A stretch of DNA of 49,153 bases from an uncultured Aliiroseovarius sp. (GTDB lineage Bacteria; Pseudomonadota; Alphaproteobacteria; Rhodobacterales; Rhodobacteraceae). The notes beneath the pieces were generated by a model. The model was not told the DNA's origin and did no database searches. It was given only the letters and a program-made list of their open reading frames with translations. The position numbers and the translations under genes are program-made. The stretch spans positions 1 through 49,153 of the forward strand of contig NZ_CANLNB010000007.1 of assembly GCF_947492455.1 (NCBI RefSeq), read 5' to 3'. Every line of letters begins with the position of its first letter. Within the stretch, counting starts at the first letter, position 1. Below, one piece after another: positions 1 to 49,153 of this stretch.

Positions 1-77
1 ACACCGGTCCCGTCCGCTTTCACACGAACCTTCACGTTATAGTCGATCACGCGCTTCACAGGCACTAGCACCTTCAT
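1..77 (-). CDS. etfB: Electron transfer flavoprotein subunit beta, N-terminal fragment
   Basis: Only the first 25 or so codons lie in the window; the gene runs off the left edge. Reading the minus strand from the ATG at 77 gives a start of the form [19 protein letters not shown], the characteristic N-terminus of bacterial EtfB. EtfB pairs with EtfA to hold FAD and AMP and passes electrons from acyl-CoA and other dehydrogenases to ETF:quinone oxidoreductase. A GGGAG Shine-Dalgarno sequence precedes the ATG. Its neighbour upstream on the same strand is a cobalamin adenosyltransferase, a pairing I recall from Rhodobacteraceae. EtfA would be expected outside the window. The identification rests on a short stretch, but the motif is very distinctive. 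Confidence 0.88.
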
Positions 78-335
78 CAGCGGTATCTCCCAGTTATGCC
101 CACGGGGGGCGGTAATGCTCTCGCGACACGTTTACCGAAATGCTGCATGTGAAAACAGCGCAAAATCGTCACGTCCGGGTCCACGGACGTCGCGTTCTTT
201 CGTTTTGCGGGGGATTCTTTGCAAGAATGTTGCCGAGAGCACTAAGAGCGGGTGCTCGACGCCCATTGCGATCCGAGACCGGTCGGAATCGGTTTCTACT
301 CTCTTTAATTGGGCCAGCCTAAGGGGCGCTGGGGG
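78..335. other. Intergenic region between etfB and pduO-type gene
   Basis: This 258-base gap lies between two minus-strand genes and should carry the etfB promoter and leader. A perfect inverted repeat (ATTCTT-TGC-AAGAAT, 214-228) and a small hairpin (GTCCG/CGGAC, 174-189) are visible. I see no convincing -35/-10 pair and no coding sequence with a credible start. Confidence 0.4.
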
Positions 336-908
336 CTAGCGATTCGCCCCCGGAACCCACAGCACGTCCGCTTTGCCGCCGTCATTCGTCACGCGTGCGG
401 CGACGAAGCACCAGTCGGACAGGCGATTCAGGTATTTGATGGCCACAGGGTTCACATCCTCAAACGTGGCCAGTTCAGTTGCCAGACGTTCGGCGCGGCG
501 CGATACGGTGCGGGTCAGGTGCAGGTGGGCGGCAAGGGCCGAGCCGCCGGGCAGGATGAAGCTGCGCAGCGGTTCCAGCGCCTTGTTCATCGCGTCGATC
601 TCGGCTTCCAGTCGATCCACCTGTTCTTGTGCCATACGCAGCGGCGGGTATTCGGCTTCGGCGTCTTTGGCCATGTCGGGGCGGCAGAGGTCCGCGCCCA
701 GATCAAACAGGTCGTTCTGGATGCGGGCAAGTGCTGCGTCCATGTCACCGTCGGCGTGCAGGCGGGCCATCCCGATTGTGGCATTGGTTTCATCCACGGT
801 GCCATAGGCGTCGACGCGCGCGTCATGCTTGGGGCGGCGCGAGCCATCACCCAACGCCGTTTCGCCTTTGTCGCCGGTTCGCGTGTAAATCTTGTTCAGA
901 ACAACCAT
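336..908 (-). CDS. pduO: PduO-type ATP:cob(I)alamin adenosyltransferase
   Basis: A 190-residue protein of the PduO/MMAB family, which transfers the adenosyl group of ATP to cob(I)alamin to make coenzyme B12. The N-terminus carries the family's ATP-binding signature (YTRTGDKGET, residues 8-17), followed by the expected all-helical body with the conserved segment AYGTVDETNA near residue 35 and a C-terminal NRLSDWCF motif. Length matches the family (about 190). The ATG overlaps the stop of the HIG1-like gene upstream (TGATG), so the two are translationally coupled. This is the PduO fold, not the unrelated CobA/CobO fold. etfB follows 258 bases downstream on the same strand. Confidence 0.92.
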   Translation of the reverse strand: MVVLNKIYTRTGDKGETALGDGSRRPKHDARVDAYGTVDETNATIGMARLHADGDMDAALARIQNDLFDLGADLCRPDMAKDAEAEYPPLRMAQEQVDRLEAEIDAMNKALEPLRSFILPGGSALAAHLHLTRTVSRRAERLATELATFEDVNPVAIKYLNRLSDWCFVAARVTNDGGKADVLWVPGANR

Positions 909-1111
909 CAGTTTCCTCCGCGCAGCCAGACAAACAGCAGGATCAGCGCGATGGCCACGGCCTGCGCCCCGATCCGCCAGCGCATCAGGCGATTCGAGTG
1001 TTTATGGGCAACTTTGCCACCGACCCCAAACGACCCAATGCCCAGCATCAGGATGATCAGAACGGCAGCGCAGGACAGCACTACGAGGATGAACAGGGGA
1101 TCGTCGGCCAT
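908..1111 (-). CDS. HIG1-domain twin-transmembrane protein
   Basis: A 67-residue membrane protein with two hydrophobic helices (about residues 6-28 and 47-63) joined by a basic loop. The loop NRLMRWRIGAQ fits the HIG1 'QRRQ' pattern (x3-R-x-R-x3-Q), with N in place of the usual first I/Q. Family knowledge: HIG1 proteins are small inner-membrane proteins linked in mitochondria to assembly of cytochrome c oxidase and supercomplexes; in alphaproteobacteria they are widespread but poorly studied. The gene sits directly upstream of, and overlaps, the adenosyltransferase gene. Function in this organism is inferred only from the motif. Confidence 0.8.
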   Translation of the reverse strand: MADDPLFILVVLSCAAVLIILMLGIGSFGVGGKVAHKHSNRLMRWRIGAQAVAIALILLFVWLRGGN

Positions 1112-1184
1112 GATGTCTCTTTCTTACGTGTCCGCCATCAGATAGTCGCATTCCCCCCGATTTGCGAGGGGCATTTGGGCGCAG

Positions 1185-2015
1185 TCAGCCGTTGGGCGTC
1201 AGTCGGTCGCCCACGCGTGTCGACAGAAGTCGTCTGCCGATGCCTGCAATATAGGTGGCCGTGGTGACATAGTAGCGCGGCTTCGGCTTGGGGTGCTCCA
1301 GCGCGTGGATCAGCTTTTTTGTCACGGCAGACGGGGGCAGTTCGAACCTGTCCAAATCACCGCTGTCGTCATACAGGCGCTCGCGTAGTTTCGCATAAAG
1401 GTTCCGGCGTGGGCTGTTTTCCCAGTCGATCCAGCGCTCGAAATGCGGTTGGGCGTTTTGGCGGATCTTGGTGGTTACCGGGCCGGGCTCGATCAGGATG
1501 ATGTCGATTGGCATGCCGCGCATTTCAAGCCGTAAGGTGTCCATCAATCCTTCAAGCGCGAATTTGGACGAGACATAGGCCCCGCGCCACGGCATTGCGG
1601 CAAAGCCCAGCACGGATGAGTTGTGGATCACGCGGCCATGCCCCTGCTTGCGCATGACGGGCAGGATCAGGCGAGTCAGGTGGTGATACCCGAAGAAGTT
1701 GGTCTCGAAGATGGTGCGCAGGGCGTCGGTGGGCAGATCCTCGACCGCGCCGGGGATGGCATAGGCGCCGTTGTTGAACAGCGCGTCCAGCGTGCCGCCA
1801 GTGCGCGACAGCACCTCGGTCACGGCAGCATCCATGCTGGCCTCGTCGGCGTGGTCCAGGCGCAGGCTTTCAAGCCCCTCATTGCGCAGCCGTTCGCAAT
1901 CTTCTTCCTTGCGGCAGGTGGCAAAAACGCGCCAGCCGCGCTTGGCAAGTGTATAGGCTGCGTCGTGGCCGATGCCGGAAGAACATCCGGTGATCAGGAT
2001 GGATTTCTGGGTCAT
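1185..2015 (-). CDS. Classical short-chain dehydrogenase/reductase
   Basis: A 276-residue classical SDR. The Rossmann-fold cofactor motif TGCSSGIG is at residues 9-16, the structural motif appears as NNGA at 81-84 (usual form NNAG), and the catalytic set is Ser133/134, Tyr147 and Lys151 in the YxxxK pattern. The PGPV motif follows near residue 187. CR at 34-35 after strand beta2 is compatible with NADP(H) preference, an inference. The substrate cannot be told from sequence. The C-terminal part (PKPRYYVTT) resembles oxidoreductases acting on steroid-like or lipid substrates, a weak hint only. It lies upstream of the HIG1/pduO pair on the same strand. Confidence 0.88.
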   Translation of the reverse strand: MTQKSILITGCSSGIGHDAAYTLAKRGWRVFATCRKEEDCERLRNEGLESLRLDHADEASMDAAVTEVLSRTGGTLDALFNNGAYAIPGAVEDLPTDALRTIFETNFFGYHHLTRLILPVMRKQGHGRVIHNSSVLGFAAMPWRGAYVSSKFALEGLMDTLRLEMRGMPIDIILIEPGPVTTKIRQNAQPHFERWIDWENSPRRNLYAKLRERLYDDSGDLDRFELPPSAVTKKLIHALEHPKPKPRYYVTTATYIAGIGRRLLSTRVGDRLTPNG

Positions 2016-2071
2016 ATGTGTCTCCTGCCTCGCCCGGGAAGGGGTACGGGGTTGCTGCGGCGGGGGTCAAC

Positions 2072-2099
2072 AAAAAAAGAGGCGCCACAAAGGGCGCCC
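2072..2099 (-). terminator. Intrinsic terminator after SH3-domain gene
   Basis: Read on the minus strand, two GGCGCC blocks (2081-2086 and 2093-2098) pair around a short loop and are followed by a T-rich run (complement of the A-tract 2072-2078). It lies just after the SH3-domain gene and before the SDR start. Confidence 0.75.
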
Positions 2100-2128
2100 A
2101 GTGGAACTCTTAAGGGAAGGGCCGCTTA

Positions 2129-2689
2129 TTAAAGTTGCGGCTTCAGGAATTTCGAGGCGATGAACCCGCGCGTGCCGGTCTCGACCACTTTGATCTGGCT
2201 CCAGCCGTTTTCGGTCTGACCGGTTTCCAGCACTTCGGTGCCGCGGGTCAGGCGCGTCACCACGCCGAATTGGGTCGAAGGACCGCCACGCATATTCACG
2301 GTGCTGCCGCTGACGAACAGGGTGGGGAAGTCCGCGTCGTCTGTGGCCGCTTCGGGCGCAGTGGGTGTCGGGGCCGGGGCGCTGGCCGCCATCAGGCGCG
2401 CAGCTTCTTCGGCCTGCGCTGCGGGGCTGTTCGGGTCGCCGGCAACGGCGGCGGCTTTGATCACAAGGCTGGTCGGTGCAGGTGCTTCGACTGGTGCTGT
2501 GGCCACAATAGGCACAACAGCGCTGACGGGCGTTTCTGCCAGTTTCGCGGACACCGCAACGATGCTGTCTTGTTTCACGTCAGGCTCGCGGCCGATCCGA
2601 TCGGTTGGCAGACCGTCGTCCCGTCCATAATGCATCATGGCGACGCCCATCACGCCGACCGTCAATAATGACATACGTACAATACCCAT
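2129..2689 (-). CDS. Secreted or membrane-tethered bacterial SH3-domain protein
   Basis: A 186-residue protein with a short hydrophobic N-terminus (residues 3-20), a long Ala/Pro/Val-rich low-complexity linker (about 45-115) and a C-terminal bacterial SH3 (SH3b) domain (about 122-184) with the typical VNMRGGPST and GTRGFI segments. SH3b domains usually bind cell-wall peptides or act as protein-protein modules, so a periplasmic or envelope role is likely. The start is supported by a strong AAGGGGG Shine-Dalgarno. It is transcribed divergently from parC and ends at its own terminator. Confidence 0.8.
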   Translation of the reverse strand: MGIVRMSLLTVGVMGVAMMHYGRDDGLPTDRIGREPDVKQDSIVAVSAKLAETPVSAVVPIVATAPVEAPAPTSLVIKAAAVAGDPNSPAAQAEEAARLMAASAPAPTPTAPEAATDDADFPTLFVSGSTVNMRGGPSTQFGVVTRLTRGTEVLETGQTENGWSQIKVVETGTRGFIASKFLKPQL

Positions 2690-2821
2690 AGTATCCCCCT
2701 TAAATCATCACCAGTTAATATCTCGTGCTCATAAAATATCGCGGGGAATGTAATATGATTTTCCCCCAAGAAACCCGCATGGCAGCTTTACGCGAGTCCT
2801 CCTCAAGGATACACCAAATGC

Positions 2822-5155
2822 ATGAATGACGTAACTGACAATTCCGAGATCAAGGGCAGCGAGCTGGCCGAACCGCTACGCCGCGCCATTGGTGATCGCT
2901 ATCTGACTTATGCGCTGTCGACCATTATGCACCGCGCTTTGCCGGATGCTCGTGACGGCCTGAAACCTGTGCATCGCCGCATCCTGTATGCGATGAGCCG
3001 CCTGAAGCTGGCCTCGAATGGCAAGTTCCTGAAATCGGCTAAGATTTCCGGCGATACGATGGGGGATTTTCACCCGCACGGGGATGCCGCGATCTATGAT
3101 GCGATGGCACGTTTGGCGCAGGATTTCGCAGTGCGCTATCCGCTGGTCGACGGGCAGGGGAACTTTGGCAATATCGACGGCGATAACCCTGCCGCCAGCC
3201 GCTATACGGAAGCGCGCATGACCTTCGTTGCCGAGGCAATGTTGCAAGGTCTGGACGAGAACGCGGTCGACTATCGCGATAACTATGATGGTCGCCTGAC
3301 CGAGCCGGTTGTTTTACCGGCAGAGTTTCCGAATCTGTTGGCCAACGGTTCATCAGGCATCGCGGTGGGGATGGCGACCAACATTCCGCCGCATAATATC
3401 TCGGAACTGATCGATGCCTGTCTGCATCTGATCAAGACGCCGGACGCGCGCGACGACACGCTTCTGAACTATGTGCCCGGCCCGGACTTCCCGACCGGCG
3501 GCGTGATAGTCGAGCCAAAGGAAAACATCGCCACTGCCTATCGCACGGGCCGTGGTTCCTTCCGTCTGCGCTGTAAACACGAGATCGAGGATCTTGGCCG
3601 CGGGCAATGGCAGATCGTTGTGACCGAGATCCCGTATCAGGTTCAGAAGTCGAAGCTGATCGAGAAGATCGCCGAGTTGATCCAGACCAAGAAAGTTCCG
3701 ATTCTGGGCGACATCCGTGACGAAAGTGCTGATGACATCCGTATCGTGCTTGAGCCAAAGTCCAAGAACGTCGATCCCGAGCTTCTGATGGGGCTGATGT
3801 ATCGCAACTCGGACCTCGAGACGCGATTCAGCCTGAACATGAACGTGCTGATCGACGGGGTGACGCCGAAGGTCTGTTCGATGAAGGAAGTGCTGCGCGC
3901 GTTCCTTGATCACCGCCGCGATGTGTTGCAACGCCGATCGCGTCACCGGATGGACAAGATCGACCACCGTCTTGAAGTGCTTGAGGGCTTCATCGTTGCC
4001 TTCCTGAACCTTGACCGGGTGATCGACATTATCCGTTATGACGATGATCCCAAAGCCGCGTTGATGCGCGAAGATTGGGGGATCGAGCACGTCCGCGCCA
4101 TGTCGGAAGACGACTATGTCAGCCCTGCCCCCGGCGAAGGCGAGCTGTCCGAGGTTCAGGCAGATGCGATCCTGAACATGCGTCTGCGCAGCTTGCGCCG
4201 CCTTGAAGAAATCGAGCTGGTCCGCGAGCGTGACACGCTGATGGAAGAACGTGCCGCGCTTGAGGATCTTCTGGACAATGAAGACCTGCAATGGGGCAAG
4301 ATTTCTGAGCAGCTGAAAGAATCGAAGAAGCTGTTTGGCAAGGTCTTCGAGGGCGGCGCCCGTCGCACTCAGTTCGCCGAAGCCGGCGAAGTCGAAGAGG
4401 TGCCGCTTGAAGCCATGATCGAGCGCGAGCCGATTACCGTGGTCTGCTCGCAGATGGGCTGGATCCGCGCCATGTCAGGTCATATCGACCTGACTCGCGA
4501 GCTGAAATTCCGCGACGGCGACGGCCCGCGTTTCATCTTCCACGCGGAAACCACCGACCGTCTTCTGGCATTCGATTCCAACGGCAAGTTCTTCACCATT
4601 TCTTGCGCCAACCTGCCCGGCGGGCGCGGTATGGGCGAACCTCTGCGTCTGATGGTCGATCTGCCGAACGAGGCCGAGATCGTGGACCTGTTCATCCACA
4701 CCCCAGATCGCAAGCTGCTGGTCGCCTCGAACGAGGGGAACGGGTTCATCGTCAACGAAAACGACGTGCTGGCCCAGACCAAAAACGGCAAGCAGGTTCT
4801 GAATGTGGGTGACGCGACCGCCAAGATCTGTGCGCCGATTGCTGGTGATCACGTGGCTATCATCTCGGAGAACCGGCGCCTGCTTGTCTTCCCGGTGGCC
4901 GAGATCAACGAGATGACGCGCGGCAAAGGCGTCCGGTTGCAGAAGTACAACTCGGCCCGTGGAAAGCAGGGGATATTGGAGCTGGACGGCGGTCTGTCGG
5001 ATGTGAAGACTTTCAATCTGGAAGAGGGCCTGTCCTGGCCCGCCACCGGCGACCGCACCCGCACCGAAAGCGATATGTCGCCTTGGCTGGGTAAGCGTGC
5101 TGGTGTCGGCAAAGCGCCGCCCCACGGCTTCCCGCGTAACAACAAGTTCGAGTGA
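2822..5155 (+). CDS. parC: DNA topoisomerase IV subunit A
   Basis: A 777-residue type IIA topoisomerase A subunit. With ParE it decatenates replicated chromosomes by passing one duplex through a transient break. The breakage-reunion domain (about 20-480) has the quinolone-determining region (HPHGDAAIYDAM) and the active-site tyrosine in AASRYTEAR; the C-terminal part (about 500-740) carries degenerate beta-pinwheel repeats and lacks the canonical GyrA box, which together with length favours ParC over GyrA. The ATG at 2822 is used because the family N-terminus follows; an earlier ATG at 2818 in another frame opens a three-codon frame ending at an overlapping TGA. DUF898 and M48 genes follow within the same unit. 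Confidence 0.96.
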   Translation: MNDVTDNSEIKGSELAEPLRRAIGDRYLTYALSTIMHRALPDARDGLKPVHRRILYAMSRLKLASNGKFLKSAKISGDTMGDFHPHGDAAIYDAMARLAQDFAVRYPLVDGQGNFGNIDGDNPAASRYTEARMTFVAEAMLQGLDENAVDYRDNYDGRLTEPVVLPAEFPNLLANGSSGIAVGMATNIPPHNISELIDACLHLIKTPDARDDTLLNYVPGPDFPTGGVIVEPKENIATAYRTGRGSFRLRCKHEIEDLGRGQWQIVVTEIPYQVQKSKLIEKIAELIQTKKVPILGDIRDESADDIRIVLEPKSKNVDPELLMGLMYRNSDLETRFSLNMNVLIDGVTPKVCSMKEVLRAFLDHRRDVLQRRSRHRMDKIDHRLEVLEGFIVAFLNLDRVIDIIRYDDDPKAALMREDWGIEHVRAMSEDDYVSPAPGEGELSEVQADAILNMRLRSLRRLEEIELVRERDTLMEERAALEDLLDNEDLQWGKISEQLKESKKLFGKVFEGGARRTQFAEAGEVEEVPLEAMIEREPITVVCSQMGWIRAMSGHIDLTRELKFRDGDGPRFIFHAETTDRLLAFDSNGKFFTISCANLPGGRGMGEPLRLMVDLPNEAEIVDLFIHTPDRKLLVASNEGNGFIVNENDVLAQTKNGKQVLNVGDATAKICAPIAGDHVAIISENRRLLVFPVAEINEMTRGKGVRLQKYNSARGKQGILELDGGLSDVKTFNLEEGLSWPATGDRTRTESDMSPWLGKRAGVGKAPPHGFPRNNKFE

Positions 5156-5161
5156 TCCGGT

Positions 5162-6337
5162 GTGCCGCCCAGTACTCTGAAGATCTCATATGCAGGTGAA
5201 AAGGGGCCGGTATTCTGGCTGGCCCTGCGCACCGGCATCCTGACGGTTTTGACGCTTGGGTTTTATCGTTTCTGGGCCAAGACCCGCCTGCGCCGCTATT
5301 ACTGGAGCGCCATTCGCCCGGGCGGGGCACCACTGGAATATGTTGGAGATCCGCTGGAGAAGCTTCTGGGCTTTCTGGTCGCCGTGGTCTTCATGGCCTT
5401 CTACATCGGGGTTGTGAACCTGATCCTGATGTATTTCAGCTTTGCGCTGCTTAATGCCAACTTCGCGGCCTATGGGCTCAGCTTTCTAGGCCTCACCCCG
5501 ATCATCTTCTTCGCGCAGTATCGTGCCCGCCGCTATATTCTGGCCCGCACCCGCTGGCGCGGCATCCGCTTCGGGCTGGAGCCCGGCGCATGGGGCTATA
5601 GCTGGCGGTCGATGGTCCACTGGATCGCGACCCTTTGCACCGCGGGCCTGACATGGCCGCTGACAACGCTGTGGCTGGAAAAATACCGCGTCTCGCGCAC
5701 CTTCTATGGGGATCGGCGGTTCGTGCAGGGCGGGTCTAAGGGTCTGCTGTTTGGGGCCATGCGTCATGTCTATTATGCGCTTGGACTAAGTGCCGCTGCG
5801 ACGGTGATGCTTGCCCTTTATGAAAACCCGGCTTGGGTGCTTGTTTATCTGCTGTCTGGGCCGTGGCTGATTTATGGCTGGGCCTATTGGAGGGCCGAAA
5901 GCTTCAAGCGCATGACCGAGGCGAAACAGCTGGGCGACATGCAGTTCACCGCCAAGCCGCGCCCATGGCGGATCATCGGCATCTACGCGCTGGGCGGTTT
6001 GATGATGAACATCGTCCTGTCGGGGGTGTTCTTGGTCGCCTTCATGGCCCTAGGTCTTGCCGTCGGCACGACTGATCTGGAAAACATCAATCTTGACGAC
6101 ATGGACATGGCGGCAACCGCCTTGGTTCCAGTCGGGGTGCTGATCTATTTCCTGTTCATCATCCTGACCCGCGCTATGACGCATGCATGGATCACGCTGC
6201 CTCTTGCCCAACATTTCGCGGAAGTGACTGAGGTCGTAAACACGCAGAACATCGCACAGATCGTCCAGCGTGACCGTGACGAGTTCGCCGAGGCCGAGGG
6301 CTTTGCCGAGGCGCTGGATGTAGGGGCCGCGATATGA
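5162..6337 (+). CDS. YjgN/DUF898 family multi-pass membrane protein
   Basis: A 391-residue integral membrane protein of the DUF898 (YjgN) family. It has the repeated family motif LGFYRFWAKTRLRRYYW (near residues 36-52), an echo of it further on (TLWLEKYRVSRTFYGDRRF), and about eight hydrophobic segments. The start is GTG at 5162, six bases after the parC stop. Function is not established for the family. The stop overlaps the ATG of the M48 protease (ATGA), so the pair is probably co-translated; a membrane protein plus a membrane-anchored protease suggests a shared envelope quality-control role, but that is inference. Confidence 0.85.
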   Translation: MPPSTLKISYAGEKGPVFWLALRTGILTVLTLGFYRFWAKTRLRRYYWSAIRPGGAPLEYVGDPLEKLLGFLVAVVFMAFYIGVVNLILMYFSFALLNANFAAYGLSFLGLTPIIFFAQYRARRYILARTRWRGIRFGLEPGAWGYSWRSMVHWIATLCTAGLTWPLTTLWLEKYRVSRTFYGDRRFVQGGSKGLLFGAMRHVYYALGLSAAATVMLALYENPAWVLVYLLSGPWLIYGWAYWRAESFKRMTEAKQLGDMQFTAKPRPWRIIGIYALGGLMMNIVLSGVFLVAFMALGLAVGTTDLENINLDDMDMAATALVPVGVLIYFLFIILTRAMTHAWITLPLAQHFAEVTEVVNTQNIAQIVQRDRDEFAEAEGFAEALDVGAAI

Positions 6338-7506
6338 CGGGGCAGGACGTGAACTGGGTCTTCGCCGATCTGGCGCGGGGCGAACGGGCTCATCTGACCC
6401 GTGTGCAGATCGCCTGCTATCCCGAGGCGTTGATCATCGGCATGCCCGATGGCGCGCAGATCACATGGGGCTGGAACACCCTGCGTCGTGTGCGCGATCA
6501 GGCGGACCGGCGCCTCATGGTGCTGTCGCATCAGGGGGACCCGCTGACGCGGCTCTATCTGGCGGATCAAGAGATGCAGAAGGTTGTAACCCGGAACGCC
6601 AAATCGCTGGGGAAACGCGATCACGCGACGCCTCTGTCCAAGGTGCTGCTGTGGGCTGGTGGGGCTGTCGCCTCGGTCGCAGTGATCATCTTCCTTCTGG
6701 TGCCGCTTATGGCGACACAGCTTGCGGAAATCCTGCCGCCCGAGGGCGAGAAAGCGCTGGGTGACACTACGTTCGAGCAAATCCGCGTGGCACTGGACGA
6801 GACCGGGTTGGGTGGCGTTCGCATCTGCGAGGATCCAGCGGGCACCGACGCGATGCAGGCCATGTATACGCGACTGAACCCCGACGCGGATCTGCCCTAT
6901 GAGGTCAAGATCCACATTCTGGACCACCCGATGGTCAATGCCTTCGCACTGCCGGGTGGGCGGTTGGTCTTTTTCCGCGGGCTACTGGAAGAGGCAGAAA
7001 ATCCAGACGAGGTCGCCGCGGTCTTGGCGCACGAGATCGGCCATGTGGTCTATCGCGATCCCACCCGAGACGCGCTGCGATCCGCCGGATCGCTTGGGGT
7101 GTTGGGGCTTCTCTTTGGGGATTTTGCGGGTGGCACCGTCGCGCTGTTCATCGCCAACCAGCTGATCAATGCGTCCTACAGTCAGGCGGCCGAGGCGCGG
7201 GCGGATGACTATGCCCATGACCTTTTGGCGCAGGCCAATATCTCACCCGAGGCGCTGGGCACTTTCTTTGAGCGTTTGCATGAAGAACACGGGGACGCCG
7301 AAGGGATCGTGGCACATTTCGCCTCGCACCCGCAGATGACGGACCGGATCTCGGCGGCGCAGGATGCGGTGGATCCCACCCGCGATTATGACACGATTCT
7401 GGATGCGCAATCGTGGCGCGATTTGCAGACTGTGTGCGGTGGCCGGGAAACTTCGTCGTCAGACGGCCCGGCGCCATCGAAAAAGCCGTGGCAAAAGCCT
7501 GATTGA
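6334..7506 (+). CDS. M48-family zinc metallopeptidase, membrane anchored
   Basis: A 390-residue peptidase of family M48. The zinc site HEIGH spans residues 233-237 and the third ligand is in EARAD (Glu287, with Asp291). The N-terminal 90 residues form a separate cytoplasmic-type domain, followed by one transmembrane helix (about 109-130), so the catalytic domain is likely periplasmic. M48 proteases such as HtpX, BepA and LoiP degrade or chaperone envelope proteins; this one has the BepA-like layout but no TPR repeats. The ATG overlaps the DUF898 stop by four bases. No clear terminator is seen before the tuf promoter region. Confidence 0.9.
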   Translation: MTGQDVNWVFADLARGERAHLTRVQIACYPEALIIGMPDGAQITWGWNTLRRVRDQADRRLMVLSHQGDPLTRLYLADQEMQKVVTRNAKSLGKRDHATPLSKVLLWAGGAVASVAVIIFLLVPLMATQLAEILPPEGEKALGDTTFEQIRVALDETGLGGVRICEDPAGTDAMQAMYTRLNPDADLPYEVKIHILDHPMVNAFALPGGRLVFFRGLLEEAENPDEVAAVLAHEIGHVVYRDPTRDALRSAGSLGVLGLLFGDFAGGTVALFIANQLINASYSQAAEARADDYAHDLLAQANISPEALGTFFERLHEEHGDAEGIVAHFASHPQMTDRISAAQDAVDPTRDYDTILDAQSWRDLQTVCGGRETSSSDGPAPSKKPWQKPD

Positions 7507-7617
7507 CAGGTGTTGGGCAGCGAAGGCCAACCCCTTGGCAACCCGACGAAAAAACCGCTGGTGCGATTTGCGGCTGCCGGATTGTTACATTTCCTTGCCT
7601 TGGGCCTTACGCAAGCC

Positions 7618-7646
7618 TTGATTTTCTTTCGCCAAAGCTATAGCTA
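7618..7646 (+). promoter_or_regulatory. Candidate promoter of tuf copy 1
   Basis: A sigma70-like pair TTGATT (7618-7623) and TAGCTA (7641-7646) with 17-base spacing lies about 60 bases upstream of the tuf ATG. Overlapping TATAGC at 7639 is an alternative -10 with 15-base spacing. The call is by eye. Confidence 0.45.
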
Positions 7647-7704
7647 GCGCGCGATATTGAACCACGGGGTCTGTGACCCCCTCAGACACGAGGCGTAGGG
7701 CTTT

Positions 7705-8877
<1,173 letters not shown>

Positions 8878-8880
<3 letters not shown>

Positions 8881-8953
8881 GAACGCCTAGCGTTCTTATG
8901 GCGACAGGGTATTCGCGCCTCGGCGCGAATGTCCCGAGAGCCTGAGAGACTGA
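8878..8953 (+). ncRNA. Structured 3' UTR motif of tuf copy 1 (shared with copy 2)
   Basis: Hairpin A is TAAGAACGC/GCGTTCTTA, nine pairs that include the stop codon (8878-8898). It is followed by the conserved box GGCGACAGG, a second hairpin with stem ATTCGCGCC/GGCGCGAAT, and the box CCGAGAGCCTGAGAGA. The tuf copy at 30340 has the same boxes, but hairpin B has a different sequence that still pairs. This indicates a selected RNA structure, perhaps a 3'-end-derived small RNA or a processing signal. I do not recognise it as a known family. Confidence 0.6.
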
Positions 8954-8962
8954 AGACTAAGA

Positions 8963-8990
8963 AAGGGGCGCTCGCAGGAGCGCCCTTTTT
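8963..8990 (+). terminator. Intrinsic terminator of tuf copy 1
   Basis: Stem GGGCGCTC/GAGCGCCC with a GCAG loop, followed by a run of five T. It closes the single-gene tuf unit. Confidence 0.9.
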
Positions 8991-9070
8991 GTGTTTGGGG
9001 GGCATTGAGAGATATTGAAACTTATAGGTGTTCAATTTAAGCGTGTTGGGAATTTTGAACGGACACGAAT

Positions 9071-9688
9071 ATGCAGAAGCTCTTTTTGACAATTTACTAT
9101 GTCGCAACGGTGTTCTCCGGCCTTTTCACCCTCGCCACGTTTCTTTTCGCTGATTGGGCCGACTATCTGATCATCTCTGCGCCGGTATTCGCGGCAAGCC
9201 TGTTTGCGCTTCTAAGGACGCTGCAGTCGAAAGATGGGCGCGCAAAACGAACCTCGCCGCGGGCGAAGCGGCAAGTGAAGCCGCGTGTGGTCGTCGACGG
9301 CTCGAACGTGATGTATTGGAAGGATAACACCCCCAGCCCAAAGCCGCTTCGCGATGTTGTTGAGCACCTGACACAGCTTGGATATGCACCACGTTTCTTC
9401 TTCGATGCGAATGCAGGTTACCTGCTGCTGGGAAAATACATCGGCGAACGAGAGTTCGAGCAGAGGCTGGGGCTGCCGAAGAATTCCGTCATCGTCGTGC
9501 CCAAAGGGACGATCGCGGATGAGGCGATTTTACGGGCTGCGCGGAGTTATAGCTGCCAGATCGTCACGAATGATCGCTACCGGGATTGGGCTGAACGGTA
9601 TCCAGAAGTTAGCAAGCCCGGATATTTGCGGCAGGGAAAGTACAGGTCGGACGAGCTTGTTTTGAAGCTTGATCCAGTTCCTGCATAA
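9071..9688 (+). CDS. Membrane-anchored NYN/Zc3h12a-like ribonuclease domain protein
   Basis: A 205-residue protein. The N-terminus has two hydrophobic helices (about 5-27 and 31-50), then a basic linker (55-70), then a PIN-like NYN domain of the Zc3h12a type. The domain opens with VVVDGSNVMYW (Asp76 and Asn79 in the metal site), has FFDANAGY (Asp112), the acidic pair TIADEAI (Asp150, Glu151) and IVTNDRYRDW (Asp168). These acidic residues match the metal-dependent nuclease centre of NYN/MCPIP1 RNases. It is therefore probably an RNA endonuclease held on the cytoplasmic face of the membrane; its target is unknown. It stands alone between the tuf terminator and a convergent methyltransferase gene. 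Confidence 0.78.
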   Translation: MQKLFLTIYYVATVFSGLFTLATFLFADWADYLIISAPVFAASLFALLRTLQSKDGRAKRTSPRAKRQVKPRVVVDGSNVMYWKDNTPSPKPLRDVVEHLTQLGYAPRFFFDANAGYLLLGKYIGEREFEQRLGLPKNSVIVVPKGTIADEAILRAARSYSCQIVTNDRYRDWAERYPEVSKPGYLRQGKYRSDELVLKLDPVPA

Positions 9689-9741
9689 GTGGCGGCATGG
9701 GCGCGTAAGGGGCAGTCGCAACAGTTGCGCCGAACGCGGCT

Positions 9742-10581
9742 TCACGTCTTCTGGGGGATGTGTCGCGCGTGTTGCGCATGTGGGTTTTTGACTTGTGTTT
9801 CGATCAGCGCGTTCATTGGCTGTTCGACCTCAAAACCCGCGGTAATCAAGCGGTGTTTGGCGCGCTCTAGAAGCTCCAGTCGTTGCTCGTGGGACAGCGG
9901 CGCGACCATTCCCAGTTTCAGCGCAGTGTCGTCGATCTGCTTGGTGTTCAGAAAGACCAACGTGTGCCCGGGCACGCAGGCGACCGGAGTGAAATAGTCG
10001 GCCAGAAGCTCCATCTGGATTGCGATCCAAGGCAAGCGCCAGAACAGATAGTCCTGCTGTACCACCAGCGCACGACCGGGGATCAGCGACGGAAAGAAGG
10101 TGCGCGTCATCGCGTCCATCGTCCGCGTGGATTTTGAGGCATCCATGACGAGGATCTCGATCGGACCATCTTCCCAGATCTGGTCCTCGATCTGGCCCGG
10201 ATGCAGCGAGATACGCTCGGTCCAAGGGGTCAGAAGGTCGATCGCCAAGTCCAGCGTTTTGGTGCCCTCAAATGGAGCGATCCCACGTGGGTACAGGAAG
10301 TGTTCTTTGGCGGCTTCGTTGACGCCGAACCGGTCAAAGGCGTGGATCAGGCCAGAGTGGCCCGCATGTTGGTGCCCTGCCGCCAATCGCGCGGTCGATC
10401 CGCCGACGTAGCAGCCCAGATCAACGACGGCGCCTTTGTCCAGCATCCATTCAGACGTGGCCCAGAAATAAAAGCGCTGCTCTGCCGGGGCCAACATGGT
10501 CGGCACCTTTGCCGCTTGCGCCAGCAGGGCCGGGTCAAGCGCGTCCCACGGGGCGTCTTTGAAAATTGCTGGATCGGTCAT
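9742..10581 (-). CDS. Class I SAM-dependent methyltransferase-like protein
   Basis: A 279-residue protein with the class I methyltransferase glycine-rich motif DLGCYVGGSTARLA (about 53-66) and the following acidic strand IHAFDRFG. A later ILVMDASKS segment fits motif II, resembling the Methyltransf_24 / TylF-like group. Those enzymes often act on sugars or small molecules; the substrate here is unknown. It is transcribed convergently with the NYN gene (53 bases between stops) and divergently from tRNA-Trp. Length and motifs are intact. Confidence 0.7.
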   Translation of the reverse strand: MTDPAIFKDAPWDALDPALLAQAAKVPTMLAPAEQRFYFWATSEWMLDKGAVVDLGCYVGGSTARLAAGHQHAGHSGLIHAFDRFGVNEAAKEHFLYPRGIAPFEGTKTLDLAIDLLTPWTERISLHPGQIEDQIWEDGPIEILVMDASKSTRTMDAMTRTFFPSLIPGRALVVQQDYLFWRLPWIAIQMELLADYFTPVACVPGHTLVFLNTKQIDDTALKLGMVAPLSHEQRLELLERAKHRLITAGFEVEQPMNALIETQVKNPHAQHARHIPQKT

Positions 10582-10640
10582 TGCGGAACCTGTTTTTGGA
10601 CTTACGTGGAAGATAGCACCAAAAATGTCAACGAAAGCTC

Positions 10641-10669
10641 TTGATAATCCGGGCGCGCTGGCATAATCG
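10641..10669 (+). promoter_or_regulatory. Promoter of tRNA-Trp
   Basis: TTGATA (10641-10646) and TAATCG (10664-10669) are 17 bases apart, ending 13 bases before the tRNA. An overlapping CATAAT at 10662 is a closer -10 match with 15-base spacing. Confidence 0.6.
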
Positions 10670-10682
10670 CTGTCTCGGTCCT

Positions 10683-10758
10683 AGGGGTATAGCTCAGTTG
10701 GTAGAGCGACGGTCTCCAAAACCGTAGGTCGCGGGTTCGAACCCTGCTGCCCCTGCCA
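10683..10758 (+). tRNA. trnW: tRNA-Trp (anticodon CCA)
   Basis: A complete 76-base tRNA. The acceptor stem is AGGGGTA/TGCCCCT, the D-arm has GCTC/GAGC, and the anticodon loop CTCCAAA gives CCA. The T-arm is GCGGG-TTCGAAC-CCTGC, and the 3' CCA is encoded. In many bacteria tRNA-Trp lies directly between tuf and secE; here a methyltransferase, a nuclease and a metal-export pair have been inserted around it. Confidence 0.97.
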
Positions 10759-10850
10759 CCACCTTCACCAACATAGACGATCCAGCGAAGCCTCGCTTAG
10801 CGGTCCTGTGGCTGTTGTCGAGCTGCGTGGTCCGCGCTACATGCCATAGT

Positions 10851-11510
10851 ATGACTTTTCTGCGTTCGACCTGCCTGTCCCTTCCGGTGATTGCGGCCTC
10901 GGCTTTGCCATTGGCCAGCCACCCGCATGTGTTCATCGATGCCGGCGCGAATCTGTTGTTCGACGACGCGGGGCAACTGGCCGGGGTACGGGTGTTCTGG
11001 GCCTATGACGAGTTCTATTCGCTTCTGCTGGTCGAAGATAACGGTCTGGATGCGGACGGGGATGGCATTCCCGAACAGGCTGCGTTGGACGCCTATGCGG
11101 GTCAGGACGTGGACTGGGCGGCGGGTTTTCCCGGTGATCTCTATCTGAAGACTGCGGACGCTGACGTGGCGCTTTCCGGGCCGGTCGAGCATGGCATGCG
11201 CTACGAGGATGGGCGCGTGATCAGTTGGCATATCCGCCCGCTGGATACGCGTCTGACGGTCGGCGCTGATCCCCTGTTGGTACAGATCTACGACCCCACC
11301 TTTTTTGTGGCCTATGACGTGGTTCTGCCCGTCACCGTTCAGGGCCGGGATGACTGCACGGTCGAGCAGGTGCCAGCTGATCTGAACGCCGCCTACGACA
11401 AGGTTGAAAGCCTGCTTTATGGCCCAGACAGTGTTGAGTACTCGGAAGACAGCTATCCCGAAGTGGGCGATTTGTTTGCGGATCAGTTGTTGCTGACATG
11501 CTCCGAGTAA
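10851..11510 (+). CDS. DUF1007 family periplasmic protein
   Basis: A 219-residue protein counted from the ATG at 10851, chosen because a signal peptide (about residues 1-20) follows it directly; the frame is open further upstream. The mature protein begins with the family hallmark HPHVFIDA. DUF1007 proteins are periplasmic, rich in conserved His/Asp, and typically sit beside NicO-type nickel/cobalt transporters. The next gene is such a transporter, overlapping this one by 13 bases, so a joint role in metal (Ni/Co, possibly Zn) export or homeostasis is likely. No clear Shine-Dalgarno precedes the chosen start. Confidence 0.82.
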   Translation: MTFLRSTCLSLPVIAASALPLASHPHVFIDAGANLLFDDAGQLAGVRVFWAYDEFYSLLLVEDNGLDADGDGIPEQAALDAYAGQDVDWAAGFPGDLYLKTADADVALSGPVEHGMRYEDGRVISWHIRPLDTRLTVGADPLLVQIYDPTFFVAYDVVLPVTVQGRDDCTVEQVPADLNAAYDKVESLLYGPDSVEYSEDSYPEVGDLFADQLLLTCSE

Positions 11511-12424
11511 TCTCGATCCTGTCCCTTGTCATTCTGGTGGTCGGTGTCGCGCTGTGGGCCACCGGCGCGTTGGAGGGTGTGTCGGCATGGGCCGCAGATT
11601 GGCAGCGGCAAGTGCAGACCTCGATGGCACGCGGATTGCGCGCACTCAGGGCAGGGGAGCCGGGCGCGTTGCTTGCGCTTTTGACCATCTGCTTTTCCTA
11701 CGGGTTCTTTCACGCAGTCGGGCCGGGGCACGGTAAGGTGTTGATCGGCGGGTATTCTCTGGCCTCGCGCGCGACCATGTGGCGGATGTCGACGGTGGCT
11801 CTGCTGTCCTCGCTTGCGCAGGGACTCAGCGCCATATTGTTGGTGTTTGCGGGCGTACTGGTCTTGAACCTAACGCGTCAGCAAATGGTCGGACTGGCCG
11901 AGGAGTGGTTTGCAGATGCGAGCTATGCGGCGATTGCTTTGATTGGCGTCTATCTGCTGGTGCGCGGGGCGCGGAAGCTGTACCGGGTATCTAGAAACGA
12001 AGCTCATTCGCATGACCATTCGCATAGCCATGACCGCCATGACGAACACACCCATTGCCACGACTGCGGCCACGCGCATGCGCCGGGTCTGCATGACGTG
12101 GAAGCCGCTGGAAACTGGCGCGAGTTAGCCGTTCTGATCGCAGGCGTCGCCATTCGTCCCTGCACCGGTGCGCTGTTCCTTCTGGTGCTGACATGGCAGA
12201 TGGGACTGGTCTGGCAGGGCATCCTTGGCGTCGTCGCGATGGCGCTGGGAACTGCCAGCGTCACTATCGTGACCGCCATGGCGGCCGTTGGCCTGCGCGG
12301 AGGGCTTCTGGCGGGGCTTCTTGAGGGTGGCGGAACAATGGCCGCACGCGCGGTCCCACTGCTGGAAATCGCTGCTGGCGCGCTGGTTGTGATCGTCGCT
12401 TTGGGCCTTTTAGGCGTGGTTTGA
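11498..12424 (+). CDS. NicO/RcnA-type nickel/cobalt efflux transporter
   Basis: A 308-residue membrane protein of the NicO family. The signature HAVGPGHGK (about residues 72-80) lies in the second membrane helix, and RPCTG (about 221-225) marks the second conserved segment. Between them is a His-rich cytoplasmic loop (about 168-196) with about a dozen His, typical of metal-sensing or metal-binding loops in RcnA-like exporters. About six to seven transmembrane helices are visible. It overlaps the DUF1007 gene and is probably co-translated with it. Substrate (Ni2+, Co2+ or another divalent metal) is inferred from the family. Confidence 0.85.
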   Translation: MLRVISILSLVILVVGVALWATGALEGVSAWAADWQRQVQTSMARGLRALRAGEPGALLALLTICFSYGFFHAVGPGHGKVLIGGYSLASRATMWRMSTVALLSSLAQGLSAILLVFAGVLVLNLTRQQMVGLAEEWFADASYAAIALIGVYLLVRGARKLYRVSRNEAHSHDHSHSHDRHDEHTHCHDCGHAHAPGLHDVEAAGNWRELAVLIAGVAIRPCTGALFLLVLTWQMGLVWQGILGVVAMALGTASVTIVTAMAAVGLRGGLLAGLLEGGGTMAARAVPLLEIAAGALVVIVALGLLGVV

Positions 12425-12493
12425 CGGTGAAGGCTTGAAAACCCCGTGCGCATTGCGTAATTGACCGGCTATCATATGAAAGGCCGAAAACAG

Positions 12494-12685
12494 ATGACCA
12501 ATCCGTTGCAATTCATCCAGCAAGTGCGCGCCGAGGTGTCCAAAGTCACCTGGCCGACCCGCCGTGAGGTTATGTTGACCACCGGCATGGTGTTCGTGCT
12601 GGCTGCTCTTACGGCATTGTTCTTTTCGCTTGTGGACCTTGGCATCCGCAGCGGTCTGTCCGCGGTGCTGGGCTACTTCGGCTAA
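12494..12685 (+). CDS. secE: Preprotein translocase subunit SecE
   Basis: A 63-residue single-membrane-helix SecE, the clamp of the SecYEG channel. The core motif QVRAEVSKVTWPTRRE precedes a hydrophobic helix (about 27-50). The frame is open from an upstream TTG at 12461 and an ATG at 12476, but the ATG at 12494 gives the standard family N-terminus (MTNPLQFIQQV). nusG follows, as in most bacteria. SecY is not in the window. Confidence 0.94.
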   Translation: MTNPLQFIQQVRAEVSKVTWPTRREVMLTTGMVFVLAALTALFFSLVDLGIRSGLSAVLGYFG

Positions 12686-12840
12686 CGCTCGGTCTTTGCC
12701 CTTGAAATGAGCGTATTTCGGGGGTAGTTCGGGCATCACTTCGGGAAGGGCGTGTGGCGAATCAAGTTGCACGCCGATTTTTTGTTCCCGGAAACGAAAT
12801 TGAAAATGTCCCTTCGGGGCGCAGGAATGCAGAGGCTGAC

Positions 12841-13374
12841 ATGGCGAAACGGTGGTATTCGGTAAGCGTGCTGTCGAACTTCGAGAAGAAGATCGCAGAG
12901 GCAATCCGTGCTTCGGTCGAAGAAAAAGGTCTTGAGGACCAAATCGACGAAGTGCTGGTGCCGACCGAAGAGGTCATCGAGGTGCGCCGCGGCAAGAAGG
13001 TCACGACCGAGCGTCGCTTCATGCCGGGTTACGTTCTGGTCCACATGGAAATGTCGGACGAGGGCTATCACCTGATCATGTCGATCAACCGCGTCACTGG
13101 CTTCCTGGGTCCGCAGGGCCGTCCGATGCCGATGCGCGATGCCGAAGTACAGGGCATTCTGGGCCGCGTCGAAGAAGGTGCGGAAGCGCCGAAACTGATG
13201 ATCAGCTTCGAGATTGGCGAGAAAGTCGCCGTGACCGACGGCGCGTTCGAAGGCTTCGACGGTCTGGTCGAAGAAGTGGACGAAGAAGGCCAGCGCCTGA
13301 AGGTGGCTGTGTCGATCTTTGGTCGGGAAACCCCGGTCGAACTGGATTACACGCAGGTCTCGAAGCAGGGCTGA
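12841..13374 (+). CDS. nusG: Transcription termination/antitermination protein NusG
   Basis: A 177-residue NusG counted from the ATG at 12841 (the frame is open 29 codons further upstream, but the family start MAKRWYSVSV and an AGAGG Shine-Dalgarno fix the start here). The N-terminal NGN domain (about 3-115) binds the RNA polymerase clamp, with the KVTTERRFMPGYVLV segment, and the C-terminal KOW domain (about 125-175) contacts Rho or ribosomal protein S10. Unusually, nusG is followed by a strong terminator and an unrelated gene rather than directly by rplK. Confidence 0.97.
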   Translation: MAKRWYSVSVLSNFEKKIAEAIRASVEEKGLEDQIDEVLVPTEEVIEVRRGKKVTTERRFMPGYVLVHMEMSDEGYHLIMSINRVTGFLGPQGRPMPMRDAEVQGILGRVEEGAEAPKLMISFEIGEKVAVTDGAFEGFDGLVEEVDEEGQRLKVAVSIFGRETPVELDYTQVSKQG

Positions 13375-13393
13375 TCTAACTTTTCGGAGAATT

Positions 13394-13434
13394 AAAAAAA
13401 CGCGGCGAGGACATTGGTCTTCGTCGCGTTTTTT
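13394..13434. terminator. Intrinsic terminator after nusG
   Basis: A 14-pair stem (AAAAAACGCGGCGA paired with TCGTCGCGTTTTTT, one G-U) with A- and T-runs on both sides, so it could stop transcription in either direction. It separates secE-nusG from the downstream genes. Confidence 0.92.
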
Positions 13435-13472
13435 GTTTCAGCTGGAGGATGAATCAGATGTTTGGCCATGCG

Positions 13473-13500
13473 TTGACATTACGCTTCTACGCCGTACTTA
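13473..13500 (+). promoter_or_regulatory. Promoter of the secreted-protein gene between nusG and rplK
   Basis: A consensus -35 TTGACA (13473-13478) and TACTTA (13495-13500) with 16-base spacing lie about 40 bases upstream of the gene, right after the nusG terminator. Confidence 0.7.
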
Positions 13501-13538
13501 TGACCCTAAGTATAGGTCGCTATAGATAGGAGTATTTT

Positions 13539-14366
13539 ATGCTGCAGGTCCATTCTCTAAGGGCAGCTCTTTCACTTGTTTGTATTTTAGCTTTTGTTGG
13601 AATTGCCGATGCTGATTCAGGGACGTTTGCGTCACAGGTGGAGGGGCTGAGTGCCGTGGCTCTTGCTGAATTACCAGATGGAAAAGCTCGGTCAGATGAT
13701 CCAGCGAGCGAACATTGTACCATGCCGGAGAAAGAATTGCTTACTCCTGCGGGCCAATTAGTTGCTACGCGAAATTGGTTGGTAACTGCAGAGATCGAGC
13801 ACGCAGGTTACACGTTTGTTAGTTTTGTCGGGCATGCTGAGAGTGGCACGAGTGGTTCCTGTTATTTGAGAGATGGGAATGTTGCGGTCTTTCAGGGAAC
13901 AAAGATTCTCGGGGTTGTTTATGCGAACAATATGGCAACGCGTGACATAGGTTTGGTCCACGCGCTTGAAGGTGATCGTTTGCGTATATTTGATGGTGGA
14001 TACCCCAATATGCCACTCGCTGATTTGCAGGTCATTGACGACGATCTGATAATTGTTGGAAACGTCTCGGATCGTGACAGTTTTTGTGGTGGTAGGGTCA
14101 GTGTTCCGAATATTCGTGATCTGGAGATACACGATGCACGGCGCGTTCTTTTTTCGGAAGGATGGACCGTAGACCCAACTCTTAGTGAAGGCGATGATAG
14201 GGGGAGCGGTCTCTTTCCCCACCCGCTTCCTGAGACGGATTCCTGCATGGGAACCGGTTTGGGGTTTTGTTCCTTTGGCTATGTGAAGCACGGCTCTGAA
14301 CACCTTAGGGTCGGAACCGTTGGCGAAGGTTATCGCGTAACTGACTTCTCGGCTTGGTGCGAGTGA
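13539..14366 (+). CDS. Secreted protein of unknown function, AT-richer insert
   Basis: A 275-residue protein I do not recognise. It starts with a signal peptide (hydrophobic 9-23, likely cut near ADA-D at about 26). The mature part is acidic, mostly beta-like, with about eight cysteines, including CYLRDG, FCGG, SCMG, GFCSFG and a C-terminal SAWCE, compatible with disulfides in the periplasm. The ATG has a good AGGAG site six bases upstream. Its base and codon use (many TTT, GTT, GAT, AAT codons) differ sharply from the flanking GC-rich, biased nusG and rplK, suggesting recent acquisition. It carries its own promoter and sits behind the nusG terminator. Confidence 0.72.
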   Translation: MLQVHSLRAALSLVCILAFVGIADADSGTFASQVEGLSAVALAELPDGKARSDDPASEHCTMPEKELLTPAGQLVATRNWLVTAEIEHAGYTFVSFVGHAESGTSGSCYLRDGNVAVFQGTKILGVVYANNMATRDIGLVHALEGDRLRIFDGGYPNMPLADLQVIDDDLIIVGNVSDRDSFCGGRVSVPNIRDLEIHDARRVLFSEGWTVDPTLSEGDDRGSGLFPHPLPETDSCMGTGLGFCSFGYVKHGSEHLRVGTVGEGYRVTDFSAWCE

Positions 14367-14425
14367 TGTGTTCACTTCACAATGCAAGTAGGAGTTTGGG
14401 TAGGTTTGAGGCGAACGTCTTGCCA

Positions 14426-14572
14426 AAGGCAGTTAACAGGCGTAAACGCCTTCCATCGCCTTCGGGCGAGATTCTTTCGTGGGAGGGGCGGCGATCGCGA
14501 TCGCCAAACCAGACCACGGCAATGAGAAGGCGAAGGGACGCGTCCCCGAGCTGTTGTTAAAGGAGAAGCCAA
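14426..14572 (+). promoter_or_regulatory. Palindrome-rich leader of rplK-rplA
   Basis: The leader holds AGGCG/CGCCT (14438-14451), TCGCC-TTCG-GGCGA (14456-14469, a stable UUCG tetraloop), a perfect 16-base palindrome GGCGATCGCGATCGCC (14490-14505) and GGGACGCGTCCC (14535-14546), ending with AAGGAG before the rplK ATG. In many bacteria ribosomal protein L1 represses its own operon by binding the rplK leader; that such a site is here is an inference. Confidence 0.5.
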
Positions 14573-14998
14573 ATGGCTAAGAAACTCGCTGGCACGATGA
14601 AACTGCAGGTTCCTGCAGGTCAAGCCAACCCCAGCCCGCCCGTCGGCCCCGCACTGGGTCAGCGCGGCATCAACATCATGGAATTCTGCAAGGCGTTCAA
14701 CGCCAAGACGCAGGATCTGGAGCCCGGCGCGCCGTGCCCGACCGTGATCACCTATTACCAGGACAAGTCCTTCTCGATGGACATCAAGACGCCCCCCGCG
14801 TCGTACTTCCTGCGTAAGGCTGCCAAGCTGAAGTCGGGTGCAAACAACCCCGGTCGCGAGACCGTTGGCACCGTGACCGCTGCTCAGGTGAAAGAAATCG
14901 CTGAAGCAAAAATGAAAGATCTGAACGCAAACGACATCGACGCTGCGATGCAGATCATCCTGGGCTCGGCCCGCTCTATGGGCATTGAGGTGAAGTAA
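14573..14998 (+). CDS. rplK: 50S ribosomal protein L11
   Basis: A 141-residue L11 with both family domains. The N-terminal domain (about 1-70) has the [13 protein letters not shown] segment that contacts factors at the GTPase-associated centre; the C-terminal domain (about 75-141) binds 23S rRNA helices 43/44. It starts after a clear AAGGAG site and ends one base before rplA, so L11 and L1 are co-translated. It is the first gene of its transcription block here because nusG is separated by a terminator and an inserted gene. Confidence 0.98.
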
Positions 14999-14999
14999 G

Positions 15000-15698
15000 A
15001 TGGCAAAACTGGGTAAACGTACCGCTGCCGCTCGCGAAGCCTTCGCCGGCAAAGAAAACCTGAGCGTTGAAGACGCTGTTGCGCTGGTAAAGGGCAACGC
15101 TAACGCCAAGTTCGACGAAACCATCGAAATCGCAATGGCGCTGGGTGTTGACACCCGTCACGCTGACCAAATGGTCCGCGGCGTTATCGGCCTGCCGAAC
15201 GGCACCGGTAAAACCATGCGCGTTGCTGTTTTCGCTCGTGGCCCGAAAGCTGAAGAAGCTCAGGCTGCTGGTGCAGACATCGTTGGTGCAGAAGACCTGA
15301 TGGAAACCATTCAGGGCGGCACCATCGAATTCGATCGCTGCATTGCCACCCCTGACATGATGCCGATCGTTGGCCGTCTGGGTAAAGTTCTGGGTCCGCG
15401 CAACCTGATGCCGAACCCCAAAGTGGGCACCGTGACCATGGACGTCAAAGCGGCTGTTGAAGCTGCCAAGGGCGGCGAAGTTCAGTTCAAGGCTGAAAAA
15501 GGTGGCGTGGTTCACGCTGGCCTGGGCAAAGCCTCGTTCGACGAAGCCAAGCTGGTTGAAAACGTGCGCGCCTTCGTGGACGCCGTTCAGAAAGCCAAGC
15601 CCTCGGGCGCCAAAGGCACCTACATGAAGAAAATCTCGCTGAGCTCGACCATGGGCCCGGGCGTAACGCTGGACGTGGACAACGCCACAGGTAACTGA
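15000..15698 (+). CDS. rplA: 50S ribosomal protein L1
   Basis: A 232-residue L1 of normal length, builder of the mobile L1 stalk near the E site and, in many bacteria, repressor of the rplK-rplA mRNA. The family segments [14 protein letters not shown] and [17 protein letters not shown] are intact. It follows rplK by one base. A terminator follows, so rplJ-rplL form a separate unit. Confidence 0.98.
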
Positions 15699-15719
15699 GT
15701 TTCTTCAGTGTGAATTCAG

Positions 15720-15749
15720 AAAAGGGCGTCCTGATTGGGCGCCCTTTTT
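15720..15749 (+). terminator. Intrinsic terminator after rplA
   Basis: Stem AAAGGGCG.CC/GG.CGCCCTTT with a short TGATT loop, followed by a T run. Confidence 0.88.
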
Positions 15750-16151
15750 GCATGTGATTTGTGTGCGCATTTTGAGAAGTCTGAATTCTGTGCTAGGGTC
15801 GGCTTGTTAAGGCTGCCGGAGTTTCTTGACCGAGCGCCCTGTTAGGGGTTGGAAAACCCCTCGAAACATTCTACATAGACCGAGCATTCCAGCGTGCGAT
15901 TCGTCGTGCGCTGTTTTGCGTTTCGTCCGAGACGGTGGGTGACGCCGGTGGGCCAAGCTGAAAAGCGACCGCGCGCAAGTGTCATAATTCCTGCCTGAGA
16001 TGGGAAATGGACAAAAGAATTCTCTCGGCCGCTTGGCCTTGGGGCGATTTTGCGAAGGACCCTTATCGCGGACCCGATTGCCGGGTTTTCCTTGAAAACT
16101 CGGTAAAATATGAGCCGGAGGGGTCAAACCCTCCATACTTGGAGTGAAACT
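15750..16151 (+). promoter_or_regulatory. Promoter and long leader of rplJ-rplL
   Basis: A 400-base region without a gene. A likely promoter is TTGAGA with TAGGGT 16 bases on (about 15773-15800). The transcript would then have a leader of roughly 350 nt with several hairpins, e.g. a CCCTG..TAGGGG/CCCCT pair near 15840 and GGAGGG/CCCTCC just before rplJ (about 16118-16134). Long structured leaders that bind L10(L12)4 and repress rplJL are known in many bacteria; whether this one works so is inferred from position. An in-frame ATG at 16110 lies in the leader but is not the gene start. Confidence 0.55.
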
Positions 16152-16664
16152 GTGGATAGAGCACAAAAAGAAAAAGTGGTCGAGGAACTCGGCCAAATCT
16201 TTGAAAGCTCTGGCGTCGTTGTGGTTGCCCACTACGCCGGTCTCACGGTTGCTGAAATGCAGGACCTGCGTTCGCAAATGCGCGAAGCTGGTGGGTCTGT
16301 ACGCGTTGCCAAGAACAAGCTCGCCAAAATCGCCCTTGAAGGTAAGCCGGCCGCTTCGATCGCCGACTATCTGACGGGTATGACTGTTCTTGCCTATTCC
16401 GAAGATCCTGTGGCTGCGGCCAAGGTCATGGATAAGTACGCCAAAGACAACGAGAAGCTCGTGATCCTTGGTGGTGCTATGGGCGAGGACGCTCTGGACC
16501 CTGCTGGTGTTAAAGCCGTTGCTGCTATGCCGTCGCGTGAAGAGCTCATTGCTTCGATCGCTGGCTGTATTGGCGCACCTGCTTCGAACATCGCTGGTGC
16601 CATTGGCGCGCCTGCTTCGAACATCGCATCCATCTTGTCTACTATTGAAGACAAGGCTGCTTAA
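16152..16664 (+). CDS. rplJ: 50S ribosomal protein L10
   Basis: A 170-residue L10 starting with GTG at 16152. This start has a TTGGAG site seven bases upstream and gives the family N-terminus ([13 protein letters not shown]); an ATG 42 bases earlier would add 14 residues unrelated to L10. L10 anchors the L7/L12 stalk to 23S rRNA. The C-terminal tail has two near-identical copies of GAPASNIA, part of the helix that binds L12 dimers. rplL follows 69 bases downstream. Confidence 0.96.
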
Positions 16665-16733
16665 GCAATCTGAGACCAGCGGAGCGGATAATCGCCTCAC
16701 GTTGGAACACATCTAAATACGGAAAGAAGTCAA

Positions 16734-17108
16734 ATGGCTGATCTGAAAAAACTTGCTGAAGAGATCGTGGGTCTGACCCTTCTCGAAGCACAAGAACTGA
16801 AAACCATCCTCAAAGACGAGTATGGCATCGAGCCCGCCGCTGGCGGCGCAGTTGTAATGGCAGCTGGCGGCGACGCCGGTGGCGCAGCAGCTGAAGAAAA
16901 AACCGAGTTTGACGTTGTTCTGAAGAACGCCGGCGCCTCGAAAATCAACGTGATCAAAGAAGTTCGCGGCATCACCGGTCTTGGCCTGAAAGAAGCCAAA
17001 GAGCTGGTTGAAGCTGGCGGCAAGATCAAAGAAGGCGTTGACAAAGCAGAAGCAGAAGACGTGAAAGCCAAGCTGGAAGCAGCTGGCGCAGAAGTCGAAC
17101 TGGCTTAA
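16734..17108 (+). CDS. rplL: 50S ribosomal protein L7/L12
   Basis: A 124-residue L7/L12. The N-terminal dimerisation helices (about 1-32) are followed by an Ala/Gly-rich hinge (about 36-56) and the C-terminal factor-binding domain, with the family motif [19 protein letters not shown]. It supplies the flexible stalk that recruits EF-Tu and EF-G. It ends 245 bases before rpoB with no terminator-like T run, so some transcripts may continue into rpoBC. Confidence 0.98.
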
Positions 17109-17353
17109 GCTTTACGCTTTTGGGCCCACGGTGGCCCACAAAATCAAGGCTGGGCCCGGAGAAAATCCGGGTCCAGCCGAACCTGTCTTGAAGAGGGCCT
17201 GAATGCGGGCGTTGTTCTGGGAAAGGTTCAATGGATCGGGAGGGAACCCTTGGGCGGGTTTCCATGAATTGGTTCGAACCCCCGTCTCGGACGAGGTGTC
17301 GCCGGCGACCCAACGGTTGGCGCCTCAGTTGAGAAATGAAAGGTAAATACCTT
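17109..17353 (+). promoter_or_regulatory. Structured rpoB leader
   Basis: The rplL-rpoB gap holds a series of hairpins: TGGGCC/GGCCCA (about 17129-17142), a 13-pair stem GGCTGGGCCCGGA/TCCGGGTCCAGCC with GAAAA loop (about 17152-17182), GGGAACCC/GGGTTTCC (about 17244-17265), CCAAC/GTTGG near 17311, and a short repeat AAGGTA-AA-TACCTT that pairs the rpoB ribosome binding site with the bases just before the ATG. None has a T run, so this looks like a translational or processing control leader rather than a terminator. I recall a published Rhodobacterales 'Rhodo-rpoB' RNA motif upstream of rpoB; this is likely the same element, to be confirmed by its covariance model. Confidence 0.65.
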
Positions 17354-21490
<4,137 letters not shown>

Positions 21491-21540
21491 GGCGCCCGCC
21501 TTACCCCTCCCACCCTTCCCCTGATTAAAGGAAACGCAAA

Positions 21541-25797
<4,257 letters not shown>

Positions 25798-25819
25798 TCG
25801 GCACTGACATAAGTTATGG

Positions 25820-25850
25820 AAAGCCCCGCGTTTTGCGGGGCTTTTCTTTT
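25820..25850 (+). terminator. Intrinsic terminator of rpoBC
   Basis: Stem AAAGCCCCGC/GCGGGGCTTT with a TTTT loop and a T-rich tail, 22 bases after the rpoC stop. Confidence 0.93.
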
Positions 25851-25898
25851 GGCGATCGTATATTTGACAAACCCGTATATCTCGCGGCACTTGTACTC

Positions 25899-25997
25899 TG
25901 TGCGGTAGCTTAATCGGATAGAGCACGCCCGTCTGCCGGCGGGACAGGAGATCAGAAGCATTTCCCCGAGATGCGGGTTCGAGTCCCGTCCGCACAC
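25899..25997 (+). tRNA. Atypical tRNA-like element with no normal anticodon arm
   Basis: The element has a perfect seven-pair acceptor stem (TGTGCGG/CCGCACA) and T8 and A9. The D-arm (GCTT/GAGC) has A14 and the GG pair, and the T-arm is GCGGG-TTCGAGT-CCCGT. Between them, 25926-25972 does not fold into a five-pair stem with a seven-base loop. The best helices are CCCG/CGGG with an eight-base loop (TCTGCCGG) and a separate GGAGAT/ATTTCC hairpin like an oversized variable arm. CCA is not encoded. A consensus TTGACA lies at 25864 but the -10 is weak. It could be a tRNA that lost decoding, a degraded class II tRNA, or a tRNA-like regulatory RNA. No amino acid can be assigned. Confidence 0.6.
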
Positions 25998-26108
25998 ACC
26001 TAATTATCGCCTGCTGGTGTTTTTCGCCCGGCTTTTACTCACCAACTTCTTGAGGCGTTCCTCGAAACGCTTATGGTGTCCGGACGCATTCAAGGAATTT
26101 ACTCCACC

Positions 26109-26975
26109 ATGCCCTCGGACAATTTCAAAGCCGCCGCGCTGATGACCGGCTCGATGGCCGGCTACACGTTCAATGACGCCTGCATGAAAGTGATGTCGAC
26201 AACTATGCCGCTAGAGCAGGCGGTGTTCTTGCGCGGTGTTTTGACCTGCGTACTGCTCTACGTTTTGGGGCGCTACCTAGGCACATTGAGGTTCAACCTT
26301 ACGCGCCGGGAATGGAAGCTGATCGGGTTGCGTTGTGTCGGAGAGATCGGGGCGACTTACTGCTTTTTGACGGCGCTGTTTCACATGCCCATCGCCAATG
26401 TCACCGCGATCCTGCAGGTCTTGCCGTTGGTCATCGCACTTGCCGCTTGGGTCTTCCTATCCGAGCCTTTGGGCTGGCGGCGGTTGGCAGCGATCGGTGT
26501 GGGCTTCATCGGCGTGCTTTTGATCATCCAACCCGGCGCAGGCTTCTCGGTCTGGTCGCTTTATGCGCTGGCCGCGGTCGGTTTCATCACCTTCCGCGAT
26601 CTGGTGGTGCGGAAACTGTCGCCCGAAACGCCGTCGATGACCGTGGCAATCATGGCGGCGTTGTCGATCACCATAGGATTTGGTGTCGCATCTGTTGGCG
26701 TGGACTGGGCGCCCGTTGATGGCTGGTCGGCGACCATGCTGGGTATGGCGGCTTTCTTTGTTTTCTTGGGTTACCTCTTCTCGGTCATGGTGATGCGCGT
26801 CGGGGACATCGCCTTCGCGGCGCCCTTCCGCTATACGGGTCTGATCTGGGCGCTGATCCTTGGGCTGGTCTTGTTCAATGAATGGCCAAACCAACTGACC
26901 TTGATCGGCGCAGCGATTGTTGTTGGCACCGGCCTGTTCACCCTGTTTCGTGAGCGCAAAGCTGCGCAGCGCTGA
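26109..26975 (+). CDS. EamA/DMT-superfamily transporter
   Basis: A 288-residue membrane protein counted from ATG 26109; the frame opens at 26073, but the 12 extra residues do not look like part of the family. About ten hydrophobic helices form two EamA halves (about 10-140 and 150-285), the usual drug/metabolite exporter layout. Substrate is unknown; relatives export amino acids, purines or other small metabolites. It stands alone between the tRNA-like element and the str operon. Confidence 0.85.
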   Translation: MPSDNFKAAALMTGSMAGYTFNDACMKVMSTTMPLEQAVFLRGVLTCVLLYVLGRYLGTLRFNLTRREWKLIGLRCVGEIGATYCFLTALFHMPIANVTAILQVLPLVIALAAWVFLSEPLGWRRLAAIGVGFIGVLLIIQPGAGFSVWSLYALAAVGFITFRDLVVRKLSPETPSMTVAIMAALSITIGFGVASVGVDWAPVDGWSATMLGMAAFFVFLGYLFSVMVMRVGDIAFAAPFRYTGLIWALILGLVLFNEWPNQLTLIGAAIVVGTGLFTLFRERKAAQR

Positions 26976-27285
26976 ATGGGCAGGGGCAAAGGCCTTGTAT
27001 TTCAGGGCCTCCTGTTGACAGGCGCATCGACTCCGCTTATACGCGCGAGCATCCAGCTGGGTGTACCCCGGCTATCCAAGTATTGAGGGATCAAGTTCGG
27101 GCTACTTTGAAGCACCGATCCTCTGTGAACCAACCGCGACGTTTGCCTCGGAATGGAAACGCTCGCGGGTTTTCGTTTTGCGGGCGCGTGTGGGGCAACC
27201 TGTCACAATCCTGTAACGCGAAACAGATTTAACCGCGTGGGGGCTTCCCTGCGTAGACTGAGTTGAGAAACGGGAAAAGAGCCCT
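26976..27285 (+). promoter_or_regulatory. Promoter and leader of the str operon
   Basis: This 310-base gap has a strong sigma70-like promoter, TTGACA (27015-27020) and TTATAC (27037-27042; 16-base spacing, or 17 to TATACG). The leader of about 240 nt includes a hairpin CGCTCGC/GCGGGCG around 27161-27187. AGGCC/GGCCT just before the promoter may be a weak terminator for the DMT gene. No reading frame in it looks real. Confidence 0.7.
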
Positions 27286-27657
27286 ATGCCAACGATCCAA
27301 CAGCTGATCCGCAAGCCGCGTCAGCCCAAAGTCAAGCGTTCCAAGTCGCAGCACCTGGAATCTTGCCCCCAGAAGCGCGGTGTATGTACCCGCGTTTACA
27401 CCACGACCCCGAAAAAGCCGAACTCGGCTATGCGTAAAGTTGCGAAGGTTCGCCTGACCAACGGTTTCGAGGTTATCTCCTACATCCCCGGTGAAAGCCA
27501 CAACCTTCAGGAGCACTCGGTGGTTCTGATCCGTGGCGGTCGTGTAAAAGACCTTCCGGGTGTCCGCTACCACATCCTGCGTGGTGTTCTGGATACCCAG
27601 GGCGTCAAAGACCGTAAGCAACGTCGTTCGAAATACGGCGCTAAGCGTCCGAAGTAA
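27286..27657 (+). CDS. rpsL: 30S ribosomal protein S12
   Basis: A 123-residue S12, part of the decoding centre. The streptomycin-relevant segments are wild type ([14 protein letters not shown], containing Lys43 by E. coli numbering, and [13 protein letters not shown], containing Lys88). It is the first gene of the str operon rpsL-rpsG-fusA-tuf, and rpsG follows 12 bases after its stop. Confidence 0.98.
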
Positions 27658-28140
<483 letters not shown>

Positions 28141-28161
28141 CGCCAAGGAAGGACGAACACC

Positions 28162-30279
28162 ATGGCACGCGAATATCCGCTCGAGCTGTACCGCAACTTC
28201 GGTATTATGGCTCACATCGACGCAGGTAAAACCACCTGCTCCGAGCGTATCCTGTACTACACCGGCAAATCCCACAACATCGGTGAGGTGCACGATGGTG
28301 CAGCCACCATGGACTGGATGGAGCAGGAGCAGGAACGCGGCATCACCATCACCTCGGCTGCGACGACCACTTTCTGGGAACGCACCGAAGACGGTGAAAC
28401 CGCTCAGACGCCCAAGCACCGCATGAACATCATCGACACCCCCGGCCACGTTGACTTCACCATTGAAGTTGAGCGTTCGCTGGCGGTTCTCGACGGTGCT
28501 GTTTGTGTTCTGGACGCCAACGCTGGTGTTGAACCCCAGACCGAAACCGTGTGGCGTCAGGCTGACCGCTACAAGGTTCCGCGCATGGTGTTCGTCAACA
28601 AGATGGACAAAATCGGCGCTGACTTCTTCAACTGTGTGAACATGATCGAAGACCGCACCGGCGCACGTGCTGTTCCGGTTGGTATTCCGATCGGCGCAGA
28701 GTCGGAGCTGGAAGGCCTGATCGATCTGGTCAACATGGAAGAGTGGCTGTGGCAGGGTGAAGACCTTGGCGCATCGTGGATCAAAGCACCGATCCGTGAC
28801 AGCCTGTCGGACATGGCCAACGAGTGGCGCGAGAAGATGATCGAAGCCGCCGTCGAGCAAGACGACGACGCGATGGAAGCCTATCTGGAAGGGAACGAGC
28901 CCGATGCAGATACCCTGCGCAAACTGCTGCGCAAAGGTACTCTGGCACTGGACTTCGTTCCGGTTCTGGGTGGTTCGGCTTTCAAAAACAAAGGTGTCCA
29001 GCCGCTGCTGAACGCTGTGATCGACTATCTGCCCAGCCCGCTGGACGTTGTTGATTACATGGGCTTCAAACCCGGTGACGAAGAAGAAACCCGTGACATC
29101 GCCCGCCGTGCGGACGACGACATGGCCTTCTCGGCTCTGGCGTTCAAAATCATGAACGACCCCTTCGTTGGCTCGCTGACCTTCACCCGTATCTACTCGG
29201 GCGTTCTGAACAAGGGCGACAGCATCCTGAACTCGACCAAAGGCAAAAAAGAACGCGTTGGTCGTATGATGATGATGCACTCGAACGATCGTGAAGAGAT
29301 CGAAGAAGCATTCGCAGGCGACATCATCGCGCTGGCCGGTCTGAAAGACACGACCACCGGTGACACCCTGTGTGACGCGAAAGATCCGGTTGTTCTGGAA
29401 ACCATGACCTTCCCCGATCCGGTTATCGAGATCGCGGTTGAGCCGAAGACCAAAGGCGACCAAGAAAAAATGTCGCAAGGTCTGGCACGTCTGGCTGCTG
29501 AAGACCCCTCGTTCCGCGTGGAAACTGACATCGAAAGCGGTCAGACCATCATGAAGGGCATGGGCGAACTTCACCTGGACATCCTGGTGGACCGTCTGAA
29601 GCGCGAGTTCAAAGTGGAAGCCAACATCGGTGCCCCGCAGGTTGCTTACCGCGAGACCATCTCGAAAGCGGTCGAGCACACCTACACCCACAAGAAACAG
29701 TCGGGTGGTTCGGGTCAGTACGCTGAAGTCAAAATGGAAATCATGCCGACTGAAGCTGGTGAAGGTTATTCGTTCGAAAGCCGCATCGTTGGTGGTGCTG
29801 TTCCGAAGGAATACATCCCGGGTGTTGAAAAAGGCATCAACTCGGTTATGGACAGCGGCCCCCTGGCTGGCTTCCCCGTGATCGACTTCAAGGTTGCCCT
29901 GAACGACGGTAAATTCCACGACGTTGACTCGTCGGTTCTGGCCTTCGAAATCGCTGCCCGTATGTGTATGCGTGAAGGCATGCGTTTGGCTGGCGCCAAG
30001 CTGCTTGAGCCCATCATGAAAGTGGAAGTTATCACGCCCGAGGAATACACCGGTGGCATCATCGGCGACCTGACCTCGCGTCGTGGTCAAGTGGCAGGCC
30101 AAGAGCCGCGCGGCAACGCCGTTGCGATCGACGCCAACGTTCCGTTGGCCAACATGTTCGGTTACATCAACACGCTGCGTTCCATGTCTTCGGGCCGTGC
30201 GCAGTTCACGATGCAGTTCTCGCACTACGATCCGGTTCCGCAGAACATCTCGGACGAAATTCAGGCGAAATACGCCTAA
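28162..30279 (+). CDS. fusA: Elongation factor G
   Basis: A 705-residue EF-G, the translocase GTPase. The G motifs AHIDAGKT (P-loop), DTPGH and NKMD are present, followed by domains [15 protein letters not shown] lies in domain IV, whose tip enters the A site. It is a single full-length copy, preceded by AAGGA and followed after 60 bases by tuf copy 2. Confidence 0.98.
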
Positions 30280-30339
30280 TCGAAATAGCCGGGCAGTGAC
30301 CCATTGCTGCCCGGCCCCTTAGATTAACAGGAGGCCATT

Positions 30340-31512
<1,173 letters not shown>

Positions 31513-31515
<3 letters not shown>

Positions 31516-31582
31516 GAACGCTAAGCGTTCTTAGGGCGACAGGTGAATTGGCCCAGCCAGTTCACCGAGAGCCTGAGAGATA
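31513..31582 (+). ncRNA. Structured 3' UTR motif of tuf copy 2
   Basis: Hairpin A (TAAGAACGC/GCGTTCTTA, 31513-31533) includes the stop codon and matches copy 1 except for its loop. After the box GGCGACAGG, hairpin B is GGTGAATTGGC/GCCAGTTCACC (11 pairs, one G-U). It is unrelated in sequence to hairpin B of copy 1 but pairs equally well, and is followed by the same box CCGAGAGCCTGAGAGA. Confidence 0.6.
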
Positions 31583-31591
31583 GAAGATCAG

Positions 31592-31621
31592 AAAAGGGCT
31601 GCCGACAGGCGGCCCTTTTTT
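31592..31621 (+). terminator. Intrinsic terminator of the str operon
   Basis: Stem AAAAGGGC..CC/GG..GCCCTTTT with a GACA loop and a run of six T, following the tuf 3' motif. Confidence 0.9.
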
Positions 31622-31695
31622 GCGTTGGGGCGGGCTCTTCTGGTCGCTCCCATTCAATTTCTGCTTGTGCCTCGGCCGCAATTAGATACTAGTTC

Positions 31696-32439
31696 GTGGA
31701 TCAATGCGCAGGTATCACTTTGTTTAGTAAGCACATTTTCAACCGTTCACCCTGGTGGCTGTTTGCGATGGTTTTTCTGGGGACCGTTCCCCTATCCATC
31801 GGTTTGCTGACCAAGGCCGTCACATCACAGATCGCGATGGAGGAAGTTCGGAAGAACCCACCAACCGAAACAGTGATATTGCAGGATTTCACGCCCGATC
31901 AGGTGGTCAATGCCTACGGCGAAACTCGCCTTGAAGGACACTATACAGGAATCGAGGCAGTCATTTCCAAAAGCAAAGCGGACATTCACTATGTCCTTGT
32001 CCTTCCCAAAAATGGGATTGGTCCCGGCCTGATCGTTCAGGATCTGGCACTTAATCGTGAGGAGACACTTGGGCAATTGACCTCTCGGCTGCAACCGGAC
32101 GGGCGTGTGATCCTGTCGGGGTTTGTCCGGGATGATATCGACTGGGAAGACGTGATCCGCGCGGATCTGGAGTACCAGAATATCCATTTTCCGGATCAGC
32201 TCTTTCAATTGGACGCTTATTGGGGGTCACGGGATGCGGCGCTGAGGGAATTTCTGGTGGAGCAATGGGGGATGGCGGGCGTGTCAGCTGTCTTGGCCCT
32301 GATCCTTGGCTATGCAACGCGGACGCGACACCGCGCGGCCAAACAAAAGAAACTGGAGCGCAAGCGGCGTGCTGAGGCTGCGGCAGAGGCAGCGTGGAAC
32401 GACAGCCCAATTCAAACCCAAAAAGGATGGTTCGGCTAA
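31696..32439 (+). CDS. Membrane-anchored protein of unknown function
   Basis: A 247-residue protein I do not recognise. One hydrophobic helix lies near the N-terminus (about 19-40) and a second near the C-terminus (about 196-213); between them is an extracytoplasmic or cytoplasmic domain of about 150 residues without known motifs. A highly basic, Ala/Lys/Arg-rich coil ends the protein. The start is uncertain: GTG at 31696 is the longest option, and TTG at 31720 would begin just before the first helix. It sits between the str terminator and rpsJ, an insertion into the usual tuf-rpsJ junction. Confidence 0.65.
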   Translation: MDQCAGITLFSKHIFNRSPWWLFAMVFLGTVPLSIGLLTKAVTSQIAMEEVRKNPPTETVILQDFTPDQVVNAYGETRLEGHYTGIEAVISKSKADIHYVLVLPKNGIGPGLIVQDLALNREETLGQLTSRLQPDGRVILSGFVRDDIDWEDVIRADLEYQNIHFPDQLFQLDAYWGSRDAALREFLVEQWGMAGVSAVLALILGYATRTRHRAAKQKKLERKRRAEAAAEAAWNDSPIQTQKGWFG

Positions 32440-32702
32440 GCCGATACGGTCTGTTGCATCGCGCAGGAACCCACATAAGGTGATCAGCGAGTGACATATC
32501 CAAGGCCGCCGTTGTTTCACGCCTTTTCTTCTTGCCACCTCACCTATTCCCCCGTATATCGCGCGAGTTCGCATTGTGAATTTGCAATGGGGAAGATTCG
32601 GTTATGCCTGATGACGCTCTAGATTCACTTTGGGTTCGACGAGGGTCGGGGGAATGAGCCCCTGATCGTCCTATCAACTCCAAGCCTGAAAGGGCGAATG
32701 CT
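32440..32702 (+). promoter_or_regulatory. rpsJ (S10 operon) leader region
   Basis: A 263-base gap before rpsJ. With the str terminator upstream, an S10-operon promoter is expected here; the best candidate I see is TTGCAA with TATGCC about 15 bases on (near 32582-32608), which is weak. No coding sequence is visible. Confidence 0.35.
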
Positions 32703-33011
32703 ATGCAAAGCCAAAACATTCGTATCCGTCTGAAGGCGTTTGACTATCGTGTGCTGGATGCCTCCACACAGGAAATCGTCAACACCGCCAAACGCACGGG
32801 TGCTCAGGTGCGCGGTCCCATTCCGCTGCCCAACAAGATTGAGAAGTTCACGGTTCTTCGTGGTCCTCACATCGACAAGAAATCCCGCGACCAGTTCGAG
32901 ATCCGCACGCACAAGCGTCTGCTCGACATCGTTGACCCGACCCCGCAGACCGTAGACGCGCTGATGAAGCTCGACCTGGCTGCTGGCGTTGACGTTCAGA
33001 TCTCGGTCTAA
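32703..33011 (+). CDS. rpsJ: 30S ribosomal protein S10 / NusE
   Basis: A 102-residue S10 with the family start [19 protein letters not shown] and the segment [25 protein letters not shown]. Besides its ribosomal role it is NusE, partner of NusB and NusG in antitermination. It opens the S10 block rpsJ-rplC-rplD-rplW, with rplC 14 bases on. Confidence 0.98.
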
Positions 33012-33025
33012 GGAGGGTATCACAG

Positions 33026-33751
33026 ATGCGCTCTGGTATTATCGCGAAAAAAGTGGGCATGACCCGCTTGTTCATGGAAGACGGCAAGCAGATCCCTGTA
33101 ACCGTTCTTCAACTGGAAAACCTGCAGGTTGTTGCCAACCGCACCGAAGAGACCGACGGTTACACCGCCGTTCAGCTGGGTGCTGGTGACGCAAAAGCCA
33201 AACGCACCTCGAAGCCGATGCGCGGCTACTTCGCCAAAGCTGGCGTTGCCCCCAAGCGCAAACTGGTCGAGTTCCGCGTTCCTGCTGAGAACCTGATTGC
33301 CGTTGGCGAAGAGATCTCGGCCGAGCACTATGTTGCCGGTCAGAAGGTCGACGTTGCTGGTACTTCGATTGGTAAAGGCTTTGCCGGTGCCATGAAGCGT
33401 CACAACTTCGGCGGTCTGCGCGCCACGCACGGTGTTTCGATCAGCCACCGTTCGCACGGTTCGACTGGTCAGTGTCAGGACCCCGGTAAGGTTTTCAAAG
33501 GCAAGAAAATGGCCGGCCACATGGGTTCGGTTCGTGTGACCACTCAAAACCTGGAAGTCGTGAAGACCGACGCCGATCGCGGCCTGGTGTTCATCAAGGG
33601 CGCTGTCCCCGGCTCGAAAGGTGGCTGGGTCACCGTTAAGGACGCCGTGAAAAAGAAGCTGCCCGAGAACGTCCCGTTCCCGGCTGCTCTGAAATCGGCT
33701 GCAACCGAAGCACCGGCTGAAGAAGCCCCTGCGGAAGGTGGTGAAGCATGA
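33026..33751 (+). CDS. rplC: 50S ribosomal protein L3
   Basis: A 241-residue L3. It has the alphaproteobacterial start [16 protein letters not shown], the [24 protein letters not shown] motif region near the peptidyl-transferase centre, and a C-terminal Ala/Glu/Pro-rich tail of about 20 residues beyond the core. An AAGGAGG site precedes the ATG, and the stop overlaps the rplD start by four bases. Confidence 0.98.
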
Positions 33752-34365
33752 AACTTGATGTAATCAAACTTGACGGCGGCAAAGCCGGTTCGGTTGATCT
33801 GGACGAGGCCCTGTTCGGCCTTGAGCCGCGCGCAGATATTCTGCACCGTGTGGTCCGCTGGCAGCGCAACAACGCGCAGGCTGGTACCCACAAGGTAAAG
33901 ACGCGTTCGGAAACTTCCTATTCGACCAAGAAGATCTATCGCCAGAAGGGCACCGGCGGCGCACGTCACGGTGACCGTAACGCACCGATCTTCCGCAAAG
34001 GTGGTATCTACAAAGGTCCGACCCCGCGTTCGCACGGCCACGACCTGACCAAGAAATTCCGCAAGCTGGGTCTGAAGCACGCCCTGTCCGCCAAAGCGCA
34101 AGCTGGCGAACTGGTTGTGATCGAAGACGCTGCCTCGGAAGGTAAAACCGCCGCACTGGCCAAACAGGTCAAAGACCTGGGCTGGAAACGTGCTCTGGTT
34201 ATCGACGGTGCCGAGGTGAACGAGAACTTTGCACGTGCTGCAAAGAACATCGAAGGCCTGGACATCCTGCCGACCATGGGCGCCAACGTCTATGACATCC
34301 TGAAGCGTGACACCCTGGTGCTCACCAAAGCAGGTGTCGAAGCTCTGGAGGCTCGCCTGAAATGA
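33748..34365 (+). CDS. rplD: 50S ribosomal protein L4
   Basis: A 205-residue L4, with the long loop that lines the exit tunnel ([17 protein letters not shown]). In E. coli L4 represses the S10 operon through its leader; no obvious equivalent structure was identified here. ATGA overlaps join it to rplC before and rplW after. Confidence 0.98.
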
Positions 34366-34658
34366 CCGATAAAGCTGCACTCTATGACGTGATCCGCAAG
34401 CCGATCATCACCGAAAAAGCCACCATGGCTTCGGAGAACGGCGCCGTGGTTTTCGAAGTCGCTATCGACTCGAACAAGCCGCAGATCAAAGAAGCTGTTG
34501 AAGCCCTGTTTGGCGTGAAGGTGAAAGCCGTCAACACGACCATCACCAAGGGTAAAGTCAAGCGCTTCCGCGGTCAGATCGGTAAGCGTAAAGACGTCAA
34601 GAAAGCCTATGTGACCCTGGAAGAGGGCAACACGATCGACGTGACCACTGGTCTGTGA
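34362..34658 (+). CDS. rplW: 50S ribosomal protein L23
   Basis: A 98-residue L23 with the family segments [12 protein letters not shown] and [17 protein letters not shown]. It sits at the tunnel exit and docks SRP and trigger factor. It is followed by a strong terminator rather than rplB, so it ends its transcription block. Confidence 0.97.
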
Positions 34659-34679
34659 TCGTCGGCTTGACCCGATAAA

Positions 34680-34711
34680 GAAAGCCCCCGCCGCAAGGTG
34701 GGGGCTTTTTT
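34680..34711 (+). terminator. Intrinsic terminator between rplW and the inserted genes
   Basis: Stem AAGCCCCC/GGGGGCTT plus inner pairs, followed by six T. It cuts the S10 operon, which is continuous in most bacteria. Confidence 0.92.
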
Positions 34712-34834
34712 CGTTTCGATGGGCCTCGGCGTGAAGCTGTTCGGGGCAACACGCGTTTTTGACTCGTGTTACCTGAAACCCTAGGTAGTGTGGGACTATT
34801 CGACGAGTGATTCATACTGATACGAGGACTGCTA

Positions 34835-35545
34835 ATGCTAACCCGCCGCCATTTCGTCATCACGACGGCCACGATGTTTTCCGGCCCCATCGCGTCGCCC
34901 TTGCTGGCGCAAGAGACCGCGACGGCTGAGGTCACACCTGACCCCGCCGCACCGGTAGAGCCGGTTAAGGTCAAGCGCCGCCCGGTGTCCAACTCGGCCA
35001 TGTGGAACAGATATGACGCGCGGGTGACGCCTGCGAATTACGATCCCATGACCTCGAACCCGTGGGGTCTGAAGCCGCGCTTTCTGCCGCAAATCGTGCA
35101 GGCGAATGACGGGTTGAAGCCCGGTGACATTCACGTGGATGCGGTGGCGCGGTACCTCTATCACATCCGCGATGACGGCACGGCGATGCGCTATGGCGTC
35201 GCGATCGGTCGCAGCGGTCTTTACGAGCCCGGTGTCTATACCGTGGGACGCAAAACCAAATGGCCGACCTGGATTCCAACCAAGGACATGATCGAGCGCG
35301 AGCCGCACAAGTATAAGAAATACGAAGACGGCATGGACGGAGGCCCGTCGAACCCGCTCGGATCTCGTGCGCTGTATTTGTACGAAGGTCGTCGCGACAC
35401 CTATCTGCGCATCCACGGCTCGCCGCAGCCACGCTCGATCGGGTCGCGTGCTAGCTCGGGCTGCGTGCGGATGGTCATGGCGCATATTATCGGACTGTAT
35501 GATCAGGTCGAAACCGGCGTGACCGCGCACCTGTACCCAGCCTGA
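34835..35545 (+). CDS. L,D-transpeptidase (YkuD domain)
   Basis: A 236-residue exported enzyme. The N-terminus MLTRRHFVITTATMF has a twin-arginine-like signal, with likely cleavage after LLA near residue 25. The YkuD catalytic motif HGSPQPRSIGSRASSGCVRM places His194, Ser208 and the nucleophile Cys210. Such enzymes make 3-3 peptidoglycan crosslinks or attach proteins to peptidoglycan in the periplasm. It lies in the insertion between rplW and rplB and converges on a minus-strand lipoprotein gene across a shared terminator. Confidence 0.92.
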   Translation: MLTRRHFVITTATMFSGPIASPLLAQETATAEVTPDPAAPVEPVKVKRRPVSNSAMWNRYDARVTPANYDPMTSNPWGLKPRFLPQIVQANDGLKPGDIHVDAVARYLYHIRDDGTAMRYGVAIGRSGLYEPGVYTVGRKTKWPTWIPTKDMIEREPHKYKKYEDGMDGGPSNPLGSRALYLYEGRRDTYLRIHGSPQPRSIGSRASSGCVRMVMAHIIGLYDQVETGVTAHLYPA

Positions 35546-35563
35546 TCCGGATCCCATAAACGA

Positions 35564-35592
35564 AAACGGGCGGCCCATCTGGCCGCCCGTTT
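35564..35592. terminator. Bidirectional terminator between L,D-transpeptidase and lipoprotein genes
   Basis: A 12-pair stem AAACGGGCGGCC/GGCCGCCCGTTT with a five-base loop; the flanking A- and T-runs let it serve both convergent genes. Confidence 0.9.
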
Positions 35593-35609
35593 CTGTTTTG
35601 GGTCAGGGC

Positions 35610-35888
35610 TTATGCGTCCTGCTTTATGCAGATCGCGCGACCTTGCTTGGTGCGCAGTGGGATGTAGGTCGTCTCGACCGGTCCGATGTGCCGATACATC
35701 AGACAACCATCCCGCGCATCCACGCGAAGGTCGCTGGTATCCTGCCCCGGCGCCACGGTCTCGGCCACATCGGGCGGCAGAGTTACGCGTTTCTTCAGAT
35801 TGGGATCCATATTCACCGCACCCGAGGGCGTCACACAGCCCGACAGCCCAAACGCGGCAACGCCTGCCAAAATAACTAGGTTCTTCAT
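35610..35888 (-). CDS. Small lipoprotein of unknown function
   Basis: A 92-residue lipoprotein starting at ATG 35888 (the frame is open much further upstream, but the start here gives a proper lipoprotein signal). The signal MKNLVILAGVAAFGLSGC ends in a lipobox with the acylated Cys18. The mature part has two further cysteines (DGCLMY and AICIKQDA), probably disulfide bonded. Function is not known. It is read convergently to the L,D-transpeptidase gene and lies downstream of the DUF2189 gene on the same strand. Confidence 0.78.
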   Translation of the reverse strand: MKNLVILAGVAAFGLSGCVTPSGAVNMDPNLKKRVTLPPDVAETVAPGQDTSDLRVDARDGCLMYRHIGPVETTYIPLRTKQGRAICIKQDA

Positions 35889-35988
35889 TACGCTCTTCTC
35901 AAAGTTCTGTTGGCGAGAGGATGGGGGATTTTGCGGTGGAAGGGAAGGGGCCTCGTTTGCGTTATGGGGCATGGGAGTGGGGGAGCGT

Positions 35989-36804
35989 TTAAGATCCCGC
36001 CCCCACCGGTGACACTGCTCGCTGATACAGGTGCCATGTCGTGTGACCAAGGATCGGTAGCGTGAAGATCAGGCCGAAGAACGCGGAGGCCAGTGACAGC
36101 AGGATGGTGACCGAGATGATCGCCGCCCATGTCAGCATGGTCACCGGGTTTTCCGTGACGACGCGCACGGATGTCAGCATTGCGGTCACGAAATCAACCT
36201 CGCGGTCCAGCAGCATGGGCATGGCGACCACGGTGACCGAGAAGAGGACCGCCGACAAGATCGCGCCTGCGCCTGTGCCGATGGCAAGGAAGGTCCAGCC
36301 CTCGGGTGTGAAGAATACCGCAGTCAGGAACCCATCCATGCTTGAGAACGAGGCGTCCTGCAGGATGATCGCCAGCCACAGCCGGATTTGATACATCCAC
36401 ACCCAGAAGACGAAGAGGGTGACAAAGGCCATCCAGCCCATCTCGCGTTTGCTTTGACGGGCCATGACGGTCAAGATATCGGACCAGCCGAAGCATTCGC
36501 CTTTCTGTCGGCGGCGCGACATTTCATAAAGCCCGGCGGCGGCGAAGGGGGCGACCAGCGGGAAGCCGACCATGGCCGGGATGATCATCCAGATGTAGCC
36601 CAGCCAGACCAGACACCAGACGAACAGAATGCCGAAGACCGCGTAGAATAGGCCGAAGAAACCGCTCATGACCGGGCGGGCCATAAAGTCCGAGAAGCCT
36701 GCCTTCAGTGATGCAGTGATATCCGCGGCGGTCACGGTGTTGACCTCAATCTCGGCCGGTGAATGCGGGGCAGGTGGTGTGGTGTCTGTGGCCTTGGATG
36801 TCAT
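35989..36804 (-). CDS. DUF2189 family multi-pass membrane protein
   Basis: A 271-residue integral membrane protein with a polar N-terminus (about 1-35) and about six hydrophobic helices. The segment GFPLVAPFAAAGLYEMSRRR is typical of DUF2189, a family of unknown function common in Rhodobacteraceae. It is part of the minus-strand pair within the rplW-rplB insertion. Confidence 0.8.
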   Translation of the reverse strand: MTSKATDTTPPAPHSPAEIEVNTVTAADITASLKAGFSDFMARPVMSGFFGLFYAVFGILFVWCLVWLGYIWMIIPAMVGFPLVAPFAAAGLYEMSRRRQKGECFGWSDILTVMARQSKREMGWMAFVTLFVFWVWMYQIRLWLAIILQDASFSSMDGFLTAVFFTPEGWTFLAIGTGAGAILSAVLFSVTVVAMPMLLDREVDFVTAMLTSVRVVTENPVTMLTWAAIISVTILLSLASAFFGLIFTLPILGHTTWHLYQRAVSPVGAGS

Positions 36805-37152
36805 AGCGCAGTCCTCCCTTTAAGGGCTCCGCGCTGACCGCCTGTTGGTAGGTCCGGCTGCGAAACGGAACCCCCTCGTATGGATACATGTTTGCATAGC
36901 CATAGGTTTCGGGGCAAGAGAGGGCTAGGGCTGCGCCAAGGGCCGCGCGCAGAGCCTTACGATAAAGGGCGATCGGTGCGAAATGAATCCGCCTTGGCCC
37001 TTGCCACATCCCCTCAACCCTGATAGATCGCGCAAGTCTTATGGCCTCGGATTCGTTCCGGGGCCTGTGATATTTTGAACTTGGGGACCTTCGGGGCCCT
37101 ATAACATCCGGGCAAATCATTTGCCCGCACATGCAAACGGAAGACAGTAAAC
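36805..37152 (+). promoter_or_regulatory. Promoter/leader region of the rplB block
   Basis: A 348-base gap without a gene. Because a terminator and minus-strand genes separate rplB from rplW, rplB needs its own promoter. Candidates are TTGCCA/TAGATC (37002-37029, 16-base spacing) and TTGAAC/TATAAC (37075-37105, 19-base spacing). A perfect inverted repeat GGGCAAAT-C-ATTTGCCC (37110-37126) lies 26 bases before the ATG and could act as an operator or leader hairpin. Confidence 0.5.
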
Positions 37153-37995
<843 letters not shown>

Positions 37996-37998
37996 GAT

Positions 37999-38277
37999 AT
38001 GGCACGTTCTGTATGGAAAGGCCCTTTTGTTGACGCTTACGTCCTCAAAAAGGCTGAAAAGACCCGCGAGTCGGGCAAAAACGAGGTCATCAAGATCTGG
38101 TCGCGTCGTTCGACCATTCTGCCCCAGTTCGTGGGTCTGACCTTTGGCGTCTATAACGGCCAGAAGCACGTTCCCGTGCTGGTGACCGAAGACATGATCG
38201 GCCAGAAGTTCGGTGAATACTCGCCGACCCGTACCTACTACGGTCACGCCGCTGACAAAAAAGCGAAGAGGAAATAA
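37999..38277 (+). CDS. rpsS: 30S ribosomal protein S19
   Basis: A 92-residue S19, a head protein of the small subunit that forms a complex with S13. The [13 protein letters not shown] and [20 protein letters not shown] segments are intact. It begins three bases after the rplB stop and ends three bases before rplV. Confidence 0.98.
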
Positions 38278-38280
38278 GCC

Positions 38281-38661
38281 ATGGGTAAGGATAAGAATCC
38301 CCGCCGCGTGGCCGAGAACGAAGCAATGGCGAAAACCCGCATGCTTCGTACGTCCCCGCAGAAACTGAACCTGGTCGCGCAAATGATCCGTGGCAAGAAA
38401 GTTGATCGTGCACTGACCGATCTGACTTTCTCGAACAAGCGGATTGCTCAGGACGTGAAGAAATGCCTTCAGTCCGCGATTGCGAACGCCGAGAACAACC
38501 ACAACCTGGACGTCGATGAACTGATCGTCGCCGAGGCCTATGTGGGCAAGAACCTGACCATGAAACGCGGTCGTCCGCGCGCCCGTGGTCGTTTCGGCAA
38601 AATCATGAAGCCGTTCTCGGAGCTCACCATCAAGGTGCGTCAAATTGAGGAGCAAGCCTAA
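38281..38661 (+). CDS. rplV: 50S ribosomal protein L22
   Basis: A 126-residue L22 with the tunnel-lining hairpin ([16 protein letters not shown] region). Its stop codon shares a base with the rpsC ATG (TAATG), so L22 and S3 are translationally coupled. Confidence 0.97.
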
Positions 38662-39368
38662 TGGGTCATAAGGTAAATCCGATCGGCATGCGTCTTCAGG
38701 TCAACCGCACCTGGGATAGCCGCTGGTACGCAGACACGAAAGATTACGGTGATCTTCTTCTGGAAGACCTGAAAATTCGTGACTTCATCAAGACCGAATG
38801 CAAGCAGGCTGGTATCAGCCGTGTGATCATCGAACGTCCGCACAAAAAGTGCCGCGTGACGATCCACACTGCTCGTCCCGGTGTGATCATTGGCAAGAAA
38901 GGCGCAGACATCGAAACCCTGCGCAAGAAAATCGCCAACATCACCGACTCGGAACTGCACCTGAACATCGTCGAAGTTCGCAAGCCCGAACTGGACGCTG
39001 CCCTGGTTGCAGAATCGATCGCTCAGCAGCTGGAACGTCGTGTGTCCTTCCGTCGTGCCATGAAGCGCGGCGTGCAGAACGCCATGCGTATGGGCGCCCT
39101 GGGCATCCGTATCAACGTTGCTGGCCGTCTTGGCGGTGCTGAAATCGCGCGTACCGAATGGTATCGCGAAGGTCGTGTGCCGCTGCACACCCTGCGCGCT
39201 GACATCGACTATGCACATGCAGAAGCTATGACGCCTTACGGCATCATCGGTATCAAAACCTGGATCTTCAAAGGCGAAATCATGGAGCACGATCCTGCTG
39301 CTCGTGACCGTCGTCAAGCTGAGCTCCAGGAAGGTCCCGCGCCCCGTGGCGCCGGCGGCCGTCGCTAA
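38661..39368 (+). CDS. rpsC: 30S ribosomal protein S3
   Basis: A 235-residue S3. The KH domain (about 40-110, with [13 protein letters not shown]) and the C-terminal domain with the helicase-related Arg/Lys residues ([20 protein letters not shown]) are present. It lines the mRNA entry. rplP follows 13 bases on. Confidence 0.98.
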
Positions 39369-39381
39369 GGAGATATGATCA

Positions 39382-39795
39382 ATGCTTCAGCCTAAGCGTA
39401 CAAAATTCCGCAAGATGCACAAAGGTCGGATCAAAGGTCTGGCCAAGGGTGGTTCGGATCTGAACTTCGGTTCGTATGGTCTGAAAGCTCTCGAGCCTGA
39501 GCGTGTGACTGCACGTCAGATCGAAGCTGCCCGTCGTGCCATGACGCGTCACATGAAGCGTCAGGGTCGTGTATGGATCCGCATCTTCCCGGACACCCCG
39601 GTAACCGCTAAGCCCATCGAAGTTCGTATGGGTAAAGGTAAAGGTTCCGTGGACCGTTGGACCTGCAAAGTTAAGCCGGGCCGCGTTATGTTCGAGATCG
39701 ACGGCGTCAACGACGACGTTGCTCGCGAAGCTCTGCGCCTTGCTGCCATGAAACTGCCGATCAAATCGCGCGTTGTGGTTCGTGAGGACTGGTAA
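39382..39795 (+). CDS. rplP: 50S ribosomal protein L16
   Basis: A 137-residue L16, which stabilises A-site tRNA near the peptidyl-transferase centre. The family start [16 protein letters not shown] and the GKGKGSVD loop are intact. Unlike the usual order, rpmC does not follow directly; instead there is a structured 3' region and a terminator. Confidence 0.98.
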
Positions 39796-39796
39796 A

Positions 39797-39868
39797 CCTC
39801 GAATTTGCTGAAAGCAAAATCGAGGCGTGCGGTGTAGCGAATTTCCAAAGGAAACTCGCGGGCCGCAC
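39797..39868 (+). ncRNA. Two strong hairpins in the rplP 3' UTR
   Basis: Immediately after the rplP stop, CCTCGA.TTTGCT pairs with AGCAAA.TCGAGG (39797-39825). Next, an interrupted long hairpin has GTGCGG/CCGCAC outside and GCGA.TTTCC/GGAAA.TCGC inside (39827-39868). Neither has a T run, and a terminator follows. They may protect or process the operon 3' end. Confidence 0.5.
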
Positions 39869-39881
39869 CCGGTAGAAAATA

Positions 39882-39913
39882 AAAACCCCCGTCGTGAAAT
39901 CGGCGGGGGTTTT
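39882..39913. terminator. Bidirectional terminator after rplP
   Basis: A 12-pair stem AAAACCCCCGTC/GGCGGGGGTTTT (one G-U) with A- and T-runs on both sides. It lies two bases from the end of the convergent gene at 39916, which must use it too. Confidence 0.92.
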
Positions 39914-39915
39914 GT

Positions 39916-40398
39916 TTAGGTGTTAGATTTGAGGTGCTTGATAGCCATCTCGACTAATGTGGCGAGGTCAAGTAATTCTGACTGTTGCATCAAATGACAA
40001 GTGGCGCCATCAGCGTCGATAGCAGCATGGATACGACCACCTTCAGTATTGAAGATTACTATGCGCAATTCATCCACAGTTGCCTCTACCTCGGTTAGAG
40101 CAAAGCGCTCGGTGGAAATGCTCGCGCTAGCCATTTGTTCAAGTGAGGCGACCAACATTTCCGCATTCTCAATTGGTACTGTGGCAATACCGTTTGGTGC
40201 ATACTCATCATCAGGCACAACCTCGAACCGAACGCCGTGAAACGCCACATCTTTTGCTGGAATCAATGCCTCAAAGGCCGACACTGAGACGGATCCATTG
40301 CCGCTAATCACCCCGATTGGCATGAAGCCTTTGACAATTGGTTGAGCCGGTTCCCTGTCACTGGAGTCGATATCTGCAAAAGCTTTGGCAAGTTTCAT
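39916..40398 (-). CDS. Hypothetical protein, 160 residues
   Basis: A soluble-looking, acidic protein of 160 residues (MKLAKAFADIDSSDRE...) with no signal peptide, no membrane helix and no motif I recognise. It has two half-like regions rich in Ile/Val/Ala strands. The TTGATTTCCTTTGG context downstream of its ATG on the plus strand corresponds to a CCAAAGGAAATC Shine-Dalgarno stretch. Base composition is AT-richer than the ribosomal genes nearby. It shares the bidirectional rplP terminator. Confidence 0.65.
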   Translation of the reverse strand: MKLAKAFADIDSSDREPAQPIVKGFMPIGVISGNGSVSVSAFEALIPAKDVAFHGVRFEVVPDDEYAPNGIATVPIENAEMLVASLEQMASASISTERFALTEVEATVDELRIVIFNTEGGRIHAAIDADGATCHLMQQSELLDLATLVEMAIKHLKSNT

Positions 40399-40579
40399 TG
40401 TTGATTTCCTTTGGACTAGATGATTTGAGAATCTTTTCCACTTTTAGGGGTTTTTGAAATCGAAGAAAATGGAGAGGATAGGGCGGTTTTGGTGAACGCC
40501 AAAGCGAAGCTATCGGGAAAATACCTGTTCGTCTAATTTGATGTTGAAACGTCAGCTCCACCCAGGGTCGGGCGTGGCC

Positions 40580-41161
40580 CTAAACCCCAATCCCCAAAAC
40601 CCCAATCGCCTCTTCCAACTGGGTCTCTTCATAGCCGAAATGCGACTGCACCACGATTTCCAACTGCCGGAACACCGCGCGGGCCTCGTTGAACTTGTCG
40701 GCGTCCACCTCGAACATCAGCGCCATTGCGGCGCGTTCCAGTCGGACCAGCAGCTCGTGCACGACTTTGTGCTCTTCCATCAGTCGGTCGATCACGGCGC
40801 GCAGGGCGTCGTTGCCTTTCCCGGTCAGTTGCGGGAACAGGCTGTATTCCTCGGCGTCGTGGTGAAAATTCAGCACCTTGCATTCCCGCCCGCACAGCGA
40901 CCCGAACTGCCGGACGTTCTGCGCAAACTCGGCCGACATCACGGCGTCGGACAGGTCTTGGCCCGAGGCCTCGCCCGCTTCGATCCGATCCAGCACGATT
41001 CCGATCCGGCCCACATCGTTCAGATGCATCCGGTGGATTGCCGCCAGCCGCCGCCCCATGCGCCGATCCGCGTCCGTGGCCTCGGGCATTGTGGGCATGG
41101 TCGGGCGGGTGCCGTAGTCGACCGTCAGGTCGGAAAGGGGAGTGTTGTGAAGTGTGCTCAT
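40580..41161 (-). CDS. Hemerythrin-like HHE-domain protein
   Basis: A 193-residue protein, counted from the ATG at 41161; the frame extends 19 codons upstream, but those look non-coding. It has the pattern of a four-helix hemerythrin bundle: His43/His46, His100/His101 with Glu105 (FHHDAEEYSLFP), His131/His135 (EEHKVVHELL), and His174 with Glu178 (HFGYEET). Such proteins bind O2, NO or iron through a non-heme diiron site and serve in sensing, storage or repair. It follows the gene at 41219 on the same strand by 57 bases, so they are probably co-transcribed. Confidence 0.85.
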   Translation of the reverse strand: MSTLHNTPLSDLTVDYGTRPTMPTMPEATDADRRMGRRLAAIHRMHLNDVGRIGIVLDRIEAGEASGQDLSDAVMSAEFAQNVRQFGSLCGRECKVLNFHHDAEEYSLFPQLTGKGNDALRAVIDRLMEEHKVVHELLVRLERAAMALMFEVDADKFNEARAVFRQLEIVVQSHFGYEETQLEEAIGVLGIGV

Positions 41162-41218
41162 GGTGTCCTCGGGCGCGGCGCAATGCAGAGCAGATAGGTG
41201 TCGCGCCGAGGATTGCAA

Positions 41219-41557
41219 CTAGCGCAGAAGCTCGTCCATCAGGCCGATGATCTCGAGAATCTGGAAGGTGGTGGGGTCCGCGCGATAGATCATTTCGCCC
41301 ACGCGGTAATAGCTGTACTGCGGATCCAGCCGATAGCGGTCGTAATCCGTGATGCGGCGATAGTCGTAATTATGTACGTAGTCGCCCTCTTTCGGTTTCG
41401 CCAATCCGGGCGGGACGCAGGGCGGGTTCTTCTTGGCCAGGCCCGGCGGGCAGCCACCGTTTCCGACGCCATTGCCTTTCCCATTCCCGGCGAAAGAGGC
41501 ACCTGCCATCAGGGGCAGAAGCGATAGGATCAGGGCGGCTTTCAGGGGTGCTTTCAT
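41219..41557 (-). CDS. Small secreted protein with CPPGLAKK-type repeats
   Basis: A 112-residue exported protein, start chosen at ATG 41557 (another ATG lies five codons upstream). A signal peptide ends near AGASFA. The mature N-terminus is Gly/Asn-rich and has two copies of a CPPGLAKK/CVPPGLAK motif, followed by a Tyr/Arg-rich segment (DYRRITDYDRYRLDPQYSYYRVG). I recall this layout from periplasmic proteins of unknown function in alphaproteobacteria, some annotated as RcnB-like. It lies upstream of the hemerythrin gene, suggesting a common transcript. Confidence 0.7.
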   Translation of the reverse strand: MKAPLKAALILSLLPLMAGASFAGNGKGNGVGNGGCPPGLAKKNPPCVPPGLAKPKEGDYVHNYDYRRITDYDRYRLDPQYSYYRVGEMIYRADPTTFQILEIIGLMDELLR

Positions 41558-41677
41558 GGTCGTTCTCATCATGCAGATTGTATCGCGTGTTGAGCATGAT
41601 GCTATCCGCGTGGCCAGTGTTATCCAATATCACCGGGATCCGGCGCGGGGATTTGCCGATTTCTAAGGGCTAAAAGC

Positions 41678-41703
41678 AAAACCGCGCCGAGTGGGCGCGG
41701 TTT
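41678..41703 (-). terminator. Terminator of the 2OG-Fe(II) oxygenase gene
   Basis: A ten-pair stem AAACCGCGCC/GGCGCGGTTT with a GAGTG loop; on the minus strand it is followed by a T-rich stretch. It lies 18 bases after the oxygenase stop. Confidence 0.85.
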
Positions 41704-41720
41704 GTGGTTTCTCGCAGGGG

Positions 41721-42344
41721 TCACTCACCCCATTTGTAATTAAAGCTCACCGACAGGCGCTCTTCCTCGCCGGTGTTCTGCATCACCTCGTGGCGCAGCC
41801 AGCTTTCCCACAGCAGCACGTCCCCTTCGGCCGGGCGCTTGGTGATGAAGCTTTGCAGTTCTTCACGGGCGTTCTTGCGGCGGGGCGGGGCGGCCATCAT
41901 GCGGGCGTGGCGCGGGTCTTCGTACCGTAGCGCGCCGGCGCCTTCGGGCAGGGCCAGATAGGTGGTGCCAGAGATGACCGAATGCGGGTGGATATGCGCC
42001 GAGTGATAGCCACCGGGCGGCAGGATATTGATCCAGATGTCTTCAAGCTCCAGCTTGCGATCATCCAGATTGAACTCCAGATCCTCGGCAAAGGCGGCGA
42101 CGTGCTTGTCCAGACTGTCGACCAGATCCTTGAAGATTGGGAAACGCCAGGGCAGGTCGGTCAGGGACGCGTAAGAGGTGTAGCCGGGATACCCCTCGGC
42201 CTCGCACCATTCCTGCCCCGCCTCGTCATCCTCGGCGATGGAATAGCAGCTGTCATAAAGCTCGTCCTGGCTGACCTTGGGGTCAAACTCGGACAGTTGA
42301 GCATGGTAAAGGCGGGTCACGAAGAGGGAAGAGATATTGGCCAT
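41721..42344 (-). CDS. 2OG-Fe(II) oxygenase family protein (TIGR02466-like)
   Basis: A 207-residue protein counted from ATG 42344, where the family N-terminus (MANISSLFVTRLYHAQL) begins; 36 further in-frame codons upstream look non-coding. The double-stranded beta-helix core has GGYHSAHIHPHSVISGTTYL (candidate iron ligands His117/His119/His121), the distal His185 (SWLRHEV) and Arg196 (ERLSVSFNY) for 2-oxoglutarate binding. The substrate is unknown. It is the most upstream minus-strand gene of the rplP-rpmC insertion. Confidence 0.82.
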   Translation of the reverse strand: MANISSLFVTRLYHAQLSEFDPKVSQDELYDSCYSIAEDDEAGQEWCEAEGYPGYTSYASLTDLPWRFPIFKDLVDSLDKHVAAFAEDLEFNLDDRKLELEDIWINILPPGGYHSAHIHPHSVISGTTYLALPEGAGALRYEDPRHARMMAAPPRRKNAREELQSFITKRPAEGDVLLWESWLRHEVMQNTGEEERLSVSFNYKWGE

Positions 42345-42486
42345 GGGGCAGGGATAGCGGATTCGCGTGGGAAGGGCGAGGGGGGCTGAGTTTTGCGAGG
42401 CCTTATAAATTGATTGGGGTTGTGAAGGCTGTTCGTCGTTGGTATTTCTCATTCAGATGCAACCAAAGATTTAAAGGCGTGTTGAT

Positions 42487-43296
42487 TTGAAACCATTTGC
42501 ATCGGCAACACTGTTGTTTTTTGTTGGATTGGTGCTTTTAGGAGCGGGTGCGGAAAACACTGGGGCGATGTTTATGATCGGTAGTCCTGTATGGGGTTTG
42601 CTCTATCATGATCGTCTTAGTGAGCGGGAAGCCACAAAAAAGCAAAAGCGAAAAAGATGGAAAGATAAAATAGTAGCTGAACGCAGACTCGAAGAGCTTA
42701 AGCTGCTGGAAGGACTAGAGCGGCATATTCATGTGCTGCAGCGTAAGCTTGCTCAATCCAGACAAGAAAACGACTATGGTTTCGTAGTTGCAGACAAAAC
42801 GGATGAGATTCTTGAAGAGTTTTTTCGAAGCTGCCATCTGAACCATGATCTTGTAAGTTTTTCCGCAGCGCGAGAAATTGCGTTGGAAGCCGTTGAAGCC
42901 CATAAGGCTAAACAAAACCGCGCTGGTTTCGACCCTACGTCCTTTCCGCATGACGGACATGAGTTTGAACATTGGGTGGCTGCTGAGCTTGGGAAACTCG
43001 GGTGGAAAGCTAATGTAACAGTTGGATCAGGGGATCAGGGAATTGACGTTATTGCTGAGCGTTCGAAGAAACGACTTGGAATTCAGTGCAAACGTTCATC
43101 GAGGCCAATAGGCAATTCTGCCGTACAGGAAGCTTACTCAGGGAAGGCATACTATAGCTTGGATGCAGTTTGTGTCTTGTCCAATCAGACATATACAAAT
43201 AGCGCAAAGACAATTGCAGACCAAACAGGTGTGTGCTTGGTATCACAATATGATATCCCCGCGTTGCACAGTTTGGTTTTTGGCGCGCGAAAATAG
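42487..43296 (+). CDS. Membrane-anchored Mrr-type restriction endonuclease-like protein
   Basis: A 269-residue protein, start TTG at 42487 with AAAGG about nine bases upstream. One or two hydrophobic helices (about 7-22 and 26-40) anchor the N-terminus. A basic coiled-coil region (about 44-95) follows, then a PD-(D/E)xK domain of the Mrr_cat type (about 155-265), with HEFEHWVAAEL, Asp187 in GDQGIDV and Gln200/Lys202 in GIQCK. The full catalytic set suggests an active nuclease. Stand-alone Mrr enzymes cut methylated DNA; membrane-anchored versions are reported in predicted defence repertoires, but the role is unproven. Its AT-richer codon use contrasts with neighbouring ribosomal genes and suggests acquisition. 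Confidence 0.8.
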   Translation: MKPFASATLLFFVGLVLLGAGAENTGAMFMIGSPVWGLLYHDRLSEREATKKQKRKRWKDKIVAERRLEELKLLEGLERHIHVLQRKLAQSRQENDYGFVVADKTDEILEEFFRSCHLNHDLVSFSAAREIALEAVEAHKAKQNRAGFDPTSFPHDGHEFEHWVAAELGKLGWKANVTVGSGDQGIDVIAERSKKRLGIQCKRSSRPIGNSAVQEAYSGKAYYSLDAVCVLSNQTYTNSAKTIADQTGVCLVSQYDIPALHSLVFGARK

Positions 43297-43308
43297 CCAA
43301 ACTTTCCC

Positions 43309-43337
43309 TTGCCCCCACCCCCTAATCCCCCTATAGA
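43309..43337 (+). promoter_or_regulatory. Promoter of the rpmC-rpmD (spc) block
   Basis: TTGCCC (43309-43314) and TATAGA (43332-43337) are exactly 17 bases apart, about 120 bases before rpmC and just after the inserted nuclease gene. It lets the spc block be expressed independently of rplP. Confidence 0.7.
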
Positions 43338-43457
43338 CGCACATCTCGCGGATTCCCGGCAACGGGATTCGTGTGTATTGCATATAACCCACCAGACATA
43401 GGGTGACCTTCCGCTAAGACGGGAAGAGCTCTCTGGTGCAAGGAAAGGAAAAGGCGA

Positions 43458-43658
43458 ATGAACGCCAAGGAACTGCGTGATCAGTCTCCTGACCAGCTGC
43501 GTGAAAAGCTGGCAGAGCTGAAAAAGGAAAGCTTCAACCTGCGTTTTCAGCAGGCCACCGGCGCCCTCGAAAACACTGCTCAGATGCGCAAAGTACGCCG
43601 CGACGCCGCGCGCGTAAAAACCATCCTGAGCGAACAAGCCAAAGCTGCGGCTGAGTAA
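43458..43658 (+). CDS. rpmC: 50S ribosomal protein L29
   Basis: A 66-residue L29 with the family start [18 protein letters not shown], two helices forming a coiled hairpin. It binds near the tunnel exit next to L23. It heads its own transcription block here. Confidence 0.97.
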
Positions 43659-43673
43659 GAGGAGCCCACGAGT

Positions 43674-43904
43674 ATGCCCAAACGTATCCTGAATGGTGTT
43701 GTAACCAGCGCCGCAAACGAGCAAACCGTGACTGTTTCGGTTGAACGCCGCTTCAAGCACCCGCTGCTTCAGAAAACCGTTCGTAAGTCGAAGAAATATC
43801 GCGCTCACGACGAAAAGAATGCCTACAAGGCAGGCGATAAGGTTCGCATCATCGAATGTGCACCGAAGTCGAAAACCAAGCGTTGGGAAGTTCTGGAAGG
43901 CTAA
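43674..43904 (+). CDS. rpsQ: 30S ribosomal protein S17
   Basis: A 76-residue S17, a primary 16S rRNA binder with an OB fold. The start [12 protein letters not shown] and the [20 protein letters not shown] segment are typical. An 88-base gap with hairpins precedes rplN. Confidence 0.97.
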
Positions 43905-43992
43905 GTTCTACTTACCTTCCCGGACGACTTAACAAGTCGAAACCCTGGGGGTTCCGCCATGCATCGGCGCCCCAAAGGTCGGGAGAAACCAC
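43905..43992 (+). promoter_or_regulatory. Structured gap before rplN
   Basis: The 88-base gap holds GACTT/AAGTC and a larger hairpin in which GGGG and CGCC pair with GGCG and CCCC (about 43946-43974), followed by GGGAG before the rplN ATG. It may be a translational control or processing site; no function is known to me. Confidence 0.35.
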
Positions 43993-44361
43993 ATGATCCA
44001 GATGCAAACCAATCTGGATGTAGCTGACAACAGCGGCGCTCGCCGTGTTCAGTGCATCAAGGTTCTGGGTGGTTCCAAGCGTAAATACGCATCCGTTGGC
44101 GACATCATTGTTGTCTCGGTTAAGGAAGCCATCCCGCGCGGTCGCGTAAAGAAAGGTGACGTCCGTAAGGCCGTCGTCGTTCGCACCGCCAAAGAGGTCC
44201 GTCGTGACGACGGCACCGCAATCCGTTTTGACCGCAACGCTGCTGTCATCCTGAACAACAACAACGAGCCCGTGGGCACCCGTATCTTCGGACCGGTTGT
44301 TCGCGAACTGCGCGCGAAGAACTTCATGAAGATCATCTCGCTGGCTCCGGAGGTGCTGTAA
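43993..44361 (+). CDS. rplN: 50S ribosomal protein L14
   Basis: A 122-residue L14 with the start [18 protein letters not shown] and the segment [14 protein letters not shown]. It forms an intersubunit bridge with 16S helix 14. rplX starts one base after its stop. Confidence 0.98.
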
Positions 44362-44362
44362 G

Positions 44363-44668
44363 ATGGCTGCTAAGTTGAGAAAAGGCGACAAGGTTGTCGT
44401 TCTGGCCGGCAAAGACAAGGGCAAGCAAGGTGAGATCACCTCGGTTGACCCGAAAGCTGGCAAAGCCGTTGTTGACGGCGTGAACATCGCAATCCGCCAC
44501 ACCCGTCAGAGCCAGAACAGCCAAGGTGGCCGCATCCCGCAAGCGATGCCGATCCAGCTGTCGAACCTGGCCCTTCTGGACAAGAACGGCAAAGCAACGC
44601 GCGTTGGCTTCCGCGAGGAAGACGGCAAGAAAGTGCGTTTCGCCAAAACCACCGGGGAGACTGTCTGA
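44363..44668 (+). CDS. rplX: 50S ribosomal protein L24
   Basis: A 101-residue L24 with a KOW motif ([19 protein letters not shown], about 7-25). It is an assembly initiator of the large subunit. Its TGA stop shares a base with the rplE ATG. Confidence 0.97.
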
Positions 44669-45231
44669 TGCTGGATACCGCAAACTACACCCCCCGTCTG
44701 AAGACCGTATATCAGGACAGCATCCGTGCCGCCCTGAAAGAGGAATTCGGCTATAAGAACGACATGCAGATCCCGCGTCTGGACAAAATCGTTCTGAACA
44801 TTGGTTGTGGCGCTGAAGCTGTTCGCGACTCGAAAAAAGCCAAGTCGGCAATCGAAGATCTGACCAAAATCGCCGGCCAGCAGGCCGTTGGTACGAAAGC
44901 GCGCAAGTCGCACGCTCCGTTCCGTCTGCGTGAAGGTATGATCATCGGCGCAAAGGTGACCCTGCGCGGCGACCGGATGTATGAATTCCTGGACCGCCTG
45001 ATCACCATCGCGATGCCCCGTATCCGCGACTTCCGCGGCGTATCGGGTACCTCGTTCGACGGTCGTGGCAACTATGCCACCGGCCTGAAAGAGCACATCG
45101 TGTTCCCGGAAATCGACTTTGATAAAGTTGATGAAACCTGGGGCATGGACATCGTGATTGCCACCACCGCTGAAACCGACGCGGAAGCAAAGAGCCTGTT
45201 GAAGCACTTCAACATGCCCTTCAACAGCTGA
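44668..45231 (+). CDS. rplE: 50S ribosomal protein L5
   Basis: A 187-residue L5, the 5S rRNA binder. It contains [12 protein letters not shown] and the segment [12 protein letters not shown] in the form [19 protein letters not shown]. It is coupled to rplX by a one-base overlap. Confidence 0.98.
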
Positions 45232-45250
45232 TCCGCGGGAAGGAAAAGAC

Positions 45251-45556
45251 ATGGCTAAAAAAGCAATGATCGAACGCGAGAAGAAGCGCGAAAAGCTGGT
45301 GGCAAAATATGCTGCTAAGCGTGCTGCGCTGAAAGAGATCGCAAACGACGAAAGCAAGTCGATGGAAGAGCGTTTCAAAGCGCGCCTGAAACTTGCAAAA
45401 CTGCCGCGCAACTCGTCGGCCACCCGCTTGCACAACCGCTGCCAGCTGACCGGTCGTCCTCACGCTTACTATCGTAAGCTGAAAGTTTCGCGTATCGCGC
45501 TGCGGGAACTTGGCTCTGCTGGCCAGATCCCCGGCATGGTGAAATCGAGCTGGTAA
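45251..45556 (+). CDS. rpsN: 30S ribosomal protein S14 (zinc-free long form)
   Basis: A 101-residue S14 of the long class, lacking the CxxC zinc motifs of the short form. The C-terminal core [21 protein letters not shown] is typical. AAGGA precedes the ATG. Confidence 0.97.
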
Positions 45557-45568
45557 GGGAGAGAAGAT

Positions 45569-45961
45569 ATGAACGATCCTATCGGCGATATGCTCACCCG
45601 TATCCGCAACGCTCACATGCGTGGCAAGTCGACCGTTTCGACCCCTGCGTCGAAACTGCGCGGCTGGGTTCTGGATGTACTGGCTGACGAAGGCTACATC
45701 CGCGGCTACGAAAAAGGCACTGACGAGCGTGGCCACGCCACCCTTGAAATCAGCCTGAAATACTATGACGGTGCGCCCGTTATCCGCGAACTGAAGCGGG
45801 TTTCGAAGCCGGGCCGTCGCGTCTACATGGGTTCGAAAGACATCCCGCAGGTCCGTCAGGGTCTGGGTGTGTCGATCGTTTCGACCCCGAAAGGCGTCAT
45901 GTCCGATGCAAACGCTCGCAACCAGAATGTTGGTGGCGAAGTGCTTTGCACCGTCTTCTAA
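45569..45961 (+). CDS. rpsH: 30S ribosomal protein S8
   Basis: A 130-residue S8 with start [17 protein letters not shown] and C-terminal [14 protein letters not shown]. In E. coli S8 represses the spc operon by binding near rplE; no such site was identified by eye here. Confidence 0.98.
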
Positions 45962-45971
45962 GGAGGTCTCT

Positions 45972-46505
45972 ATGTCTCGTATTGGTAAACGACCGGTCGA
46001 GCTGCCCTCTGGCGTAACTGCCAGCCTGTCGGGCCAGACCGTAGAAGTGAAGGGTCCCAAGGGCACCCGCACTTTCACCGCCACGGATGACGTGACCATC
46101 ACCGTTGAAGACAATGCTGTGTCGGTTGAACCGCGCGGCAAGTCGAAGCGTGCACGTCAGCAGTGGGGCATGAGCCGCACTATGGTTTCCAACATGGTAA
46201 CCGGTGTAACCGAAGGCTTCAAAAAAGAGCTGGAAATCAACGGTGTTGGTTATCGTGCTCAGATGCAGGGCAACACCCTGAAGCTGAACCTTGGTTACTC
46301 GCACGACGTTGACTACGTCGCTCCGGAGGGCGTCACCGTGACCGCTCCGAAGCCGACCGTCATCATCGTTGAAGGCATCGACCAACAACTCGTCGGCCAA
46401 GCCGCGGCCAACATCCGCGAATGGCGTAAGCCCGAGCCCTACAAAGGCAAAGGCATCAAATACAAAGACGAGTATATCTTCCGCAAGGAAGGTAAGAAGA
46501 AGTAA
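45972..46505 (+). CDS. rplF: 50S ribosomal protein L6
   Basis: A 177-residue L6 from ATG 45972, fixed by a consensus AGGAGG six bases upstream and the family start [15 protein letters not shown]; the frame opens 35 codons earlier inside rpsH. The C-terminal [19 protein letters not shown] is typical. It lies near the sarcin-ricin loop. Confidence 0.98.
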
Positions 46506-46517
46506 AGGACCAGACAG

Positions 46518-46877
46518 ATGGCAAACAGCAAACGGACCCTGTTCCTCAAGCGCCGCCTGCGCGTCCGGAACAAACTTCGCAAGCACAATGTCGGCAAGCT
46601 GCGCCTTTCGGTGCACCGCTCGTCGAAAAACATCAGTGTTCAGATCATCGACGACGTTCAAGGGACCACCCTTGCTTCGGCTTCGTCGCTGGAAAAAGCA
46701 CTGGGCGTTGTGGGCAAGAACAACGTGGAGGCCGCTTCGAAAGTGGGCGCCGCGATTGCCGAGCGTGCGAAAAAAGCCGGGATCGAAGAATGCTACTTCG
46801 ATCGTGGCGGCTTCCTGTTCCACGGCAAAGTCAAGGCTCTGGCCGACGCTGCCCGTGAAGGTGGCCTGAAGTTCTAA
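46518..46877 (+). CDS. rplR: 50S ribosomal protein L18
   Basis: A 119-residue L18, binder of 5S rRNA with L5. The start [20 protein letters not shown] and the [24 protein letters not shown] end are typical. A 115-base structured gap separates it from rpsE. Confidence 0.97.
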
Positions 46878-46887
46878 GAACTTTGAG

Positions 46888-46915
46888 AGGGGCAGTGGTG
46901 ATCCGCTGCCCCTCC
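46888..46915 (+). promoter_or_regulatory. Strong hairpin between rplR and rpsE
   Basis: A 12-pair stem GAGGGGCAGTGG/CCGCTGCCCCTC (one G-U) with a TGAT tetraloop, 11 bases after rplR. No T run follows, so it is more likely an RNA processing or stability element than a terminator. A small GGCG/CGCC hairpin follows near 46961-46973. Confidence 0.5.
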
Positions 46916-46992
46916 GATGATCCGGGGATGCAGTCGCATTCACTGGGATTGAGTTAAACGGCGCAAGACGCCGCCTATGAAAGGATGTTCTG

Positions 46993-47556
46993 ATGGCAGA
47001 ACGTGAGAACCGCCGGAACCGCCGCGAACGCGACGAAGCTCCGGAATTTGCAGATCGCCTGGTTGCGATCAACCGCGTGTCGAAAACCACCAAAGGTGGT
47101 AAAAACTTCGGCTTCGCAGCTCTGGTAGTTGTTGGCGACCAGAAAGGCCGCGTCGGCTTTGGTAAAGGTAAAGCGAAAGAAGTGCCCGAGGCCATTCGCA
47201 AAGCCACCGAGCAAGCCAAGCGCCAGATGATCCGCGTACCTCTGAAAGAGGGCCGCACCCTGCACCACGACGCCGAAGGTCGTCACGGCGCTGGTAAAGT
47301 GATCATGCGTACCGCACCTGAAGGTACCGGAATCATCGCCGGTGGTCCGATGCGTGCCGTATTCGAGATGCTGGGCATCAAGGACGTTGTGTCGAAGTCG
47401 ATCGGCTCGCAGAACCCCTATAACATGATCCGCGCCACCATCGACGGTCTGAAAAAAGAAGCCAGCCCCCGCCAGGTCGCTCAGCGCCGTGGCAAAAAGG
47501 TTGCTGACATTCTGGGCGCAAAGTCGGACGCTCCGGCTGAAGCCGCAGACGCGTAA
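46993..47556 (+). CDS. rpsE: 30S ribosomal protein S5
   Basis: A 187-residue S5. The double-stranded-RNA-like domain ([20 protein letters not shown] form) and the C-terminal domain with [20 protein letters not shown] are intact; the C-terminal tail is Ala-rich. It controls decoding accuracy and mRNA entry. Confidence 0.98.
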
Positions 47557-47569
47557 GGAGATCTGACCA

Positions 47570-47758
47570 ATGGCTAAAACCATCGTTGTAAAACAGGTCG
47601 GCTCGCCGATCCGTCGCCCCCAAGACCAGCGCGCTACGCTGATCGGCCTGGGCCTGAACAAGATGCACAAAACCCGCGAGCTGGAAGACACCCCGGCCGT
47701 GCGCGGCATGATCGCCAAGATCCCGCATATGGTTGAGATCATCGAGGAAAAAGGCTGA
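47570..47758 (+). CDS. rpmD: 50S ribosomal protein L30
   Basis: A 62-residue L30 of the short bacterial form, with [26 protein letters not shown]. It ends the spc block in this window: a terminator follows and rplO/secY are not present downstream within the window. Confidence 0.97.
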
Positions 47759-47792
47759 GCCTCGGCTTAGACTCTCCTTAGAAGATTTAGAG

Positions 47793-47823
47793 CACCCCGG
47801 TCAGAAATGGCCGGGGTGTTTTT
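47793..47823 (+). terminator. Intrinsic terminator after rpmD
   Basis: Stem CACCCCGG/CCGGGGTG followed by a T run, 35 bases after the rpmD stop. Confidence 0.92.
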
Positions 47824-47907
47824 GTCTGACTAGGGAAGACCCTGCAGAGATGATTGGCACCGCCCGAAGCAAGGACGGAGCACTACAAGAATCACGGGTA
47901 TCGATGA

Positions 47908-48195
47908 ATAATTTCTGGGGAAAAAGGAGCCTTAGACCCTTGCGCCGACTGTGATGATTGCCTGAAAATAGATTTATCCAAGTGGAGGATCACACTTGAT
48001 CTAGGAGTTTGCCTAGTCGCCGACATTATACAGAACCTATCGACCTATTTGCTAGATGCTGAGCTAACGCTCGGATTTGCCAAAGGAGAGGGTTTGGGAG
48101 CCATATTGCTCACTGTGATTTTTCTTGCATTCATTCTTCGGTCCAAGCCCAGCAGATTGTCAGATATTGTAGCAGCGTGGAGAAATAGCAGGTAG
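47908..48195 (+). pseudogene. Probable remnant reading frame encoding a membrane segment
   Basis: This frame is open for 95 codons after a TGA at 47905 but has no ATG, GTG or TTG near its beginning. The translation looks protein-like: an amphipathic part (DLSKWRITLDLGVCLVADI), a region LDAELTLGFAKGEG, a hydrophobic helix (LGAILLTVIFLAFIL) and a basic end (DIVAAWRNSR). An ATG at 47904 in another frame, read through a frameshift near 47950, could have been the original start. I take it as the decayed 3' part of a small membrane-protein gene; a gene with a non-standard start is the alternative. Confidence 0.35.
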
Positions 48196-48451
48196 ATTGC
48201 CCGGCACCGCCGGGCAGCGCCCGACCCTCCCCACGGGAGGGCGCTTTTGATAGGTTTCAACACTCACCCACGTTTCGGCTCACAGGCGTCCCTCATCACA
48301 GATCCCAAACCTGCGCCCACCCAGGGTCGGGCGCTGCCCTCACAACCCATGCATCCCTTGCAACCCGGGCTTTCCGATTCAGCGGTGGTTGTTTGACCCG
48401 ACCCCTCCTATCACGGCGGCAACTGATATACTCCTGTTAAGGACCGCTAAG
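48196..48451. repeat. Inverted 17-base repeat pair (REP-like) and terminator-like hairpin
   Basis: GGGCAGCGCCCGACCCT at 48212-48228 is repeated as its exact reverse complement at 48323-48339. The first copy runs into CCCTCCC-CAC-GGGAGGG and then CGCTTTTG, so it can act as a terminator (48218-48248). A related copy (ACCCAGGGTCGGGCG) lies at about 40561-40575, after the hemerythrin gene. Such palindromic intergenic units are typical of REP-like families; the family here is inferred from three copies only. Confidence 0.5.
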
Positions 48452-48598
48452 ATGAACGCTCTGATCAATCCCGTGACCCCGCTGGCCAGCGCAATCGCAG
48501 ATCTCTTCGTTGCTGCGCAGACCGCGGTTCGTCGTTTCATGAACTCGGAATGCACCCCGACCTGGACCGAGTTCCTGAAGGACTGCAACAAAGGCTAA
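48452..48598 (+). CDS. Small protein of 48 residues, unknown function
   Basis: A short gene with complete signals: a near-consensus -10 TATACT (48427-48432), a Shine-Dalgarno AAGGA eight bases before the ATG, and a strong terminator right after the stop. The 48-residue product starts MNALINPVTPLASAIADLF, has an amphipathic first half and a C-terminal half with two cysteines (NSECTPTWTEFLKDCNKG). Its codons show the bias of highly expressed genes here (CTG, CGT, GAA, AAC, TTC). I do not recognise the family. The transcript could also act as an RNA. Confidence 0.6.
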   Translation: MNALINPVTPLASAIADLFVAAQTAVRRFMNSECTPTWTEFLKDCNKG

Positions 48599-48623
48599 GC
48601 GCTTTTGACATTCTCCCGGACAA

Positions 48624-48660
48624 ACCCTCGGTGGCATCTGCCCCCGGGGGTTTTTCTTTT
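48624..48660 (+). terminator. Terminator of the 48-residue protein gene
   Basis: Stem AACCCTCGG/CCGGGGGTT (one G-U) with an 11-13 base loop, followed by a T-rich tail (TTTCTTTTTT). Confidence 0.88.
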
Positions 48661-49080
48661 TTGGGTTGGTCCCGGTGCATAATGTGGGTCACGCGCGAGT
48701 AGCTGGCGAGCTTCCCAAGTACTCCTGATTTGCAGGGGCGGTATTTCGTTCCTTTTGATGACGGGCCAGACGGTATCGCTATAGCCTAGTGAATCGAAAA
48801 CAAGGGCGCGGCAGAGGAATCGCAGGCTGTATTTGGCGCGCGACTCGACGAGTCGCTGGTCGAGTCGCGCGATTCCGCCCCGATTCAGGGAAATCCTTTG
48901 CCGAGTCTCTCCAAATTTCGGGTTTGTGGCCTGCTTTGGCCCTGTTTGACCCCGTGATTCCTGCTCTGATCACCGGTGATGTCGCCAATGCCGAAGTGTG
49001 GTGAAAGAAATTTCACGTTCAAAACCCCTTATTTATAAGGCTCTACGAAGAAAAATCGCCTAATATGACATTTTTCTGAA
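48661..49080. other. Gene-free region with GANTC cluster and large palindrome
   Basis: I see no credible gene here. Nine GANTC sites (the CcrM methylation motif) lie between 48791 and 48960, at 48791, 48817, 48842, 48850, 48862, 48871, 48882, 48903 and 48956. Inside is a perfect 13-pair stem CGCGCGACTCGAC/GTCGAGTCGCGCG (48837-48871, nine-base loop) and an overlapping palindrome CGACTCG-A-CGAGTCG (48841-48855). Further on are a CCTTAT/ATAAGG inverted repeat (about 49026-49039) and AT-rich stretches before the putative rRNA promoter. Confidence 0.6.
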
Positions 49081-49088
49081 AAAAGCGC

Positions 49089-49117
49089 TTGCGGCTGTCG
49101 GTGAGTAACCTTAGAAC
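49089..49117 (+). promoter_or_regulatory. Putative rRNA operon promoter
   Basis: TTGCGG (49089-49094) and TAGAAC (49112-49117) are 17 bases apart, preceded by AT-rich sequence like an UP element and followed by a GC-rich leader (CCGGCGGCGCTGAGGCGC). This looks like the start of a Rhodobacteraceae rRNA operon; the 16S gene would lie just beyond the window, so this is inference. Confidence 0.5.
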
Positions 49118-49153
49118 CCACTTCACCGGCGGCGCTGAGGCGCACAACGGGAC

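Follow-up and report, generated by a model that had tools for sequence, protein, structure and literature searches.

Introduction

Rickettsia palindromic elements (RPEs) insert in frame in protein genes, and in the phage T4 gene 60 hop and the mitochondrial byp elements hairpins of about 40-50 nt interrupt coding sequence. The GTAG REPs with their RAYT (Y1) transposases are short dispersed palindromes, many of them extragenic, and are possible stabilisers of mRNA. In its passages on CGTC-tagged REPs, which include dRS3 and RPE-4/RPE-6, PMC3733652 describes elements that occur mostly in alphaproteobacteria, have no known dedicated transposase and are in some cases intragenic. Their unpaired terminal tag is CGTC (TGTC, CCTC), their stems measure 8-9 bp and start with AT, their loops measure 4-5 bp and they have a CCA tail; the main text of that paper names no Rhodobacter, Roseobacter, Paracoccus, Ruegeria, Dinoroseobacter, Jannaschia, Silicibacter or sphaeroides. 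According to passages of PMC8625941, small RNAs (sRNAs) derived from 3′ UTRs are known in Rhodobacter sphaeroides.

Comparison with described elements

We analysed a 49,153-nt stretch of DNA (the window) with two tuf genes, each of which ends in a stop-codon hairpin (H1) followed by a second hairpin (H2). Like the CGTC REPs, the family to which H2 belongs is alphaproteobacterial and partly intragenic and has no known dedicated transposase; compared by eye with the description in the passages of PMC3733652, however, H2 shows neither a tag beside an AT-initial stem nor a CCA tail, and CGTC, found by chance in some groEL copies (GGCGTCAGG), is not fixed. With the GTAG REPs it shares the short, dispersed, often extragenic palindrome and a possible role in mRNA stabilisation, but it has no terminal GTAG and possesses a 4×4 internal loop and a covarying outer stem. 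Five of 14 carrier genomes, and 1 of 8 genomes without hits, matched the Y1_Tnp domain (PF01797) of RAYT; the nine carriers with no match included G343 and G449, which hold 20-21 hits each, and mobilisation by RAYT/Y1 was ruled against on this ground. That H2 is a known REP kind (GTAG/RAYT or CGTC type) in a new host is exceedingly improbable, since, despite the short palindromes dispersed in and outside genes of alphaproteobacteria that passages of PMC3733652 report, neither tag forms a fixed end of the element, the layout of stem and loop differs and those nine carriers are unmatched by Y1_Tnp. The likeness to RPEs lies in the placement of palindromes inside protein genes, but the H2 family is often out of frame and mainly seen in transposase genes.

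For H2, Rfam 15 gave no match at the gathering score in the window, in agreement with a preliminary description of the tuf motif that knew of no named family for it. Among six loci searched at E≤1, L001 and L002 gave only weak STnc320 matches (E 0.45-0.85), located at the terminator. Searches of the open-access literature found no description of the hairpin family; PMC3733652 came nearest.

A shared order of hairpins at both tuf ends

At both tuf ends the stop codon lies inside H1, which is followed by H2 and by an intrinsic terminator with a T run (Table 1); in copy 1 the stop codon forms the first 3 nt of H1. On direct reading of the sequence, the coordinates and letters given for this 3′-UTR motif in the preliminary description proved right. 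The stop-codon hairpin, which it had called identical at both loci, has the same arms and a different loop (CTA versus TAA). H1 is followed in both copies by GGCGACAGG, a copy-specific inner stem and CCGAGAGCCTGAGAGA. The "flanking boxes" of the preliminary description are present at both loci as claimed, but they are part of H2 and pair together, GGC with GCC as the outer stem and GG with CC, with GACA facing GAGA.

Covariance model R1 was built from 12 genus copies, 11 of them beside tuf, and R2 is a wider model. In copy 1, H2 (R2 match 8895-8946, E 5.7e-11) consists of the outer stem GGC/GCC, the 4×4 internal loop GACA/GAGA and a long inner stem of subtype GGGTATT..AATGTCCC (8907-8935). In copy 2 (R2 match 31530-31577, E 5.4e-17) loop and outer stem are as in copy 1, and the inner stem, of subtype GGTGAATTGGC..CACC, spans 31542-31566. 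Sequence and folds confirmed that this second stem differs between the tuf copies with its pairing intact. The inner stems match two subtypes met elsewhere. The difference had been taken for paired mutation between paralogues; since the copies are different subtypes of the mobile family described below, the inner hairpins were probably swapped as units, and the two genes most likely carry two subtypes and not stepwise compensatory mutations.

Table 1. Features at the two tuf 3′ ends (positions in the window)
Feature	Position	Strand	Basis
tuf copy 1 (EF-Tu, 391 aa)	7705..8880	+	ORF list, sequence
H1 of tuf copy 1, stop-codon hairpin TAAGAACGC/GCGTTCTTA, loop CTA	8878..8898	+	sequence, fold
H2 of tuf copy 1, subtype GGGTATT..AATGTCCC	8900..8942	+	R2 match, fold
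Intrinsic terminator of tuf copy 1, GGGCGCTCGCAGGAGCGCCC + T run	8966..8990 (stem 8966-8985)	+	sequence, fold
tuf copy 2	30340..31515	+	sequence, ORF list
H1 of tuf copy 2, arms TAAGAACGC/GCGTTCTTA, loop TAA	31513..31533	+	sequence, fold
H2 of tuf copy 2, subtype GGTGAATTGGC..GCCAGTTCACC	31535..31573	+	R2 match, fold
Intrinsic terminator of tuf copy 2	31589..31622	+	sequence, fold

With the terminators included, the two tails had fold stabilities of z = -7.54 and -7.76, and none of 200 shuffles was as stable; the terminator scan lists the terminator stem of copy 1 on the minus strand only. The two-box pattern occurred twice in the whole genome and not at all in a reversed control, and the only one of 198 family genomes that held it was the window's own. 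Full R2 matches in the window were confined to the two tuf copies; weaker ones fell on the reverse strand of copy 2, on a partial hairpin at 39837-39859 (E 0.0067) and on one further site at E 1.7.

H2 is a conserved RNA structure

Pairing of the outer stem was evaluated in 119 distinct copies without use of the covariance model, the copies being found via the inner boxes only and only exact duplicates being removed. The three outer pairs were intact in 115, 112 and 97 copies, the 2000 shuffles averaging 103.2, 60.7 and 52.1 and reaching at most 107, 76 and 68. When 12 genus copies were aligned with MAFFT without a model, 93.8% of cells paired, and both the doubly changed cells and the covariation score exceeded those of all 500 shuffles; the pairs changed on both sides (3 of 14) showed no excess (166 of 500 shuffles). 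In the R2 alignment, which was fitted to the structure, 95.8% of cells paired and 13 of 14 pairs had changed on both sides. With outer pairs above the shuffle maxima, H2 is supported as a conserved RNA structure with covariation, as had been proposed, and the covariance-model search found it outside the window's strain as well.

Across H2 copies the 4×4 internal loop GRCA/GAGA is near-invariant, and in alignment A3 it is kept far better than the inner stem. The latter and the apical loop vary freely and hold no conserved unpaired seed. A loop so much better kept than the inner stem would suit a protein-binding site recognised through that loop, or an RNase E-cut tail acting in trans as a 3′-UTR sRNA of the kind that passages of PMC8625941 record for Rhodobacter sphaeroides. 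Such roles are nevertheless improbable, given the missing seed and the retention of the loop in both orientations inside transposase genes, where an sRNA makes no sense; moreover, no passages on groEL, EF-Tu or elongation factors were found in PMC8625941 or PMC6238624.

H2 follows tuf, groEL and other genes

R1 matched 20 of 21 genus genomes (E≤1) and 52 of 198 family genomes (E≤0.1). DNA matches to tuf were obtained in 18 of the 21 genus genomes and 30 loci were taken, 29 of which, from 17 genomes, hold the tuf 3′ end (L020 does not). H2 was located downstream of 24 of these 29 ends (14 of 17 genomes), on the gene's strand in every case; its inner stems vary by species and by copy, with a constant loop. 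Because it is missing from five ends (L006, L009, L012, L017 and L024) and lies past a first terminator and a repeated tuf-end piece in five of the 24 (L013, L029, L016, L031 and L018), H2 is not essential. The repeated tuf 3′-end pieces in the latter five loci look like a new tail spliced in by recombination between tuf copies. In L006 and L024, the two sampled tuf tails of G202, H1 and the outer boxes are kept and the inner hairpin of H2 is gone. Outside the genus, none of 11 scanned tuf loci, one of which (L232) ends within the gene, had H2 at the 3′ end, among 80 matches listed that were mostly from distant taxa; tuf-end H2 does occur in two other genera (L072, L078).

We also found H2 after groEL in six genus genomes (the window's own, G207, G201, G210, G208 and G215). 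A survey of 90 sampled family genomes gave 30 groEL loci, and in six of them, from six different genera, H2 follows the gene, always on its strand (L291, L294, L302, L308, L314 and L316, with L294 and L308 at E 0.025-0.038). The groEL tails copy the tuf order of stop codon, H1, H2 and terminator, and the H1-H2 order is common to several different genes. Further genus sites lie after a probable fpr (two genomes), a tRNA-Ala and an SRP RNA gene (named by eye), and a lepA-linked variant lacks the GAGA box. The assignment of the motif to tuf 3′ UTRs was therefore too narrow: H2 after groEL and these other genes, and within the transposase genes of IS elements, rules out a tuf-only regulatory motif.

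Tandem H1+H2 arrays were observed after a probable ferredoxin-NADP reductase gene, with three matches in L099 (G200:C14) and two in L098 (G198:C7). A composite H1+CGCTGATCGGCAGG subtype is present in L116 (own genome, C2:650829), L109, L105 and L110, and a thioesterase-like gene (by eye) is near it in L105, L109 and L116.

H2 might be a neutral passenger that was inserted by chance after tuf and groEL with little effect, and was kept by gene conversion of tuf tails and by its harmless position before the terminator. This is unlikely, though not negligibly so: mobile copies do exist, the duplicated tuf tails in relatives indicate recombination at tuf ends and G202 lacks the inner hairpin in both sampled tuf copies, but 24/24 tuf and 6/6 groEL copies on the gene's strand contrast with a 5:4 split in a nine-hairpin IS3, and the same H1-H2 order recurs in several different genes. 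As the UTR copies lie on the gene's strand and are kept, we infer a REP-like role for H2 as a 3′-end stabiliser of abundant mRNAs. The 3′-UTR copies of tuf, groEL and probable fpr, found genus-wide and usually between the stop-codon hairpin and the terminator, would together with H1 form a stable 3′ tail that slows 3′-to-5′ decay of very abundant mRNAs.

A dispersed family with precise insertions

At E≤0.01, R2 matched 134 of 292 genomes of the order, in 67 of 112 genera. In the class, 23 of 289 genomes were matched, three of them within the family, and some of the class matches look fortuitous. Six R2 copies at E≤10 are present in the window's own genome, one of them antisense in an IS3-like ORF. 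With a 47-nt query, 62 plasmid records were matched, most of them from roseobacters; a phage source was ruled against by the lack of any match to one 47-nt query in the phage collection.

Many copies are precise insertions of about 40 nt within transposase genes. Empty sites were identified for two of these genes, in five relatives. In an IS481 gene, the insertion GACAAC^44 nt^GGCATC in L107 cuts the TDNGIQF motif between N and G, compared with the empty L189-L191, and an IS3 gene carries 41 nt in L169 compared with the empty L187 and L188. No target duplication was seen at these two insertions; other sites were judged by eye only. The alignments show a CATTG-like 5′ box and, at the 3′ end, GAGAGG. 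Among 83 copies, C preceded the 5′ box in 87% and G directly followed GAGAGG in 95%. Of 25 order-wide loci, L117, L124, L130 and L135 were left out because the match was located in another place or close to the end of a contig. Pfam scans of the other 21 placed a transposase or IS domain beside or around the hairpin in 13 (three weak: L127, L133 and L137), and the commonest families in 101 flanking segments were HTH_21 (12), rve (10) and rve_3 (7).

Since H2 is not tuf-specific, is found order-wide and forms precise insertions, the tuf motif most likely represents one resident member of a mobile, REP-like family of palindromes in Rhodobacterales, a reading that we consider probable together with the likely stabilising role of the UTR copies. 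R1, although mostly tuf-derived, already matched copies elsewhere. Against this reading, no mobilising enzyme was found, and the 3′-UTR RNA may be the older form, from which the IS copies branched off later, and not their product. As a mobile family, the element would measure about 38-47 nt, with a 5′ box that is CATTG-like in mobile copies, an outer stem of some 3 bp, the 4×4 loop GRCA/GAGA and an inner stem that is free in sequence and kept in pairing. It would be a non-autonomous palindrome moving as DNA, recognised by its stem, loop and ends, presumably by a mobilising enzyme, and would insert in both orientations and without target duplication, mostly between a preceding C (ATC or AAC) and a following GG, and often in transposase genes. 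Co-option may then have made the mobile hairpin a UTR part. What appeared to be a tuf-specific regulator would thus belong to an order-wide mobile hairpin family, which is a clear system in which to study how bacterial palindromes are mobilised when no transposase is known, why transposase genes collect them and by what route selfish hairpins end up as the fixed 3′ ends of core genes (tuf, groEL).

Transposase genes with several hairpins

Nine hairpins are present in the IS3 copy L108, five of them in sense and four in antisense orientation. Compared with an intact relative, its OrfB pieces show 51-87% identity; its coding pieces have dN/dS values of 0.03-0.11, and the gene breaks coincide with hairpins. 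For the coding pieces of hairpin-bearing IS copies the values are 0.02-0.13, and hairpin-free copies are intermixed in the tree. Within single genomes, hairpin-bearing IS copies were located at separate sites: G358 has four, G274 three, and G075 and G449 two each, with five R2 matches in G075. The reading frame is altered across hairpins in L108, L169, L173 and L107, and insertions are in frame in L342, most of L350 and L113; a frame-keeping rule (every insert 2 mod 3) was dropped, given mixed residues in L108 and the in-frame L350 and L342.

Four different genomes carry a hairpin at the same IS3 site, OrfB 132/133. Sharing of such sites by descent was discarded as an explanation, and recurrent insertion fits equally, because hairpin-bearing IS3 copies are scattered among hairpin-free ones and dS is saturated; in this tree part of the hairpin labels were set by visual inspection, and the insert of L327 is a different palindrome, unmatched by R2. 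A second kind of palindrome, likewise unmatched by R2, lies near the OrfB start of the IS3 copies L327 and L350.

The two G075 copies differ by one synonymous and four non-synonymous changes, one of them a stop, which fits dead copies and looks neutral. Those of G358 differ by seven synonymous and two non-synonymous changes, clustered at codons 247-261 in a manner that looks like conversion. The hairpins might instead be intron-like or byp-like, being removed from or skipped in the mRNA so that transposase genes tolerate many of them, and the dN/dS of L108, its breaks at hairpins, the transposed hairpin-bearing IS copies and the shared IS3 site can be listed for this. We regard it as very improbable. 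The likeness to the T4 gene 60 hop and byp is the interruption of coding sequence by hairpins of about 40-50 nt, but those of L108 have no orientation preference and the two G075 copies look neutral. Our preferred reading is that hairpins were inserted into IS genes and then carried along with them.

Other RNA features in the window

A tRNA-like sequence with a long variable arm is located between rpoC and the next gene (25899-25997); Rfam tRNA scored it at 41.9 bits and ARAGORN does not call it. Positions 17233-17323 correspond to Rhodo-rpoB RNA and positions 37083-37150 to the L2-Alphaproteobacteria leader, both known Rfam families.
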